Source: Actinophytocola gossypii (GTDB lineage Bacteria; Actinomycetota; Actinomycetes; Mycobacteriales; Pseudonocardiaceae). Taken from it: DNA of 64,000 nt. Where the stretch lies: contig NZ_JAFFZE010000022.1 of assembly GCF_025165815.1 (NCBI RefSeq), forward strand, positions 1-64,000, in the 5' to 3' direction. A program made the position numbers and the translations under genes. How positions within the stretch are numbered: the first letter of the stretch is position 1; each line of letters starts with the position of its first letter. Positions 1-64,000 of the stretch are shown piece after piece. A model generated the notes under the pieces. The model saw only the letters and a program-made list of their open reading frames with translations. It was not told where the DNA came from and searched no databases.

Positions 1-110
1 TAGACCCCACCGGCACAGGCCGCGCCCGATGGACGATGCGCTGGAAACCCGTTCTCAACGCCTTCGCCATCACGTTCGGTGACCGCTGGCCGGGAGCTGA
101 CACCTATTGA
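1..110 (+). CDS. IS256-type transposase, C-terminal fragment (5' end outside window)
   Basis: The frame is open from position 3 to the TGA at 108-110 and gives the last 35 residues. It contains RWKPVLNAFAITFGDRW, a tail I recall as typical of IS256/Mutator DDE transposases of actinobacteria (basic-tryptophan stretch, then L-N-A-F-A-I-T-F). The catalytic residues lie upstream, outside the window, so activity cannot be judged. An IS with this C-terminus would move by copy-out/paste-in and usually leaves an 8-9 bp target duplication. Confidence 0.75.
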   Translation, partial: DPTGTGRARWTMRWKPVLNAFAITFGDRWPGADTY

Positions 111-147
111 TCAACAACGCCGGAAACACCGATTATGGGATAGACCC
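1..147 (+). mobile_element. Right end of an IS256 (Mutator)-type insertion sequence
   Basis: The element starts outside the window; only its right end is visible. It contains the transposase C-terminus (1-110) and, 37 bp later, a probable terminal inverted repeat reading inward from 147 as GGGTCTATCCCATAATCGG. The boundary at 147/148 is inferred because the interrupted lipoprotein reading frame on the minus strand resumes there. The family is assigned from the remembered C-terminal consensus of actinobacterial IS256 transposases, not from a search. The left end, which would confirm the repeat and target duplication, is not in the window. Confidence 0.7.
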
Positions 148-318
148 TAACGCCGCGAGCACGGCGTCCTCGTCCCGGTTCTGGGACGCGGGCTCCGTCG
201 AGGAAGGTGACGTCGTCGGGGGACGTGCCGATGACGACGGAGACGGTTCGTCCGGCGTGGGGGTGCACGCGGCCAGGGTGACCAAGGTCAGTACGACCGC
301 GATCCCACGGGCGATCAC
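133..318 (-). pseudogene. Lipoprotein gene truncated by the IS insertion
   Basis: The ATG at 316-318 overlaps the stop of the ESX-like gene upstream (ATGA), so the two were one operon. The product begins with a lipoprotein signal peptide: basic start, hydrophobic core (VVLTLVTL), lipobox LAAC with Cys near residue 18. A Ser/Pro/Thr-rich linker follows, and DEDAVLAAL then runs into IS sequence, adding four foreign residues (GSIP) before a stop. The remaining domain would lie left of the IS. Signal peptide, linker and short acidic start resemble DUF3558-like lipoproteins of Pseudonocardiales, but too little is left to be sure. Confidence 0.7.
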
Positions 319-749
319 GATCGGTATTCCTTCACGAACGCCTGGATATCCGGGTCACCGTTGAACCGTCCGATCAGATTGGTGATCATCCGGTTCAGCT
401 GGTCGACCTCCTCCTTGTACGAGTCATGTGTCTCACCGAGAGCGTCGTCCATGTACTTGAACCGTGCGTGTATAGCCGCATGCACGTCGGCGAGGGTGTC
501 GAGCAGACTGTCGTAGTTCGCGAGCATGGTGCGACTCGCATTGGTGAAGTCGACAGGCGGACCGGACGGGCCGAGCCTCTCGGGGGCACCGAGCAGACCG
601 TGCATCTTGTCCGTTGGATCCGTGTCCGTGGGGCACAGACGCGCCTCGTTCAGTTGGTCGACGATCAACGAATAGCTGTCGGCAGTAACCCTCACGTCGT
701 TCTGAAAAGCCTTCAGCTTGTCGGGTTGGACAGCGAACCCCTTGGACAT
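315..749 (-). CDS. ESX/type VII secretion-like small helical protein
   Basis: This is a 144-residue protein without signal peptide or membrane segment, predicted largely helical. Length and hydrophobic pattern (MSKGFAVQPDKLKAF, then two long helices) match the ESX-associated proteins that follow the WXG100 fold, but it has no tryptophan, so the WXG motif is missing. The start at 749 is chosen because a GGGGGG ribosome site lies just upstream and extending further would run into the divergent kinase promoter. It is first in an operon with the truncated lipoprotein. Other ESX-like genes lie at 3811-4962, but no EccC/EccD secretion core is in the window. The role is inferred. Confidence 0.7.
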   Translation of the reverse strand: MSKGFAVQPDKLKAFQNDVRVTADSYSLIVDQLNEARLCPTDTDPTDKMHGLLGAPERLGPSGPPVDFTNASRTMLANYDSLLDTLADVHAAIHARFKYMDDALGETHDSYKEEVDQLNRMITNLIGRFNGDPDIQAFVKEYRS

Positions 750-881
750 GGCGCCCCCCACATACACCGTGCGTGCCCCCTCAGACACGCGTCGCACGAA
801 GTGTAGCCACGAACAGTGATCGTCAGGGTGGTTTCGGTGTCGATAGAATCCTGTTCGCGGGGCCGGCGGACTGGAGCGGGC
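750..881. promoter_or_regulatory. Divergent promoter region: ESX-like operon / signalling module 1
   Basis: Intergenic stretch between two divergent operons. Leftward, a -10-like TACACT (complement of 800-805) serves the ESX-like gene. Rightward, TAGAAT at 844-849 is a good -10 for the kinase at 882. No clear -35 was seen for either. The shared control region suggests that the ESX-like operon may be a target of the adjacent response regulator; this is inference. Confidence 0.45.
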
Positions 882-1982
882 ATGGAACCAGCTGGGGTGA
901 CCGAGGACGGTCTCCGCCGGGTGAGCCAGCGGTACGTCGTCGTGCTGCGCACCACGGTGGTGGTCGTCGCCGGCGGGGCGGCGGTTCTGCAGGCGCCCGC
1001 CGACCGGCTGACGACGGTGGCGGCGGTGGTCGCGGGACTGTGTGCCTGGAGCGTCGTGTACGTCCGGCACGCGCCGCGGCCGTGGCTGCTGTGGGTGGAC
1101 ACGCTGCTGGTCGCCGCGCTCGGGCTGGGGCAGGAGTGGCTGGTGCGGCCGGACGCCCTGCTGGACATCACCAACTGGGTCGTCGCCCTCGTTCTGATCA
1201 CCGCCGTCGCGCATCAGTGGTTCACCGGGCCGGTCGGGGGTTACCTGCTCGCCGCCGTGCTCGTGGTCGCGCAGGGGACCGCGGTCGGCGCGATCCCGAT
1301 CGGGCTCACCGTGTTCGGGGCCGCCGGGCTGTCCAGGCTGCTGCGGTCGCACCTGTTCGCCGCCGCCGCGCGGGCCGACCGGGCCGTCGCGGAGAGCACG
1401 CTGGCCGACCGGCGGGTGGCGGTCGCCGCCGCTCGGCGGGCCGACGAGCGGGAGCACCTCGCGATGTTGCACGACACCGCGGCGGCGACCCTGCTCGCGG
1501 TCGGCACCAGGATGGTCGACGGCACCGAGCCGTGGCTCGCCGAGCAGGTCGCGCGTGACCTCGACGTCCTCACCGCGCGGCCCGAGTTCCCCGGCACCGG
1601 CGGCGAGGCGGACCTGGCGCTGGTGCTCGACGACGTGGTGCGGCGGGCGCCGGTGTCCGTGCGGACGCGCGTGCCGCGGCCGGTGGCCATGCCGGCGTCG
1701 GCCGCGTCGGCGATGGCCGCGGCGGCGCGGGAGGCGTTGACCAACGTCGCCCGGCACGCCGGGGTGGACACCGCCGACCTGGTCGTGGCGCGTACCGGGT
1801 CGACGGTCGTCGTCGAGGTGGCCGACCATGGGCGGGGGTTCTCCCCGGACGCGGTGGCACCGCACCGTCGTGGGGTCGGGGAGTCCATCGAGCGCCGGAT
1901 GGGCCGGGTCGGTGGACGGGCGGTCGTGACCAGCCGGCCCGGGGACGGCACCACGATCCGCTTGGAGTGGCCGGTTGACTGA
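882..1982 (+). CDS. Sensor histidine kinase of signalling module 1
   Basis: A 366-residue membrane kinase of the NarL/DesK-like class. Four to five hydrophobic segments fill residues 15-150, followed by a basic linker, a dimerisation helix with LHDTAAATLL (phospho-acceptor His197), and an ATP-binding domain with an N-box (REALTNVARH, Asn288), a G1 box (ADHGRGF) and a G2-like GVGESIERRMGR. There is no obvious extracytoplasmic sensor domain, so sensing is probably within the membrane. ATG 882 is preceded by GGAGCGGG. It overlaps the next gene by 8 bp and is paralogous to the kinase at 17132. Substrate: presumably the response regulator at 3057. Confidence 0.9.
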   Translation: MEPAGVTEDGLRRVSQRYVVVLRTTVVVVAGGAAVLQAPADRLTTVAAVVAGLCAWSVVYVRHAPRPWLLWVDTLLVAALGLGQEWLVRPDALLDITNWVVALVLITAVAHQWFTGPVGGYLLAAVLVVAQGTAVGAIPIGLTVFGAAGLSRLLRSHLFAAAARADRAVAESTLADRRVAVAAARRADEREHLAMLHDTAAATLLAVGTRMVDGTEPWLAEQVARDLDVLTARPEFPGTGGEADLALVLDDVVRRAPVSVRTRVPRPVAMPASAASAMAAAAREALTNVARHAGVDTADLVVARTGSTVVVEVADHGRGFSPDAVAPHRRGVGESIERRMGRVGGRAVVTSRPGDGTTIRLEWPVD

Positions 1983-3075
1983 GGCTGGTCGCGACCTGGT
2001 GCGGGGCAACCTGATGCGTGCCCTGCGGTTGGTCGTACTCACCATCGCGACGCTCCTGCTGGTCGGCTTCACCTCGCTGCTTCCGCTGGCCGGCCACGAC
2101 GACGGGGGCGTTCGGCAGGTGGTCGCGCTCGCCCTGCTGGCGGTGGTCGGCGTGGTGGCCGGCGCTGCTGTCTTGCGGAACCGGGCGGTGGGGCGGGTCC
2201 GGTGGGTGCTCGTGGTGGCGGTGTTCGCGTCGGCGGCGGTGGCCACCGCCGGGATCCCGGGTGAGCAGCTGATGGTGCGGGCGGAGTGGTGCTACGTCAC
2301 GATCGGCTGGTTCCTGCTGCTGGTGCTGGTCGACCACGGCACCGTCGCCGCGGCCGCCGCGATCGGGGTGTTCGTCGCGGCTTCCTTCGGCCAGCTGTTC
2401 CTGGCCGGGCAGGGCCACCAGGCCGCCGACCTGGTCGTCGTCTGCACGATCGCGCTCGGCTGCGAGCTGCCGGTGCTGGCCGTCGCGATGGCCGTGCGGC
2501 GGATCGCGGCCACCGCCGCGGACGCGGCCGGCCAGGTGGAACGCGTGCGCACCGCCGAGGCCATCGCGGAGCAGGTGCACGCCGACCGCGTACTGCGCTA
2601 CACCGACACCACCACCACGATCGTGCCGCTGCTGACCGGGCTGACCACGGGGACGGCGAACCTGGACGACGGCACCCGCGCCCGCTACGCGCTGGCGGCG
2701 GCCAGGCTGCGGCGGCTCTTCGCCGAACACGACGAGGTCCCCGATCCGCTGCTGCACGAGTTGGGCGCGTGCCTGGACCTGGCCGAGCGCAACGGAGTGG
2801 AGGTCTACCTCGCCACCTGCGGGGAGTACCCGACACCGCCGCTCGCCGTGCGCCGCGAGCTGACCGAACCGGCGCTGCGGTTGGTGGCCAGGGCAGACTC
2901 CGAGGCGAGGGTCGTCGTGCTCGGCACACCCGGCCGGGTCGCGGTGAGCGTGCTCGCCGACGATCCGAACGCCGAATCGGAACCCCTGACCGGCAACGAC
3001 GTCGGAGTCAGTGTGACCCGACTTGTCGACGGACCACGGGTGTGGGTGGAGGCGACATGGCACACACCGAGCTGA
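1975..3075 (+). CDS. Kinase-like membrane protein lacking the phospho-acceptor histidine (module 1)
   Basis: A 366-residue protein with about six hydrophobic segments (residues 13-185) and a cytoplasmic part laid out like a histidine kinase but degenerate. The H-box position reads RYTDTTTTIVPLLTGL with no His-Asp pair, and the ATP-binding part lacks the N-box asparagine and the DxGxG loop. A conserved VPDPLLHELGACLDLAERNGVEV stretch, split here for clarity as VPDPLLHELG and AERNGVEV, recurs in the paralogue at 18243. It is probably a pseudokinase partner or allosteric subunit of the upstream kinase. The TTG start at 1975 overlaps the kinase stop; GTG 1999 and ATG 2014 are alternatives. It overlaps the regulator by 19 bp. 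Confidence 0.75.
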   Translation: MTEAGRDLVRGNLMRALRLVVLTIATLLLVGFTSLLPLAGHDDGGVRQVVALALLAVVGVVAGAAVLRNRAVGRVRWVLVVAVFASAAVATAGIPGEQLMVRAEWCYVTIGWFLLLVLVDHGTVAAAAAIGVFVAASFGQLFLAGQGHQAADLVVVCTIALGCELPVLAVAMAVRRIAATAADAAGQVERVRTAEAIAEQVHADRVLRYTDTTTTIVPLLTGLTTGTANLDDGTRARYALAAARLRRLFAEHDEVPDPLLHELGACLDLAERNGVEVYLATCGEYPTPPLAVRRELTEPALRLVARADSEARVVVLGTPGRVAVSVLADDPNAESEPLTGNDVGVSVTRLVDGPRVWVEATWHTPS

Positions 3076-3713
3076 CCAGGGTCGTCGTCGTCGACGACCA
3101 CCCGGCGATCGTCGCCGGGCTCGAGGTCTGGTGCGCGAACGCCGACCCGCCGATCCAGGTCGTCGACTCGGGGCCGACGCCCGCGGTGGCCTGGACCGAC
3201 CCCGGCCTGGACGCCGAGGTGGTCGTGTTCGACCTCCAGCTGACCGATCAGGTCCCGGCCTACCCGGACCTGCGGCGGCTCGTCGACTCCGGCCGGCGGG
3301 TGATCGCCTACACGATGCGGGAGGACCGGGACACCATCCTCACCTGCATCGACCTGGGCGTGTTCACCTACCTCAGCAAGACCGAGGGACCACGCCACCT
3401 GGTGCACGCGATCCACGCGGCGAGCCGGAACCTGCCCTACACCTCCCCGTCCATGGCCCGCGCCATCAGCACCGACACCCGCACCGACCGGCCCAGGCTG
3501 ACGCCCAGGGAGACCGACGTACTGGTCAACTGGTTCGCCTGCGAGTCCAAGGAGATGGTGGCGCGCAAGCTCGGCCTGTCGGTGCGCACGGTGAACAGCT
3601 ACATCGACCGGGTCCGCGTCCGTTACGCCAACGCCGGCCGACCGGCGTCGACGAAGGCGGCTCTGGTCGCCAGGGCCGTCCAGGACGGGCTGATCGGCCT
3701 CGACGAGCTGTAG
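3057..3713 (+). CDS. LuxR/NarL-type response regulator (module 1)
   Basis: A 218-residue regulator. The receiver domain (residues 8-125) has the acidic pair DD at 13-14, phospho-acceptor Asp59 in VVFDLQL and the switch lysine in YLSKTEG. The C-terminal LuxR-type helix-turn-helix (about 150-215) contains LTPRETDVLVNWF and KLGLSVRTVNSYIDRV. ATG 3057 follows GGAGG and lies inside the 3' end of the preceding gene, so the three genes are translationally coupled. Likely targets are the flanking ESX-like genes; this is inferred from position only. It is paralogous to the regulator at 19382. Confidence 0.92.
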   Translation: MAHTELTRVVVVDDHPAIVAGLEVWCANADPPIQVVDSGPTPAVAWTDPGLDAEVVVFDLQLTDQVPAYPDLRRLVDSGRRVIAYTMREDRDTILTCIDLGVFTYLSKTEGPRHLVHAIHAASRNLPYTSPSMARAISTDTRTDRPRLTPRETDVLVNWFACESKEMVARKLGLSVRTVNSYIDRVRVRYANAGRPASTKAALVARAVQDGLIGLDEL

Positions 3714-3810
3714 ACCGGCCCCGATTGTGGGTCGAACGACCGTCACGGCCCTGCGCGCGCGCCCCTACCTTGCGATTACGGGGAACCACACCAACAGGGA
3801 GAACGCCCAA

Positions 3811-4317
3811 ATGGACGGATTCCAAGTAAAGACCGACGCCTTGGAAGAAGCCGCCACGAAGTTCGACGGGCTGGCGGGGGTTGTGGGCAGCGCGAAGAAC
3901 AAGCTCGCCAGCGACGGTGACCTGCCGACCCTCGACCCGCTGTCGAGGGCGATGGCCGCCGCCGCGGCCGTCGCCGGGGGCCTTGCCAGTGGTGGTCTCC
4001 TCACGCCACTGGCCGGGCTCGCCGGGAAGAAGGTGGGCGAGGCCGCGTCCGGGGCGAGCGACCCCTACCCCGGTGTCCGTGACGCCTGGTTGAACGCGCT
4101 TCCCCGCTACCAGCGGATGCTCAACCGCGACGCCGACGAACTTCGCAAGTCCTCGACGACCTACGAGGAGGACGACCGGCGGGGCGGGCAGCGTTTCCGG
4201 CATCCGATGCCCCGGGTGCCCGGTGCGCCAGCCGGTCCCATGCCGCGGGTGCCGGGTTCACCGACCGTGCCGATGCCGGCGCCGAACCCGAATCCCAACG
4301 GCAACGTACCGATCTGA
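3811..4317 (+). CDS. ESX/WXG100-like protein with Pro-rich tail
   Basis: A 168-residue protein starting MDGFQVKTDALEEAATKFD, like WXG100-type ESX substrates (helical start, small residues). A Gly/Ala-rich hydrophobic stretch (about residues 48-80), a short helix with RDAWLNALPRYQRML, and a Pro/Arg-rich low-complexity tail with repeated MPRVPG follow. No signal peptide. ATG 3811 follows AGGGAG; a -10-like TACCTT lies near 3766. It is first of three co-directional genes ending with a YbaB-like protein, an arrangement common next to ESX substrates in this order. Exact function unknown. Confidence 0.75.
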   Translation: MDGFQVKTDALEEAATKFDGLAGVVGSAKNKLASDGDLPTLDPLSRAMAAAAAVAGGLASGGLLTPLAGLAGKKVGEAASGASDPYPGVRDAWLNALPRYQRMLNRDADELRKSSTTYEEDDRRGGQRFRHPMPRVPGAPAGPMPRVPGSPTVPMPAPNPNPNGNVPI

Positions 4318-4344
4318 CCGGCGACTGACCGAAGGGGAGACGAC

Positions 4345-4962
4345 ATGGCACCGATAGCGGTGACCCATCCACACGAGATCTGGAACCTGGGGAGCGTGCT
4401 CGGGGCGTTCTTCGAGAAGGTCGGCATCAACCCGGAGTTCAAGAACTTCTTCGATCTCATGCCGCAGGTGGACCTGGACGAGATCCGGCGCGTCGGCAAC
4501 GACGTGTGGGGATTCGACTTCGAGAAGCCCGGCGCGGTCTCCGGCGCGCTCGACCGCGTGGGCAACGACCTCGTCTGGATCGTCGACGACCTCGAAGAGG
4601 ACTGGAAGGACAGCGAGGCCAAGCACAGGTTCACCAAGCACATCGAGATCGACAAGAAGCACTACAAGCAGGCGGCCGCCACCGCCCAGAACGTCGGCCA
4701 GGCGCTGGTGGGCTTCGCCAACGCGGCGGACGAATCTGTGGCCGACAAGCTGGGCGCCCTCATCGGGGTCACCGGAGCGATCGTCGGCGCGGCACTCGGT
4801 TTCGTGTTCGGAGGAGGCGTCGGCGCGATCCCGGGTGCGCTGGTCGGGTTGGCGGTCGGCGTCATGTTCACCTACTTCAGCGTGCTGATCCCCAAGGTCG
4901 CCAGCGCGCTCCAGGAGATCCACGACCTCGGAAACCAGATGCCGCCAGGTCACGACGCCTGA
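4345..4962 (+). CDS. ESX-associated hypothetical protein with Gly-rich hydrophobic domain
   Basis: A 205-residue protein. Residues 1-130 are polar and helical (IDDLEEDWKDSE and HIEIDKKHYKQAAATAQNVG), and residues 137-180 form a Gly/Ala-rich hydrophobic hairpin resembling the glycine-zipper membrane segments of secreted effectors. There is no catalytic motif or signal peptide. ATG 4345 follows AAGGGGAGA. Together with 3811 and 4995 it forms a probable operon. Its soluble helical half and glycine-zipper hairpin would suit a type VII substrate that inserts in membranes, but I do not recognise a named family. Confidence 0.65.
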   Translation: MAPIAVTHPHEIWNLGSVLGAFFEKVGINPEFKNFFDLMPQVDLDEIRRVGNDVWGFDFEKPGAVSGALDRVGNDLVWIVDDLEEDWKDSEAKHRFTKHIEIDKKHYKQAAATAQNVGQALVGFANAADESVADKLGALIGVTGAIVGAALGFVFGGGVGAIPGALVGLAVGVMFTYFSVLIPKVASALQEIHDLGNQMPPGHDA

Positions 4963-4994
4963 CCGGACCGGGCGACGCCCACAGGAGTGAACTC

Positions 4995-5465
4995 ATGAAC
5001 CCGCTGATCGACCTCGAACGACGCGTCAACGAGATCGCCGCCCAAACCGCGCGCGAGTACCTCGACACCCAACGTTCCAGGCCCGGAGCCACCGGGCGCT
5101 CACCGGACGGCACCGTCGAGGTGACGGTCAACGGGCTCGGCGACGTGAGCGACGTGCGGGTGCACGCACGGGACGTTCCACCCGAGGTCGCCGCCCGGCT
5201 GGCGGACGCGATGAAGGCAGCGTGGAACACCGCCGCGCGGGCGCATGCCGTGGCGGAGACCGACAACCCACTCGCGAACCAGCCCGGGTTCGCCGAGTTG
5301 GTCGAGGAGCAGATCAACGAGCGCTACGGCCCTCCGCCGGAGCCGGAGAATCCACAGCAGGCCGCGACACCGGGGACTCGCCCGGCCGCCCGGCCGCGGG
5401 GCACGGAGGACGAGGAGGAGAACTTCGGCGCTACCTCCATCATGCAGCGCGTGCGTGGCGAGTGA
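4995..5465 (+). CDS. YbaB/EbfC-family protein
   Basis: A 156-residue protein. Residues 1-105 show the YbaB pattern: an N-terminal helix (LIDLERRVNEIAAQ), a short beta strand (GTVEVTVNGLGDVSDVRV) and a C-terminal helix (VAARLADAMKAAWNTA). YbaB proteins are dimeric nucleoid-associated DNA-binders, but the ESX-linked versions in actinobacteria have an unclear role. The acidic Pro-rich tail (after residue 118) is not part of the family core. ATG 4995 follows AGGAG. Last gene of the ESX-like cluster. Confidence 0.8.
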   Translation: MNPLIDLERRVNEIAAQTAREYLDTQRSRPGATGRSPDGTVEVTVNGLGDVSDVRVHARDVPPEVAARLADAMKAAWNTAARAHAVAETDNPLANQPGFAELVEEQINERYGPPPEPENPQQAATPGTRPAARPRGTEDEEENFGATSIMQRVRGE

Positions 5466-5570
5466 GCGCGATCCCAGGCGTCGAGACCTACAAAAAGTGA
5501 CCCCGGTCACTCCGTCCCACGATGCGGATGCCGGTGGACCAGTAGGTGGACCCGTGGCACGCTGAAACGC

Positions 5571-5660
5571 ATGTCAGCAGCGAAGGAAGTCCGGCTCGTG
5601 GCCCGGCGCCACGTGGACTTCGTTCGTGTCTCCAGCGCGATGTGCCAGCGCGTTCGATAG
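5571..5660 (+). CDS. Leader peptide of the sulfur assimilation operon
   Basis: A 29-codon ORF that begins ATGTCAGCAGCG and ends CGATAG. Its product contains RRHVDFVRVSSAMC, matching the remembered consensus of the actinobacterial 'putative leader peptide' found upstream of sulfur genes (R-x-H-V-D-L-x-R-V-x-S-A-x-C). The single conserved Cys near the end is the residue expected to sense cysteine-tRNA supply. It lies 111 bp before the sulfite reductase start, with a hairpin between. A weak stem (GTGACC/GGTCAC near 5500) closes off the preceding ESX-like operon. Confidence 0.8.
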   Translation: MSAAKEVRLVARRHVDFVRVSSAMCQRVR

Positions 5661-5675
5661 ACCCGCGTCGCCTAT

Positions 5676-5707
5676 TTGTCAGCCGGCGCCGGGTGCGTCG
5701 GCGCTGA
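5676..5707 (+). promoter_or_regulatory. Hairpin between leader peptide and sulfite reductase (putative attenuator)
   Basis: GTCAGC at the 5' side pairs with GCTGAC at the 3' side around a GC-rich interior, forming a stem-loop right after the leader ORF. Ribosome stalling or release on the leader would change whether this stem forms, as in cysteine-responsive attenuation described for mycobacterial leader ORFs. The mechanism here is inferred from position. Confidence 0.45.
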
Positions 5708-5771
5708 CCTCGCGTTCCCAGGGGTCCACCGGTGTGCCCGCCGCGCCCAGGATTCCTCGGAGGACGGACGG

Positions 5772-7448
5772 GTGTCATCCCCCACCACGCCGCGCACGCG
5801 AGCCCGCCGCGGGGAGGGCCAGTGGGCGCTCGGCTATCGCGAGCCGCTCAACAAGAACGAGCAGAGCAAGAAGGACGACCACCCCCTCAACGTCCGCGCG
5901 CGCATCGAGAACATCTACGCGCACGGCGGGTTCGACTCGATCGACCCGGCCGACCTACGCGGGCGCTTCCGCTGGTTCGGGCTCTACACCCAGCGCAAGC
6001 CCGGCATCGACGGCGGGCGCACCGCCACGCTCGAGCCGGAGGAGCTCGACGACGAGTACTTCATGCTCCGCGTGCGCATCGACGGCGGCGCGGTCACCAC
6101 CGAGCAGCTCGCCGTCATCGGCGAGGTCTCGCAGACCTACGCCCGCGACACGGCGGACATCACCGACCGGCAGAACATCCAGTACCACTGGATCCGCGTC
6201 GAGGACATGCCGGCGGTCTGGGCCAGGCTCGAGGGCGCCGGCCTCACCACGATGGAGGCCTGCGGCGACAGCCCACGCGTCATCCTCGGCTCGCCGGTCG
6301 CCGGGATCGCCGAGGACGAGGTGCTCGACGCCACCCCGGCCATCGACGAGATCCGGCGCCGCTACGTCGGCGACCCGGCGTTCGCGAACCTGCCGCGCAA
6401 GTTCAAGACCGCGATCTCCGGCCTGCCCGACGTCGCGCACGAGGTGCACGACGTCGCGTTCGTCGGCGTCAACCACCCCGAGCACGGGCCGGGGCTCGAC
6501 GTCTGGGTCGGCGGCGGCCTGTCCACCAACCCGATGATCGGGCAGCGGCTCGGCGCGTGGGTGCCACTCGACGAGGTCGCCGAGGTGTGGGCCGGGGTCA
6601 TCAGCATCTTCCGGGACTACGGCTACCGGCGGCTGCGCAACCGCGCGCGGCTGAAGTACCTGGTCAAGGACTGGGGCGCGGCGAAGTTCCGCGAGGTGCT
6701 GGAGACCGAGTACCTGCACCGCCCGTTGCTCGACGGGCCGGCGCCCGAGGTGCCCGACGTGCAGCGCGACCACGTGGGCGTGCACCGGCAGCAGGACGGC
6801 CGGTACTACGTCGGCGCCGCGCCGATCGCCGGGCGGGTGTCCGGGTCGACGCTGGTCGCGGTCGCCAAGGCCGCCGAGCGGGTCGGCTCGCGGCGGGTGC
6901 GGTTCACCCCGTTGCAGAAGCTGGTCGTGCTCGACGTGCCGGAGGCCGAGGTCGACGGGCTGCGCGCGGAGCTGACGAAGCTCGGCCTGCGGACCGACCC
7001 GTCGCCCTGGCGGCGCGGCGTGATGGCCTGCACCGGCCTGGAGTTCTGCAAGCTCGCGATCGTGGAGACCAAGGCCCGCGCGGCCGACCTGGTGGCCGCC
7101 CTGGAGGAGCGGCTCGCCGACATCACCGACGACGTGACAGCGCCGGTCAGCGTGCACCTCAACGGCTGCCCCAACTCCTGCGCCCGCATCCAGACCGCCG
7201 ACATCGGGCTCAAGGGCCAGATCGTCACCGACGCGAACGGCAACCAGGTCGAGGGCTTCCAGGTGCACCTTGGCGGCGGGCTCGGGCTGGACGCCGGGTT
7301 CGGCCGCAAGCTGCGTGGGCACAAGGTCACCGGCGATGAACTGCCCGACTACGTCGAACGCGTCGTGCGGGCGTACGTCGCCCAGCGGGAGCCGGACGAG
7401 CGGTTCGCCCAGTGGGTGGCCCGCGCGGACGAGGGCGACCTGAAATGA
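5772..7448 (+). CDS. sir: Ferredoxin-dependent sulfite (nitrite/sulfite) reductase
   Basis: A 558-residue cytoplasmic siroheme/[4Fe-4S] enzyme reducing sulfite to sulfide. The four cluster/siroheme cysteines are in CTGLEFC (420, 426) and CPNSC (466, 470). The two half-repeats typical of the family are present, including the substrate-side arginines of DITDRQNIQYHWIR. The length fits actinobacterial SirA/NirA. GTG 5772 is chosen because GGAGG lies just upstream; the frame is open further 5' but would run into the attenuator hairpin. The stop overlaps the zinc-ribbon gene (ATGA). Sulfite rather than nitrite is the likely substrate given cysH, cysD, cysN and the siroheme chelatase downstream. 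Confidence 0.93.
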   Translation: MSSPTTPRTRARRGEGQWALGYREPLNKNEQSKKDDHPLNVRARIENIYAHGGFDSIDPADLRGRFRWFGLYTQRKPGIDGGRTATLEPEELDDEYFMLRVRIDGGAVTTEQLAVIGEVSQTYARDTADITDRQNIQYHWIRVEDMPAVWARLEGAGLTTMEACGDSPRVILGSPVAGIAEDEVLDATPAIDEIRRRYVGDPAFANLPRKFKTAISGLPDVAHEVHDVAFVGVNHPEHGPGLDVWVGGGLSTNPMIGQRLGAWVPLDEVAEVWAGVISIFRDYGYRRLRNRARLKYLVKDWGAAKFREVLETEYLHRPLLDGPAPEVPDVQRDHVGVHRQQDGRYYVGAAPIAGRVSGSTLVAVAKAAERVGSRRVRFTPLQKLVVLDVPEAEVDGLRAELTKLGLRTDPSPWRRGVMACTGLEFCKLAIVETKARAADLVAALEERLADITDDVTAPVSVHLNGCPNSCARIQTADIGLKGQIVTDANGNQVEGFQVHLGGGLGLDAGFGRKLRGHKVTGDELPDYVERVVRAYVAQREPDERFAQWVARADEGDLK

Positions 7449-7606
7449 CGGAACGCGCTACGCCCTTCTACTGCCCCTACTGCGGCGACGAGGACCTGCG
7501 CCCGCAGGAGGAGCCGCACGCGTCCTGGCTGTGCACCGGCTGCCGGCGCGTGTTCACCGTGAAGTTCGTCGGTCTGAACCTGACGCAGGCGGAGGCGAGC
7601 AGATGA
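7445..7606 (+). CDS. Small zinc-ribbon protein of the sulfur operon
   Basis: A 53-residue protein with two cysteine pairs, CPYC (residues 10-13) and CTGC (31-34), making a compact zinc ribbon. It starts inside the sulfite reductase stop (ATGA) and ends inside the cysH start (ATGA), so it is tightly coupled to both. A short protein of this type sits between sulfite reductase and cysH in other actinobacterial operons, in my recollection, but its role is not established; an iron-sulfur or siroheme accessory role would fit. Ribosome site: the end of the upstream gene. Confidence 0.85.
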   Translation: MTERATPFYCPYCGDEDLRPQEEPHASWLCTGCRRVFTVKFVGLNLTQAEASR

Positions 7607-8295
7607 CCACCACAGCCGACTACAAGACCCTGGCCGAGCACGCGTCGGCCGAACTCGCCGACGCCACCGCGGCCGAGGCGCTGGAGTGGACCGCGCGGAC
7701 GTTCGGCGACGGCTTCATCGTCGCGTCGAACATGCAGGACGCCGTGCTGATCGACCTCGCCGTCCGGGCCAAGCCGGACGTCGACGTGCTGTTCCTGGAG
7801 ACCGGGTACCACTTCGCCGAGACCATCGGCACCCGTGACGCCGTCGCGCTGACCTACCCGGACATCCGGATCGTCAACGCCGAGGCCGAGCAGTCGGTGG
7901 CCGACCAGGAGGCGGAGTTCGGCCTGCTCAACCGGACCGACCCGAACAGGTGCTGTTTCCTGCGCAAGGTGGTGCCGCTGCGGAACACGCTGGCGAAGTA
8001 CGACGCGTGGGTCACCGGAGTGCGCCGGGTCGACGCGCCGACCAGGGCGAACACCCCGATCGTGCAGTGGGACGAGCGCAACGGGCTGGTGAAGATCAAC
8101 CCGATCGCGCCCTGGACCGACGAGGAGTTCAACGACTACATCGCGACCAACGGGATCCTGGAGAACCCGCTGGTGAGTGAGGGTTACCTGTCGATCGGCT
8201 GTGCGCCGTGCACCGCGAAGCCGCTGCCCGGGTCCGACCCGCGCAGCGGCCGCTGGGCCGGCCAGGCCAAGACCGAATGTGGGTTGCACGGATGA
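7603..8295 (+). CDS. cysH: Assimilatory adenylyl-sulfate (APS) reductase
   Basis: A 230-residue enzyme that reduces APS to sulfite with thioredoxin. The catalytic cysteine is in the C-terminal KTECGLHG. The cluster-binding pairs RCCF and CAPC are present, which mark the [4Fe-4S] APS-type reductase rather than the cluster-free PAPS reductase of enterics. The PP-loop-like nucleotide site starts near residue 40 (FIVASNMQDA). Start and stop overlap the flanking genes by 4 bp each. Absence of a nearby cysC (APS kinase) agrees with APS as substrate. Confidence 0.95.
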   Translation: MTTTADYKTLAEHASAELADATAAEALEWTARTFGDGFIVASNMQDAVLIDLAVRAKPDVDVLFLETGYHFAETIGTRDAVALTYPDIRIVNAEAEQSVADQEAEFGLLNRTDPNRCCFLRKVVPLRNTLAKYDAWVTGVRRVDAPTRANTPIVQWDERNGLVKINPIAPWTDEEFNDYIATNGILENPLVSEGYLSIGCAPCTAKPLPGSDPRSGRWAGQAKTECGLHG

Positions 8296-9221
8296 CCGCC
8301 ACGATTGACGCACCCGTCCGCACCGCGCCGCGCCTGGACTCGCTGGGGCGCCTCGAATCCGAGGCGATCCACATCATGCGGGAGGTGGCCGGCGAGTTCG
8401 ACCGCCCGGTGATCCTGTTCTCCGGCGGCAAGGACTCGACGCTGCTGCTGCACCTGGCGGTGAAGGCGTTCTGGCCGGCGCCGGTGCCGTTCCCGCTGCT
8501 GCACGTGGACACCGGGCACAACTTCGCCGAGGTCATCGACTTCCGCGACCGGATGGTCGAGCGCTACGGGCTGCGGCTGGTGGTCGCGAACGTGCAGGAC
8601 TGGATCGACGACGGCCGGCTGACCGAGCGCCCGGACGGCACCCGCAACCCGCTGCAGACCGTGCCGCTGCTGGACACGATCACCGAGCACCGGTTCGACG
8701 CGGTGTTCGGCGGCGGCCGCCGGGACGAGGAGCGGGCCCGCGCCAAGGAGCGGATCTTCAGCCTGCGCAACGCGTTCGGCCAGTGGGAGCCGCGCCGGCA
8801 GCGCCCGGAGCTGTGGAACCTGTACAACGGCCGGCACCGGCCGGGCGAGCACGTGCGGGTGTTCCCGCTGTCGAACTGGACCGAGCTGGACGTGTGGCGC
8901 TACATCGCCCGGGAGAACATCGAGCTGCCGTCGATCTACTACGCGCACGAGCGCGACGTGTACTCCCGGGACGGCATGTGGCTGACCGAGGGCCCGTGGG
9001 GCGGCCCGCGCGACGGGGAGACCGTGCTGCGCAAGACGGTCCGCTACCGCACGGTCGGCGACGGCTCATGCACCGGCGCGGTCGAGTCCGAGGCGTCCAC
9101 CTTGGACGAGGTGATCGCCGAGGTGGGGGCGAGCCGGCTCACCGAGCGGGGCGCCACCCGGGCTGACGACCGGCTGTCCGAGGCCGCGATGGAGGACCGG
9201 AAGCGCGAGGGCTACTTCTGA
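8292..9221 (+). CDS. cysD: Sulfate adenylyltransferase subunit 2
   Basis: A 309-residue small subunit of ATP sulfurylase, which makes APS from sulfate and ATP with CysN. It has the PP-loop motif FSGGKDST (about residues 43-50) and the conserved HVDTGHNF, GGRRDEERARAKER and FPLSNWTELDVWRYI stretches. It starts in the cysH stop (ATGA). The N-terminal 17 residues are a non-conserved extension. It is separated from cysN by 130 bp, the only real gap within the operon. Confidence 0.95.
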   Translation: MTATIDAPVRTAPRLDSLGRLESEAIHIMREVAGEFDRPVILFSGGKDSTLLLHLAVKAFWPAPVPFPLLHVDTGHNFAEVIDFRDRMVERYGLRLVVANVQDWIDDGRLTERPDGTRNPLQTVPLLDTITEHRFDAVFGGGRRDEERARAKERIFSLRNAFGQWEPRRQRPELWNLYNGRHRPGEHVRVFPLSNWTELDVWRYIARENIELPSIYYAHERDVYSRDGMWLTEGPWGGPRDGETVLRKTVRYRTVGDGSCTGAVESEASTLDEVIAEVGASRLTERGATRADDRLSEAAMEDRKREGYF

Positions 9222-9351
9222 ATGAGCAGCTTGCGGCCTCCGGAGCCGTCACCTCAGGGGAACGTGACGCAACTCGACCACAAGTACGTGACCAGGCCGA
9301 ACACACACTCCCCAACGCGACCGACAGGGAAAAATTCGGGGAGGCGGAACT
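9222..9351 (+). other. cysD-cysN intergenic gap
   Basis: A 130-bp gap in an otherwise overlapping operon. An ATG directly after the cysD stop opens a 45-codon frame that ends at 9359, just inside cysN. Its later codons are A/T-ending and rare for this genome, so it is probably not a gene. The last 30 bp are unusually A-rich (GGGAAAAATTCG) and then give the cysN ribosome site GGGGAGG. The gap may hold an internal processing or ribosome-loading site. Confidence 0.4.
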
Positions 9352-10629
9352 GTGAGTGACCTTCTCCGGCTCGCGACCGCGGGCTCGGTGGACGACGGCA
9401 AGTCGACGCTGGTCGGGCGGCTGCTCTACGACACGAAGTCCGTGCTGGCCGACCAGCTGGACGCCGTGCACCGCGCGAGTGTCGACAAGGGACTGTCCAC
9501 TCCGGACCTGTCGCTGCTGGTCGACGGGCTGCGTTCCGAGCGCGAGCAGGGCATCACGATCGACGTGGCGTACCGGTACTTCGCCACGCCGAGGCGGACG
9601 TTCGTGCTGGCCGACACCCCGGGCCACGTGCAGTACACCCGGAACACGGTGACCGGCGCGTCCACCGCGCAGCTGGCGATCCTGCTGGTCGACGCGCGCA
9701 AGGGCGTCGTCGAGCAGACCCGCCGGCACGCGGCGGTGCTCGCGCTGCTCGGGGTGCCCCGGCTGGTGCTCGCGGTGAACAAGATCGACCTGGTGGACTA
9801 CGACCACGGTACGTTCGAGGTGATCGCCAAGGAGTTCGCCACGCACGCGGGCAACCTGGGCTACGCCGCCGACGCGGTACTGGCCGTCCCGGTCTCCGCG
9901 CTGGTCGGCGACAACGTGGTGGAGCACTCCGAGCGCACCCCGTGGTACACCGGACCGACGCTGCTCGAACACCTGGAGACCGTGCCGGCGCAGGAGGACC
10001 CGCACGCCGCGCCGTTCCGGTTCCCGGTGCAGTACGTGATCCGCCCGCGCACGCCGGAGCACCCCGACTACCGGGGCTACGCCGGCCAGATCGCCGCCGG
10101 CACGGTGCGCCCGGGCGACGAGGTCGTGGTGCTGCCGAGCGGGGCGCGCACGCGGGTCACCCGCGTCGACACGCCGGACGGGGAGCTGACCGAGGCGGCC
10201 GCCGGCGCGTCGGTGACGCTGCTGCTGGCCGACGACCTGGACATCTCCCGCGGCGACCTGATCGCCGCCGGGATCGACCGGCCGGAGGTCACCGACGAGA
10301 TCGACGCGACGCTGGCATGGCTCGCGGACAAGCCGCTGCGGGCGGGCGCGCGGGTGCTGGTCAAGCACGGCGCCCGTACCGTGCAGGCGATCGTCGGCGA
10401 GCTGCGGACCCGCTTCGACGAGCAGCAGCTGTCCACGGTGGACGGTCCGGAGTCGTTGGAGCTGAACGAGATCGGCCAGGTGACGCTGCGCACGTCGGAG
10501 CCGGTTCCGGTGGACGACTACCGCACGCACGGCCGCACCGGGGCGTTCCTGGTGATCGACCCGGCGGACGGCACCACGCTCGCCGCCGGCCTGGTCGGCG
10601 CGCCGCTGCCGGTGCTGGAGCGGGACTAG
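9352..10629 (+). CDS. cysN: Sulfate adenylyltransferase subunit 1 (GTPase)
   Basis: A 425-residue EF-Tu-like GTPase subunit of ATP sulfurylase; GTP hydrolysis drives APS formation by CysD. G1 is GSVDDGKST (residues 11-19), G3 is ADTPGH and G4 is AVNKIDL; beta-barrel domains follow from about 235. It lacks the C-terminal CysC kinase fusion found in mycobacterial CysNC (about 610 residues), so this operon does not encode PAPS synthesis. The GTG start at 9352 is preceded by GGGGAGG. The stop overlaps the chelatase start by one base. Confidence 0.95.
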   Translation: MSDLLRLATAGSVDDGKSTLVGRLLYDTKSVLADQLDAVHRASVDKGLSTPDLSLLVDGLRSEREQGITIDVAYRYFATPRRTFVLADTPGHVQYTRNTVTGASTAQLAILLVDARKGVVEQTRRHAAVLALLGVPRLVLAVNKIDLVDYDHGTFEVIAKEFATHAGNLGYAADAVLAVPVSALVGDNVVEHSERTPWYTGPTLLEHLETVPAQEDPHAAPFRFPVQYVIRPRTPEHPDYRGYAGQIAAGTVRPGDEVVVLPSGARTRVTRVDTPDGELTEAAAGASVTLLLADDLDISRGDLIAAGIDRPEVTDEIDATLAWLADKPLRAGARVLVKHGARTVQAIVGELRTRFDEQQLSTVDGPESLELNEIGQVTLRTSEPVPVDDYRTHGRTGAFLVIDPADGTTLAAGLVGAPLPVLERD

Positions 10630-11357
10630 TGGCGCCGCCGCTCGTCGCCGTCGCGCACGGCAGCCGGGACCCGCGCAGCGCTGCCACCATCACCGAACTG
10701 GTGGCGGTCGTGCGCGCGCTGGACCCGGCGCTGGACGTGCGCACCGCGTTCCTGGACCTGTCCGCGCCCCGGCTGCCCGACGTGCTGACCGCCCTGCACG
10801 GCGAGGGGCACCGGGACGTGGTCGTCGTGCCGCTGCTGCTCGGCGAGGCGTTCCACGCGCGGGTCGACCTGCCGTCGATGGTCGCCGAGGCGTCCGCGCG
10901 GCTGCCGCGCCTGTCGGTGTCGGTCGCCGGCGTGCTCGGCCCGGACCCGCGGCTGCCCGCGCTGGCCCTGCGCCGGCTGCGCGAGGCGGGCGCGGAGCCG
11001 GGTGACGGCGTGATCCTGGCCGGGGCCGGCTCGTCGCACCCGCCGGCCAACGCCGCGGTGGCCGAGGTGGCGCGGCAGTGGTCACCGCTGTTCCGCGGCG
11101 CGGTGGCCGCGTTCGCCAGCGCCGCGAAACCGGACGTGCCGGCCGCCGCGGCGCTGCTGGGCGGCCGCCGGCTGGCGCTCGGGTCCTGGTTCCTCGCGCC
11201 CGGCCGGTTGCCGGACCGGGTGATCGCCCAGGCCCGCGCCGCCGACCCGAACGCGGTGATCGCCGAGCCGCTCGGCGCGGACCCGGCCCTCGCCGAGCTG
11301 GTCCTCGACCGGTACGCCGAGGCGGCCACCGTTCCGGCCAGCCGCCGTTACGCCTGA
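10629..11357 (+). CDS. Sirohydrochlorin chelatase (CbiX/SirB type)
   Basis: A 242-residue class II chelatase that inserts iron into sirohydrochlorin to make siroheme, the cofactor of the sulfite reductase four genes upstream. The metal-binding histidines are in VAVAHGSRDPRS (near residue 9) and LLGEAFHARVDLP (near residue 77), both typical of CbiX. Two CbiX repeats are present, as in the long form, with AGAGSSHPPAN as the second-half counterpart. The GTG start overlaps the cysN stop (TAGTG). The last gene of the operon; no terminator hairpin is obvious after it. Confidence 0.88.
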   Translation: MAPPLVAVAHGSRDPRSAATITELVAVVRALDPALDVRTAFLDLSAPRLPDVLTALHGEGHRDVVVVPLLLGEAFHARVDLPSMVAEASARLPRLSVSVAGVLGPDPRLPALALRRLREAGAEPGDGVILAGAGSSHPPANAAVAEVARQWSPLFRGAVAAFASAAKPDVPAAAALLGGRRLALGSWFLAPGRLPDRVIAQARAADPNAVIAEPLGADPALAELVLDRYAEAATVPASRRYA

Positions 11358-11396
11358 CGTCTCACCGCCGCTAGGCCGTTCGGCAAACGGGAATGC

Positions 11397-11426
11397 TTGA
11401 CGGTGATCCTTACCCGGGAGTAGGCA
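11397..11426 (+). promoter_or_regulatory. Probable sigma70-like promoter of the secreted protein gene
   Basis: TTGACG at 11397-11402 and TAGGCA at 11421-11426 are separated by 18 bp. This is one of the few good -35/-10 pairs in the window. It points to a transcript start near 11433 and a 50-nt leader before the gene at 11483. Confidence 0.55.
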
Positions 11427-11482
11427 GGAAGTGGGTTCCGGAGCCTCTTGCCCTGCACAGCGATCTTCTTGAGGTGAGGACT

Positions 11483-12112
11483 TTGAGGTCTGCCCTGCTG
11501 CGCGCCGGTACAGGCGTGCTCGCCACCACCGCCGCGGTGCTCGCGCTCGCCCAACCCGCGTCGGCGGCGACACACGACATCACCTACGACTGCCAGGCCG
11601 ACACCCCGCTCGGCGCGGAGAACCTGACGCTGAACCAGACCGTGGACGCGACCGCGCCCGCCACGGTCGCGCCGGGCGGCACGCTCTCCGTCGTGGTCGA
11701 CCCGGCGCCCAACGAGGTGCCGTCCGAAGCGGCCGGCTACGAGGTCAAGGAAGTCCACACGTTCACGCTGAAGGTCCCGGTGCCGACCAACGCGACGCTC
11801 GACGACGTCGAGCTGACCGGTGGTTCCGGCCTTGGCGACACCCCGCCGGCATGGTCGGAGGACGGCGGGGTCGTCACGGTCACCTTCGCCGGGCCGATCG
11901 CCGGCGGCGCGACCTTCGAGCTGCCGACGGTGACGGCGCACCTGACCGCGGGCGCGTCCGGCTCGATCGACTCGAACCTGTACGGCTCGAGCTACGAGGA
12001 CGCCGGGCTGACGTTCACGGCGGTGGTGTCCACGTTCATCGGGGACATCTCCGCGCCGACGTCCTGCTTCCCCAACCCGAACCCGGTCCTGACGTCGACC
12101 GCGATCGCGTGA
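11483..12112 (+). CDS. Secreted protein with beta-sandwich-like domain
   Basis: A 209-residue protein with a Sec signal peptide ending LAQPASA (residue 28), then a Thr/Val-rich domain beginning THDITYDCQADTPLG. The paired cysteines (TYDC and TSCFP) could form a disulfide. The layout resembles actinobacterial DUF6801-like secreted proteins, but I am not certain. Start: TTG 11483 is preferred because GAGGTGAGG lies 3 bases upstream and it gives an ideal signal peptide; GTG 11474 is the alternative. It is a single-gene transcript with its own promoter and terminator. Confidence 0.75.
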   Translation: MRSALLRAGTGVLATTAAVLALAQPASAATHDITYDCQADTPLGAENLTLNQTVDATAPATVAPGGTLSVVVDPAPNEVPSEAAGYEVKEVHTFTLKVPVPTNATLDDVELTGGSGLGDTPPAWSEDGGVVTVTFAGPIAGGATFELPTVTAHLTAGASGSIDSNLYGSSYEDAGLTFTAVVSTFIGDISAPTSCFPNPNPVLTSTAIA

Positions 12113-12118
12113 TGTGAT

Positions 12119-12150
12119 GGGGCGCTCCCCGCGCGCGGCGGGGAGCGTCC
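12119..12150 (+). terminator. Terminator hairpin after the secreted protein gene
   Basis: CGCTCCCCG (12123-12131) pairs perfectly with CGGGGAGCG (12139-12147), with G/C extensions at the base. It starts 7 bases after the stop codon. There is no U tract, which is usual for actinobacterial terminators. Confidence 0.75.
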
Positions 12151-12176
12151 CACACGCGACCATCCCGGGGGGATCC

Positions 12177-13007
12177 ATGCCGGTCGACGCGCCCAACGCC
12201 GAGCAACGCTCGGCCTGGAACGGCGACCAGGGCGCCTACTGGGCCGAGCGCGCCGAACGGATCGACGCGGGCGTCGCCGGCTACCACCAGCGGTTCCTCG
12301 ACGCCGCGGCGATCGCGCCGGCCGACCGGGTGCTCGACATCGGCTGCGGCAGCGGCCAGACCACCCGCGACGCCGCCCGCCGGGCCGCCGAGGGGTCCGC
12401 GCTCGGGGTCGACCTGTCCGCGCCGATGCTGGACCTGGCACGCGGGACCGCGGCCGCCGAGCGGGTGCCGAACGTGACCTTCGTGCAGGCCGACGCGCAG
12501 GTGCACCCGTTCCCCGACGCGCACTTCGACGTCGCGATCAGCCGGCACGGGTCGATGTTCTTCGGCGACCCGCCCGCCGCGTTCGGCAACATCGCCCGCG
12601 CCCTGCGTCCCGGCGGCCGGCTCGTGCTGCTGACCTGGCAGCCGCTCGCCGACAACGAGTGGATGCGCACGTTCCGCGGCATCCTCACCATCGGCGAGCA
12701 GGCGCCGGCGCAGCGGGGCCCGTGGTCGATGAGCGACCCCGACTCGGTCCGCGAGCTGCTCGACTCGGCCGGGTTCACCGAGGTCGACGTGCGCGGGCTG
12801 ACCGCGCCCATGTACTACGGCCGCGACGTCGAGGACGCGGCCGACTTCGTACTCGGCATGTTCGGCTCCGGGCTGGCCGGCGCGGACCCCGACACCCGGG
12901 CCGGCGCGGTCGCCGCCCTGCGGAACGACATCGCCGCCCACACGACCGCCGAGGGCGTGTACTACGACTCGGCCGCCTGGCTGGTCACCGCCCGCCGCGT
13001 CTCGTGA
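12177..13007 (+). CDS. Class I SAM-dependent methyltransferase
   Basis: A 276-residue methyltransferase with the SAM-binding motif VLDIGCGSGQTT (residues 52-63), an acidic loop end (LGVDLSAPML), motif II VAISRHGSMFF and ALRPGGRLVLLTW. The fold matches the UbiE/Methyltransf_11 group. The substrate cannot be deduced: neighbours are a secreted protein and methionine aminopeptidase, unrelated in function. ATG 12177 follows GGGGGGA. It ends one base before the convergent map gene's stop. Confidence 0.85.
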   Translation: MPVDAPNAEQRSAWNGDQGAYWAERAERIDAGVAGYHQRFLDAAAIAPADRVLDIGCGSGQTTRDAARRAAEGSALGVDLSAPMLDLARGTAAAERVPNVTFVQADAQVHPFPDAHFDVAISRHGSMFFGDPPAAFGNIARALRPGGRLVLLTWQPLADNEWMRTFRGILTIGEQAPAQRGPWSMSDPDSVRELLDSAGFTEVDVRGLTAPMYYGRDVEDAADFVLGMFGSGLAGADPDTRAGAVAALRNDIAAHTTAEGVYYDSAAWLVTARRVS

Positions 13008-13778
13008 TCAGCGGGGCAGGGTGAGGATGTCGGCTCCGTCGCCGGTGATGGCGATGGTGTGCTCGCTGTGCGCGGTCCGGCAGCCGGTCGCGCTGCGCAG
13101 GGTCCAGCCGTCGGCGTCGGTGACGAGTTCTGCGGTGTCCGCCATGACCCACGGTTCCAGGGCCAGCAGCAGCCCGGGGCGGAGCTTGTAGCCGCGGCCG
13201 GGCCGTCCGGTGTTGGAGACGTGCGGGTCCTGGTGCATCGTCGATCCGATGCCGTGGCCGCCGAACTCGGTGTTGATCTGGTAACCGGCCGCGCCGAGCA
13301 CGGAGCCGATGGCGTGGGAGATGTCCCCGATGCGGGCCCCCGGCCCGGCGGCGGCGATCCCCGCGGCCAGCGCGCGTTCGGTCGCGTCGATCAGCGCGAC
13401 GCTCTCCGGGGGCCGCGTGTCGCCGACGATGAAGCTGATCGCCGAGTCCGCGGCGACCCCGTCCAGGGAGACGGCGAGGTCGAGGGTGAGCAGGTCGCCG
13501 TCGGCGAGGGCGTAGTCGTGCGGCCGCCCGTGCAGCACGGCGTCGTTGACCGCCGTGCAGATGTAGTGGCCGAACGGCCCGCGCCCGAAGGACGGCGCGT
13601 AGTCGACGTAGCAGGACGACGCGCCGGCCTCGAGGATCATGGCCTTGGCCCACTGGTCGATGTCCAGGAGGTTCGTGCCGACCGTGCTGCGGCTCCGCAG
13701 GGTTCGCAGGATGGTGGCGACCAGGGCGCCGGTGTCCTTCGCTCTGGCCACTTCGGTGGGGTTCAGGATCTCGATCAT
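13008..13778 (-). CDS. map: Methionine aminopeptidase, type I
   Basis: A 256-residue cobalt/manganese enzyme removing initiator methionine. The five metal ligands are recognisable: Asp in TLDLAV and AADSAI, His in GGHGIGSTMHQDP, Glu in LALEPWV, and Glu in AHSEHTI. The C-terminal half is complete. ATG 13778 is chosen because AGAAGGG lies 7 bases upstream; an ATG 8 codons earlier has no ribosome site. It is divergent from an XRE regulator with which it shares an operator-like repeat region. It is probably an accessory paralogue, since actinobacteria keep another copy near secY/adk. Confidence 0.92.
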   Translation of the reverse strand: MIEILNPTEVARAKDTGALVATILRTLRSRSTVGTNLLDIDQWAKAMILEAGASSCYVDYAPSFGRGPFGHYICTAVNDAVLHGRPHDYALADGDLLTLDLAVSLDGVAADSAISFIVGDTRPPESVALIDATERALAAGIAAAGPGARIGDISHAIGSVLGAAGYQINTEFGGHGIGSTMHQDPHVSNTGRPGRGYKLRPGLLLALEPWVMADTAELVTDADGWTLRSATGCRTAHSEHTIAITGDGADILTLPR

Positions 13779-13844
13779 CCGGCGCCCTTCTCGCGCTACC
13801 AATAACTATCCCGGCCATACTATCCCGGGACTATAGTTGGTCCC
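13779..13844. promoter_or_regulatory. Divergent map / XRE promoter with repeated operator
   Basis: ACTATCCCGG occurs twice in direct repeat (13805-13814 and 13820-13829), followed by the palindrome ACTATAGT (13830-13837). TATAGT at 13832-13837 is a -10 exactly 7 bases before the ATG of the XRE gene, so that transcript should be leaderless. The same palindrome and the repeats, read on the other strand, can give -10 elements for map. Sites of this kind suit binding by the XRE protein and autoregulation. Confidence 0.65.
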
Positions 13845-14096
13845 ATGGTCAGGTTGCCGCTCACGTCCGAGGAGGTCGAGCGCGGGCAACGCCTCGGCGC
13901 CCTCCTCCGCCGGACCAGGGGGACACGCTCCATGCTCGAGACGGCGCTGCAGGCCGGCGTCTCACCGGAGACCCTGCGGAAGATCGAGTCCGGCCGGGTG
14001 GCCACCCCCGCCTTCCCGACCATCGCGGCGATCGCCGGCGTCCTCAGCCTGTCCCTCGACGACGTGTGGGCGGAGATCAACGAGCCGGCACGTTAG
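13845..14096 (+). CDS. XRE-family transcription regulator
   Basis: An 83-residue single-domain helix-turn-helix protein. The motif spans about residues 33-62 (LQAGVSPETLRKIESGRV, then FPTIAAIAGVLSLSLDDV), typical of Cro/CI-type regulators. There is no sensor or protease domain, so it probably acts as a simple dimeric repressor. The ATG is predicted to be the first base of the transcript. Position and repeated sites point to control of itself and map. It is followed 10 bp later by the enoyl-CoA hydratase gene, which may be co-transcribed. Confidence 0.85.
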   Translation: MVRLPLTSEEVERGQRLGALLRRTRGTRSMLETALQAGVSPETLRKIESGRVATPAFPTIAAIAGVLSLSLDDVWAEINEPAR

Positions 14097-14106
14097 GGTC
14101 GCTGGC

Positions 14107-14883
14107 ATGGCCGATCTGGTGCGCTACGCGACGGCGAACGGTGTCGCGACGATCACGCTGGACTCCCCGCACAACCGCAACGCGCTGTCCGCACAGCTGC
14201 GCCGGGAGCTGCGCGACCACCTGGCCGCGGCGGCCGGGGACGACACGGTGCGGGTGATCGTCCTCGACCACACCGGGCCGGTGTTCTGCGCCGGCATGGA
14301 CCTCAAGGAGGCCGGGAACGCCGGCTCGGCCACCGACGGGGTGAACGAGTTCCCGGACATCCTGGCCAGCATCTGGACCAGCGCGAAGCCGGTGGTGGCC
14401 AAGCTCGCCGGGCCGGCCCGCGCCGGCGGGGTCGGGCTCGTCGCGGCGGCCGACATCGCGGTCGCCGTCGAGGACGCCACGTTCGCGTTCACCGAGGTCA
14501 GGCTGGGCCTGGTGCCGGCGGTGATCTCGGTGACCGTGCTGCCGAGGCTGCTCCCCCGCGCCGCGCACGAGCTGTTCCTGACCGGCGAGAAGTTCGACGC
14601 GGGCCGCGCGGTGGAGATCGGCCTGCTCAACGCCGCGGTGCCGGCCGACCGGCTCGACGACGAGGTCGCCCGCTACACCGGGATGCTCGCGCTCGGCGGG
14701 CCGACCGCGCTGGCCGCCACCAAGGAGATGCTGCGCCGGGCGCGGGCCGCCGACCTGGCCGACGACTTCGCCGACATGCTGGAGCTGTCGGCCGGGTTCT
14801 TCGCCGGCGCGGAGGGCCAGGAGGGCATCGCGGCGTTCGCGCAGAAGCGGCCGGCCTCGTGGGTGCCGGTCAGCGAGGGGTGA
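14107..14883 (+). CDS. Enoyl-CoA hydratase/isomerase family protein
   Basis: A 258-residue crotonase-fold enzyme. The oxyanion-hole segments are FCAGMDLKE (about residues 60-68) and GPARAGGVGL (99-108); a conserved glutamate is in FTEVRLGLVP. It likely acts on a CoA thioester in fatty acid or amino acid breakdown, but no other beta-oxidation genes are near. ATG 14107 lies 10 bp after the XRE stop with a weak ribosome site, so coupling is possible. The 3' end overlaps the convergent barstar-like gene by 14 bp. Confidence 0.87.
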   Translation: MADLVRYATANGVATITLDSPHNRNALSAQLRRELRDHLAAAAGDDTVRVIVLDHTGPVFCAGMDLKEAGNAGSATDGVNEFPDILASIWTSAKPVVAKLAGPARAGGVGLVAAADIAVAVEDATFAFTEVRLGLVPAVISVTVLPRLLPRAAHELFLTGEKFDAGRAVEIGLLNAAVPADRLDDEVARYTGMLALGGPTALAATKEMLRRARAADLADDFADMLELSAGFFAGAEGQEGIAAFAQKRPASWVPVSEG

Positions 14884-15289
14884 GCTCGACGCGGAACCGG
14901 CCGGGCTCGGTGGCATCCCGCAGCACGTCGTCGATCGCGGCGTAGGCACGCGGATCGGCCTCGCGCAGCACCTCCGGGGCCGACCACACCAGCACGTGCT
15001 CGCCGTCGGGCAGCCAGGACAGGTCACGCAGGCAGTCGGACAGCGCGTCGAGGTTGTTGCCGAACCAGTCCGGGAAGGACAGCGCCTCCGCGACCGCCGT
15101 CATGAACTCGGCCTTGGTCCGGATCGAGGTTCCGTCGATCGGGTGTTCCATCACCGCTCCGGGTCGATCGGGCTGGTCAGCGCCCTGATCGCCGCCGCTC
15201 TCCTGGGCCGCGGCCCGGACGAACCAGCCGGCGACCACCAGTACGACGAGCCCGACCAGTGCGACCGTGATGCGACGCGAGGATCCCAC
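14870..15289 (-). CDS. Barstar-family protein with N-terminal membrane anchor
   Basis: A 139-residue protein. Residues 1-28 are a basic start plus a hydrophobic helix (VALVGLVVLVVAGWFV), then an acidic linker, then a complete barstar domain from about residue 45: IDGTSIRTKAEF, FPDWFGNNLDALSDCLRDL and a C-terminal beta strand (FRVELT). The barnase-contacting segment with both aspartates (NLDALSDC) is intact. GTG 15289 is preceded by AGG and lies one base after the upstream gene's stop (TAG-C-GTG), so the two are coupled. No barnase/ribonuclease partner is visible nearby. A shorter cytoplasmic start (ATG near residue 42, MEHPIDG) is possible. Confidence 0.8.
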   Translation of the reverse strand: MGSSRRITVALVGLVVLVVAGWFVRAAAQESGGDQGADQPDRPGAVMEHPIDGTSIRTKAEFMTAVAEALSFPDWFGNNLDALSDCLRDLSWLPDGEHVLVWSAPEVLREADPRAYAAIDDVLRDATEPGRFRVELTPR

Positions 15290-15290
15290 G

Positions 15291-15551
15291 CTACCTGCCG
15301 GCCGGCTCCGGCACCCGCTCCCGCCCGTCCTCGCTCGAGGCCTGGTCGGGAGCCGGATGAGCGGTGCGAATGGGCCGGTCCGCCGCGGCCGAGGGCCGCA
15401 GCCACACCGACGCGTGGTCGACAAACCGGTCGATCACGTACGCGACCACCAGGACCAACGGCAGCAGCACCGCCATCACCAGCGCGAACTGGAACGGGAA
15501 GGCCAGGCCGAGCACCCACAGCTCGACGCCGTTCCACCAGTCCGACAGCAT
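15291..15551 (-). CDS. Small membrane protein upstream of barstar-like gene
   Basis: An 86-residue protein with one long hydrophobic stretch (about residues 10-38: ELWVLGLAFPFQFALVMAVL and onward), enough for one or two membrane helices, and a polar Asp/Pro-rich tail. No known motif. ATG 15551 is preceded by GGGAGG, but at only one base distance; TTG or GTG alternatives do not fit better. It is coupled to the barstar-like gene, so the two may form one membrane complex. Confidence 0.6.
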   Translation of the reverse strand: MLSDWWNGVELWVLGLAFPFQFALVMAVLLPLVLVVAYVIDRFVDHASVWLRPSAAADRPIRTAHPAPDQASSEDGRERVPEPAGR

Positions 15552-15618
15552 GCCTCCCAGAGTAGACCTACGCCACTTCACCCGTCTGCCGGACCGGGAA
15601 GTGGGTAAGTTGCCAGAC

Positions 15619-16584
15619 ATGTTCGCCGTCTACGCAGCCGAGCCCAACCCGGACGCCCCACTCGACGCACTGCGCGTCGGGGAGCGCCCGGACCCAGAGG
15701 TGCCGGACGGCTGGGTGGCCGTGTCCGTGCGGGCCGCGAGCCTGAACATGCACGACCTGTGGACGCTGCGCGGCGTCGGCATCAAACCCGACCAGTTCCC
15801 GATGATCCTGGGCTGCGACGGCGCGGGCGTCCTCGGTGACGGATCCGAGGTGGTCGTGCACGGCGTGGTCGGGGACGCGTCGGTGTACGGGGACGAGACG
15901 CTCGACCCGAAGCGGACCCTGCTCACCGAGAAGTACCAGGGCACCCTCGCCGACACCGTGGTGGTGCCGGCCCGCAACGTGCTGCCCAAGCCGGACGGGC
16001 TGTCGTTCGCCGAGGCCGCGTGCATGGGCACCGCCTGGCTCACCGCGTACCGGATGCTGTTCACCCGCTCCGGCCTGCGACCCGGCCAGACGATGCTCGT
16101 GCAGGGCGCCTCCGGCGGGGTCGCCACCGCGCTGGTCGCCCTCGGCACGGCCGCCGGGATGCGGGTCTGGGTGACCGGGCGGACCGAGGAGAAGCGCGCG
16201 CTGGCCGAGGAACTCGGGGCGCACCGGACGTTCGAGTCCGGCACCCGGCTGCCCGAGCGGGTGGACGCGGTGTTCGAGACCGTGGGGAAGGCCACCTGGG
16301 GGCACTCGATGCGCTCGGTCAAGCCGGGCGGCACGATCGTCGTCTCCGGCTCCACCAGCGGCCCCGACGCGAACGCCGACCTGCAGCGGCTGTTCTTCAT
16401 GCAGATCCGTGTGGTCGGCTCGATGATGGGTACCCGGGACGAACTGGCCGGGCTGCTCGAGTTCTGCCGCCTGCGCGGAATCCGGCCCACGATCGGCACC
16501 GAACTGCCGATGACCGAGGCCGCCGAGGGGTTCGGCCAGATGCTCGCCGGCGAGACCGCCGGGAAGATCGTGTTCACACGGTGA
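15619..16584 (+). CDS. Zinc-binding dehydrogenase / quinone oxidoreductase-like (MDR family)
   Basis: A 321-residue medium-chain dehydrogenase/reductase. The N-terminal GroES-like domain has the ASLNMHDLWTLRGVG and ILGCDGAGVL stretches; the Rossmann fold has VQGASGGVATAL (about residues 161-172). Structural zinc cysteines are absent, as in quinone-oxidoreductase or enoyl-reductase-like members. NADPH-dependent reduction of an unknown small molecule is likely. The ATG at 15619 has no ribosome site but TAAGTT ends 7 bases upstream, fitting a leaderless transcript. The stop overlaps a GTG of the HD gene. Confidence 0.85.
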   Translation: MFAVYAAEPNPDAPLDALRVGERPDPEVPDGWVAVSVRAASLNMHDLWTLRGVGIKPDQFPMILGCDGAGVLGDGSEVVVHGVVGDASVYGDETLDPKRTLLTEKYQGTLADTVVVPARNVLPKPDGLSFAEAACMGTAWLTAYRMLFTRSGLRPGQTMLVQGASGGVATALVALGTAAGMRVWVTGRTEEKRALAEELGAHRTFESGTRLPERVDAVFETVGKATWGHSMRSVKPGGTIVVSGSTSGPDANADLQRLFFMQIRVVGSMMGTRDELAGLLEFCRLRGIRPTIGTELPMTEAAEGFGQMLAGETAGKIVFTR

Positions 16585-16592
16585 GGTCGTCG

Positions 16593-17036
16593 ATGCGCAC
16601 GTTCACGATGGATGACGCCATCCAGTTCGCCCGCCGCGCCCACGAGGGGCAGCTGGACAAGTCCGGCCGGCCCTACATCGCGCATCCGCTGCGCGTGATG
16701 GGCTCGGTCCGCGGCGACCACGAGCGGATGACCGCGGTACTGCACGACGTGGTCGAGGACACCGCGGCCACGCTCGACGACCTGACCGCGGCCGGCTGCC
16801 CGGCCGAGGTGCTGGCCGCGGTGGCCGCGATCAGCCAGGCCCCGGACGAACCGCAGGCGCGGTACCTGGACCGGGTGCTGGCGAACCCGATCGCGCTCGC
16901 GGTGAAGCGCGCGGACATCGCGGACAACATGTCCTCGGACCGGATGGGCCGGCTGGACGCGAGCACCCAGCAGCGGCTGCGGACCAAGTACGAGGCGGCG
17001 CTGCGCCAGTTGAACGGTCAGCCGGGACCGAGCTGA
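16593..17036 (+). CDS. HD-domain phosphohydrolase (RelA/SpoT hydrolase-like)
   Basis: A 147-residue protein with metal-binding residues of the HD superfamily: His in RRAHEGQ, His in YIAHPLRVM, the HD pair in AVLHDVVEDT, and a later Asp in KRADIADN. This spacing matches the (p)ppGpp hydrolase domain of RelA/SpoT and small alarmone hydrolases. It has no synthetase domain. The ATG at 16593 follows GTGAGG; GTG 16581, overlapping the previous stop, is an alternative. Function as an alarmone hydrolase is likely but other nucleotides are possible. Confidence 0.8.
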   Translation: MRTFTMDDAIQFARRAHEGQLDKSGRPYIAHPLRVMGSVRGDHERMTAVLHDVVEDTAATLDDLTAAGCPAEVLAAVAAISQAPDEPQARYLDRVLANPIALAVKRADIADNMSSDRMGRLDASTQQRLRTKYEAALRQLNGQPGPS

Positions 17037-17131
17037 GCACTTCGCCCGCTCACCTGGCGGGAACTCGGACCACGCGCAGCTCGGAGCTAGTAGGGTCTGC
17101 GGTGGCGGGGTTCGGCTGGGCGAGGTGACGG

Positions 17132-18250
17132 TTGGCTGGGGAAGCCGTTCGGCTGCTGGTGCGGTTCGGCCGTCAGTACGCGGCCGTCGTCCGGCTCGCG
17201 ACGCTGGCGCCGATCGTGGTGATCGCGCTGCTGCGGGCGGCGCCGGAGAACCTGGGCGTCATCGCCGTGGCCGTCGGGATCGCGGCGGTCTGGACCTGCT
17301 GCTGCGCCTGGGGCCTGCTGCGTACCTCGGCCGGCCGGCTGTTGCTCGCGGCGGACGTGGGTGTGCTGCTCGTCGTGTGCCTGATCTCCTTCCGGGCCAT
17401 CGTGGCGGACGAGAACACGGGCTGGCTCCGGTTGCTGGTCACCTTCGCCTGCGTGACCTGGCAGTGGCACACCGCGCCGGTGGCCGGCGCGGCCGCGGCG
17501 CTCCTGATCGACGGCGGCATGACGGCGCTGGTCGCCACGGCGGGAGCCGATCCGAGCGTCCTGCGGGCACAGGTGTGGCTGCTGGTGGTGGCCATGCTGT
17601 CCCGGCTCGCCTGGACCCTGGTCGCCCGGGCGGCCGCGCGCGCCGACCGGATGGCCGCCGAGGGCGAGCAGGCCCGCCGCGAGGCCGCGGTCGCCGAGGC
17701 CGTGCGGGCCGAGGAGCGCGAGCTCGCGAACGCGCTGCACGACACCGCCGCCACCACCCTGCTGATGGTCGGTACCGGGCAGGTTCCCGCCGACGCGCCG
17801 TGGCTGCCCCGGCAGGCCACCCGTGACCTGGATCGGCTGCGTTCCGGCGACGCGCCGAGACCCGGGCGCGTCGACCTGGTCGACCTGCTCCGTACCGGCG
17901 TCGACGTCACCCACGTCACCGTCGACCTGCACGTTCCGGAGCGCCTGCCGCTCCCGTTCGACGTGGCCACCGCGATCTCCGACGCGGCCACGGAGGCGAT
18001 CAACAACGTGCGCCGCCACGCCGGCACCGACCGGGCCACGATCCGCCTGGACGGCGACGAGCGGGCGTTGCGCCTGGAGATCGCCGACGACGGCGCCGGG
18101 TTCGCCGTGGACGACGTGCCGGCGACCCGGCGCGGCCTGCGCGAGTCGGTGCACGGCCGGATGCGCCGGATCGGCGGCACGGCGACCGTCTCGTCCGGCG
18201 TGGGGGCCGGCACGGTGATCCGGCTGGATTGGGGACGCGACGATGCCTGA
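17132..18250 (+). CDS. Sensor histidine kinase of signalling module 2
   Basis: A 372-residue paralogue of the kinase at 882. Hydrophobic segments cover residues 20-165, followed by a helix with ALHDTAATTLLMVGTG (phospho-acceptor His203) and an ATP-binding domain with N-box asparagines 291-292 (EAINNVRRHAG), G1 IADDGAGF and a GLRESVHGRMRRIGG box. The TTG start at 17132 follows GAGGTGACG with ideal spacing. A -10-like TAGGGT lies at 17091-17096. It overlaps the next gene by 8 bp, exactly as in module 1. Confidence 0.9.
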   Translation: MAGEAVRLLVRFGRQYAAVVRLATLAPIVVIALLRAAPENLGVIAVAVGIAAVWTCCCAWGLLRTSAGRLLLAADVGVLLVVCLISFRAIVADENTGWLRLLVTFACVTWQWHTAPVAGAAAALLIDGGMTALVATAGADPSVLRAQVWLLVVAMLSRLAWTLVARAAARADRMAAEGEQARREAAVAEAVRAEERELANALHDTAATTLLMVGTGQVPADAPWLPRQATRDLDRLRSGDAPRPGRVDLVDLLRTGVDVTHVTVDLHVPERLPLPFDVATAISDAATEAINNVRRHAGTDRATIRLDGDERALRLEIADDGAGFAVDDVPATRRGLRESVHGRMRRIGGTATVSSGVGAGTVIRLDWGRDDA

Positions 18251-19385
18251 CGACCTGGAGCGGCAGGCCCAGGGGCAGCTGCGCCGGGGCCTGCGGATCG
18301 CGATGCTGCTGGTCACCGCCGCGATCCTGTTCGGACTGAGCCTGTCCAACGTGATCCGCAAGCTGGACACCTTCACCGCGCCCGCCGCTCAGCTGGCGGC
18401 GTTCGCCGCGCTGGCCGCGGTGCTCACCGGAGAGGCCGTGCTGGTGGTGCTCGGGCGGCCGTGGGGGGCGCTGCGCCGGCCGGCGGTCGCCGTGGTGCTC
18501 GGCGCGTCCGCGTTGTCCTACACGACCCTGGACGGGCACACCGCGACGACCACGGACTGGGCCTTCGGCGCCGCGAACTGGGTGGGCGTGGTGGTCCTGC
18601 TGGACCGTCCGCTGCGCAGCCTGGTGGCGTTCCTGGTGGCGCACGAGCTGACCGCGCTCGCCGACCTGGTCCTGATCGAGGGGGCGAGCCAGTCCGCGCT
18701 GGCCAGGTTCGCCACGGGTTCGGTGACCGTGATCGGGTTCCCGCTGTGCCTGTCCGTGGTGACCGTGGTGCTGGGCCGGATCGGCGCGGCCGCGGCGGCC
18801 GCCACCCGGGAGCTCGAGCGGGTGCGGACCGAGGAGGCGGTCGCGACCGAGGCCCACCGGCGGCGCACGCGGCGGTTCGCGGAGCTGTCCGGCACGACGG
18901 TCCCGCTGCTCGAAGGGCTCGCCGACGGCTCACTGGCCCCGGACGACGTCGAGGTCCAGCGGCGCAGCGCCATCGAGGCCGCCCGGATGCGACGGCTGTT
19001 CGCGGAGACCGACAGCGTGGTCGACCCGCTGCTGCACGAGCTGCGGCACTGCGCCGACGTCGCCGACCGCAAGGGCGTCGAGGTGGAGCTGGACGCGCGG
19101 GGCAGGCTGCCGGCGCTGCCGGTGCCGGTGCGCCGGGACCTCACCGAGGCGGCGTTGACCGCGCTGGCGACCGCGGAGTCGTGGGCGCGGGTCACCGTGG
19201 TCGGCGAGCCGGAGCTGGTGTCGGTGAGCGTCGTCGCCGACTGCGGCGAGGTCGACCTGCCCCGCCCGGCGACGCCCGAGGTGCGGGTGGAGATGTTCGG
19301 CACCGACGCGACGGTCTGGATGGAGGTGCGATGGCAGCCGACGAGACGGACTTCGAAGCCGGCGCCGCTGGTGGCCGCCGGATGA
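18243..19385 (+). CDS. Kinase-like membrane protein lacking the phospho-acceptor histidine (module 2)
   Basis: A 380-residue paralogue of 1975-3075. About six hydrophobic segments (residues 17-185), then a degenerate kinase part. The H-box position reads RRFAELSGTTVPLLEGLADG with no His-Asp pair. VVDPLLHELRHCADVADRKG matches the equivalent block of module 1. The C-terminus, where an ATP lid would be, is short and lacks glycine boxes. ATG 18243 lies within the kinase gene. The stop overlaps the regulator start (ATGA). Partner or regulator of the kinase upstream is inferred. Confidence 0.75.
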   Translation: MPDDLERQAQGQLRRGLRIAMLLVTAAILFGLSLSNVIRKLDTFTAPAAQLAAFAALAAVLTGEAVLVVLGRPWGALRRPAVAVVLGASALSYTTLDGHTATTTDWAFGAANWVGVVVLLDRPLRSLVAFLVAHELTALADLVLIEGASQSALARFATGSVTVIGFPLCLSVVTVVLGRIGAAAAAATRELERVRTEEAVATEAHRRRTRRFAELSGTTVPLLEGLADGSLAPDDVEVQRRSAIEAARMRRLFAETDSVVDPLLHELRHCADVADRKGVEVELDARGRLPALPVPVRRDLTEAALTALATAESWARVTVVGEPELVSVSVVADCGEVDLPRPATPEVRVEMFGTDATVWMEVRWQPTRRTSKPAPLVAAG

Positions 19386-20047
19386 GCGCGGGGATCAGCG
19401 CGGTGATCATCGACGACCACGCGGCGATCGCCGCGGGAGTGCGGTACTGGTGTGAGCAGGCGGACCCGCCGATCACCCTCGTCGACGCGGGCTCCCGGCT
19501 CGCCGACGTCTGGACCGGTCCCGGCGCCGCGGCGGACGTGGTGATCTTCGACCTGGAGCTGGTACCGGGCAAGCCGGAGTTCGGCGAGCTCCGCCGGCTG
19601 GTCGACAGCGGCCGGCGGGTGGTCGTCTACTCCCAGCACGCCGACAACTTCACCGCGATCAAGTGCGTCGACCTTGGCGCGCTCGCGTACCTGACCAAGC
19701 GTGAGGGTCCGGAGCACCTGGTGCCAGCGATCCGGGCCGCCGCGACCGGCCGCCCGTACACCGCGCCGTCACTGTCCGGCGCGTTCATCGCCGACGACGC
19801 GCCGGGCCGGCCGCGCCTGTCCCCCCGCGAGGCGGAGGTGCTGCGGGCGTGGTTCGCGGCCTCGTCGAAGGACCTGGTCGCGGCGAAGCTCAACATCACG
19901 GTCAAGACCGTCGACACGCACATCACGCGGGTACGGGTGAAGTACGCCAACGCCGGGCGCAGCGCCAGCACCAAGAGCGAACTCGTCAGCCGAGCACTCG
20001 ACGACGGCCTCATCACACTCGCCGAACTCAACCAGACGTCGCTGTAG
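19382..20047 (+). CDS. LuxR/NarL-type response regulator (module 2)
   Basis: A 221-residue regulator: receiver with acidic pair DD (11-12), phospho-acceptor Asp57 (VVIFDLEL) and switch lysine in YLTKREG; LuxR HTH with LSPREAEVLRAWF and KLNITVKTVDTHITRV. It is highly similar to the regulator at 3057, including the shared RVKYANAGR stretch after the recognition helix. It starts in the preceding stop (ATGA). The gene target is unknown; nothing ESX-like is adjacent in this copy. Confidence 0.92.
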   Translation: MSAGISAVIIDDHAAIAAGVRYWCEQADPPITLVDAGSRLADVWTGPGAAADVVIFDLELVPGKPEFGELRRLVDSGRRVVVYSQHADNFTAIKCVDLGALAYLTKREGPEHLVPAIRAAATGRPYTAPSLSGAFIADDAPGRPRLSPREAEVLRAWFAASSKDLVAAKLNITVKTVDTHITRVRVKYANAGRSASTKSELVSRALDDGLITLAELNQTSL

Positions 20048-20052
20048 GCCGG

Positions 20053-20634
20053 CTACTTCGCCAGCGTACCCAACAGCTCCCGCGGGACGACCCGCACCGG
20101 GAACGGCCGCTCGGCCTCGAACGCCTCGCCGCCCTTGACCGACGCCACCCGCGAGTAGACACCCATGGCGTCGAGTTCGTACACGGTGAGCGACAGCTCT
20201 TCGGGATCGATCACCCAGTAACTCTGCACGCCGAGCCGCTGGTACGCCGCCCTCTTGTTGTTCATATCGTTGAGCACGCTGCTCGGCGAGAACACCTCGA
20301 CCGCCAGCAACGGCGCGACGGGGAGCAGCTTGTCCGTCAGGTCCTCGTCCCGTGCCACCAGTACATCCGGCTGCAGTTCCGTGCTCCGTGACGCGCGCAC
20401 GGCGTACGGCGCGGTCAGCACATGCAAGTCCGGCGGACAGACCATGTCCAGCGCGATGGCCAGCTTGAGCTGGACCTTCTGGTGGCGCGTGCCCGGTGCC
20501 GGACTCACGTACAGCGTCCCGTCGATGAGCTCGTACCGGTTGCCGTCATCCGGCATCGCCTCCAGGTCGTCCACGGTGATCGGGCCTCCGGGGGCGAAAT
20601 GAAACGGACCGGTTTCGGCTGTCATAGCTCCCAT
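20053..20634 (-). CDS. Uma2 (DUF820)-family PD-(D/E)XK nuclease-like protein
   Basis: A 193-residue protein of the Uma2 family, which shares the restriction-endonuclease fold. Visible motifs: YELIDGTLYVSPAPG, LQPDVLVARDEDL (catalytic Asp), LLAVEVFSPSS (Glu), KRAAYQRLGVQSYWVIDPEE. The biological role of the family in actinobacteria is not established. The ATG at 20634 follows GGGGGGG; another ATG three codons later is too close to any ribosome site. The gene converges with module 2 (5-bp gap). Confidence 0.82.
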   Translation of the reverse strand: MGAMTAETGPFHFAPGGPITVDDLEAMPDDGNRYELIDGTLYVSPAPGTRHQKVQLKLAIALDMVCPPDLHVLTAPYAVRASRSTELQPDVLVARDEDLTDKLLPVAPLLAVEVFSPSSVLNDMNNKRAAYQRLGVQSYWVIDPEELSLTVYELDAMGVYSRVASVKGGEAFEAERPFPVRVVPRELLGTLAK

Positions 20635-20719
20635 GGTGCCCCCCCTTTCTGTCGAGAGCCAACTCAACCACGAGTCACCGACAGAACACGAATCGTTGCC
20701 ACCGGGACACCAGGGGCCG

Positions 20720-22058
20720 TCAGGTGTGGACGGTCTCGAGCCTGGTGGTCACGTCGTTCGCGTGGGGCAGGCCGAGCTCGCGGCAGATCGTCAGTGCGCG
20801 GCGCCAGTGTTCACGGGCCTGGTCGTGCTCGCCGAGCCCGGCGTGGACGTCGCCGAGGCCGGTGGCCGCGTGCGCGCGCTCCTCCCGATATCCGTACTCG
20901 TCGGTGACCATCGCCTCGCGGTAGAGCGTGATCGCCTCGGCCGGGTGCCCCGCTGCCGCGTGCGCGGCGGCCAACCCGTTCAACACGGCCACGACGTCGT
21001 CGGCCTCTCCCAGTGCTCGGGCCAGCCGCAGCGCGGAGTCGAGCTGGCGGATCGCGATGTCGTGCTCCCCCAGCCCGAGGTGCGCGGCTCCCACCGCGCG
21101 CATGGCCTCGCACTCGAGGAAGCGGTCGTTGACCGCCTGCGCGAGCGTCGTGGCTTGCCGCCCGTATTCCAGAGCCGACCGGTGCCGACCCAGCCGGACG
21201 CTCACCTCCGCGAGCCCGCACAACGAACTCGCCTCGTTGACCCGGTTCCCGTACTTCCTCGCGTTCACCAGCCCGTGCTCGTACAGCTCGCGTGCCTCGT
21301 CGTACCGGCGCAGGAGCGTCAGGAGCTCAGCGAGGTTGTAGGTCACCGGTGAACGAAGCCGCTGGTCGCCGACCTCGTCGTAGAGCGCCATCGCGCGGCG
21401 GAACCAGTCGGCCGCCTCGGCCAGGTTCCCGCGCTGCCTGCACACCGCACCGATGTTGTTCGACGTGGCGGCCTGCAACGACAGGTCGCCGACCGCCTCG
21501 TACAACTCCATCGCCCGTTCCAGGTGTGTCAGGGCCTCGGACACCGACCCCCGCCAGAACAGCGCGCTGGCCAGGACGCGCCGCGCGTTCGCCTCCGCGG
21601 CCCGGTCACCGATCGACCTCGCCGCGTGCAACGCGTGCGTGTGCAGGTAGCGCCACACGGTGTCCGACATCGCGACCACGCGGTCCGGCTCGGCGTGCTG
21701 GGTCATGGCGAGCAGGCTGCCGCGTTCCGCGTCCAGCCAGGCGAACGCCGAGCCGTAGCTCTCGAACGTCGGGAGCTCGGTCTCCGGCGTGGCTCAGCGA
21801 CTCGATGGCGGTGAGCCGGCGTTCGGTCAGCCGTCTGGCCCAGTCGGCGAGCGCCGGCACGTCGACGTCCGGAAAGGGGGTACCCCGCCACATGGCCAGC
21901 GCGACGCGCAGCGTGTCGATCGCGCGTCGCGGCTCCCGCTCGACGGCCGCGATCCCCTCCCCGACGAGCGCGTCGAACCGCTCCGCGTCGATCTCCTCCT
22001 CCCGCCCCCCGAGCCGAAGCCGCGTCGGTCCCAACACCAGGAACTCCACGTCCGCCAC
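20720..22058 (-). pseudogene. Decayed SARP/AfsR-type regulator (BTAD remnant + TPR)
   Basis: Read from GTG 22058, the frame gives VADVEFLVLGPTRLRLGGRE joined directly to EIDAERFDALVGEG, so the winged-helix DNA-binding part normally between these blocks is deleted. The BTAD helices follow (AIDTLRVALAMWRGTPFPD) until about 21790, where the frame is lost. The continuation in another frame (TFESYGSAFAWLDAERGSLL) leads into ATG 21706 and a long TPR array (328 residues, ending at 20720). The NB-ARC ATPase that should lie between is missing. The TPR half could still be translated alone. It is not a functional activator. Confidence 0.75.
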
Positions 22059-22227
22059 CGCCCCTCCGACCTGCCGTCCCCCAGTTTCGCGCATCGGCGG
22101 GCCGCCGCTTTCCCAGGCATGAAAGTGCGGCGAAAGCGTCGTCGCGATCCTTGGACGCCAGGGGGATGGCTGGTTGCCGTCGAACGAGGGGTCCGCGGCA
22201 ACCAGCCACAGGTACGGAGGGGAAGAG

Positions 22228-23250
22228 ATGACTGGATGCGGCGTGCTGTCTCGCCGGCTGCTGACGGCGCTGGGCGCCGCGGTGCTGCTGGCCACCGCGG
22301 GCTGCGGTACCGAGTACGTGGCCGGCACGCCCGCCGGCGCGGAGGCCGAGCCGGCCGGGGGAACGGCAGAGGAGCGGAGTGAGCCGGAGGACGGGTTCGA
22401 CGAGTGTTCCCTGGCCGAGCCGAGCGAGCTCGCGGAGTCGCTCGACGTAGAGGCCATGTACGTCACCGCCCGTTCGACGCTGGAGCTGAACAACGGCAGC
22501 CAGCAGGTCAGCTGCACGTACGGGCCCGACGACGTGCCCGGGGTGCAGGGGTTGGTGATGAACACGGTCGTGGACACCGACCCGGAACGGTTCTTCGCAC
22601 CGTTCGACAAGTACGAGCAGAGGCTGGAGATCGACCAGCTCGGCGAGCGCGCCGAACTGGTCGCCTACCGGATCCAGGGCGGCACGACGCGCTTCATCGA
22701 GATCCGCGCCATCGACGGCGACCGGGGAATCTTCGTCTTCTACGCCTACAGTGACAACGGTCGGCTGCGTCAGCTCGAGGCGGAGCCGATCAGGACCATC
22801 ATCGGCACGGCGCTGGAACGGCTGCCCCACGAGCTGACGATCCCCGACGGGACGCCGGAGGGCGGCTGCGCGGACATCGATCTCGAGGCCGCCGCCGACG
22901 TCGCGGGCGGCGAGCTGGTGCGGGCGCGGTCGGTCGTCTCGGACGACGGCGCGATGAACTGCCAGTTCAGCGGCGGCGGCGCGGCCGTCGAGGTCACCGT
23001 GGTCACGGATCCCGACCTGACCGAGCAACACGCGGTGCCGGCGGACGCGATCACCCATCCCGACCTCGGCGACGGCGCCCTGATGAAGATCACCGAAGGC
23101 GGCACCCTGGACGCCAGGGTCAACTTCAGCGACCACCTCGTCACGGTCGCCGTCATCTACGGCGACGCCGCCGGCGAGGTCACCGAGCCGCGGCCGGACG
23201 ACGTGGAGCTGGTGCGGTCGATCGCCGAGTCGGTCGGCGAGCAGGACTGA
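22228..23250 (+). CDS. Secreted lipoprotein
   Basis: A 340-residue protein with a lipoprotein signal: LSRRLLTALGAAVLLATAGC, lipobox Cys near residue 26. A Glu/Ala-rich linker is followed by two similar globular halves, each with a cysteine pair (CSLAEP...CTYGPDD and CADIDLE...CQFSGG). This two-lobed pattern resembles DUF3558-type lipoproteins but was not confirmed. ATG 22228 follows GGAGGGGA. It is probably co-transcribed with the membrane protein 7 bp downstream. Confidence 0.75.
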   Translation: MTGCGVLSRRLLTALGAAVLLATAGCGTEYVAGTPAGAEAEPAGGTAEERSEPEDGFDECSLAEPSELAESLDVEAMYVTARSTLELNNGSQQVSCTYGPDDVPGVQGLVMNTVVDTDPERFFAPFDKYEQRLEIDQLGERAELVAYRIQGGTTRFIEIRAIDGDRGIFVFYAYSDNGRLRQLEAEPIRTIIGTALERLPHELTIPDGTPEGGCADIDLEAAADVAGGELVRARSVVSDDGAMNCQFSGGGAAVEVTVVTDPDLTEQHAVPADAITHPDLGDGALMKITEGGTLDARVNFSDHLVTVAVIYGDAAGEVTEPRPDDVELVRSIAESVGEQD

Positions 23251-23257
23251 GGGAACC

Positions 23258-23977
23258 ATGACGTACTACCCGAACTACCCGAGTTATCCGAACCAACCGG
23301 GCTACCCGGCGTACCCGGGCCACCCGGAGCCGAAGGTGAACCCGGCGGTGCTGGTCGGGGTCAGTCTGTGGCGGCTGGCCATCGTCGGCTGCGCCCTGTA
23401 CGGGTTCAGCGACGCCACCGGCTGGTCGGCGAACTTCGAGGGGCTCAGCCAGCAGGCCAGCCTGGCCACCGCGATCGTCTACACCGGACTGCTGCTCTAC
23501 CCCGCGTTCACCGGGGGCAGACGGCACGAGCCGAGGTCGCCGTGGCTGCGCGGCGCGACCGCGGTCCTGTTGCTGCTGGTGGCCGGCACGTTCTTCGGCA
23601 TCATGGGCGGCGACTTCGACTACCTGCCGTTCGAGCACGTCTACACACCGCTGATCGTGCTCGTCGACTGGATGTTCGTCGGCCGCAGCCAGGCGGCGGC
23701 GAAGTGGTGGTACCCGTTCTCCTGGATCGCCTTCCCGCTGGCGTACCTCGCGTACTTCCTGGCCGCCGAGGTCTACCAGTACCTGTACCCGTTCCTCGAC
23801 CCGGACGGCGACCAGTTCGCGGCCATGATCGGCGGCCTGCTGGTCGGGGTGATCGCCGTCGGGTACCTGCTCTACGGCATCGGCAAGGCGAAGGGCGCCA
23901 TCGGCGGCGGCTTCCAGCCGCGACAGCACGGGTACCACCAGCCGAGCGCCTACGCCGCGCCCGAGTGGACGAGATGA
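23258..23977 (+). CDS. Pr6Pr-like integral membrane protein
   Basis: A 239-residue protein. The N-terminal tail is Pro/Tyr-rich (repeats of YPxYP), then about six hydrophobic helices from residue 30 to 215. The helical pattern with LWRLAIVG, a conserved WSANFEGLS and HVYTPLIVLVDW is like Pr6Pr/FAR-17a-type six-helix proteins common in actinobacteria. Function unknown. The ATG at 23258 is weakly served by GAGGGAA. It ends just before a large terminator hairpin. Confidence 0.7.
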   Translation: MTYYPNYPSYPNQPGYPAYPGHPEPKVNPAVLVGVSLWRLAIVGCALYGFSDATGWSANFEGLSQQASLATAIVYTGLLLYPAFTGGRRHEPRSPWLRGATAVLLLLVAGTFFGIMGGDFDYLPFEHVYTPLIVLVDWMFVGRSQAAAKWWYPFSWIAFPLAYLAYFLAAEVYQYLYPFLDPDGDQFAAMIGGLLVGVIAVGYLLYGIGKAKGAIGGGFQPRQHGYHQPSAYAAPEWTR

Positions 23978-23985
23978 CACCACCA

Positions 23986-24071
23986 GACCGGCCGTGACCA
24001 GGTCGTTCGGGACCCCCCTCCCTCCGAGCGACCGGTCACGGCCTCCCTACTTCTTCGTCCTGGCCTTGTCG
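23986..24071. repeat. Copy A of duplicated lepA 3' end plus terminator hairpin
   Basis: GGCCGTGACC (23990-) pairs with GGTCACGGCC and, inside it, GGTCGTTCGG pairs with CCGAGCGACC; this is a stem of about 20 bp around a C-rich loop, a strong bidirectional terminator. It is followed by CTACTTCTTCGTCCTGGCC, which on the minus strand spells the last codons of LepA (DKARTKK-stop). Nearly the same 85 bp recurs at 25718-25801 at the real lepA end. The copy here is not attached to any lepA reading frame. Confidence 0.85.
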
Positions 24072-24082
24072 AATGGATAACC

Positions 24083-25702
24083 ATGACGCACAACCCATAC
24101 CCCGCACCGGGGCCGCACGCACACCAGAACTACGGGCCTGGGCAGGGCAACGTCCCGCCACCGCCGCCTGGCTGGAGCGGTCCGCCAGCCGGGCCGGGCT
24201 GGCCGGGACCGCCACCGGGCGCGCCGCCCGGATACCCACCGGGAGCACCGCCGGGACCGCCTCGACGCGGGCGGCGGGTCGCCGTCGTCGTCGCCGTCGT
24301 GGTGGCGCTGGTGGCCGTGGCCGGCGGCATCTGGTTCTTCACTCGCGGTGGAGGCGACGACCTGCCCGACACGGCCGCGGCCCAGGACTGGCAGGCGGGG
24401 GTCGACAAGGTCGGCGTCGCCGAGGCCGCGTGGCGGGTGCCCCAGGGCGAGGCGCCCGAGGCGATCAGGATGGTCGACCACTGGGTCACCGAGCAGCACC
24501 TGGTACGCCGGCTGCCCGGCCGGGTCGCCGCCTACGACCTGAAGTCCGGCGACGTGGCCTGGGAGTTCCCGCTCGAGGGGACCATGGAGGACCACTGCCC
24601 GTCGTCCCAGGAACACTCCGAATCGCGGGTGGCGTTGCTGCGGTCCACTGAGGACCCGGACAAGGCCGGCTACGAGTGCGGCACCCTCACCGTGCTCGAC
24701 ATCTCCACCGGCAAGGAGGTGTTCACCACCGACCTGCCGCCCGTCGGCAGGACGGAGGTGAACACCCCCGACGTGCCGGTGGTGTTCGGGGAGCGGGTGG
24801 TGATTCCCAGCGAGGCCGGGGTCCGCGTGCTCGACCTCGGCACCGGCGAGGTGCGGGCCATGCCGAACCCGGAGAACCCGTGCGTGAGCACGAAGGTCGG
24901 GCTCTTCGGCGAGACCCTGCTCGCGCAGGCGGAATGCGAAGAAGGCGACACCGACAGCGTCCGGCTGCGGGCGTTCGACGCCAACCTCGACATGATGTGG
25001 GAGTGGGAGGTGCCCCCGGGCGAGGACGGGGACGCGCTTCCCGTGTACGGCGTGCTGTCCCTCGACCCGCTCGTGGTCGAAGTTGGCCACAGCGGCCGGG
25101 AACACCAGCTGATGCGGGTGCACCCGGAGTCCGGCGAGACGGTCCCGATCGAGGACTACGACGGCGGCGCGGTCCGCGGCGGGTTCATGAGCGCCTGCAA
25201 CCAGTACGCCATCGGCACCTGCGAGTTGGCCCGGGTGGTGGACAACAAGGTGATCCTCACGACCGCGCCGCAGCAGATCAACCCCAACACACCGGAGGCG
25301 TCGCCCGGCATGCAGAGCACGGAGTTCCGCAACGAGCTGGTGGCGTTCGACCTGGACACCGGCGAGGAGGCGTGGCGCACCGGCATGGTGGACGGCCGCG
25401 CGCTGAGCCTGGTGCCGACCGCCGACGACAGCGTCGCCGCCTATCAGCCGATGAACCCCAACGGCAGCAAGGGGATCGTGTTCTCGGTGGATCCCGCCAC
25501 CGGTGACCTGACGCCGCTGGTGCCGATCGGCCAGCAGGCCCACGAGGACGACGACCTCTTCCAGGCCGTCCGCGCCTTCAGCTTCGGCGGGGACAACCAC
25601 CGGGCGGTACTGCGGGACGGCCTGTTCATCGTCTTCTCGGCCACTCACCGCACCGCGACCATGGGTGATGTCGACATCGTGGCGTTCGCCCTGGCCGACT
25701 GA
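24083..25702 (+). CDS. Membrane-anchored PQQ-like beta-propeller protein
   Basis: A 539-residue protein. Residues 1-60 are Pro/Gly-rich (PPPPPGWSGPP and PGYPPGAPPG repeats), 65-88 a membrane helix (VAVVVAVVVALVAVAGGIWF), and 110-539 repeats of the PQQ/WD40-like type (AYDLKSGDVAWEFPLEG, VLDISTGKEVFTT, AFDLDTGEEAWRT). It is a type II membrane protein with an extracytoplasmic propeller, likely a binding or scaffold protein. No ribosome site is obvious before ATG 24083. The gene lies between two copies of the lepA tail, so it arrived or was duplicated with them. Confidence 0.78.
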   Translation: MTHNPYPAPGPHAHQNYGPGQGNVPPPPPGWSGPPAGPGWPGPPPGAPPGYPPGAPPGPPRRGRRVAVVVAVVVALVAVAGGIWFFTRGGGDDLPDTAAAQDWQAGVDKVGVAEAAWRVPQGEAPEAIRMVDHWVTEQHLVRRLPGRVAAYDLKSGDVAWEFPLEGTMEDHCPSSQEHSESRVALLRSTEDPDKAGYECGTLTVLDISTGKEVFTTDLPPVGRTEVNTPDVPVVFGERVVIPSEAGVRVLDLGTGEVRAMPNPENPCVSTKVGLFGETLLAQAECEEGDTDSVRLRAFDANLDMMWEWEVPPGEDGDALPVYGVLSLDPLVVEVGHSGREHQLMRVHPESGETVPIEDYDGGAVRGGFMSACNQYAIGTCELARVVDNKVILTTAPQQINPNTPEASPGMQSTEFRNELVAFDLDTGEEAWRTGMVDGRALSLVPTADDSVAAYQPMNPNGSKGIVFSVDPATGDLTPLVPIGQQAHEDDDLFQAVRAFSFGGDNHRAVLRDGLFIVFSATHRTATMGDVDIVAFALAD

Positions 25703-25717
25703 ACAGCCGGCCGACCG

Positions 25718-25776
25718 GACCGGCCGTGACCGGCTCGCTCGGGACCCCCTCCCGCGGAGCAGCCGGTCACGGCCCC

Positions 25777-25801
<25 letters not shown>
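25718..25801. repeat. Copy B of lepA 3' end plus terminator hairpin
   Basis: The hairpin GGCCGTGACCGGCT ... CCGGTCACGGCC ends both the propeller gene (+) and lepA (-). The last 25 bp are the authentic lepA C-terminus (DKAKTKK-stop). It is about 84 bp long and closely matches 23986-24071; differences are scattered substitutions and short indels. Confidence 0.85.
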
Positions 25802-27630
<1,829 letters not shown>

Positions 27631-27709
27631 TCAGGTTCCTCGGGTGTCATACGGATACACCACATCGTCCCATGCCGGTCCCGCGGTCAGGGGCAGGACC
27701 AGTCGCAAG

Positions 27710-27859
27710 TCACCGTGGCGGCTCCCCGCGGGTCAGCGCCATGATCTCGTCGGTGCTCAGGTCGACGTCACCGGTGTGGCGAAGCAGGTGCTCGACGACA
27801 CGCTCGCCCCTGGTCGGTTCGACCGGGGTGGTCTCCTGCTCTTCCTCGTTCCGCCACAC
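27710..27859 (-). CDS. Small protein resembling a VapB-type antitoxin tail
   Basis: A 49-residue product that ends RHTGDVDLSTDEIMALTRGE plus three residues. The STDEIMALTRG ending is one I recall from VapB antitoxins, where it binds the PIN toxin, but no PIN-domain gene is adjacent. All-GC third positions support coding. GTG 27859 has no ribosome site, but TATGAT (complement of 27866-27871) lies 6 bases upstream, consistent with a leaderless mRNA. It lies between hmuV and lepA on the same strand. Identity of the family is uncertain. Confidence 0.6.
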   Translation of the reverse strand: MWRNEEEQETTPVEPTRGERVVEHLLRHTGDVDLSTDEIMALTRGEPPR

Positions 27860-27904
27860 GTCCGAATCATACGGTTCCGGCTCCTGCGCGACGTGCGGTT
27901 CCGC

Positions 27905-28711
27905 TCACGGCAGCACCAATGGCGCTCCGGTGCGGGGATGCGGGACGACCTCGATCTCCCGGTGGTAGACCTCGGTCAGCAGGTCCGGCGTCAGCACCGA
28001 GCGGGGCTCGCCGCAGGCCACGAGGCGACCGTCGGCGATCACGGCGACGCGGTCGGCGTGCGCGGCGGCCAGGTTCAGGTCGTGCAGGACGGCCAGGACG
28101 GCGCCGCCGGCTCGGGCGTGCGCGGTGGCGACGTGCATGACCAGGTCCTGGTGGCGCAGGTCGAGCGCGGCGGTCGGCTCGTCGAGCAGCAGCAGCGGCG
28201 CGCGCTGGGCCAGCACCCTGGCCAGGGCCACCCGCGCCCGCTCGCCGCCGGAGAGCGTGCCGAACGTGCGGGCGGCGAACCCGGTCACCTCCGTCGCGGC
28301 CATCGCCTCCGCCACGGCCGTCTCGTCGTCGGCGAGTGCGGTGCCGGCCCACGGCGCGCGACCCATGGCCACCACCTGCGTCACGGTGAACGGGAAGGCC
28401 ACCGTCGTCCACTGCGGCAGCACGGCCCGGCGCATCGCCAGCTCCGCGGGCCGCCACGCCCGGACCGGGCGGCCGGCGACGGTCACCGTCCCGGCGGCGG
28501 CCGGCAGGTCCCCGGAGAGCAGGCCGACGGTGGTCGACTTGCCGGCCCCGTTCGGCCCGACCACCGCCACCACCTCGCCGGCGGCGACGGTCAGGCTCAC
28601 CCCGTGCAGGACCCGCCGGGGACCGCGCGCCACGTCCGCCCCGGCGGCCTCGGCCAGCACGGCGCCGGGCTCGTGCGGTTCCGGCACCCGGGGCCGGCGC
28701 AGGCCGATCAC
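27905..28711 (-). CDS. hmuV: Heme ABC transporter, ATP-binding protein
   Basis: A 268-residue ATPase energising heme import. Walker A is GPNGAGKST (about residues 47-55), the Q-loop is in VLPQWTT, the signature is LSGGERARVALARVL, Walker B is LLLLDEP, and the switch His is in LHDLNLA. These match the HmuV/FecE class. The GTG start overlaps the permease stop (GTGA), so translation is coupled. It is the last gene of the hmuO-T-U-V operon. Confidence 0.93.
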   Translation of the reverse strand: MIGLRRPRVPEPHEPGAVLAEAAGADVARGPRRVLHGVSLTVAAGEVVAVVGPNGAGKSTTVGLLSGDLPAAAGTVTVAGRPVRAWRPAELAMRRAVLPQWTTVAFPFTVTQVVAMGRAPWAGTALADDETAVAEAMAATEVTGFAARTFGTLSGGERARVALARVLAQRAPLLLLDEPTAALDLRHQDLVMHVATAHARAGGAVLAVLHDLNLAAAHADRVAVIADGRLVACGEPRSVLTPDLLTEVYHREIEVVPHPRTGAPLVLP

Positions 28712-29775
28712 GCCCAGCCCCCGTGCCGGCTGCGGGTCCGGCGCAGCAGCCAGAAGAAGAACGGCCCACCCACCAGCGACGTCAGCATCCCCAGCGGCAG
28801 CTCCGCGTTCTCCACCGCCGTCCGCGCCAGCAGGTCCGCGCTGACCAGCACCAGCGCCCCGCCGAGCGCGCTCGCCGCGAGCAGCGGCCCGTGCGCGGGT
28901 CCGGCGATCATCCGGATCAGGTGCGGCACCACCAGGCCGACGAACCCGACGATCCCCGCGAACGCCACCCCCGAACCCACCAGCATCGCCACCGCCAGTA
29001 CCACCACCAGCCGCAGCCGCTCGACGTTCACCCCGAGGTGTCTGGCCGGGCCCTCGCCCAGCGCCAGCAGGTCCAGCCGGCGCGCGACCAGCGCGGCGAT
29101 CACCATGCCGGCGACCGCCAGCGGCAGCACCGCGCCGACGGCCGGTCCGGTCGCCCCGTTCAGGCTGCCCAGCTGCCAGAACACGATCTGCTCCCTGGCC
29201 CCCGGATCGGCCACGAAGGTCAGGAACGCGATGATCCCGAACGCCACGGCGTTCACCGCGATCCCGGTCAGCACCAGGGTGACCACCTCGGTCCGCCCGC
29301 CGGAGCGGGCCAGCGCGTACACCAGCACCGTGGTGACCAGCCCACCGAAGAACGCCGCCGCCGCGATGGTCCAGTTGCCGAGCACCGACACGCCGCCGAC
29401 GATCACCGCGCACGCCCCGACCGCGGCCCCGGACGACACGCCGACCACGGCTGGCTCGGCGAGCGGGTTGCCGAACACCCCCTGCAGCATCGCCCCGGCG
29501 ACCGCCAGGCACGCCCCGACCACGACGGCCAGCCCGACCCGGGGGAACCGCACCGCCCACAGCGCGCTGTCGCCCTGCGGGTGGCTCGGCATCGGCCCGA
29601 GGTCGAGCCCGATCCCGTGCAGGAACGAGCCGAGCACCTCGTCCGGCGGCACCGCGAGCTGCCCCGAGCCCGCCGCCAGCAGGGTCATCACCACGAGCGA
29701 ACCGGCCAGCAGGACCAGCAGTGGCCAGCCCACCCACACCCTGGTCCTCGCGGCGGGCAGCGACACAGCGGTCAT
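28708..29775 (-). CDS. hmuU: Heme ABC transporter, FecCD-type permease
   Basis: A 355-residue permease with about ten membrane helices. Family motifs are GNPLAEPAVVGVSSGAAVG, VNAVAFGIIAF and the coupling-helix region VGLVVPHLIRMIAGP. It moves heme across the cytoplasmic membrane as a homodimer with HmuV. The ATG overlaps the hmuT stop (ATGA). Confidence 0.94.
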   Translation of the reverse strand: MTAVSLPAARTRVWVGWPLLVLLAGSLVVMTLLAAGSGQLAVPPDEVLGSFLHGIGLDLGPMPSHPQGDSALWAVRFPRVGLAVVVGACLAVAGAMLQGVFGNPLAEPAVVGVSSGAAVGACAVIVGGVSVLGNWTIAAAAFFGGLVTTVLVYALARSGGRTEVVTLVLTGIAVNAVAFGIIAFLTFVADPGAREQIVFWQLGSLNGATGPAVGAVLPLAVAGMVIAALVARRLDLLALGEGPARHLGVNVERLRLVVVLAVAMLVGSGVAFAGIVGFVGLVVPHLIRMIAGPAHGPLLAASALGGALVLVSADLLARTAVENAELPLGMLTSLVGGPFFFWLLRRTRSRHGGWA

Positions 29776-30779
29776 GAGCCGTACAGCACGGACGCCAGGG
29801 CCGTGATGGTCTCGCCGACGCGGGGGCCGAAGCTGAGCAGGTCGGTGTCGTCGACGTCGACGATCCGCCGGTGCTCGCCGGCCGGGGTCAGCCCGACGCC
29901 GGGGATACGCAGCAGCCCGTCCACGCCGCCGACCGAGTCCAGGCCCTTGCTGAGCACCAGGATCACGTCCGGCCGCGCGTTCAGCAGCGCCTCGCTGGTG
30001 ATCGGCACGAACGGCTGGTCCAGGCCGATGTCGGTGCCGACGTCGACCCCGCCGACCGCGCGGATCATCGCGTCCGCACCGGAATCCGGGCCGGCCATCA
30101 GGTACACGCCCGCGGTGCCGCGCACGTAGAGGAACGTGATCCTCGGCGCCGAGGAGCCGGTCGGAGCCAGCGCGCGGGCGGCGTCGATCTCGCCGGTCAC
30201 CCGGTCCACGAGCGCGTCGCCGGCCGGCGGCACCCCCAGCGCCGCCGCCACCGCGCGGATCTGGTCCGGCACGCCGTCGAGGGTGCGGGTCGGATCGAAG
30301 AACACCACCGGGACGCCGGCCGCGCGCAGCTGCTGGGGCACCTCGGGCGGGCCGATGCTGGTGTCGGTGAGCACGACGGTCGGGTTCAGGTCGAGGATCG
30401 CCTCGGCGTTCAGGTCGTGCCCGCCGGAGGTCACCACCGGCACGTCGGCCGCGCTGGGGAACCCGGTCGAGGAGTCCCGCCCGACGACGTCGTCGCCGAG
30501 GCCGAGGCTGAACACGATCTCACCGAGCGTCCCGTACAGGTCGACGGCCACGATCCGGTCCACACTGGACACCGTGACCGCCTCGCCGTCGAAGGAGTCG
30601 ACGGTGACCGGTAACCGAGGCGTGACCGGGTCGACGGGGCGCACGTCCTCGTGCGCGATCCGGGCCGTCGCCGGGCCGTCCAGCGTGAGGGTCGCCGGCG
30701 GGGACGTCGGCACGGTGGAGCCCGCCACACCCCCGCACCCCGCGAGCACCAACGCGACGAGTGGGACCAGGCGTCTCAC
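29772..30779 (-). CDS. hmuT: Heme-binding lipoprotein (HmuT)
   Basis: A 335-residue substrate-binding lipoprotein of the FepB/HmuT class. The signal peptide is short (VPLVALVLAGC, lipobox Cys about residue 15). The two lobes have the typical VDRIVAVDLYGTLGEIVFSL and LNARPDVILVLSKGLDSVGG stretches. Heme would be passed from the HtaA surface protein to HmuT and on to HmuUV. The GTG start overlaps the heme oxygenase stop (GTGA). It is cotranscribed from the iron-box promoter at 31472-31505. Confidence 0.92.
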   Translation of the reverse strand: MRRLVPLVALVLAGCGGVAGSTVPTSPPATLTLDGPATARIAHEDVRPVDPVTPRLPVTVDSFDGEAVTVSSVDRIVAVDLYGTLGEIVFSLGLGDDVVGRDSSTGFPSAADVPVVTSGGHDLNAEAILDLNPTVVLTDTSIGPPEVPQQLRAAGVPVVFFDPTRTLDGVPDQIRAVAAALGVPPAGDALVDRVTGEIDAARALAPTGSSAPRITFLYVRGTAGVYLMAGPDSGADAMIRAVGGVDVGTDIGLDQPFVPITSEALLNARPDVILVLSKGLDSVGGVDGLLRIPGVGLTPAGEHRRIVDVDDTDLLSFGPRVGETITALASVLYGS

Positions 30780-31450
30780 GAGCCCGCCAGGTCGACCTCG
30801 AGCGCGTCGCCCAGGTCGTCGAACACCGCTCGGTTGAGCCGGAACGCCAGGTTCACCTCGGCCACCAGGTCGGCCCGTTCCGGCTCGTCCCACCGCAGCT
30901 CGTCGAGCAGCCCGCGGTAGCCGTCCTTGAACACCTTGGGCTTGGGCACCTGGTCGAACAGGTAGAACCGAACGCCGTCGGAGGTCAGGCCGTAGATGTT
31001 GCGGAGCTTGCTGCGCACGATCTGACCGCCGGACAGGTCGCCCAGGTAGCGGGTGTAGTGGTGGGCGACGAACGCACTCGGCGAATCGAAGCAGACGGCG
31101 CGGATCCGGTCGGTGTACCGCTGGGTGGCCGGCAGCGGCACGAGCTCGTCGCGCCACCCGTCGCCGCGCAGCCAGGCGAGGTCGGCCTCGAGCGCGGGGC
31201 CGCGGACCAGCGCGTCGGACACGAAGGGCCCGACCACCGGGTCGCTCCGCCAGGCGTCGCCGGCCCGTTCGAGCTCGCGGTAGAAGAGGTAGCTCTGGCC
31301 GAGCAGCGCGGCATAGGCGTCCCGGTCGAGCCGGCCGTCCATCAGCGCGACGATGAACGGCGCCGAGTTGGTCCGGTCGTGCTCGTCCCAGGTCACGGAC
31401 TTCAGCCGAGCCGAAAGGGACTCGTCGGATCGCGTCACAACATTCGTCAT
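30776..31450 (-). CDS. hmuO: Heme oxygenase
   Basis: A 224-residue cytoplasmic enzyme that opens heme to biliverdin, CO and free iron. The proximal histidine is in VTWDEHDRTNSAPF (residue 24) and the distal-helix glycines are in YLGDLSGGQI, as in C. diphtheriae HmuO. First gene of the hmuO-T-U-V operon, directly downstream of DtxR/IdeR-type boxes, so expected to be induced by iron shortage. The order, oxygenase ahead of the transporter, couples uptake with iron release. Confidence 0.95.
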   Translation of the reverse strand: MTNVVTRSDESLSARLKSVTWDEHDRTNSAPFIVALMDGRLDRDAYAALLGQSYLFYRELERAGDAWRSDPVVGPFVSDALVRGPALEADLAWLRGDGWRDELVPLPATQRYTDRIRAVCFDSPSAFVAHHYTRYLGDLSGGQIVRSKLRNIYGLTSDGVRFYLFDQVPKPKVFKDGYRGLLDELRWDEPERADLVAEVNLAFRLNRAVFDDLGDALEVDLAGS

Positions 31451-31471
31451 ACCCCACCCGCACGGTTTGAG

Positions 31472-31505
31472 TTAGGCTCGCCTCACTTAACTGAGGCTTA
31501 CCTAA
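31472..31505. promoter_or_regulatory. Two overlapping DtxR/IdeR iron boxes
   Basis: TTAGGCTCGCCTCACTTAA (31472-31490) and TTAACTGAGGCTTACCTAA (31487-31505) each match the IdeR/DtxR consensus TTAGGTTAGSCTAACCTAA at 15 of 19 positions and overlap by 4 bp. They sit between divergent hmuO and the surface protein gene, covering both promoters. Fe2+-bound DtxR/IdeR would repress both operons. Confidence 0.85.
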
Positions 31506-31514
31506 AAGGATGCC

Positions 31515-32330
31515 ATGCGCGTGATCGCCGATCCAGCCCCAAGAAACCGAACCGCCCGGGTACTGGCGGTCACCGTCTTCCTGATCACCTTCCTCGTCGG
31601 CGCCGGTCACGCGTCCGCCGCGCCCCGGATCACCGTGTCGAAGTCCCAGGGCCTGAACCCGGCCGGCGACACGATCACCGTCAGCGGCACCGGATTCGAC
31701 GCGACCAAGGGCATCTACGTCGCCGTCTGCGTGGACAACGGCCCCGGCCAGGTGCCGACCCCGTGCCTCGGCGGCGTCGACACCAGCGGCGCCGGCGGCG
31801 GCTCCGCCTGGATCTCGTCGAACCCGCCGAGCTACGGCACCGGCCTCGCCACCCCGTACGGGCCTGGCGGCTCGTTCTCGGTGACCCTCGCCGTCGCCGC
31901 CGTGGACCCGGTCACCGGCACCGACTGCCGGCAGGTCACCTGCGCCGCGGTCACCAGGACCGACCACACCCGCACCGCCGACCGCTCCCAGGACGCCCGC
32001 GTCCCCCTGACCTTCGCCGCCCCGGCCGCACCGAAGAAGGCACCGGAACCGACCCGGCCCGCGGCGCCGACGACGACCACCACCGTCGCACCGGCGACGA
32101 CCACCACCACGACCACCACGACCACCACGACCACCACGACGACCACGACCGAGCCGTCGCCGACCGGCACCACCACGGCCGCCGAGGTCGCCCCGGCGGC
32201 CGCCAGCCCCGCCGCGCCCAACCGCACGGGCTGGTGGATCGGCGGCGCCGCGGCCGTGCTGCTGGCCGCGATCGTCCTGGTCGTACCGCGCGCCCGCCGC
32301 GGCCGCGCCACCCCGACCGACCCGAGCTGA
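31515..32330 (+). CDS. Cell-surface protein with neocarzinostatin-like domain and Thr-rich stalk
   Basis: A 271-residue protein: signal peptide ending GHASA (about residue 35), then a beta-sandwich domain ITVSKSQGLNPAGDTITVSG and GIYVAVCVDN as in neocarzinostatin-fold proteins, an 18-Thr stalk and a C-terminal membrane helix (WIGGAAAVLLAAIVLVV) plus basic tail. It is therefore anchored in the membrane with a wall-spanning stalk. The same domain is embedded in the next protein. The start at 31515 (not the ATG at 31510) follows AAAAGGA. Iron-regulated; probably part of surface heme capture. Confidence 0.82.
   Translation: MRVIADPAPRNRTARVLAVTVFLITFLVGAGHASAAPRITVSKSQGLNPAGDTITVSGTGFDATKGIYVAVCVDNGPGQVPTPCLGGVDTSGAGGGSAWISSNPPSYGTGLATPYGPGGSFSVTLAVAAVDPVTGTDCRQVTCAAVTRTDHTRTADRSQDARVPLTFAAPAAPKKAPEPTRPAAPTTTTTVAPATTTTTTTTTTTTTTTTTTEPSPTGTTTAAEVAPAAASPAAPNRTGWWIGGAAAVLLAAIVLVVPRARRGRATPTDPS
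32097..32150 (+). repeat. (ACC/ACG)18 trinucleotide run encoding 18 threonines
   Basis: Eighteen ACC/ACG codons without interruption code for the stalk of the surface protein. Because the unit is a trinucleotide, slippage would change stalk length without changing the reading frame. Confidence 0.9.
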
Positions 32331-32388
32331 CCCACCCCACCACGGAGCTGTCGTCCCCATCGAGAACCCGAAGGAGCAGGCAGCCCAC

Positions 32389-34194
32389 ATGACCACGCAC
32401 ACTCGCGCGAGACCGCTCGCCGGCGCGCTGACCATCGCGCTCGGCGCGCTCGGTGTCCTGGTCGGCACCGCGGCAGGCGCGCAGGCCGCCCCGGCGACCG
32501 TCACCGGCGGCACCCTGGACTGGGGCGTGAAGGAGTCCTTCCGCGACTACATCACCGGCCCGATCGCGCACGGCTCGATCACCCCGGCCGGCGGCGCCAC
32601 CAGCAACGCGGACGGCACGATCCGCTTCCCGTCCGCCACCGGCACCGCCGACTCCGACGCGGACACCGCCGAGCTCGCGTTCGGCGGCACGGTCACCTTC
32701 TCCGGACACGACAGCGGGTCGGGGCCGCTGCTGTTCATGACCGTCTCCGACATCCGCGTCCAGCTCGGCGCGGACGGCGGCACGCTGGTCGCGGACGTGG
32801 TGTCCAAGTCGCTGTCCTCCGGCGAGAACGTCACCTACGACGACGTCGAGTTCGCCGACCTCGCCGCGGCGGACCTGACCGGCACCGACACCGTTACCGG
32901 AACCGGGATCGCCGCCACCCTCACCGAACCGGGCGCCCCCGCGTTCGCCGACTTCTACGCACCGGGGACCGCCCTCGACCCGGTGTCGTTCGCGGTCACC
33001 ACCGCGCCCGCGCCGACCTGGGAGCCGGCGATCGCGGTCAGCAGGACCACCGGCGTCGACCCGGCCGGCGAGACGCTCACGGTGACCGGCAGCGGCTTCG
33101 ACCCGACGGCCAACGTCGGCACCCGCCCGCCGCTCGCCGGCCAGTCGACCGGCGTGTACCTGGTGTTCGCCGAGCTGGGCGATCCGTGGCGGCCGTCGGA
33201 GGGCGCACCGCCGTCGGCCCGCACCGTGCTCGACCAGAAGTGGGTGCTGCCCGCCGCGTCCCGCGCGGTCCTCGACCCGGCCGGCACCAACCAGGACTAC
33301 GTCGTCCTCGGCGCGGACGGCACCTTCACCGGCGCCCTCGACGTCGCCGCCTGCACCGGCACCTGCGGGATCGTCACCTACGCGGCCGGCGGCGCGACCA
33401 ACGCCGCGCACGAGCTGTTCGTCCCCCTGACCTTCGCCGACGCCGACGCCGACGACGAGGACGAGCCGACCACCCCGCCGGCCACCACTCCGCCGCCCTC
33501 GGCCGAGGAAGAGGTGACCGGCGCGCGCCTGGAGTGGGGTGTCAAGGAGTCGTTCCGGAACTACGTGCGCGGCCCGATCGCCCACGGGTCCTGGGCCCTG
33601 GACGGCGTGACCGGCGACGGCCCGTTCCGCTGGGAGAACCTGACCGAGGGCACGTTCGACCCCGGCACCGAGGCCGGCCTGCTCGACTTCGCCGGTTCGG
33701 TCCGCTTCACCGGGCACGACGGCCTGCTCGACCTGACGCTCTCCCAACCCCAGGTGCGGGTGACTGACGGTACCGCCGAGCTGCTGCTCAACGTGCGCAG
33801 CAAGGGCCTGGAGACCCCCGGCTACGTCGAGCTGGACGACGCGGTGTTCGCGAGCCTGGACCTCGACGCGGTGGAGCCCACCACCGACGACGGCGTGGTC
33901 ACCTACACCGGTGTGCCGGCCGCGCTCACCGCGCAGGGGGCCGAGGGCTTCGCCGGCTTCTACCCCGAGGGCACCGAGCTCGACCCGCTGACGTTCACCG
34001 TGGCCATGGACGGCGCCACGCTGCCCCCGCCGGCCGCGGACGCCCCGGGCAGTGGCGGCTCGAGCCCGGCACCGCAGGCGAAGAACCTCGCCTACACGGG
34101 CGTCGACCCGGCGCCGATGCTCGCCAGCGGCGTGGTGCTGGTGCTGCTCGGCACCGGCCTACTGCTGTTCCGCCGCCGCCCGGTCCGGCTCTGA
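32389..34194 (+). CDS. htaA: HtaA-type heme-binding surface protein (two HtaA domains)
   Basis: A 601-residue protein with signal peptide (ending GAQAA), HtaA domain 1 (about 40-205), a neocarzinostatin-like domain (about 212-355; VSRTTGVDPAGETLTVTG), a Pro/Thr linker, HtaA domain 2 (about 380-555) and a C-terminal membrane helix with FRRRPVRL. Both HtaA domains keep the family start WGVKESFRxYxxGPIAHG, whose Tyr, and the later His of FSGHD/FTGHD, correspond to the heme ligands known in C. diphtheriae HtaA. It should take heme from hemoproteins and hand it to HmuT. AAGGAG precedes ATG 32389. The 3' end overlaps the convergent ccdA by 36 bp. Confidence 0.9.
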   Translation: MTTHTRARPLAGALTIALGALGVLVGTAAGAQAAPATVTGGTLDWGVKESFRDYITGPIAHGSITPAGGATSNADGTIRFPSATGTADSDADTAELAFGGTVTFSGHDSGSGPLLFMTVSDIRVQLGADGGTLVADVVSKSLSSGENVTYDDVEFADLAAADLTGTDTVTGTGIAATLTEPGAPAFADFYAPGTALDPVSFAVTTAPAPTWEPAIAVSRTTGVDPAGETLTVTGSGFDPTANVGTRPPLAGQSTGVYLVFAELGDPWRPSEGAPPSARTVLDQKWVLPAASRAVLDPAGTNQDYVVLGADGTFTGALDVAACTGTCGIVTYAAGGATNAAHELFVPLTFADADADDEDEPTTPPATTPPPSAEEEVTGARLEWGVKESFRNYVRGPIAHGSWALDGVTGDGPFRWENLTEGTFDPGTEAGLLDFAGSVRFTGHDGLLDLTLSQPQVRVTDGTAELLLNVRSKGLETPGYVELDDAVFASLDLDAVEPTTDDGVVTYTGVPAALTAQGAEGFAGFYPEGTELDPLTFTVAMDGATLPPPAADAPGSGGSSPAPQAKNLAYTGVDPAPMLASGVVLVLLGTGLLLFRRRPVRL

Positions 34195-35016
34195 ACCGAC
34201 GCGCCGGCGGTGGGCGGTCGACCACCGCCGGCGCACCACCCACACCCCACCGGTCAGCACCACCAGGGCGATCACCAGCGGCACCGCGCCCACCGCGTCC
34301 AACCACGACACCAGCGTCGCCTGCACCGACCCGGCCGCCCGCACCACCGGGTCCGACGCCGACCCGCCGAGGTGGAACAACCGCAACTCGTAGTACCCGT
34401 AGTAGCCGACGTAGACCCCGGTGACCACCAGCAACGCGCCGCCGGCCCGCGTCACGTACGGCATCGCCCGCCGCAGCCCGGCCACCGCCGCGGTACTGGC
34501 CAGGGCCGCGCCGACCGCGAGCACCGCCACCACCAGCCCCATACCCAGCGCGTACGCCCCGAACGTCAGCACCGCCCCGCTCCGCAACGCGACCCCCGCC
34601 GCCGCCAGGAACGGCCCGATCGAACACGACAGCGAGGCCACCGCGAACGCGACGCCGTAGCCGACCATCGACACCAGCCGGGTGTTCGGCGCGCCCCGCT
34701 TCAGCTTCGGCACCAGCACCCTCGGCTCCCGCCCCGCGACCAGCAGAGCGCCGAACACCACCAGCCCCGCGCCCACGACGATCGTCACCACCGGCAGCCA
34801 CCGCTGCAACGCCCCGGCGAGCGGCGCCCCGATCAGCCCGAACACGCCGAACACGGCCACGAACCCGAGCGTCATCAGGCCGGCGGCCGCCAACGCCCGC
34901 CCGACCCCGCGCGAGCCCACCACCAAGGCCAGGTACCCCGGCAACATCGCGAACCCGCACGGGTTGACCGTCGCGAGCATGCCCGCCCCGAGCGCGAACG
35001 CCAGGTCCCCGGTCAC
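34159..35016 (-). CDS. ccdA: CcdA/DsbD-type thiol-disulfide transmembrane protein
   Basis: A 285-residue protein with six to eight hydrophobic helices. The two redox cysteines are in ATVNPCGFAMLPGY and ASLSCSIGPFLA, as in CcdA. It transfers electrons from cytoplasmic thioredoxin to extracytoplasmic thioredoxin-like proteins, presumably the TlpA-like lipoprotein immediately upstream. GTG 35016 overlaps that gene's stop (GTGA). The C-terminal 70 residues, with an extra helix and basic tail, are longer than the minimal family. Confidence 0.9.
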   Translation of the reverse strand: MTGDLAFALGAGMLATVNPCGFAMLPGYLALVVGSRGVGRALAAAGLMTLGFVAVFGVFGLIGAPLAGALQRWLPVVTIVVGAGLVVFGALLVAGREPRVLVPKLKRGAPNTRLVSMVGYGVAFAVASLSCSIGPFLAAAGVALRSGAVLTFGAYALGMGLVVAVLAVGAALASTAAVAGLRRAMPYVTRAGGALLVVTGVYVGYYGYYELRLFHLGGSASDPVVRAAGSVQATLVSWLDAVGAVPLVIALVVLTGGVWVVRRRWSTAHRRRVGSEPDRAAAEQQ

Positions 35017-35606
35017 CGCAGAGCACGCACGCGGTCGCGCAGCTCGTCCGCGTCCAACTGGTCGGTCTCCACCTCGACGGCTCCCGAGGAGTCCACAAAG
35101 GCGTACGCGGGCTGATAGGTGACGCCGAACCGCTGCCACACCTCGGCGCTCGTGTCCGCGAGGTGCGGGAACGACCCGAGCCCGAACCGGTCGACGAAGT
35201 CGCGCATGGCGGGCACCTGGTCCTGTGCCGCCACCCCCACGAACCGCACCCCGTCACCGCCGGCGACGTCGGCGATCGTCGACGCCTCGGCCTGGCAGTT
35301 GGGGCACCAGGGCGCCCAGAACCACAACACCGCGGGCGAGCCGTACAGGGTCTTCCCCTCGAACACCTCACCGTCGATCGTCTTGGCCTCGAACCGCAAC
35401 AGCTCGGGCACGTCGTCGGCGGGCACCGGCGGCTCCGAGATCCCGTCCGGCGCCGGCGCGGCGGGCGAACCGGTCACGGCGCTGGTGACCGGGCTGGTGA
35501 CGTTCGGCTCAGGAGGGGCCGCGGTGTCACCGGTCTCGCCGTTCCCGCACCCGGCGAGCACCAGGCCGAGCACCACGCCGGCGACCACCGGAATCGAGCG
35601 GGTCAT
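35013..35606 (-). CDS. TlpA/ResA-like thioredoxin lipoprotein
   Basis: A 197-residue protein: lipoprotein signal (VVLGLVLAGCG), Pro/Ala/Thr linker (20-65), and a thioredoxin domain with active site WCPNC in LWFWAPWCPNCQAEA and a cis-Pro region (YQPAYAFV). It is membrane-anchored outside the cell and reduced by CcdA next door; roles include cytochrome c maturation or general disulfide exchange. ATG 35606 is preferred, with GGAGG six bases upstream; TTG 35609 is possible. Confidence 0.9.
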   Translation of the reverse strand: MTRSIPVVAGVVLGLVLAGCGNGETGDTAAPPEPNVTSPVTSAVTGSPAAPAPDGISEPPVPADDVPELLRFEAKTIDGEVFEGKTLYGSPAVLWFWAPWCPNCQAEASTIADVAGGDGVRFVGVAAQDQVPAMRDFVDRFGLGSFPHLADTSAEVWQRFGVTYQPAYAFVDSSGAVEVETDQLDADELRDRVRALR

Positions 35607-35668
35607 CAACTGCCTCCAGGTCGGCTCGGTTTCCCCGAATCATGCCGTGCCACCCGGCGACCAAACCC

Positions 35669-36334
35669 TTACGAACCGCTGACGCCCACGAAGTACACGA
35701 CGGCTCCCGACCGCGCCATCCGTTCCACCCGCAACCCGGCGCCGGTCAACCAGTCCGCCAGGTCCCCCGCGCCGCCCCCACGCCCGAACAACCCCGCCCG
35801 CCGCAGGATCCCGATCGCGCGATCCTGCCGCCACCCCGTTCCCGACACCACCACGTCCCCGACGAGCCGTCCCCCGGGTCGCACGCACCGCACCATCTCC
35901 CGCACGGCTCCCGCCGGATCGGGCAAGCAGTGCAACCCGTTGAAGCACACGCACACGTCGAACCCGCCGTCCCCGAACGGCAACGCCGAGATGTCCGCCT
36001 CGACCAGCCCCACCCCACCGAGCCCGAGCCGCTCCGCCCGCCGCCGCGCCCGCGTCACCATCGCCCGCGAGAGATCCACACCGACGTACCGAACAGCGCT
36101 GTTTCCAGCGGAAGCCCCACCAGTCAGCCCCCGCAGCGCCACCCCGCCCCCGCACGGCACGTCCAGCACCGCCGACCCCGGCGGCAACTCACCCAGCGCG
36201 CGGATCCCCGCGTACAGCTCCCCCACATCCGCACCCCAGAGCACCCGACCCACCGGCCGCGCGAGCCACTCCCGCCGCACGCCGAAGTCGTAGACCGCCC
36301 CCAGCACCCGTCCCGTCGCCGAAGCCCACGTCAT
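35669..36334 (-). CDS. SAM-dependent methyltransferase
   Basis: A 221-residue class I methyltransferase: motif I AVLDVPCGGGVALRGL (about residues 54-69), YVGVDLSRAMV, and VCFNGLHCLPDP with CVRPGGRLVGDV. The closest type is UbiE/MenG-like. The gene starts within the regulator stop (ATGA) and is probably controlled by it. Substrate unknown; no biosynthetic neighbour gives a hint. Confidence 0.85.
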   Translation of the reverse strand: MTWASATGRVLGAVYDFGVRREWLARPVGRVLWGADVGELYAGIRALGELPPGSAVLDVPCGGGVALRGLTGGASAGNSAVRYVGVDLSRAMVTRARRRAERLGLGGVGLVEADISALPFGDGGFDVCVCFNGLHCLPDPAGAVREMVRCVRPGGRLVGDVVVSGTGWRQDRAIGILRRAGLFGRGGGAGDLADWLTGAGLRVERMARSGAVVYFVGVSGS

Positions 36335-36597
36335 GCCTCATCTGTACCCCGCGCGATGGTCTCCAGCGCGTTCACCAACGCCAGCACGTCCAGGGAGGCG
36401 AGCCCGTAACAACCCCCGATCCCGGCGCGGACCAGCCCCGCCGCGCCGAGGACCTCGAGGTGCTCGAGCACGTCCGGCTCGCCGGTACGCGCCACCAACT
36501 CGCCGGCCGACGCGTTGCGCTCCGCGAGCACGCACAGCATCGCCAGCCGTTCCCGCGAGGCCAGCGCACGGCCGACCAGGTAGAGCCGCTCGTCCAT
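36331..36597 (-). CDS. ArsR-like winged-helix regulator
   Basis: An 88-residue protein: a winged helix with recognition region ASAGELVARTGEPDVLEHLE and AAGLVRAGIGGCYGLAS. It has an ArsR/MarR-like fold without metal-binding cysteine clusters; a single Cys lies in the wing. ATG 36597 follows GGAG. It is coupled to the methyltransferase (ATGA) and likely autoregulates the pair. Confidence 0.8.
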   Translation of the reverse strand: MDERLYLVGRALASRERLAMLCVLAERNASAGELVARTGEPDVLEHLEVLGAAGLVRAGIGGCYGLASLDVLALVNALETIARGTDEA

Positions 36598-36627
36598 GAG
36601 CACTCCGGAGTCGTGTGGGAAACGGGT

Positions 36628-36667
36628 GCACGCCTCCCCGGCGCCAGGAGGCGTCGGGAAGGCGTGC
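36628..36667 (-). terminator. Terminator hairpin of the DUF5666-like gene
   Basis: GCACGCC (36628-36634) pairs with GGCGTGC (36661-36667) around an imperfect inner stem (CCTCC/GGAGG). It lies 11 bp after the stop of the leftward gene at 36678 and before the start of the regulator gene. Confidence 0.7.
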
Positions 36668-36677
36668 GGTGACGGTC

Positions 36678-37211
36678 CTACTTCCAGCCGAGGTCGGTGA
36701 GGTCGAGGACGATGTCGGCGGTCGGGTTCTCGCCGCCCTCTGGCGCGACCACCAGGACCTGCTCGTCCTTGGTGACCGAGTCGATCTTCTCGTCGCCGTT
36801 GACCTTGGTCTCGGCGTCGACGGCGTAGGTCGCGGTGTAGCCGTCCGCGCTCCTCACCGCGACCGACGAGCCGTCGGCCGAGGTGACGGTGCCCTTCTGC
36901 ACCAGCATCGTGGTCGAGCCGCCGCCCTCCCGCACCAGGACGATCTCGGCGTGCGAGATGTCCTCGACGTTGAGGTCGTCGAAGGCCGCGAACAGCCCGA
37001 ACGGGCCGCCGCCACCGCCCCAGTCGCCGTGCCCGGCCCACGGTGGGCCGTCGTGCTCCTCGTCCGGTGCCTGCTCGCTCGGCGCGGGCTCGGTGGAGGG
37101 CTGCTCGTTGGAGGCCGCGGCCGCGATGCCGAACGCGCCAACGCTGACGACGCCGGCCACGGCCACGCCGAGGCCGATCCGCCAGCCAAGGCGCCTGGTG
37201 CTGTCGCTCAT
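36678..37211 (-). CDS. Membrane-anchored DUF5666-like protein
   Basis: A 177-residue protein with an N-terminal hydrophobic helix (GLGVAVAGVVSVGAFGIAAAA, about residues 11-31), a Gly/Trp-rich linker, and a beta-rich C-terminus with VQKGTVTSADGSSVAVRS, YTATYAVDAETKVNG and a terminal VLDLTDLGWK. These alternating strands match the DUF5666 pattern. ATG 37211 follows GGGAG at ten bases. Extracytoplasmic, function unknown. Confidence 0.72.
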   Translation of the reverse strand: MSDSTRRLGWRIGLGVAVAGVVSVGAFGIAAAASNEQPSTEPAPSEQAPDEEHDGPPWAGHGDWGGGGGPFGLFAAFDDLNVEDISHAEIVLVREGGGSTTMLVQKGTVTSADGSSVAVRSADGYTATYAVDAETKVNGDEKIDSVTKDEQVLVVAPEGGENPTADIVLDLTDLGWK

Positions 37212-37351
37212 TGGCGTGTCACTCCCTGTCGCTCCCGTGGGTTCTCCGGCACCTCCCATGGTCGCGACGACGGAGCCCGTTGACGTCGGATGCTCGGCTG
37301 GACCTGGCGTACGCGTCCGGCGGTAGCGTGACCGGCCCCACATACTCCGCG

Positions 37352-37426
37352 GGGAGTAGTCGGCGACCCGTCGCGATAATGTGATATCGTTTTGATAGTC
37401 AGACGATTTCACCGAAGGGGCCTGCC
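37352..37426 (+). promoter_or_regulatory. Promoter and repeats before the SPFH gene
   Basis: An AT-rich stretch unlike its surroundings. It holds the palindrome TACTCC/GGAGTA (37352-37367), then GATAATGTGATATC and TTTTGATAGTC with repeated TGATA, then the AAGGGG ribosome site. A ribbon-helix-helix protein encoded in the operon could bind such repeats. Confidence 0.5.
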
Positions 37427-38362
37427 ATGAACCAACTCGACACGACGGGGACTCCGATGCCTCGCCCGCACATCCGCGAGCGCGTCGCGTTCGGCACGCG
37501 CGGCGTGCCGGTCCTGGCCGGTGCCGTGGCGCTGATGCTCGTCGGCGTGGCCCTGATGCTGATCGGGATCATCCAGCTGGCGACCGGCGGCGGAGCGGCA
37601 CCGATGGTGGTCCTCGTGGTGGTCGGCACCCTGGTCGTCGTCGGCGGCTCGCTCCTCAGCGGGGGCCTGATCATGGTGGCGCCCGGCGAGGCTCGGGTGA
37701 TCCAGTTCCTCGGGCGGTACGTGGGCACGGTGCGGATGGACGGGCTGCGCTGGGTCAACCCGTTCACGTTCCGCCGCAAGATCTCCACCCGGATCCGGAA
37801 CCACGAGACCGCGGTGAACAAGGTCAACGACGCGGACGGGAGCCCGATCGAGATCGCCGCGGTGGTGGTGTGGCGGGTGACGGACACGGCCCGGGCGGTC
37901 TTCGAGGTCGACGACTACATCGAGTTCGTGAACATCCAGACCGAGGCCGCCGTGCGCCACATCGCCACCACCTACCCCTACGACGCCCACGGCGACGACC
38001 AGCTGTCCCTGCGCCAGAACACGACGGAGATCACCGACCAGCTGTCGACGGAGATCGGCGCGCGGGTCGAGTCGGCCGGGGTGGAGGTGATCGAGTCGAG
38101 GATCACGCACCTGGCGTACGCGCAGGAGATCGCCGGTGCGATGCTGCGGCGTCAGCAGGCGGGGGCCGTGGTCGCGGCGCGCCAGCGCATCGTGGAGGGT
38201 GCCGTCGGCATGGTCCAACTCGCCCTCGACCAGCTGGCCGAGCAGGAGGTGGTGGACCTGGACGAGGAACGCAAGGCGGCGATGGTGAGCAACCTGTTGG
38301 TGGTGCTCTGCGCCGACCGGGACACCCAGCCCGTGGTCAACACCGGCACGCTCTACACGTGA
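37427..38362 (+). CDS. SPFH (band 7/flotillin-like) membrane protein
   Basis: A 311-residue protein: two hydrophobic segments (about residues 28-53 and 60-85), then an SPFH domain beginning [20 protein letters not shown] and including [17 protein letters not shown] and [18 protein letters not shown]. The C-terminal helix ([20 protein letters not shown]) forms the oligomerising coiled coil. Such proteins scaffold membrane microdomains. ATG 37427 follows AAGGGG. It is cotranscribed with a ribbon-helix-helix gene 7 bp downstream. Confidence 0.9.
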
Positions 38363-38369
38363 CAGCCCC

Positions 38370-38609
38370 GTGCCGGACCGCAAAAAGCTCCTGCTCCGCC
38401 TGGACCCCGCGATCCACGACGCGGTGACCAGATGGGCGAACGACGAGCTGCGGAGCACGAACGCACAGATCGAGTTCCTCCTCCGCCGTGCGCTGGCGGA
38501 GGCCGGCCGCCTCCCCGACAACGCGGGCGGGCTCCCCAAACGCGGCCGCCCACCCAAGTCGCCGAGCCCCGACCCGCCCGACCCCCAGCCGCCGACCGAC
38601 CAGCGGTGA
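38370..38609 (+). CDS. Arc-like ribbon-helix-helix protein
   Basis: A 79-residue protein. Residues 3-45 form a ribbon-helix-helix domain (KKLLLRLDPAIHDAVTRWA, then STNAQIEFLLRRALAEAG), and the tail is Pro/Arg-rich and disordered. It is a DNA-binding dimer, probably repressing its own SPFH operon. GTG 38370 is the only start; the ribosome site is weak, so it may depend on coupling with the SPFH gene. The pair is common in actinobacteria in my recollection. Confidence 0.85.
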   Translation: MPDRKKLLLRLDPAIHDAVTRWANDELRSTNAQIEFLLRRALAEAGRLPDNAGGLPKRGRPPKSPSPDPPDPQPPTDQR

Positions 38610-38617
38610 CCCGCTGT

Positions 38618-38733
38618 TAGGATCGTCGACCGTGCCGTGTGGCATTCCGCCCAGGAGGAAGCTCACCGTCCTTTCCCGGTGAGGCCACACCCAACACGGC
38701 ACGACTTCCACGATCGACACCGAGGAGTACCCG
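38618..38733 (+). promoter_or_regulatory. rpsT promoter and structured mRNA leader
   Basis: TAGGAT at 38618-38623 is a good -10, placing the transcript start near 38630. The RNA then folds into a large structure: GTGCCGTGT (38632-38640) pairs with ACACGGCAC (38694-38702), inside it TGTGGC with GCCACA, and CTCACCG with CGGTGAG. The ribosome site GAGGAG follows. Leaders of this type commonly bind the encoded protein S20 for feedback control; that part is inference. Confidence 0.7.
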
Positions 38734-38994
38734 TTGGCGAACATCAAGTCCCAGATGAAGCGGATCAAGACGAACGAGAAGGCGCGGCAGCGCAACAAGT
38801 CCGTCAAGTCCTCGGTGAAGACCGCGATCCGCCGCTTCCGCGAGGCCGCCGAGGCCGGCGAGAAGGACAAGGCGATCGAGCTGCTCCAGGACGCCAGCCG
38901 CAAGCTGGACAAGGCGGCGAGCAAGGGCGTGATCCACGCCAACCAGGCGGCGAACAAGAAGTCCGCCATGGCCAAGCGCGCCAACCAGCTCTGA
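38734..38994 (+). CDS. rpsT: 30S ribosomal protein S20 (bS20)
   Basis: An 86-residue, basic, helical protein that binds 16S rRNA. It starts [20 protein letters not shown] and ends [12 protein letters not shown], both diagnostic. The TTG start at 38734 follows GAGGAG and agrees with the rare-start feature of rpsT in many bacteria, thought to help autoregulation. Single gene with its own leader and terminator. Confidence 0.98.
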
Positions 38995-39007
38995 TCACTG
39001 CTCGAAC

Positions 39008-39042
39008 CGGTGCCGGTCAACCCCACGGGGTGGCCGGCACCG
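39008..39042 (+). terminator. rpsT terminator
   Basis: CGGTGCCGG (39008-39016) pairs perfectly with CCGGCACCG (39034-39042), with an inner CCCC/GGGG stem. It begins 14 bp after the rpsT stop. The following 110 bp to the holA stop hold nothing recognisable. Confidence 0.85.
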
Positions 39043-39154
39043 TTCGTTCACGCGGCAGCTGTCACCGGCGCGGCGCCGGATCGCAGCCGGGCCAGTGCGG
39101 TGACCAGCGACCTTTCGCCGACGAACGCCGCGCGGCGGCCGGTACCGCCGCCCG

Positions 39155-40132
39155 CTAGTTGCGGCGGCGGGCCTCGGCCAGCCGGAGCACCGCGCGCTGC
39201 AGTGCGTAGTCCGCGTCCGCGGCGACGCCCTTGACGTCGGCGTTCACCTCGGCCACCACCCGCATCGCCACCGCGAGGCCCGCCGGGTGCCAGCCCCGGG
39301 ACTGGGCCAGCGCCTTGCGTACCTTCCACGTCGGCATGCCCAGCTCCGAGGACAGCCGGAACGGGTCCGCCCGCCCGGCGCCGGCCACCCGCGCCACGGT
39401 GCGCACCGCGTCGGCCAGCGCGTCGGCGACCAGCACGTGCGGCACGCCGAGCTGCATCGCCCAGCGCAGCATCTCCAGCGCGCCCGGCACGTCCCCGGTG
39501 ACCGCCTTCTCCGCGACCGCGAAGCCGGTGACGTCCGCCCGGCCGCGGTGGTAGCGACGCACCTCCTCGGCGGTCACCTGCCCGCCCGTGTCGGCCACGA
39601 GTTGCGCCGCCGCGGAGGCCAGCTCGCGCAGGTCCGAGCCGACCGAGTCGATCAGCGCGCTCACCGCGTCGGCGTCGGTCTTGCCACCCGCACGGCGGAT
39701 CTCGTTGCGGACGAACGCCTCCCGGTCCGCCGGCCTGGTGATCCTCGGACACTCCACGATGTCGGCGCCGGCCGAGCGCAGCGCCGTCACCAGGTCCTTG
39801 GCCGGCTTGCGGCCGCCGCCGGTGTGCAGCACGACCAGCTGCACGCTCTCCGCCGGCTCCTTGATGTACGCGGTGACGGCGGCGGCGATGTCCTTGGTGG
39901 CGTCGTGCGCGTTCTCCAGCACGATCACCCGTCGCTCGGCGAACAGCGACGGGCTGACCAGCTCGGCCAGTTCGGGCGCGCTCAGGTCGGACACCTTCAC
40001 GCGAGTGAGCTCGGCGGCCGGGTCGGCGAGCTTGGCGGCGTCGACCGAGGCCCGCACCGCGCGCTCCACCAACAGCTCCTCCTCGCCGAGCACGAGTTGC
40101 AGGGCTGGCGGGGTCACGGCGGGCGACGTCAC
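39155..40132 (-). CDS. holA: DNA polymerase III, delta subunit
   Basis: A 325-residue clamp-loader subunit. The AAA-like domain I-II is recognisable by LQLVLGEEELLVERAVR (start) and LFAERRVIVLENA; domain III includes the conserved end YALQRAVLRLAEARRRN. It lacks a P-loop, as normal for delta. ATG 40132 is the natural start. It is transcribed away from the SAM riboswitch/thrC unit. Confidence 0.94.
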   Translation of the reverse strand: MTSPAVTPPALQLVLGEEELLVERAVRASVDAAKLADPAAELTRVKVSDLSAPELAELVSPSLFAERRVIVLENAHDATKDIAAAVTAYIKEPAESVQLVVLHTGGGRKPAKDLVTALRSAGADIVECPRITRPADREAFVRNEIRRAGGKTDADAVSALIDSVGSDLRELASAAAQLVADTGGQVTAEEVRRYHRGRADVTGFAVAEKAVTGDVPGALEMLRWAMQLGVPHVLVADALADAVRTVARVAGAGRADPFRLSSELGMPTWKVRKALAQSRGWHPAGLAVAMRVVAEVNADVKGVAADADYALQRAVLRLAEARRRN

Positions 40133-40235
40133 CCCGCCATCCTCGCACCACCGAGGTCAGGCCGGACGCGGGTGGTGCCCGTCACTCGTCGGCGTCCAGC
40201 GCCGCTGGCGGCTCTCTCGAATGGTGGACCTCACA

Positions 40236-40266
40236 TTGGCCGAGTGCCGGGGTCGTGCCGTAACGT
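40236..40266 (+). promoter_or_regulatory. Probable promoter of the thrC riboswitch mRNA
   Basis: TTGGCC (40236-40241) and TAACGT (40261-40266) with a 19-bp spacer. The transcript would begin about 18 bases before the riboswitch P1 stem. Confidence 0.45.
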
Positions 40267-40290
40267 GTCCGGCGGAACAACTGAATACAG

Positions 40291-40413
40291 CTCATCCAGA
40301 GGGGCAGAGGGATCGGCCCGAAGAAGCCCCGGCAACCGGCGTCAGCCATTTCGCTTCCGCGAGGACGGCGACGAACACGGTGCCAATTCCGACCCGTACG
40401 CGGGACAGATGAG
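40291..40413 (+). ncRNA. SAM-I (S-box) riboswitch upstream of thrC
   Basis: The sequence has all core SAM-I elements: P1 CTCATC (40291-40296) with GATGAG (40408-40413); the kink-turn region AGAGGGGCAGAGGGATCGG; GAAGCCCCGGCAACCGG; the P3 arm with a GC-rich hairpin; GGTGCCAATTCCGACC; and P4 CCCG-TACG-CGGG. The 3' strand of P1 overlaps the thrC ribosome site GAGGAG (40411-40416), so SAM binding would hide it and reduce translation. Confidence 0.95.
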
Positions 40414-40426
40414 GAGATACCTCGCG

Positions 40427-41686
40427 ATGACAGTCACTGCCGGCGCCAGCACCACCGCTCTCGACCTCGGGCCCGCCCGTGCGCTCACCTGTCGTGAGTG
40501 CGGACACCAGGTTCCGCTCGCCGCCGAGTTCGCGTGCGCCGAGTGTTTCGGACCCCTCGAGGTCGCCTACGAGTTCGGCGACGTCACCAGGGCGGACATC
40601 GAGGCGGGCCCCAAGTCCATCTGGCGCTACCGCCAGCTGCTGCCCGTTCCGTCCGATGTGGACGCCCACCCGAACACCGAGCCCGGCCTCACCCGGCTGG
40701 TGAAGGCCGACCGGCTCGCCGCGGCGCTCGGCGTGAAGTCGTTGTGGGTCAAGGACGACACGGGCAACCCGACGCACTCGTTCAAGGACCGGGTGGTCGC
40801 CGTCGCGCTCGCCGCCGCGCGCCAGCTCGGTTTCACCGTGCTGGCCTGCCCGTCGACCGGCAACCTGGCCAACGCGGTAGCCGCCGCGGCGGCGCGCGCG
40901 GGCTGGGAGTCGGTGGTGCTGATCCCGTCGTCGCTCGAGCGCGCCAAGGTCCTCACCACCGCCGTGTACGACGGCGCCCTGATCGCGGTCGACGGCAACT
41001 ACGACGACGTCAACCGCCTGGCCACCGAACTCGCCGCGGAGCACGAGGACTGGGCGTTCGTCAACGTCAACGTGCGCCCGTACTACGCCGAGGGCTCCAA
41101 GTCGCTCGGCTACGAGGTCGCCGAGCAGCTCGGCTGGCGCCTGCCGGACCAGGTGGTCGTGCCGGTGGCCTCCGGCGCCCAGCTCACCAAGGTGGACAAG
41201 GGCTTCCGCGAGTTCACCGAACTCGGCCTGGTCGAGGGCAAGCCGTACCGGGTGTTCGGCGCCCAGGCGACCGGCTGCTCCCCGGTGTCCGCCGCGTACA
41301 AGGCGGGCCAGGACGTCGTGAGCCCGGTGAAGCCGGACACCATCGCCCGTTCGCTGGCGATCGGCGCCCCCGCCGACGGCCCGTACGTGCTCGACGCGGT
41401 CCGCCGCACCAACGGCGCGGTGGAGGACGTCTCCGACGAGGAGGTCGTCGAAGGCATCCGCCTGCTCGCCAGGACCGAGGGCATCTTCGCGGAGACCGCA
41501 GGCGGCGTCACCGTCGCCACCGCGAAGAAGCTCATCGACACCGGCCAGCTCGACCCCGACGCCGAAACAGTCCTCCTCATCACCGGCGACGGCCTCAAGA
41601 CCCTCGACGCCGTGCAGGACAAGATCGGCCCCCGCGCCACGGTGCCTCCGTCAGCCGCGGCCGTCCGCGAAGCCCTGGAGTCCTGA
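40427..41686 (+). CDS. thrC: Threonine synthase
   Basis: A 419-residue PLP enzyme converting O-phosphohomoserine to threonine. An N-terminal zinc-finger-like part (CRECGHQVPL and CAECFG, residues 20-44) precedes the fold-type II domain. The PLP lysine is in PTHSFKDRVV; the phosphate-binding loop is SGNLAN-like (PSTGNLANAV). The two CxxC pairs are typical of one actinobacterial/plant-like subgroup. The ATG at 40427 is 10 bases after GAGGAG, which is part of the SAM riboswitch. Control by SAM suits competition for phosphohomoserine between threonine and methionine synthesis. Confidence 0.95.
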   Translation: MTVTAGASTTALDLGPARALTCRECGHQVPLAAEFACAECFGPLEVAYEFGDVTRADIEAGPKSIWRYRQLLPVPSDVDAHPNTEPGLTRLVKADRLAAALGVKSLWVKDDTGNPTHSFKDRVVAVALAAARQLGFTVLACPSTGNLANAVAAAAARAGWESVVLIPSSLERAKVLTTAVYDGALIAVDGNYDDVNRLATELAAEHEDWAFVNVNVRPYYAEGSKSLGYEVAEQLGWRLPDQVVVPVASGAQLTKVDKGFREFTELGLVEGKPYRVFGAQATGCSPVSAAYKAGQDVVSPVKPDTIARSLAIGAPADGPYVLDAVRRTNGAVEDVSDEEVVEGIRLLARTEGIFAETAGGVTVATAKKLIDTGQLDPDAETVLLITGDGLKTLDAVQDKIGPRATVPPSAAAVREALES

Positions 41687-42010
41687 CGCCGGAAGTACCG
41701 CCTCGGCGGCACCACACGCGGACTCCTGCCCCAGCGTCGCGGCAGCAGACATCGCGGTAGCAGCGTCTGCCGTACGTCGCGGGCGAGCCCACGAAGCATC
41801 CGATGTGGACAGATGCGGCAGGCTCGCCGTGATCCGCACGGCGCCGCGAGTCGGCGACACGATCCGCGTGCGCCGCGGCGGTGGAACCGGTGCACACGTG
41901 CCGGGTTCGTGCACGCACACGTTCCGACGAACACCACCGCGGTGCCACTGCTCGTCGCGACCGAATCCGATCGAACAACCACCTCCTCACACAACTCGTA
42001 CGTACATCTG
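41687..42010. other. Convergent intergenic region between thrC and comEC
   Basis: No gene was recognised here. A hairpin at 41782-41828 (GGCGAGCC with GGCTCGCC, inner GCATC/GATGC) could terminate both convergent transcripts. The rest is of ordinary composition, slightly less GC-rich. Confidence 0.5.
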
Positions 42011-44410
42011 TCACGGCGGCCCACGGGTCGGGCCGCGAGCCACCGCCCGCGGGCCGTTCTCGCCCGGGACGATCGCCGCGTCACCGCCGGTGTCGGTGCG
42101 GACCACCAGAGCCCCGGTCCGGTCGATCGCCCGGAGCGTGGTCGGGCTCGGGTGCCCGTACCGGTTGTCGGCACCGACACTGACCACCGCGATCCGGGCC
42201 CGGACCGCCGTGAACAGCTCGGGTGTGGTGTACCGGCTGCCGTGGTGCGGCACCTTGACGACGTCAGCGGTCAGGTCGGCCCGGGAGTCGAGCAGACCGG
42301 CCTGCGCCGACAGCTCCACGTCGCCGCTGAGCAGCACCTTTCCCGCCGGCGTCGCCGCACGCAGCACCAGCGACGCGTTGTTGATCTCCGTGCCCTCGGC
42401 TTCCGCCGGAAGCATCACCTCCTTCGCTGTCGGGGCCAGCACCTCGATCACCAGCCCCGGCCACTCGAGCCGGTGTCCGGCGTCGAGCTGGACGATCGGC
42501 ACACCAACCTCGGCCGCCGCGTCTCGAACCTCCTCCCATGCCCAGTCCGGTTCCCTGCCCGGACCGACCGCGACCGCACCGACCGTCCGCTCGCCGAGGA
42601 CCGCGTCCAGCCCACCGACGTGATCGGCGTGCAGGTGGCTCAGCACCACCAGCGGCACCCGGGACACGTCCAGCCGGTCCAGGCACCCGGCCAGTAGCCC
42701 CGGTTCCGGCCCGGTGTCCACGACCACCGCCCGACCGGCCTCGGCGGTGGCGAGCACGAGCGCGTCACCCTGCCCCACGTCGCACGCGACCATCGCCCAC
42801 CCCGGCGGCGGCCAACCGGGCGCGACCACCCGGATCGGGACGACCACCACCAACAGACCGGTGAGTGCCGCGCCCACCAGCACCCGCAGGTGCCGGCGAC
42901 GCAGTGCCGCGACCAGCAGCGACACACACGCCACCAGCAGCAGCCCGCCCCACCAGCCGGACGGCCAGGCGATCGTCGCACCGGGCACCCGTGACGCGTG
43001 CCGGGCGACCAGGATCAGCCAGTCGACCTCCGGCCCCGCGAGGCGGACCAGAAGCTCGGCCGGCCACGACGACACCGGGGCGACGAGCGCCGCCAGCACG
43101 CCGAGGACCGTGGCCACCGGGACCACCGGCGCGGCCAGCAGGTTCGCCAGCACCGCGACCAGGCTGACCTCGCCCGCCATCCCAGCCACCACGGGCGCGG
43201 TGACCAGGTGCGCCGCCGCCGGCACCGCGAGCGCCTCGGCGAGGCCACGCGGCACACCACGGTGCGCCAGCCGCTCCGCCCATCGCGGCGCGAGCAGCAC
43301 CAGCCCGGCCGTGGCCAGCACCGACAACGCGAACCCGAAGCTCACCGCCATGGCCGGGTCCCACAGCACGAGCACGATCACCGCGGTACCCAGCGCGGGC
43401 AATGCGGCACGCTCCCGTCCCATCGCCAGCGCCAGCAGCCCGACCGCGCCCATGACACCCGCACGCAGGACGCTCGGCTCCGACCCGGCCAGCACCACGA
43501 AGCCGACCAGCGCGAGGGCGGCGCCGGCGGCCGCCGACCGTGGTCCCATGCGCAGCGCACGAAGGAGGAACAACACCGCCACGCACACGATCGCCAGGTT
43601 CGCCCCGCTGACGGCCACCAGGTGTGCGAGCCCGGCCGCCGTGAACTCCTCCTCGACCTGCCGGGACAGCCCATCGGTGTCCCCGACGACCAGCCCGGGT
43701 AACAGCCCCGCCGGTTCGGGATCGAGCACCGACGCGGCGTCCCGCAGCCCGCCCCGAAGCTCCTGCGCACCACGCTGCCAGGCGGCCGCCTCGCTCACGT
43801 CGTCCGGCGGTCCCCGGACGCGCAGCACGGCGACGGTCAACTCGCCCGAGCGGGCGGGCGCGAGCCCGGCGGTGGTGGTGGCGTCCTGCCCGGGCAGCAG
43901 CCTCGACCAGCCGTCCACGGGGGCGACCAGTACCACCCGGCCGGTCGAGGCGACGGCCTTGCCGTCGATCACGGCAGCGCGGATCCGCGCGGGCACGACA
44001 ACCGCCCGGACACCGCCCTGTTGACCACCGAAGCCGGCGGAGAACAGCGGCCGCGGCCGCCCGGTGATCGTCACCCGGAACTGGCCCTCGCCGCCGGCCC
44101 GCGCGTGGGCACGGAGCGGATCCTGTTCGGCCTCGCGGAGGCGTCCCGTGGTGGCGACGGCCATCAACAGCCCGCAGACCAGCAGCGACCAGCCCAGGCC
44201 GACCCTGAACCATCGCACCGCCGGTGCCCGGCCGCGAGCGGCCAGCACGATGCCGATCCCGGCGCCCACCGCCGCGACGGCGCCGACCACGACCCACCAC
44301 CAGCCGAGCAGTAGTCCGAGCATCGTGGCGAGCCAGACCGCGAGCGCCGCGGGTGCCAGCCTCCAGTCCGGTGCGGTGGCCGGATCCGCCCAGATGCGCC
44401 GGAGGCTCAT
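42011..44410 (-). CDS. comEC: ComEC/Rec2 DNA-uptake channel protein
   Basis: A 799-residue membrane protein. N-terminal helices (residues 15-65) and an OB-like domain, then the central Competence domain (about 245-500; VEEEFTAAGLAHLVAVSGANLAI), and a C-terminal metallo-beta-lactamase domain (about 545-790) with LSHLHADHVGGLD and a later VPHHGS. It imports single-stranded DNA; the MBL part may degrade the second strand. ATG 44410 overlaps the comEA stop (ATGA); the frame stays open upstream, but that part is antisense shadow of comEA. Confidence 0.95.
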   Translation of the reverse strand: MSLRRIWADPATAPDWRLAPAALAVWLATMLGLLLGWWWVVVGAVAAVGAGIGIVLAARGRAPAVRWFRVGLGWSLLVCGLLMAVATTGRLREAEQDPLRAHARAGGEGQFRVTITGRPRPLFSAGFGGQQGGVRAVVVPARIRAAVIDGKAVASTGRVVLVAPVDGWSRLLPGQDATTTAGLAPARSGELTVAVLRVRGPPDDVSEAAAWQRGAQELRGGLRDAASVLDPEPAGLLPGLVVGDTDGLSRQVEEEFTAAGLAHLVAVSGANLAIVCVAVLFLLRALRMGPRSAAAGAALALVGFVVLAGSEPSVLRAGVMGAVGLLALAMGRERAALPALGTAVIVLVLWDPAMAVSFGFALSVLATAGLVLLAPRWAERLAHRGVPRGLAEALAVPAAAHLVTAPVVAGMAGEVSLVAVLANLLAAPVVPVATVLGVLAALVAPVSSWPAELLVRLAGPEVDWLILVARHASRVPGATIAWPSGWWGGLLLVACVSLLVAALRRRHLRVLVGAALTGLLVVVVPIRVVAPGWPPPGWAMVACDVGQGDALVLATAEAGRAVVVDTGPEPGLLAGCLDRLDVSRVPLVVLSHLHADHVGGLDAVLGERTVGAVAVGPGREPDWAWEEVRDAAAEVGVPIVQLDAGHRLEWPGLVIEVLAPTAKEVMLPAEAEGTEINNASLVLRAATPAGKVLLSGDVELSAQAGLLDSRADLTADVVKVPHHGSRYTTPELFTAVRARIAVVSVGADNRYGHPSPTTLRAIDRTGALVVRTDTGGDAAIVPGENGPRAVARGPTRGPP

Positions 44411-45345
44411 CGCGCCACCACCAGCTCCTTGAGCCGGTCGAACCGGGTCGGACCGATGCCGTCGACCTCGCGCAACTGCTCGACCGAGGCGAACCGGCCG
44501 TGCTCGGTGCGCCAGTCCACGATCCGCTGCGCGGTGACCGGCCCCACCCCGGGCAGGGTGTCGAGCACGGCCAGGGTCGCCGTGTTGAGGTCGACGCGCG
44601 TACCGCCGGGCTGGCCGGTGCCGGGGGCGGCGGCGGGCTCCTGCGCGCCCGGCGGCACCGGGATCCCGACGTAGATCTGCTCGCCGTCGGTGAGGCGCCG
44701 GGCAAGGTTGAGGCTGCCCAGTTTGGCGCCTGGCGCCGTGCCGCCCGCCGCGTCCAGCGCGTCGGCCACCCGCGCGCCGCCGGGCAGCGTGACCAGGCCG
44801 GGGGACGCAACCCGCCCCACGACACTGATCACGATCGAGCCGCCCGGTGACGTGCTGGTGGTGGGTTCGCGCACCTGGCTGACCGCGGCGGCCGGCAGCG
44901 GGGGCGGCACCTCCGGTTGCTCGTGGGCCGTGGATAGCGTCAACCCGACCGCGACCGCGATGCCGAGCAGCGCGGCGCCCGCCGCGAGCACGGCGAGCCG
45001 CCGGCGCGGCGGATCGGCGGCCCGGTCGGGCAGCCAGCGTTCGCACAGGCGAGTGGCGACCCGGCGCCACCACGGATCGGCCGCCGGTACCCCGGTGGTC
45101 GACTTGTCGTGACCTCGTGGATCGGGCCGCGTGGCGACATCGTCCGGCGACCGAGCGGCGGCCGGAGGCGTCGGATCGGGGGCAGGAGGGTCGGGTGGCC
45201 ACGCTGTTGGTTCGGGCGGGAAAGGTGAGTCGTCGAGCCACGGTCGACCGGGTGGCCGCTCATGGTGCGGCCGGTCGACGAGGTGGTCGAGGCGGTTGCT
45301 GGGACGGAGGGGTCGGCGTTCGCGCCGGGCGGTCGTTTCGATCAC
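44407..45345 (-). CDS. comEA: ComEA DNA-binding competence protein
   Basis: A 312-residue protein. Residues 1-110 are Pro-rich and disordered; 117-140 is a membrane helix (LAVLAAGAALLGIAVAVGL); 170-222 an SLBB domain (ISVVGRVASPGLVTLPGG); 246-312 two helix-hairpin-helix motifs (TRVDLNTATLAVLDTLPGVG, then VDGIGPTRFDRLKE). It binds incoming double-stranded DNA outside the membrane and passes it to ComEC. ATG 45345 is the first in frame. Two DnaA boxes lie in its promoter region. Confidence 0.93.
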   Translation of the reverse strand: MIETTARRERRPLRPSNRLDHLVDRPHHERPPGRPWLDDSPFPPEPTAWPPDPPAPDPTPPAAARSPDDVATRPDPRGHDKSTTGVPAADPWWRRVATRLCERWLPDRAADPPRRRLAVLAAGAALLGIAVAVGLTLSTAHEQPEVPPPLPAAAVSQVREPTTSTSPGGSIVISVVGRVASPGLVTLPGGARVADALDAAGGTAPGAKLGSLNLARRLTDGEQIYVGIPVPPGAQEPAAAPGTGQPGGTRVDLNTATLAVLDTLPGVGPVTAQRIVDWRTEHGRFASVEQLREVDGIGPTRFDRLKELVVAR

Positions 45346-45397
45346 GCCTTCGACGCTAGGCCGGAACGGGCGCGGGCCGGGGCGATCGGCGTCGCAC

Positions 45398-45425
45398 TGT
45401 GGACAACCGCGGTGGTTGTGGATAA
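45398..45425. promoter_or_regulatory. Pair of DnaA boxes upstream of comEA
   Basis: TGTGGACAA (45398-45406) and TGTGGATAA (45417-45425) are the reverse complements of TTGTCCACA, the actinobacterial DnaA box, and TTATCCACA, the classical one. Both are perfect and point the same way, 19 bp start to start, 50-80 bp upstream of comEA. Confidence 0.75.
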
Positions 45426-45486
45426 CCGGGTCGTTCGGGTGGTCAGAGCGAGGGAATCGTCGGTGCCGTGTGCGAGGCTGGACGGT

Positions 45487-46344
45487 TCACCGTTCGATCG
45501 GGCAGAGCACGACTCCGAGCATGCCGGGCCCGGTGTGCGCACCGATCGCCGCGCCCAGCTCGGACACCACACAGCCCGGCGACGGAGAGATCCGCTCGTC
45601 GAGCCGGGTCGCGAGTTCCACCGCCCGGTCGTGCGCGGCGAGGTGGTGCACGGCGACGTCGACGCCCTGTGCGCCCGTCGCCCGCGCGGCCTCTTCGGCC
45701 AGGTCCACCAGGCGCAACATGGCTCGATGGGTCGTCCGCACCTTCTCCAGCGGTTCGATCCGTCCGTCCACCACGTGCAGCACCGGTCGAACCGCGAGCG
45801 CCGTGCCAAGGAACGCCGACGCCGCCCCGATCCGCCCGCCCCGCCGGAGGTACTCGAGCGTCTCCACCACGAAGAACGTCCTGGTCCGCGCCGCCGCGGC
45901 GACCGCGGTGTCCTCCACCTCAGCCGCGTCGGCGCCGGCCACCGCGACCGCTGCCGCCCGCAGCACGGCGAACCCGAGCCCCATCACCGTCGTCCGCGAG
46001 TCCACCACTCGAACCCGGTCCTCGCCGACTTCCTTCGCCGCCAGCCTGGCCGACTCCCACGTGCCGGAGAGTTCCCTGGACAGGTGCACCGAGACGACCG
46101 CGTCGGCACCGGTGTCGAGCAACCGCCGATAGGTGCCGACGAACTCCTCCGGGTTGGGCCGCGACGTCGTGACCACGCGACGGCCGACCAACGCCTCCGC
46201 CACCGCGCCCGGGCCGATGTCCACCCCGTCCAACCCGGACTCGTCGTCGATCAACACGTGCAGTGGCACCACGTGCACCGCGTGTCGCGCCGCGAAACCG
46301 TCCGGCAGGTACGCGCTGGAGTCGGTGACCACGGCGACAGGCAC
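45487..46344 (-). CDS. DegV family fatty-acid-binding protein
   Basis: A 285-residue protein of the DegV/FakB fold. Diagnostic are the start VAVVTDSSAYLPDG, the fatty-acid contact segment HLSRELSGTWESARLAA and LEYLRRGGRIGAASAFLGT, and the C-terminal GAAIGAHTGPGMLGV. It binds a fatty acid for transfer to a kinase or enzyme. It is next to octT, as in mycobacteria, which suggests lipid handling for methylglucose lipopolysaccharide synthesis; this is inference. ATG 46344 is 6 bp after octT's stop. Confidence 0.93.
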   Translation of the reverse strand: MPVAVVTDSSAYLPDGFAARHAVHVVPLHVLIDDESGLDGVDIGPGAVAEALVGRRVVTTSRPNPEEFVGTYRRLLDTGADAVVSVHLSRELSGTWESARLAAKEVGEDRVRVVDSRTTVMGLGFAVLRAAAVAVAGADAAEVEDTAVAAAARTRTFFVVETLEYLRRGGRIGAASAFLGTALAVRPVLHVVDGRIEPLEKVRTTHRAMLRLVDLAEEAARATGAQGVDVAVHHLAAHDRAVELATRLDERISPSPGCVVSELGAAIGAHTGPGMLGVVLCPIER

Positions 46345-46350
46345 GGTCGG

Positions 46351-47091
46351 TCAGCCTACGTGGTGCTCGTCCGTCTTCCGTGCAACCAGCGGCGCCACGA
46401 GGTCGGCCAGCGCGGCGCCGACCCTGGCGTGTCCCTCCCAGCCCCAGTGCATGCCGTCCGGGTTTCCGCGCCCGCTCAGCACGTGCTCGCCGGTCAGGTC
46501 GGCGAGGTCGAGCAGGGGCACTCCGGCCCGCGCGCCCCACGCGCGGATCGCCGGGACGGCACTCAGCCGACCGGTGTGTACCAGCCCGTAGGACGCCGCA
46601 CGGTGCACGGGCGGCAGCACCCCGACCGCCGGGAGATCCGGACGCAGCGCGCGGATCGAGCCGAGGATGCGGTCCAGGTAGTGGACGGTCAGCGCGGGCG
46701 GCAACGCCACCGGCCGCCCCCTGGTCACCCTGGCCAGCCACGGCTGGGCGGCCAGATAGCGGGCGCGAACGAACCGGCGCAGCGCGTCCGGCCGCAGGTA
46801 GCGCAGGCCTTCGCGCAGGTAGGTGGGCAGTGGTGAGGGCAGGGTGTCCATACTGCCCACGCCCAGGACCAGCACGTCGGCTGTGGGCAGCAGCGCCCAG
46901 ATCCGCGGGTCGCCGGCGAGCGCCCAGAACGCGTCGCGCGAGGTCCAGCCCTGTCCGGCGAACAGTTCGGTGCGGCCGCCGATCGCCGCCGCGGCCAGAT
47001 TGGGCCACAGCCGCTCGTCGTCCGCGGGATACGGTCCGTCGGGACCATGGAAACTGAGCGAGTCCCCGAAGGTCAACAGGGTCGGAGCCAT
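46351..47091 (-). CDS. octT: SGNH-fold acyltransferase, OctT (diglucosylglycerate octanoyltransferase) type
   Basis: A 246-residue SGNH hydrolase-like protein. Block I is LTFGDSLSFHG (nucleophile Ser residue 11), block III-type GVGSMDTL, and block V DGMHWGWEGHARVG with the Asp-x-x-His pair. In mycobacteria the orthologue next to gpgP (Rv2418c, from memory) transfers octanoate to diglucosylglycerate in MGLP synthesis. Same order here: octT-gpgP-rsfS-nadD. ATG 47091 is 10 bp after the gpgP stop. Confidence 0.85.
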   Translation of the reverse strand: MAPTLLTFGDSLSFHGPDGPYPADDERLWPNLAAAAIGGRTELFAGQGWTSRDAFWALAGDPRIWALLPTADVLVLGVGSMDTLPSPLPTYLREGLRYLRPDALRRFVRARYLAAQPWLARVTRGRPVALPPALTVHYLDRILGSIRALRPDLPAVGVLPPVHRAASYGLVHTGRLSAVPAIRAWGARAGVPLLDLADLTGEHVLSGRGNPDGMHWGWEGHARVGAALADLVAPLVARKTDEHHVG

Positions 47092-47101
47092 GGTCGGGGA
47101 C

Positions 47102-47716
47102 TCAGCCGGTGATCCCGGCGTTGTAGACGCGTAGCCGCCAGGCCAGGCCGCTCGTGCCGCGCCGGGCCAGCACGGTCCAGTGGCAGTTGCCGATCCCGCC
47201 GAGCTTGGCCCACGCCGCGACCGGCAGCTCCAGCAGGTGCCCGACGAGCGCGGTGATCAGGCCGCCGTGCGCGCACAGGATCGCGGTGTCCTCGGTCGAC
47301 TCGTCCAGGTCGGCGACCACTTCCGCGGCCCGGGCGGCGACCTCGACCCGAGCCTCGCCGCCGGGCGGGGTCCAGGTCGGGTCCGTCTGCCAGACCTGGC
47401 GCGAGCCCGGCCACTGCTCGTCGACCTCGGCGCTGGTCATGCCCTGCCAGAGGCCCAGGTTGGTCTCCCGCAGCCGCTTGTCCACGCGCGAGGGCACGCC
47501 GGTGGCGTCGGTGAACGTCGCCGCCGTGTCCATCGCGCGGCGCAGGTCGGAGGTCACCACGATGTCCGGGGAGAACCGGGCCAGTGCCGGCACCGCGAAG
47601 CGCGCCTGGTTGCGCCCCACCTCGGTGAGCCGCGAGTCCAGGTGTCCCTGCCATCGGCCGGTCGCGTTGTAGTCGGTCTCGCCATGCCGCCACATCACGA
47701 GCCGGCTCAGGGTCAC
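47102..47716 (-). CDS. gpgP: Glucosyl-3-phosphoglycerate phosphatase-like histidine phosphatase
   Basis: A 204-residue phosphoglycerate-mutase-like phosphatase. The phospho-acceptor histidine is in MWRHGETDYNATGRWQGHLD (residue 11), and the second catalytic His in LCAHGGLIT. In mycobacteria the orthologue at this locus removes phosphate from glucosyl-3-phosphoglycerate, an early MGLP precursor. The GTG start overlaps the rsfS stop (GTGA). Without experimental data another phosphatase role is possible. Confidence 0.85.
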   Translation of the reverse strand: MTLSRLVMWRHGETDYNATGRWQGHLDSRLTEVGRNQARFAVPALARFSPDIVVTSDLRRAMDTAATFTDATGVPSRVDKRLRETNLGLWQGMTSAEVDEQWPGSRQVWQTDPTWTPPGGEARVEVAARAAEVVADLDESTEDTAILCAHGGLITALVGHLLELPVAAWAKLGGIGNCHWTVLARRGTSGLAWRLRVYNAGITG

Positions 47717-48114
47717 GTCGGACCGCCCTCGTCGCCGTCCGCGTCGACCAGCGCCGGGTCCGGGTCGAACTCGATCCGCGGGCAGTCCTTCCACAGCCGT
47801 TCCAGGCCGTAGAACGCCCGTTCCTCCGCGTGCTGGACGTGCACGACGACGTCCACGAAGTCCAGCAACACCCAGCGGCCCTCGCGGGCGCCCTCGCGGC
47901 GGATCGGTTTCGTGCCGGTGGCGCGCATCTTCTCCTCGACGTTGTCGACGATCGCGCCGACCTGCCGTTCGTTCGGCGCGGACGCGATCACGAAACAGTC
48001 GGTGATGACCAGTTGCTCGGAGACATCGAGCACGATCACGTCGCTGGCCTTCTTGTCGGCGGCGGCGTTGGCCGCGACCAGTGCCAACTCGCGTGCGTCG
48101 TGCGTAGCGGCCAC
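47713..48114 (-). CDS. rsfS: Ribosome silencing factor
   Basis: A 133-residue protein binding L14 to block subunit joining when nutrients are scarce. Diagnostic are DVIVLDVSEQLVITDCFVIA, PNERQVGAIVDNVEEKM and WVLLDFVDVVVHVQ. The C-terminus is acidic and longer than average by about 15 residues. It is in an operon with nadD (66-bp gap) and gpgP (overlap). Confidence 0.96.
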   Translation of the reverse strand: MAATHDARELALVAANAAADKKASDVIVLDVSEQLVITDCFVIASAPNERQVGAIVDNVEEKMRATGTKPIRREGAREGRWVLLDFVDVVVHVQHAEERAFYGLERLWKDCPRIEFDPDPALVDADGDEGGPT

Positions 48115-48180
48115 GTCACTCCTCTGTCGTCGAACCCGGGCTCCTCGTGAACCCTACGAGAGTACCCGTGCCGCACGCGA

Positions 48181-48777
48181 TCACGGTGTCCCGTCCCGGT
48201 ACAGGTCTCGCTTCGAGATGTACTGAACGACCCCGTCGGGCACCAGGTACCAGACGGGCTGGCCGGCGGCGACCCTGGCGCGGCAGTCGGTCGACGAGAT
48301 CGCCATGGCGGGAACGTCGACCAGGCTCACCGATCCGCTCGGCAGGTGCTCGTCGGCGAGCTGGTAGCCGGGCCGGGTCACGCCGACGAAGTGGGCCAGC
48401 GCGAACAGCTCCTCGGCCTGGCGCCAGGACAGGATCTGTTCGAGCGCGTCCGCGCCGGTGATGAAGAACAGGTGCGCGTCGGGGTGCGATGCGTGCAGGT
48501 CGCGCAGCGTGTCGATGGTGTAGGTGGTGCAGCCGCGGTCGATGTCGACCCTGCTCACCGAGAACCGGGGATTGGACGCGGTGGCGACCACGGTCATCAG
48601 GTACCTGTCCTCGGCCGCGCTGACCTGGCGGTGGCTCTTCTGCCACGGCTGCCCGGTCGGCACGAAGATCACCTCGTCCAGGTCGAACCTGACCTGGACC
48701 TCGCTCGCCGCCACGAGGTGTCCGTGATGGATGGGATCGAACGTGCCGCCCATGATCCCGATTCTCCGACCTGCCAT
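48181..48777 (-). CDS. nadD: Nicotinate-nucleotide adenylyltransferase
   Basis: A 198-residue NAD biosynthesis enzyme joining ATP to nicotinate mononucleotide. The nucleotide-binding [12 protein letters not shown] (residues 10-21) and the C-terminal [13 protein letters not shown] (ISSTxxR signature) are complete. ATG 48777 is the canonical start. First gene of the nadD-rsfS-gpgP-octT-degV unit; it is divergent from recQ. Confidence 0.96.
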
Positions 48778-48833
48778 GGGCGCTGAGCCTACCGCCGGAC
48801 AGGCCGCTGACCTGGGAACCGATCGAACTTTTC

Positions 48834-48854
48834 GTGCGAATGGTCCATTCGCAC
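48834..48854. promoter_or_regulatory. Perfect palindrome between nadD and recQ
   Basis: GTGCGAATGG and CCATTCGCAC flank a single T: a perfect 10-bp inverted repeat 17 bp upstream of the recQ promoter. It could be a regulator site for either gene. It does not match the LexA box (CGAAC-N4-GTTCG). Confidence 0.5.
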
Positions 48855-48870
48855 GGTCGCCCCCTGGCCG

Positions 48871-48893
48871 TTGTCGGTGTCATGCGCCAGTGT
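48871..48893 (+). promoter_or_regulatory. PafBC-type (RecA-NDp-like) DNA-damage promoter of recQ
   Basis: TTGTCGGTG at 48871-48879, an 8-base spacer and CAGTGT at 48888-48893 match the mycobacterial LexA-independent damage promoter TTGTCRGTG-N8-TANNNT except for the first base of the -10. The expected start is 48900-48901, the first base of the recQ GTG, so the mRNA would be leaderless. Confidence 0.75.
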
Positions 48894-48900
48894 GGAGGGC

Positions 48901-51009
48901 GTGGATCAGCAAGCCCTCCGAACCTCAGCCGAACACCGCCTCCGCGCCCTCGCCGGCGACGAGGCGTCCCTCCGCGACGACCAGTGGACCGCCATCGAGG
49001 CGCTGGTCGTCGACCGCGCGCGTGCCCTCGTGGTGCAGCGCACGGGGTGGGGCAAGTCCGCCGTCTACTTCGTGGCGACCGCGCTGTTACGCGAACTCGG
49101 CCGGGGCCCGACGGTGATCGTCTCGCCGCTGCTCGCGTTGATGCGCAACCAGATCGAGGCGGCGGGTCGGGCCGGGGTCCGGGCGGCCACGATCAACTCG
49201 GCCAACCTCGACCAGTGGCACGAGGTGCAGGACGATGTCCTGGCCGGGCGGATCGACGTGTTACTGGTCAGCCCGGAACGGCTCAACAACCCGGAGTTCC
49301 GCGACACGGTCCTGCCGGAACTGACCGCGAGCGCAGGGATGCTCGTGGTCGACGAGGCGCACTGCATCTCCGACTGGGGTCACGACTTCCGACCCGACTA
49401 CCGGCGGCTGCGCAGCCTGCTCGGCACCCTGCCGGCCGGGGTGCCCGTGCTCGCGACCACGGCCACCGCGAACGACCGGGTGGTCCGCGACGTCACCGAG
49501 CAACTCGGACTCGGTGGTCGGGACACGGTGGTGCTGCGTGGCGAGCTCGACCGGGAGAGCCTGCACCTTGGCGTGCTGCGGCTGCCGACAGCGCAGGCCA
49601 GGTTCGCCTGGCTGGCGGAGCATCTCGACGAGTTGCCCGGCTCGGGGATCATCTACACGCTGACGGTGGCCGCGGCACACGAGGTGTCGTCGTTCCTGCG
49701 CGACCGCGGGTACTCGGTGGACGCGTACTCGGGCAGGACCGATCCGGCCGAGCGGGAACGCGTCGAGCAGGACCTGCTGGGCAACCGGATCAAGGCGGTG
49801 GCCGCGACGTCGGCCCTGGGGATGGGTTTCGACAAGCCGGACCTCGGCTTCGTGATCCATCTGGGAGCGCCGTCCTCTCCGATCGCGTACTACCAGCAGA
49901 TCGGTCGCGCGGGTCGCGGCGTGCGCCGGGCCGAGGTGTTACTCCTGCCGGGCACCGAGGACCAGGACATCTGGGCGTACTTCGCCTCGCTGGCCTTCCC
50001 GGCCGAACGGGTGGTCCGGCGCGTGCTGGACGTACTGGCCGAAGCGGATCGTCCACTGTCCACGGCGGCGATCGAGCCCTCGTGCGACCTGTCCCGCAGT
50101 CGGCTGGACATGGTGCTGAAGGTGCTGGACGTGGACGGTGCGGTCCAACGGGTCAAGGGCGGCTGGATCGCCACCGGCCAGGGCTGGGACTACGACGCGG
50201 ATCGGTACCAGGGCATCGCCGGCGCGAGGAAGTCCGAACAACAGGCCATGCGCGAGTACCAGCGGACGGACCAGTGCCGGATGGAGTACCTGCTCCGCCA
50301 ACTCGACGCGCCGAACGTGGCGGCGTGTGGTCGGTGCGACAACTGTGCCGGAGCGCGATGGAGCGCGGAGGTCTCGGAGGCGCATGTCGTCGCCGCCCAA
50401 CGGCTCTTGCATCGGCCGGGCGTGGAGATCGGCGAACGTCGCATGTGGCCGAGCGGTATGGCCGCGCTCGACGTTCCGTTGTCCGGAAAGGTCGGTGCCG
50501 GTGAGCGCGCGGAGCCGGGCCGCGCACTCGGGCGGCTCACCGACATCGGCTGGGGCAACCGTTTGCGCGAGCTGTTCGCACCGGGCGTCGAGCACGCCGA
50601 CGGGCCGGTCCCCGACGACCTGGTCGATGGCTGTGTGCGGGTGCTGGCGTCGTGGGAGTGGGCGGAGCGTCCGGTCGGCGTGGTGACGGTGGGATCGACC
50701 AGCAGACCGAAGCTGGTGGCGAGCTTGGGCGAGCGGATCTCCTCGATCGGCCGGCTGCCCCTGCTGGGCGGGATCGACGTCCGACCGGCGGGTGAGCGAC
50801 AAGCGAACAGTGCACGCCGGTTGGCACAGGTGTGGCGGTCACTTCGGATCAGTCCCGAACTGGCCGACCGCTTATCCGGTGTGGACGGTCCGGTGCTGCT
50901 CGTCGACGACCGGGTGGACACGGGCTGGACCATGACCGTGGCGGCCAGGTTGGTGCGCGAGGCCGGCGCACCAGCGGTCCTGCCGTTCGCTCTCGCCACC
51001 ACGACCTGA
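48901..51009 (+). CDS. RecQ-family helicase fused to a phosphoribosyltransferase-like domain
   Basis: A 702-residue protein. Helicase motifs: RTGWGKSAV (Walker A, 47-55), [21 protein letters not shown], and [11 protein letters not shown] with [11 protein letters not shown] (motif VI). A zinc-binding part has CGRCDNC. The C-terminal third ends with [15 protein letters not shown] (from 665), the PRPP-binding motif of phosphoribosyltransferases. It unwinds 3'-5'; the added domain may sense or use PRPP/nucleotides. GTG 48901 is preferred over TTG 48871, because the latter lies in the -35 of the damage promoter. Standalone gene. Confidence 0.9.
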
Positions 51010-51838
51010 CCACTCGGCTCACCCGAACACTCACACGTGGAAAGGAGGTACCAACTTTCGATCAGATCACAGCGCCCCGCACAAGACGTGCCTTCGCCGG
51101 AGCACTCGTCCATGTGCTCGACCGGAAGTCGGGCTCCGGAGCAAGGTGACGAACTCGGAGTAGCGCTCGCCCGCGGCGACTTCGGGCACGCCCTTCCGCC
51201 GGGCTCGGAGCCCGGCTCGGATGCGAGCCGGACCGACGAACTCTGCCGGACCGGATTCACCGACCGAATTCGCCAACCGGATTCACCGACCGAGTTCGCC
51301 CACCGATTTCGCCGACCGAGTCGCCCACCGAGTTCGCCCACCCAGTTCGCCCACCCAGTTCGCCGACCGAGTTCGCCCACCGGATTCACTGACCGGATTC
51401 GCCCACCGAGTTCGCCCCACCGAGTTCGCCCCACCGAGTTCGCCGAGCCGGCCCGGCTCAACCGGACGCGTCCGCCGGGACAGCCAGGCAACCGGGGCGA
51501 CCAAACTCAGCCAGAGAGTTCGGCCTGCCGGTTCGACGGTCGGGCTCGCTGTCACCTCGGCCGGCAACCGGAGCCGATCAGCCCGGTGCGGGCGGGTTCG
51601 GGCAGCCGCAGCCAGCCAGAGCACGGCCAGCCCGACTGGTTGGGCGCAGTGCTCGGACTCGACCAGTGGGGCTCGGTCAGTGGACTTGGCTGGCGATGTC
51701 GGCCACCCAATCCCGCTCGGTCGGGTTGGGCGTAGGAGTACGGCGAGCCAGCACGGGTGGCACGCGGACATGGAACTCGGGGGCAGCGACGCCCTGACCG
51801 AACGGGAAAGGAGGTAATCGCGCTCCGACAAGTGTGAG
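51010..51838. other. Non-coding region with minisatellite between recQ and proB
   Basis: This 829-bp stretch lies between two converging genes. It includes the tandem repeat at 51247-51446 and two copies of GGAAAGGAGGT (AAAGGAGGT at 51041-51049 and 51807-51815), perfect matches to the 16S anti-Shine-Dalgarno complement, neither followed by a start codon at ribosome-site distance. Long frames exist on both strands but are unconvincing: the repeat shifts frame from unit to unit. No promoter or terminator was identified. Confidence 0.6.
51247..51446. repeat. 13-bp tandem repeat array (about 15 units)
   Basis: Consensus CACCGAGTTCGCC. About fifteen units of 12-14 bp run head to tail with variants GGATTCAC, GATTTCGCC and CCCAGTTCGCC. 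There are no spacers, so this is not CRISPR. Unit lengths are not multiples of three, hence no constant peptide. Each unit carries GTTCG or ATTC, giving lower GC than the flanks. Confidence 0.85.
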
Positions 51839-52969
51839 TCAGTGGCGGAGTGGGACCAGGTCGTCGGCGTGGACGACTTCGCGGCGATGTTCCGGCGCGA
51901 GGTCGTGGCTCTTACGGCCGATGAGCATCGGCAGCTCGGCGGCGTCGTAGGCGACGACTCCCCTGGCGACGACATGGTCACGGCTGTCGGACAGCTCGAC
52001 GACGTCACCGGCTTCGAACTCGCCGTGCACGGCGGTGATGCCGGCGGCCAGAAGCGAGCGGCGGCGGCCGACCACCGCGGCCACGGCACCGTCGTCGAGT
52101 CGCAGGCGGCCCTTGGGGTTGGCGGCGTAGGCGAGCCAGAACCGCCTCGGGGTCAGCCTGCGTGGGCTGGCGGCGAACGCGGTACCGACGTCGGCCACGC
52201 CCAAAGCGTGGGCCGCGTCGCTCGCGGCGGCGATCAGGACCGGTACGCCGGCGGTCGAGGCGAGCCGGGCCGAGGCCAGCTTCGAGGCCATGCCGCCGGT
52301 GCCCAGGTCGGAACCGGGCTCGTCGGCGCGGACATGTTCGACATCGGCATCGCCGGCCACTTCGTCGATGCGGTGGGCGTCACCGCGACGGGGGTCGCCG
52401 TCGTACAGACCATCGACATCGGAAAGGAGGACCAGCGCGTCAGCACCAACCAAATACGCGACCATTGCCGCCAGGCGGTCGTTGTCGCCGAACTTGATCT
52501 CCTCGGTGACCACGGTGTCGTTCTCGTTGACCACGGGCACGACACCGAGGGCCAGTAGCCGCGACAGGGTGCGTTGCGCATTGCGATAGTGCGCGCGCCG
52601 CACCACGTCGTCCGAGGTGAGGAGGACCTGGCCCACCCGCAGGTCGTAGCGGGCGAACGACGACACGTACGCGTGGCCGAGCACGAGCTGGCCGACGCTC
52701 GCGGACGCCTGCTGCGTGGCGAGATCATGTGGCCGGCGGCCGAGACCCAACGGCGCCAGTCCCGAGGCGATCGCACCGGAGGACACCAGGACGACCTGGC
52801 TACCGGCGGTACGACGCGCCGCGAGTGCGTCGACCAGGGCATCGAGCCGTGCTGGGTCGAGGCCGCCCTGCGCGGTGGTCAGCGACGACGAGCCGACCTT
52901 GACCACCACGCGCGGCGCCGCGGCGATGCGCGACCGCGTGTCGGACAGGAGCGCGCCCCGCTCGGTCAC
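51839..52969 (-). CDS. proB: Glutamate 5-kinase
   Basis: A 376-residue enzyme phosphorylating glutamate in proline synthesis. The amino acid kinase domain (1-265) begins [11 protein letters not shown] and includes [19 protein letters not shown] and [15 protein letters not shown]; the C-terminal PUA domain (280-376) has [17 protein letters not shown] 52969 overlaps the obg stop (GTGA). proA is not adjacent; the recQ/minisatellite segment follows instead. Confidence 0.96.
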
Positions 52970-54627
52970 GACTCGTCCGGCGCCTGGCGACCGACGCCGT
53001 CGGGCTGGTCGGCGACGCCGTCGGCGCTGGTACCGTCGGTGTCCGTTTTGGCGGTGCTGGTGCCGTCGGTGTCCGCCTCGGCGGCGCTGGGGCCGTCGGG
53101 GTCAGGTCTGCCTGGCGTGTTCGGTGTGCCTGGGTCGGGCGGATCGACCGTCGTGGGCACTGCTTCCGGTCCTTGGTCGTCGGCGGGTTGCGGGAAACCG
53201 GGGGTCTCCAGGCCTCGGCGGGCTCGCTTGGCCGCCTTGCGTTCGGCGGCGCCCACCCGGTTGTTCCGCTCCAGGCGCGGGTCCTCGCCGCGTTCGTACA
53301 GGACGGTGCTCACTCCTGCTGGGGTGGATGGTTCCCAGTCGAACGTGACGTTTCCGATGGTGACCGGGCAGCCGGGCTTGGCGCCCCGCTCCGCCAGTGC
53401 CTGTTCGACGCCGAGCCTCGCCAACCGGTCGGCCAGGTAGCCGACGGCCTCGTTGTTGTCGAACGCCGTCTGGCGCACCCAGCGCTCGGGTCGATCGCCC
53501 CGCACGATGAAGGCGCCCGGCTCCTCCGGGTCCTCCGCCACGGTGAAGCCGGCATCGTCGACCGCCTGTGGGCGCAGCACGATCCGGCTCGCCTCGATCG
53601 AGGGGCGGGTGGCGCGGTCCTCCTCCACGATCCTGGCCAGGGCGAACGACAGCTCGCGCAGGCCCTCGTGGCTCGCCGTCGACACGGCGAACACGGGGAG
53701 TCCTCTGGCTTCCAGGTCGGGTTTGATCATGTCGGCCAGCTCCCGGGCGTCGGGCACGTCGACCTTGTTCAGGACCACGACCCGGGGCCGATCGGCGAGG
53801 CTGTCGCCGAGCGCCGGGGTGTACCGGGCGAGTTCCTCCTCCAGGGCGTCCACGTCGGACACCGGATCGCGGTTCGACTCGTAGGTCGCGCAGTCGACCA
53901 CGTGCACCAGCACGGCACAGCGCTCGATGTGCCGAAGGAAGTCCAGGCCGAGCCCCTTGCCCTGGCTCGCTCCGGGGATCAGGCCGGGTACGTCGGCGAC
54001 CGTGTAGGTCGACGCACCCGCGGTGACGACACCCAGGTTCGGCACGAGCGTGGTGAACGGGTAGTCGGCGATCTTCGGCCGCGCCGAGGACAGCACCGAG
54101 ATCAGCGACGACTTCCCCGCCGAAGGAAACCCGACCAGGCCGACGTCGGCGACCGACCGGAGTTCGAGCACCAGGTCACGCAGCTCGCCCGGCTCGCCGA
54201 GGAGGGCGAAGCCGGGAGCCTTGCGGGCCTTGGACGCCAGCGCGGCGTTGCCCAGCCCACCCCGACCACCGCGGGCCGCGACGAACCGGGTTCCGTTGCC
54301 GGTCAGGTCGGCGAGCATCTCGCCGTCCTCGGTGAGCACCACGGTGCCGTCCGGCACCCGCAGCTCCAATGCGTCACCGGCGGCACCATCGCGGTTGCTG
54401 CCCTGCCCCTGCCTGCCGTTGGTCGCGCGGGCGTGCGGGCGGAAGTGGAAGTCGAGCAGTGTGTGCACGCCGGCGTCGACGACGAGCACCACATCGCCGC
54501 CGTTGCCGCCGTTGCCGCCGTCCGGGCCGCCGAGCGGCTTGAACTTCTCGCGGTGCACCGACGCACACCCGTTACCACCGCTGCCCGCGGACACGTGGAT
54601 GACCACGCGATCGACGAATCGGGACAC
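52966..54627 (-). CDS. obg: Obg/CgtA ribosome-associated GTPase
   Basis: A 553-residue GTPase for 50S assembly and stress response. The glycine-rich Obg domain (1-158; [19 protein letters not shown]), G domain (160-335; [21 protein letters not shown]) and OCT domain (about 355-430) are complete. A further 110-residue acidic low-complexity tail with repeats of DTDGTS is longer than in E. coli but common in actinobacteria. ATG 54627 follows GGAAGG. The order rplU-rpmA-obg-proB is standard. Confidence 0.97.
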
Positions 54628-54649
54628 TGATGAACCTTCCCAGAAACAC

Positions 54650-54689
54650 GACGAGGGGCGAGCCGCACTACGCCGGCCCGCCCCTCGTC
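54650..54689 (-). terminator. Terminator-like hairpin between rpmA and obg
   Basis: GACGAGGGGCG (54650-54660) pairs perfectly with CGCCCCTCGTC (54679-54689). It follows rpmA by 24 bp and precedes the obg start by 22 bp. It probably lowers read-through from the abundant ribosomal protein mRNA into obg. Confidence 0.85.
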
Positions 54690-54713
54690 AGGGTCTTGTT
54701 CCAGTCGCGGGCG

Positions 54714-54971
54714 TCAGCCCTCGACCGGGACGATGTTCACGGTCTTGCGACCGCGCTTCTCACCGAACTGGACCGCGCCCGCGGCCAGCGCGAACAGCGT
54801 GTCGTCGCCACCGCGGCCGACGTTGACGCCGGGGTGGAACTTGGTGCCCCGCTGACGGATGAGGATCTCGCCGGCGTTGACCGCCTGGCCGCCGAACCGC
54901 TTCACGCCCAGGCGCTGAGCGTTGGAGTCGCGCCCGTTGCGGGAGCTGGACGCACCCTTCTTGTGTGCCAT
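54714..54971 (-). CDS. rpmA: 50S ribosomal protein L27 (bL27)
   Basis: An 85-residue protein near the peptidyl-transferase centre. It begins [20 protein letters not shown] and has [19 protein letters not shown], both diagnostic. The N-terminus reaches the tRNA ends directly, without the cleavable extension of Firmicutes. 13 bp downstream of rplU. Confidence 0.98.
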
Positions 54972-54984
54972 GGCTGTTCAGCTC

Positions 54985-55296
54985 CTACTTGGTCTTGATG
55001 CCGGTGACCTCGACGCGGGTCATCTTCTGCCGGTGACCCTGCCGCTTGTGGTAGCCGGTCTTGTTCTTGAACTTGTGGATGCGGATCTTGGGGCCCTTGG
55101 TCTGGGCGACGACCTTGCCGGTCACCGACACGCCGGCCAGCTTGGCCGCATCGGTGGTGACATCCTCACCGTCGACGACGAGCAGCGCGGGGAACGTGAG
55201 CTCGGCTCCGGGCTCACCGTCGAGCTTCTCGACCTCGACGATGTCGCCGACGGCGACCTTGTACTGCTTGCCGCCGGTCTTGACGATCGCGTACAT
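54985..55296 (-). CDS. rplU: 50S ribosomal protein L21 (bL21)
   Basis: A 103-residue protein starting [20 protein letters not shown] and ending with a basic [19 protein letters not shown] stretch. AGGAGAG precedes the ATG. Promoter elements in the 100 bp upstream, after the rne terminator, were not clear. Confidence 0.98.
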
Positions 55297-55402
55297 CGGG
55301 ACGGAACTCTCCTGCTGCTCGATGTTTCTCTCGACTAGGGCTACGCGGCGGCCGGACTCTCGCGATGGCTCCCGTCGAGCCAGTGCCGGATCCCGCGCAC
55401 GA

Positions 55403-55428
55403 GTCGGCCCACCGATCGGCGGGCCGAC
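55403..55428 (-). terminator. rne terminator
   Basis: GTCGGCCC (55403-55410) pairs with GGGCCGAC (55421-55428) around a 10-base loop, 42 bp after the rne stop. It separates rne from rplU, whose own promoter must lie at 55300-55400. Confidence 0.75.
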
Positions 55429-55469
55429 CTACAGGTTACGCGGCCGCCGGAATCGGGGGCAAACCGGGG

Positions 55470-58400
55470 TCAGCCATCGTGCGCCGCCGTCACCGGAGGG
55501 CCCGCGGGCCGCGACGCGCCGCGGCGGGTGGGACGCCGGGTGGGCGGGGTCACCGCTGGCACGTCCGACTCGTTGCCGACGAGCTCACCTGCCGGGTCGC
55601 CCTGCCCGGCTCCCTGGTCGGCTCCCTGGTCGGCGCTGTGTTCGACGCCGTGTTCGGCGGCACGGTCGGCGCCGTGGTCGGCGGCATGGTCGGCGCCGTG
55701 GTCGGCGGCACGGTCGGCGCCGTGCGGGCGGCCGTTGGCCTGCTCGGGCCTGCCGTTGGACTCGTCGGTGCCGGTGAACCCCGTCCCAGCGGGGCCGGTG
55801 TCGGCCGGGGTCGCCGGATCGATGACCGTGGACGCGCTCGGCTCGCCCGCGGGTGTCGTGGTCGCGTTGACGGTGACCCCCGCGTGGGCGGCGGTGACGC
55901 TCGGCTGGCCGGCACTGCGGCGCGAACGGCGACGGGCACGGGTCGGTGGCTGCTCGGCCACGGGGGCCGGGGACGAGCCCGAGAGGTCGGCGCCGGAGCC
56001 AGCACCCGTGTCGGGTCCGGTGCCGGTGAGAGCGCCGGAGCCGGTGGCAGGCGTGCCGGGTGAAGCCGTTCCGATGGCCGAGGCGGTCCCGGTGCTCCGG
56101 TCCACCCCGCTGGCTGGTGCGCCACCCGGTTCGGCGTTCGCGTCGACGGGTGCGTCGGTGCCGGTGTCGGTGCCGGCGGTTGGTTCGGCGACGGGCGCCG
56201 AACCGGAGGTGGAGGCATCCGACTCGACGGAGGTACCGGCCCGAGTGCCGGTGCTCGGGGACCCGGACCGAACGTCGCCACCAGCGGATGCGGAGCCGGT
56301 GGGCTCCGTTTCGGCCGGACGGGACCGGGTGTCGGGCGAAGCGCCGCGGTCAGAACCTTCTGGGGTGGTCACCGGCGAGCCGGAGCCCCTGGCGGCCGGA
56401 GCGGCAGCAGTGTGGGAACCGGCGCCCGCGCGGGCCGTGTCGGAGCCTGTGCGGGAGGAGTCTGAGGTCGCCTGGTCCGCCGGTGATCCGCTCTCGGCGG
56501 GTTGGGCGTCGGTGCCGTTGGCCTTGGTGGTGGCGGCGGCGATGTCACGCACCGCCTTCGCGGCCTCCTTGGCGGCGGCGTCCTTGGCCGCCGCTTCCTT
56601 GGCGGCTTCCTTGGCCGACTCCTTGTCCTTGCTCGTCTCCTTGCCCGTGTCCTTGCCGCCACCGCCGTCATCGCCTCGGGAGCGGGAGCGGCGGTTGCCG
56701 TGCTGGTGGCCAGAGTGGCCGTTGGTGGCCTTGCCGGCCGGCTCGGTGGTGACCAGGACGCCCCGGCCCTTGCAGTGCTCGCACGTGGTGCCGAACGCCT
56801 CCAGGAGGCCCGTGCCGACACGCTTGCGGGTCATCTGCACCAGCCCGAGCGACGTGACCTCGGCCACCTGGTGCCTGGTGCGGTCCCGGCCCAGACACTC
56901 GGTCAGGCGGCGGAGCACCAGGTCCCGGTTCGACTCCAGCACCATGTCGATGAAGTCGATCACGATGATGCCGCCGATGTCGCGCAGCCTCAGCTGGCGC
57001 ACGATCTCCTCCGCCGACTCCAGGTTGTTCCTGGTGACCGTCTCCTCCAGGTTTCCACCCGATCCGGTGAACTTGCCGGTGTTCACGTCGATGACGGTCA
57101 TCGCCTCGGTGCGGTCGATGACCAGGTAGCCGCCGGAGGGCAGCCAGACCTTCCGGTCCAGGGCCTTGAGCAGCTGCTCCTCGATCCGGTATTCGGCGAA
57201 CACGTCGGTCTTCGCCACGTGCTTGCGCACCCGCTCGGCGAGCTCCGGCGCCACGTGGCTGACGTACGCGTCGACGGTCTCCCACGCCGTGTCGCCCTGC
57301 ACCACCAGCGCGGAGAAGTCCTCGGTGAACAGGTCACGCACGACCTTCACCAGGAGATCCGGCTCCTCGTAGACGAGCGCGGGGGCGTTGACCTTCTTGA
57401 CCCCGTTGCCACCCTTGGTCTTCTCCTGGATGACCTGCCACTGCGCCTGCAGCCGCCGCACGTCCCGGCCAAGTTCGTCCTCGCTGATGCCCTCCGACGC
57501 GGTGCGGATGATCACCCCGGCGTCCTCCGGCACCACCCGCTTGAGCACGTCCTTGAGCCGCCGGCGCTCGTTCTCCGGGAGCTTGCGCGAGATCCCCGTC
57601 GCGCCGCCGCCCGGCACGTAGACCAGGAACCGGCCGGGCAGGGAGATCTGGGTGGTCAGCCGGGCGCCCTTGTGCCCCACCGGGTCCTTGGTGACCTGCA
57701 CCAGCACGCTGTCCCCGGTCGACAGCGCCTGCTCGATCTTGCGTGCCTTGCCCTCGAGCCCGGCCGCGTCCCAGTCGACCTCGCCCGCGTACAGCACGGC
57801 GTTGCGACCGCGCCCGATGTCGACGAACGCCGCCTCCATCGACGGCAGCACGTTCTGCACCCGCCCCAGGTACACGTTGCCGACCAGCGAACCGGTGCCG
57901 GCCGAGGTCACGAAGTGCTCGACCAGCACCCCGTCCTCCAGCACGCCGATCTGCACCCGGTCGCCGCGCTCGCGGACCACCATCGCGCGGTCGACCGACT
58001 CGCGCCTGGCCAGGAACTCCGCCTCGGACAGGATCGGCGCCCGCCTGCGACCGGCCTCCCGGCCGTCGCGGCGGCGCTGGCGCTTGGCCTCCAGCCTGGT
58101 CGAGCCGCGCACGCTGCGCACCTCGTCGCGGCCGTCGGACTCGCCCTTGTCCTTGTCCTTGTCCTTGTCGTCACGTGCCTCGCGGACGTGCACGACCGTG
58201 TTCGGCGGATCGTCTTCGGTGGGGCCGCCGTCGTCGTCCGTGCCGCCCTTGCGGCGCCTGCGCCGGCGGCGACGGCGGCTCGCGGCGTCGCTCTCCTCGG
58301 CCTCCGGCTGCTCGTCCTCGGTCGACTCGGCCTCCGGGTCGTCCGAGGACGAGGAGGAAGTGGAAGCGGAAGCGGACGAAGCGGACTTGCCGGACTTGCG

Positions 58401-59024
58401 GCGCTTGCCCTCGACCTTCTCCTGCTTCTCGGCCGGCTTGGCCTGCTCCTCGTCGGTCGACTCGTCGCCGTTCTCGTCCTGGCCGCCCTTGCCTCGGCCC
58501 CTGCCCCGGCGGCCGCGGCGGCGGCGCGGACGGGAGTCGTCGGAATCGTCGTCGGTGCCGTCGTCGGCACCGTCGGCGCCCTCGGTCTGGTCGGTGGTGT
58601 CGGCCTCGTCCTCGTCGCGGGGCTCGGGCTTGCGGACCGGCGGGGCGGCCTTCGGCTCCGGCGGCAGGAACAGCGGCGACGCCGACGCGAACACCGGGGT
58701 CGGTGGCACGCGCCGAGTGGTTTCCTGCGCCGGCTCCTCGGCCGGTTCCTCGGCGGGAGCCGGGGCGGGCTCCGGCTCCGGCTGCTCGGTGAGGCCGAAC
58801 GACTCGGCGACCCGCAGCGCGGTCTCCCGGTCGATGCTCGACTGCACGCTGCGGCCGTCGGCGCCGAGGTCGGTGACCGCGGTCAGCACCTCGCGGCTGC
58901 TGCGGCCGAGCAGCTTGGCCAGCGCGTGGATCCGGATCCGCGGCGGCAGGTCCGCGAGCACGGCGGTGATGGATGTGGCGTTGTCCCCGCCGGGGTTTCC
59001 GGCAGGTGTCGTCGTATCCGACAT
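55470..59024 (-). CDS. rne: Ribonuclease E/G
   Basis: An 1184-residue RNase E. Residues 29-77 resemble an IF2_N helical module (RIHALAKLLGRSSREVLTAV). 80-335 is disordered, with acidic and Arg-rich blocks. 378-450 is the S1 domain (GNVYLGRVQNVLPSMEAAFV). The catalytic aspartates are in MTVIDVNTGKFTG (about 644) and GIIVIDFIDM (about 690), and the zinc-link is CEHCKG (about 750). The C-terminal 420 residues are disordered (Ser/Thr/Gly/Pro), ending with repeats of ADHGADRA. Both tails flank the catalytic core, as in other actinobacteria. ATG 59024 follows AAGGAG. Confidence 0.95.
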   Translation of the reverse strand: MSDTTTPAGNPGGDNATSITAVLADLPPRIRIHALAKLLGRSSREVLTAVTDLGADGRSVQSSIDRETALRVAESFGLTEQPEPEPAPAPAEEPAEEPAQETTRRVPPTPVFASASPLFLPPEPKAAPPVRKPEPRDEDEADTTDQTEGADGADDGTDDDSDDSRPRRRRGRRGRGRGKGGQDENGDESTDEEQAKPAEKQEKVEGKRRKSGKSASSASASTSSSSSDDPEAESTEDEQPEAEESDAASRRRRRRRRRKGGTDDDGGPTEDDPPNTVVHVREARDDKDKDKDKGESDGRDEVRSVRGSTRLEAKRQRRRDGREAGRRRAPILSEAEFLARRESVDRAMVVRERGDRVQIGVLEDGVLVEHFVTSAGTGSLVGNVYLGRVQNVLPSMEAAFVDIGRGRNAVLYAGEVDWDAAGLEGKARKIEQALSTGDSVLVQVTKDPVGHKGARLTTQISLPGRFLVYVPGGGATGISRKLPENERRRLKDVLKRVVPEDAGVIIRTASEGISEDELGRDVRRLQAQWQVIQEKTKGGNGVKKVNAPALVYEEPDLLVKVVRDLFTEDFSALVVQGDTAWETVDAYVSHVAPELAERVRKHVAKTDVFAEYRIEEQLLKALDRKVWLPSGGYLVIDRTEAMTVIDVNTGKFTGSGGNLEETVTRNNLESAEEIVRQLRLRDIGGIIVIDFIDMVLESNRDLVLRRLTECLGRDRTRHQVAEVTSLGLVQMTRKRVGTGLLEAFGTTCEHCKGRGVLVTTEPAGKATNGHSGHQHGNRRSRSRGDDGGGGKDTGKETSKDKESAKEAAKEAAAKDAAAKEAAKAVRDIAAATTKANGTDAQPAESGSPADQATSDSSRTGSDTARAGAGSHTAAAPAARGSGSPVTTPEGSDRGASPDTRSRPAETEPTGSASAGGDVRSGSPSTGTRAGTSVESDASTSGSAPVAEPTAGTDTGTDAPVDANAEPGGAPASGVDRSTGTASAIGTASPGTPATGSGALTGTGPDTGAGSGADLSGSSPAPVAEQPPTRARRRSRRSAGQPSVTAAHAGVTVNATTTPAGEPSASTVIDPATPADTGPAGTGFTGTDESNGRPEQANGRPHGADRAADHGADHAADHGADRAAEHGVEHSADQGADQGAGQGDPAGELVGNESDVPAVTPPTRRPTRRGASRPAGPPVTAAHDG
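55605..55728 (-). repeat. Tandem repeat in the RNase E tail (8-residue units)
   Basis: Units of 24 bp encode variants of ADHGADRA / AEHGVEHS / ADQGADQG, about five copies near the C-terminus. They make a His/Asp-rich, flexible segment. Because units are multiples of three, copy number can vary without breaking the frame. Confidence 0.8.
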
Positions 59025-59115
59025 GTAGCTCCTTCGCCCCCGGGCGCGTCCGTGAGGCGTCGGTGCCAGAACACCGGCGCTCTACGGACGCGGCCGCACA
59101 GGGACCTCGTCGTCG

Positions 59116-59141
59116 GCCTCACCGTGCTCCAACGGTGAGGC
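59116..59141 (-). terminator. Hairpin between the TIGR03936-like gene and rne
   Basis: GCCTCACCG (59116-59124) pairs perfectly with CGGTGAGGC (59133-59141) around an 8-base loop. It lies 77 bp after the stop of the gene at 59218 and about 90 bp before rne, so it is either that gene's terminator or part of an rne 5' leader. Confidence 0.65.
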
Positions 59142-59217
59142 GTTGGTCAGTTCCGCCGCGGGGCGGCGGGAATCCTCGCCTCTCGCCGTGGGGCCGCCGA
59201 GCGTGCTCGCCGGCCGG

Positions 59218-59988
59218 TCACGGCAGGTCAGTCAACGACGTGCGGCCGAAGGCCCTGTCTGGGGCCAACGGGTCGGCCAGGGCTCCCGCGTCGTCGAGCC
59301 GGCCCTGGGCCATCCGGGTCGCCTTCGCGGGCACCGGCGGTTCCAGGTCAGCGACGACACGAAGCGCGCTCAACACGTCGTCCGGTCGAACGGCAGGCGT
59401 TGTCTGCCGGACGACCACTTCGAGTATCCCACACGTCACGCCACCGGGGGGCGGGCCGGACACGACTGTGGCGCTGACCATGGCCGCGCGGGCGTCGATC
59501 GTGCGCATACCGTGCTTGGTCAGGCGCTCGACCTCGACGACCGGCTGGGCCATCGTCCTGGCCACCGCGTCGCGCAGCGTGTCCGGAGTCACACCTTCGA
59601 GCTCGATCCGCCAGCGACTCGCCTCCACCCGGTCGGCGAGGCCGCCACCGTCCGCGACCACCGCCTCCAGCACGTCCAGCCCGGGCGGCGTGGCGCGGTC
59701 CAGCATGGCCACCAGCTCGTCCGGCTCCACCGGTTCGACCAGCTGGATCTCGACGTACTCCGCCTCACTGGCGACTCCGGTCGGCGCGGCGCCGATCCAG
59801 GAGATCTTCGGATGCGGGTTGAACCCCTGCGAGTACGCCATGGGCACGTGGGCCCGGCGCAACGCCCGCTCGAAGGCGCGGGCGATGTCCCGGTGTGAGG
59901 TGAAGCGCAGCCGGCCACGCTTGGCGTAGCGCAACCGCAGCTTCCGCACCGCTGGGGCCGATGGGTTGGGACGGTCCTGCCTGCTCAG
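59218..59988 (-). CDS. TIGR03936-family (radical-SAM-linked DUF2344) protein
   Basis: A 256-residue protein. Typical parts are RKLRLRYAKRGRLRFTSHRD, RAHVPMAYSQGFNPHPKISW and a C-terminal VVVRQTTPAVRPDDVLSAL. The family is usually next to, or fused with, a TIGR03960 B12-binding radical SAM protein, present here at 61703. The function is unknown, probably RNA or cofactor modification. Start: no ATG/GTG/TTG follows the strong ribosome site AGAAGGAG; a CTG at 59988 does, at 5 bases. GTG 59949, without a ribosome site, is the alternative. Confidence 0.85.
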   Translation of the reverse strand: MSRQDRPNPSAPAVRKLRLRYAKRGRLRFTSHRDIARAFERALRRAHVPMAYSQGFNPHPKISWIGAAPTGVASEAEYVEIQLVEPVEPDELVAMLDRATPPGLDVLEAVVADGGGLADRVEASRWRIELEGVTPDTLRDAVARTMAQPVVEVERLTKHGMRTIDARAAMVSATVVSGPPPGGVTCGILEVVVRQTTPAVRPDDVLSALRVVADLEPPVPAKATRMAQGRLDDAGALADPLAPDRAFGRTSLTDLP

Positions 59989-60166
59989 CGTTACTCCTTC
60001 TGGTGGGATCCGGCTACTCCGGTGGTGCTCACGCGCGCACGGTGGCACGGTACCCCCAGGCCGAATCCGGCCGCCGAGCTTGTCTGGTCGTGACACCTGT
60101 GGTTACCGTCCGGACATTGGACAGCCGGTGTCCCCGAGCCGGCCGCCCCAACGACTGGAGGTCCCC

Positions 60167-61723
60167 GTGCCTCTGCTGCGCCGCCTGCCGGTGGCAGCGG
60201 TCAGCGCCATGATGCTCGCGACCAACCTGGTCACCACCGGGATGGCCGCGACAGCGCAACCACTCGACGAGCGCCCGGCCTGTTCGGACTCCCGTCCCGA
60301 GTTGCGCTATCTGGTGCTGTTCGACGACGGGACGACCCGGCCCGCGGCGTCCGCGGAGGTCGACGCGGCGTGTGGCCGGCTGACCGGGTACTACCCGCAG
60401 ATCGCGGTCGCGGTCGCCACCTCCGCCGACCCCCGGTTCGACGAGCGGCTCGGCACCGACCGGGCGTTCAGCGCGCAGCGGGTGGTGGAGTCGCAGCAGG
60501 GCCCGGACCAGCACGACGACGGGGCCGAGTCCACCAAGTCGTTGGTCACCGCGAAGCCGGAGGCCGTGTCGACGGTGGACCGCACCGGCGAACAGTGGGA
60601 CATGACGCTCATCGGCGCGGACCGGGCGCGGCGGATCGACCAGGGCAGCAGGGACGTCGTGGTCGGCGTACTGGACTCCGGGGTCGACCCGAACCATCCG
60701 GACCTGCGGAACGCGCTGGCGCCGTCGCTGTCCGCGGGCTGCCTGTCCGGGGTGGCCGACACGTCCCGCGCGGCCTGGGTGCCGACAGTGTCACCGCACG
60801 GCACGCACGTGGCGGGCACGATCGCGGCCGCGGACGACGGCCGGGGCACCGCCGGGGTCGCGCCCGGCGTGCGGGTCGCCTCGGTGAAGGTCGTCGACGA
60901 CGAGGGGTTCATCTTCCCTGAGTACGCGGTGTGCGGGCTGATGTGGGCCAGCGCGAACAAGATGGCGGTGACCAACAACAGCTACTTCGTCGACCCGTGG
61001 CTGATGACCTGCAACCGGGACAGCGAGCACGTCGTGTTCGAGGCGGTCCGCCGGGCGGTGGACCACGCCACCCGGGAGGGCGTGCTGACCGTGGCCGCGG
61101 CCACCAACGAGGGCGTCGACCTCGCCGACCCCGAGGGCCGCACGGACGAGTCCCGCACGCTGGACGCGAGCTGCAAGGTGCTGCCGGCCGGGCTGCGGGG
61201 CGTGGTCGCGGTGTCGGCGGTCGGCGAGGACGAGCTGAAGTCCGGCTACAGCTCCTACGGGCTCGGCGTGATCGACGTGGCGGCCCCCGGCGGGGAGCCG
61301 AAGGACGTGGTGCCGTCCGACTCGGAGACGGCCACCGAGCGCGAGGACGGCTGCGTGCTGTCGACGGTCCCGGACGGGTACGACCGGCTGTGCGGAACGT
61401 CGATGGCGGCCCCGCACGTGAGCGGGGTGGCGGCGCTGCTGGCCGGGGAGCACCCGGAGGCGTCCCCGAAGGCGCTGACCCGGATGCTGACCGAACAGGC
61501 CGACGAGGTGGCCTGCCCGGCCGACTACGACCTGGACGGAACCGGGGCGCAGGACGCCTACTGCGAGGGGTACGAGCAGTACAACGGGTTCTACGGGCAC
61601 GGGGTGGTCGACGCCGAGGCCGCGCTGACCTCGGACGCCGGGGTCTCGCCGGAGCCCGAGGTCTCGGGCTCCGGCGACCAGGACTCCGGTGCGGGCGCCG
61701 GCTCAGACCGGGGTGAGCGGTAG
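60167..61723 (+). CDS. Secreted subtilisin-like (S8) serine protease
   Basis: A 518-residue protease. The signal peptide ends near residue 30 (GMAATA). A propeptide-like part (about 35-150) includes YLVLFDDGTTRPAASAEVDA. The catalytic triad: Asp in GVLDSGVDPNHPDL, His in SPHGTHVAGTIA, Ser in CGTSMAAPHVSG, plus the oxyanion Asn in VTNNSYF. Paired cysteines suggest disulfides. The C-terminal tail is Ser/Gly/Asp-rich. GTG 60167 follows GGAGG. It is inserted on the opposite strand between two radical-SAM-linked genes and its 3' end overlaps the next gene by 21 bp. Confidence 0.92.
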   Translation: MPLLRRLPVAAVSAMMLATNLVTTGMAATAQPLDERPACSDSRPELRYLVLFDDGTTRPAASAEVDAACGRLTGYYPQIAVAVATSADPRFDERLGTDRAFSAQRVVESQQGPDQHDDGAESTKSLVTAKPEAVSTVDRTGEQWDMTLIGADRARRIDQGSRDVVVGVLDSGVDPNHPDLRNALAPSLSAGCLSGVADTSRAAWVPTVSPHGTHVAGTIAAADDGRGTAGVAPGVRVASVKVVDDEGFIFPEYAVCGLMWASANKMAVTNNSYFVDPWLMTCNRDSEHVVFEAVRRAVDHATREGVLTVAAATNEGVDLADPEGRTDESRTLDASCKVLPAGLRGVVAVSAVGEDELKSGYSSYGLGVIDVAAPGGEPKDVVPSDSETATEREDGCVLSTVPDGYDRLCGTSMAAPHVSGVAALLAGEHPEASPKALTRMLTEQADEVACPADYDLDGTGAQDAYCEGYEQYNGFYGHGVVDAEAALTSDAGVSPEPEVSGSGDQDSGAGAGSDRGER

Positions 61724-63619
61724 GAGCTTGCGGCCGGTGGGCCCGATCTCGATGTCGGTGCCCATGGCGGGGCAGACGCCGCAGTCGAAGCACGGGGTCC
61801 AGCGGCAGTCCTCCAGCTCCCGCTCGTCGAGGGCGTCCTGCCAGTCGTCCCAGAGCCAGGTCTTGTCCAGGCCGGAGTCCAGGTGGTCCCAGGGCAGGAC
61901 CTCCTCCTCGGTGCGCTCCCGCGTGGTGAACCAGGCGAGGCTGACACCGAGGGGCTCCAGCTCGGCGGCCGCGGCGCCGGTCCAGCGCTCGTAGGAGAAG
62001 TGCTCGCTCCAGCCGTCGAACCGGCCGCCCTCGCGCCACACGCGCTCGATGACCCGGCCGACGCGGCGGTCGCCCCGGGACAGCAGGCCCTCGATCAGGC
62101 TGGGCTTGCCGTCGTGGTAGCGCATGCCGATGTTGCGGCCGACGCTCCGGTCGGAGTTGACCGCCTCGCGGAGCTTGCGCAGCCGGTCGTCGACGGTGTC
62201 CGGGTCGCACTGGGCGGCCCACTGGAACGGGGTGTGCGGCTTGGGCACGAACCCGCCGATGGAGACCGTGCAGCGGATGTCCTTGCGGCCGCTGGCCTCC
62301 CGGCCGGCGCGGATGACCTCCTTGGCCATCGCGGCGATCTGCAGGACGTCGTCGTCGGTCTCGGTGGGCAGGCCGCACATGAAGTACAGCTTGACCTGGC
62401 GCCAGCCGTTGGCGTAGGCGGCGCTGACCGTGCGGATCAGGTCCTCCTCGGACACCATCTTGTTGATCACGCGCCGGATCCGCTCGCTGCCGCCCTCCGG
62501 GGCGAAGGTGAGGCCGGAGCGGCGGCCGTTGCGGGACAGCTCGTTGGCCAGGTCGATGTTGAACGCGTCCACCCGGGTGGACGGCAGCGACAGGCCGGTG
62601 TTGGTGCCCTCGTAGCGGTCGGCGAGGCCCTTGGTGACCTCGGCGATCTCGGAGTGGTCCGCGCTGGACAGCGACAGCAGGCCGACCTCTTCGAAGCCAC
62701 TGGCGTCGAGGCCGCGCCGGACCATCTCGCCGATTCCCTCGATCGAGCGTTCGCGCACCGGACGGGTGATCATGCCGGCCTGGCAGAACCGGCAGCCGCG
62801 GGTGCAGCCGCGGAAGATCTCGACGCTCATCCGCTCGTGCACGCTCTCCGCGAGCGGGACCAGCGGCTGCTTCGGGTAGGGCCAGGCGTCGAGGTCCATG
62901 GTGGTGCGCTTGGCGACCCGCTCGGGGATCCGGTCGCGGTTGGGCGTGACGTGCGCGAGGCCGCCGTCGTCGAGGTAGCCGACGTCGTAGAAGCGGGGCA
63001 CGTAGACGCTGCCGGTCTCGGCGAGGCGGGTGAGGATCTCGTCGCGGCCACCCGGGCGGCCCTCGTCCTTCCAGGCGCGGACCAGGTCGGTGATCTCCAG
63101 CACGGCCTCCTCGCCGTCACCGAGGACGGCGGCGTCGAGGAAGTCGGCGATCGGCTCCGGGTTGAACGCGGCGTGACCACCAGCGACCACGATCGGGTGA
63201 TCGTCGGTGCGGTCGGCGGCGTGCAGCGGGATGCCGGCGAGGTCGAGCGCGTTCAGCAGGTTCGTGTAGCCCAGCTCGGTGGCGAAGCTGACGCCGAGCA
63301 GGTCGAACGCGCCGACCGGGCGGTGCCCGTCGACGGTGAACTGGGGGACGTCGTGCTCGCGCATCAGCGCCTCGAGGTCCGGCCAGACCGCGTAGGTGCG
63401 CTCGGCGAGGACGTCGGGGCGCTCGTTGAGCACCTCGTAGAGGATCATGACGCCCTGGTTGGGCAGCCCGACCTCGTACGCGTCGGGGTACATCAGCGCC
63501 CAGCGGACGGTCGTGGCGTCCCAGTCCTTGACGGTCGAGTTGAGCTCCCCGCCTACGTACTGGACCGGCTTGGACACCCTCGGCAACAACGGCTCGAGCC
63601 TGGGAAAGACGGACTCCAT
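61703..63619 (-). CDS. TIGR03960-family B12-binding-domain radical SAM protein
   Basis: A 638-residue protein. An N-terminal B12-binding-like fold (about 30-220; MYPDAYEVGLPNQGVMILYE) precedes the radical SAM domain, whose cluster cysteines are in RGCTRGCRFCQAGM. A C-terminal extension ends with CFDCGVCPAMG, a possible second cluster. Works with the TIGR03936 protein in an uncharacterised modification. ATG 63619. A -10-like TAGGCT (complement of 63630-63635) suggests a leader of only a few bases. Confidence 0.92.
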   Translation of the reverse strand: MESVFPRLEPLLPRVSKPVQYVGGELNSTVKDWDATTVRWALMYPDAYEVGLPNQGVMILYEVLNERPDVLAERTYAVWPDLEALMREHDVPQFTVDGHRPVGAFDLLGVSFATELGYTNLLNALDLAGIPLHAADRTDDHPIVVAGGHAAFNPEPIADFLDAAVLGDGEEAVLEITDLVRAWKDEGRPGGRDEILTRLAETGSVYVPRFYDVGYLDDGGLAHVTPNRDRIPERVAKRTTMDLDAWPYPKQPLVPLAESVHERMSVEIFRGCTRGCRFCQAGMITRPVRERSIEGIGEMVRRGLDASGFEEVGLLSLSSADHSEIAEVTKGLADRYEGTNTGLSLPSTRVDAFNIDLANELSRNGRRSGLTFAPEGGSERIRRVINKMVSEEDLIRTVSAAYANGWRQVKLYFMCGLPTETDDDVLQIAAMAKEVIRAGREASGRKDIRCTVSIGGFVPKPHTPFQWAAQCDPDTVDDRLRKLREAVNSDRSVGRNIGMRYHDGKPSLIEGLLSRGDRRVGRVIERVWREGGRFDGWSEHFSYERWTGAAAAELEPLGVSLAWFTTRERTEEEVLPWDHLDSGLDKTWLWDDWQDALDERELEDCRWTPCFDCGVCPAMGTDIEIGPTGRKLLPLTPV

Positions 63620-63701
63620 AATGTCGTCGAGCCTAACCCGCCCGGGTGGCCGGGGCTGGTGCGGTGGCGGGGCAGCGCGCGGAGCAGGGGACCGATCCGG
63701 G

Positions 63702-63890
63702 TCACGCGGCGCGCCGCACCGCCTCCTCGGCGGCGATCTCGGCCAGCAGGTCGCTCCACACCAGGCCGCGCGCCAACTGCGGCGCCCCCTCCGGCCGCTC
63801 GCTGAACAGCACCCCGGTCTCGTCGTCGGCCACCGGCCACACCGGTCGACGGACGTCTCGCGGCCGGTTGGGGTCCGGGTGGTTCGTCAT
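63702..63890 (-). CDS. Small hypothetical protein
   Basis: A 62-residue protein starting MTNHPDPNRPRDVRRPVWP and ending with a short acidic helix (LLAEIAAEEAVRRAA). No domain is recognised. ATG 63890 follows GGGAGGGG, a strong ribosome site, and its coding bias is normal. It lies 82 bp upstream of the radical SAM gene on the same strand, but that gene seems to have its own promoter. The last 110 bp of the window to the right hold no further recognisable gene. Confidence 0.65.
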   Translation of the reverse strand: MTNHPDPNRPRDVRRPVWPVADDETGVLFSERPEGAPQLARGLVWSDLLAEIAAEEAVRRAA

Positions 63891-64000
63891 CTGCCCCTCC
63901 CACGGGTGATCGGTTCTGGCTCCCCAGACTGGCACCCGTCGCGCGACAAATCTTCTCCCGAAATGCGTAGCCGGAAAACACCGCCCGCAATTCTTCCAAA

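Follow-up and report, generated by a model that had tools for sequence, protein, structure and literature searches.

A single-copy minisatellite and a rare 12-bp direct repeat in the probably lengthened convergent spacer between recQ and proB

Introduction

Non-coding satellites with short units have been described in a survey of prokaryotic genomes, among them those of Streptomyces, Amycolatopsis and Mycobacterium (PMC6749651). Such arrays have units of 10-200 nt in tandem, with at least four copies, and are intergenic and unique in the genome. A somewhat different arrangement is BrickBuilt of Porphyromonas gingivalis, a MITE with a minisatellite, where the intergenic array is part of a longer segment that has short repeats on its flanks; BrickBuilt is present in 19 copies per genome and has inverted-repeat ends (PMC4596501).

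Here we analyze a window of 64,000 nucleotides taken from an actinobacterial genome of 7.4 Mb (53 contigs), with the focus on the spacer between converging recQ and proB. This spacer has 829 bp without genes (51010-51838) and carries a tandem array. The array shares all the listed properties of the short-unit satellites, but it is more degenerate than a young array and is situated in a convergent spacer with a 12-bp direct repeat as its bounds. As in BrickBuilt, short repeats flank a longer segment in which the array is embedded; unlike BrickBuilt, the segment is single-copy and the repeat is direct. A repeat search detected no clear pair of terminal inverted repeats at the ends of 51051-51804. 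By the copy-number test the segment is not a MITE, since several copies are required and a single one was found. The perfect 12-bp direct repeat that bounds the segment is a candidate target-site duplication; no empty allele was seen.

Results

The spacer and the 13-bp array

Matches to Pfam and TIGR profiles, along with the gene strands, confirmed that recQ and proB converge, as the first-pass annotation of this DNA had stated (Table 1). The best-matching named relatives of the RecQ-family helicase were mostly from Pseudonocardiaceae. The C terminus of this helicase (residues 669-704) resembles the PRPP-binding part of phosphoribosyl transferases, with a partial match to TIGR01251.

Table 1. 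Coordinates of the features of the recQ-proB locus within the window
Feature	Position	Strand	Remarks
RecQ-family helicase gene	48871-51009	+	Left convergent neighbour; Pfam DEAD and Helicase_C; TIGR00614 above cut-off
Left arm ACTCACACGTG of candidate split hairpin	51029-51039	+	10/11 complementary to 51829-51839; stem test
Left copy of 12-bp direct repeat GGAAAGGAGGTA	51039-51050	+	Shine-Dalgarno-like, without start codon
Candidate gained segment	51051-51816		766 bp with one of the two repeat copies; neither gene nor homolog found
C>G bubble spanning the array	51156-51538	+	Rut-like on the recQ strand; rank 136 of 39452 bubbles in the sample
Two adjoining GC-rich hairpins	51197-51230	+	Possible recQ terminator without U tract; local folding
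Degenerate tandem array, ~15 units of 13 bp	51250-51446		Consensus ACCGAGTTCGCCC; TRF score 183-215
Right copy of 12-bp direct repeat GGAAAGGAGGTA	51805-51816	+	Shine-Dalgarno-like, without start codon
Right arm CAAGTGTGAGT of candidate split hairpin	51829-51839	+	Last base is the first of the proB stop
proB, glutamate 5-kinase	51839-52969	-	Right convergent neighbour; TIGR01027 407.7 bits, cut-off 186

TRF found an array with period 13 (also 26 and 39), 14.9 copies and an 80% match, starting at 51250 and ending at 51444 or 51446. Among 1000 dinucleotide-shuffled spacers the best TRF score was 69, compared to 215 observed. The initial count of about 15 degenerate 13-bp units was, therefore, accurate. 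A gene caller built on the codon usage of this genome predicted no gene in the spacer and coding codon usage was seen in no frame; open frames across the array do exist, none of them with a Pfam family match. The length of the unit, 13 bp, is not divisible by three. We concur with the earlier view that the array is non-coding; a repeat protein finds no support.

The array has head-to-tail units of at least 10 nt in at least four copies, exceeds chance and is situated outside protein-coding genes; it is a real non-coding minisatellite in a lineage-specific spacer, of a kind already known. It is also single-copy. The genome-wide count of the unit that the first-pass annotation had called for revealed no second copy of the array or of the 13-bp unit across the genome. 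A candidate at C7:129760 was a chance match overlapping long ORFs, with no tandem array present. Outside the array, four GAGTTC/GAACTC motifs were found in ~0.63 kb of spacer, compared to 0.84 per kb in a sample of the genome. One canonical G-quadruplex motif was inside the array on the minus strand (start 51356); the density of such motifs in the genome sample was 0.15 per kb. In the same sample arrays were carried by 6 of the 36 convergent spacers and by 10 of the 334 other spacers. All base rates come from an 864-kb sample of this genome processed with a home-made gene caller.

The Shine-Dalgarno-like words

The word GGAAAGGAGGT is exact at 51039-51049 and 51805-51815, and at both places it extends to the perfect 12-bp direct repeat GGAAAGGAGGTA. 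At ribosome-binding distance (~5-12 nt) after either copy there is no ATG, GTG or TTG, hence neither has the downstream start codon of a ribosome-binding site. The first GTG past the right copy starts 17 nt beyond GGAGG and is followed by TGA at once. The description of the pair as orphan perfect Shine-Dalgarno sequences is, therefore, literally true, and so is the remark that on the minus strand the flanks are anti-Shine-Dalgarno-like (they read ACCTCCTTTCC).

On the other hand, this genome does not place the extended Shine-Dalgarno motif before genes, and a 12-bp direct repeat is therefore the better description. In the whole 7.4-Mb genome GGAAAGGAGGT occurs three times, never before a gene, and two of these occurrences bound the recQ-proB spacer; the third one comes after the stop codon of a gene, ahead of a GC-rich inverted repeat, with no start downstream. 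For none of the 773 called genes in the 864-kb sample was AAAGGAGG found upstream. In several relatives, GGAAAGGAGGT does precede ATG. The word can be a ribosome site there, but it is not so used in this genome, and the Shine-Dalgarno label misleads. Perfect-looking Shine-Dalgarno words should be checked against the usage of the genome itself before they are read as ribosome sites.

Two copies of GGAAAGGAGGT in one spacer appeared in 1 of 5000 shuffled spacers, while perfect 12-mer repeats arose in ~4% of shuffles of the non-array spacer. Of the 125 intergenic regions of at least 200 bp in the sample, the recQ-proB spacer was the sole one whose flanking direct repeat exceeded 10 bp.

A separate word, AAAGGAGGT, had four occurrences in 7.4 Mb. 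Its reversed control had ten, so this Shine-Dalgarno word of full complementarity seems to be avoided in the genome.

The same spacer in relatives

The recQ-proB junction is hypervariable in relatives; its length ranges between 24 bp and over 5 kb, and it contains zero to several accessory genes. An MHS-type MFS transporter is often found in the gap and a flavoprotein in one genome (G005), and recQ faces proB in many relatives. Unrelated small arrays reside in the recQ-proB spacer of several other genera, e.g. with units of 14, 18, 21 and 30 bp. For example, in a genome of another genus (locus L031 of G008) the spacer at ~3780-4690 has 21-bp arrays of the GACGTTGTGTCATGCGCTCCC type at both ends, in opposite orientation.

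In the five congeners, each represented by one genome per species, the array was absent from the equivalent spacer. In the tree of RecQ and ProB, made from these two proteins and showing long branches, G002 is the sister of the genome under study and G004 is the next branch, both at 92/95 support. The spacer has 78 bp in G002, where it makes a clear hairpin, and 42 bp in G004, where the hairpin is weaker. Since both the sister and the next branch have short spacers, the short spacer is likely ancestral for the three genomes and the 766 bp were likely gained in the lineage studied here.

Searches for plasmid and phage matches to the spacer found none, and such an origin of the segment was set aside. 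DNA matches of 51543-51636 and of other pieces were located in unrelated coding sequences of several genomes and are GC-rich chance matches.

We also considered whether proA had been displaced from the recQ-proB gap. In this genome its best match (C17:6935-8092) is on a contig other than that of proB and, judged by their first residues, the genes seen in the gap in relatives included no recognisable proA. In all six genomes of the genus the best proA matches had ~190-205 bits, below the TIGR00407 cut-off of 317, and none adjoins proB.

Origin of the long spacer

These data are best read as a compact convergent spacer that underwent an insertion or expansion specific to this lineage. In the scenario we favour, a gene-free segment of ~766 bp bounded by GGAAAGGAGGTA would have been gained inside a convergent recQ-proB spacer of ~63 bp, and the gain probably broke a bidirectional hairpin terminator, ACTCACACGTG...CAAGTGTGAGT. 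The 13-bp unit would have grown by replication slippage within the segment or together with it, and later degenerated. The Shine-Dalgarno-like words would be a direct repeat that formerly made the loop and inner stem of the hairpin, rather than ribosome starts. As a whole, this scenario has in our estimate a probability of about 0.48.

With one repeat copy and the intervening DNA removed, the outer flanks join into a 63-bp spacer, similar in length to those of the two nearest relatives, in which ACTCACACGTG and CAAGTGTGAGT are close enough to pair. For the joined spacer the folding energy is -23.2 kcal/mol, with z = -2.4 for the plus strand and z = -0.95 for the minus strand. Its perfect stem of 8 bp was matched in 108 of 5000 pairs of shuffled flanks. 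The stem-loop that the joined flanks would form, like those of the compact spacers in G002 and G021, resembles the bidirectional hairpin terminators of convergent genes, but the present arms are ~800 bp apart.

The rarity of GGAAAGGAGGT and the sole long flanking repeat among the sampled regions argue for an insertion, as do the array with no second copy or congener counterpart and the higher frequency of arrays in convergent spacers. Against it, no intact 63-bp allele was seen among the genomes compared, one per species. The segment has no transposase, is single-copy and shows host-like composition, so no mover was identified. Moreover, chance produces 12-mer repeats at the rate given above, and the hairpin signal is modest, being weak on the minus strand. 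Of the three ideas in the first-pass annotation, an insertion scar has the most support; the added suggestion that proB was split from its usual neighbours fails, because proB and obg still overlap and, in many relatives, recQ and proB face each other.

The spacer could instead have grown little by little, through slippage and drift; it would then have no function, and the pairing of the 12-bp word would be a coincidence rather than the trace of one insertion event. We regard this as less likely, even though the hypervariable junction with its unrelated short arrays in several genera, the host-like composition and the GAGTTC/GAACTC motifs outside the array, as if the unit had spread locally, all fit it: a word with three copies in the genome has two of them here, each near one end of the spacer, and the outer flanks are complementary. 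That one insertion event, and not stepwise growth, lies behind the 766 bp is our inference. The accessory genes in the recQ-proB gap of many relatives, and the relatives in which GGAAAGGAGGT precedes ATG, could suggest that the spacer holds the remains of one or more genes whose lost starts are the Shine-Dalgarno-like words. However, codon usage is non-coding throughout and neither word has a start or a frame after it. Comparison of six-frame spacer translations with related loci, and of 7524 ORFs of these loci with the spacer, gave one match only, at chance level; a decayed gene is thus very improbable. We give equally little credence to an as yet undescribed type of non-autonomous element, which would target the hairpin terminators of convergent genes, make a 12-bp duplication and bring a repeat-built Rho-loading array in place of the broken terminator. 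The change of the recQ-proB spacer is largely ordinary genome turnover, and the locus is a tree-placed example of how a compact convergent spacer can turn long and repeat-bearing in a GC-rich actinobacterium.

Possible roles of the array

Rut sites have been described by C>G bubbles that exceed 78 nt and by YC or C at a spacing of 9-13 nt (PMC9160355, PMC6407284), and the array has both. It is C-rich and G-poor on the recQ strand, behind the recQ stop codon, within a bubble of 383 nt, and it has eight YC dimers in exact 13-nt steps, equalled by 2 of 2000 random segments. Rho is encoded in the genome, and no U-tract terminator was found. A selected rut site that recruits Rho and keeps recQ transcripts from continuing antisense into proB would account for these features, yet they follow automatically from a C-rich 13-bp repeat. 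The large bubbles in the sample are mostly in genes or antisense to them, and neither strand nor presence is conserved, as relatives have the larger bubble on the proB strand or none. We consider selection for this role improbable; the array may be a passive Rho loading site, which is a possible effect rather than an established function. Should Rho indeed load there, the locus would be an example from nature of a terminator built by slippage. The Rho RNA-binding domain was found in two ORFs, at C49:407594-407821 and C49:327729-327920 (L261, L262), one with a long frame (686 aa) and one a short Rho-like protein of 357 aa.

The first-pass annotation had also offered a repeat-borne RNA and a protein-binding array. 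The units are regular and could bind a regulator, the ends of a minus-strand transcript would carry the anti-Shine-Dalgarno-like ACCUCCUUU, and the whole plus strand of the spacer folds better than 20 shuffles (z = -4.4). The array itself is not more stable than its shuffles (z = -0.69) and has no homolog in the related loci; neither the conserved nor the unusually stable structure of a structured small RNA was observed. The Rfam search gave only sub-threshold matches, none near the threshold, and a search for sigma-70 type promoters detected no promoter-like site. The unit and its flanks are not conserved in relatives; the unit occurs nowhere else in the genome, which argues against a regulon site. 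A small RNA, like a repeat protein, is unsupported at this spacer, and we deem either an RNA or a protein-binding role of the array highly unlikely.

A dispersed 22-bp repeat family

A separate intergenic family of tandem repeats is dispersed in this genome, with a 22-bp unit of approximately CGCGAGTCGTACGTTCC[CG]GTCG and 221 matches at no more than one mismatch, compared to none in the five congeners. Examples are at C28:102225-102263, C28:246555-246637, C28:340550-340738, C28:361217-361579 and C4:133111-133171. For long units, dispersed families of non-coding satellites are reported to be rare in prokaryotes (PMC6749651). The 22-bp family looks more interesting than the recQ-proB array. Some of its arrays flip orientation internally, and in convergent gaps they reach within 3-13 bp of both genes.
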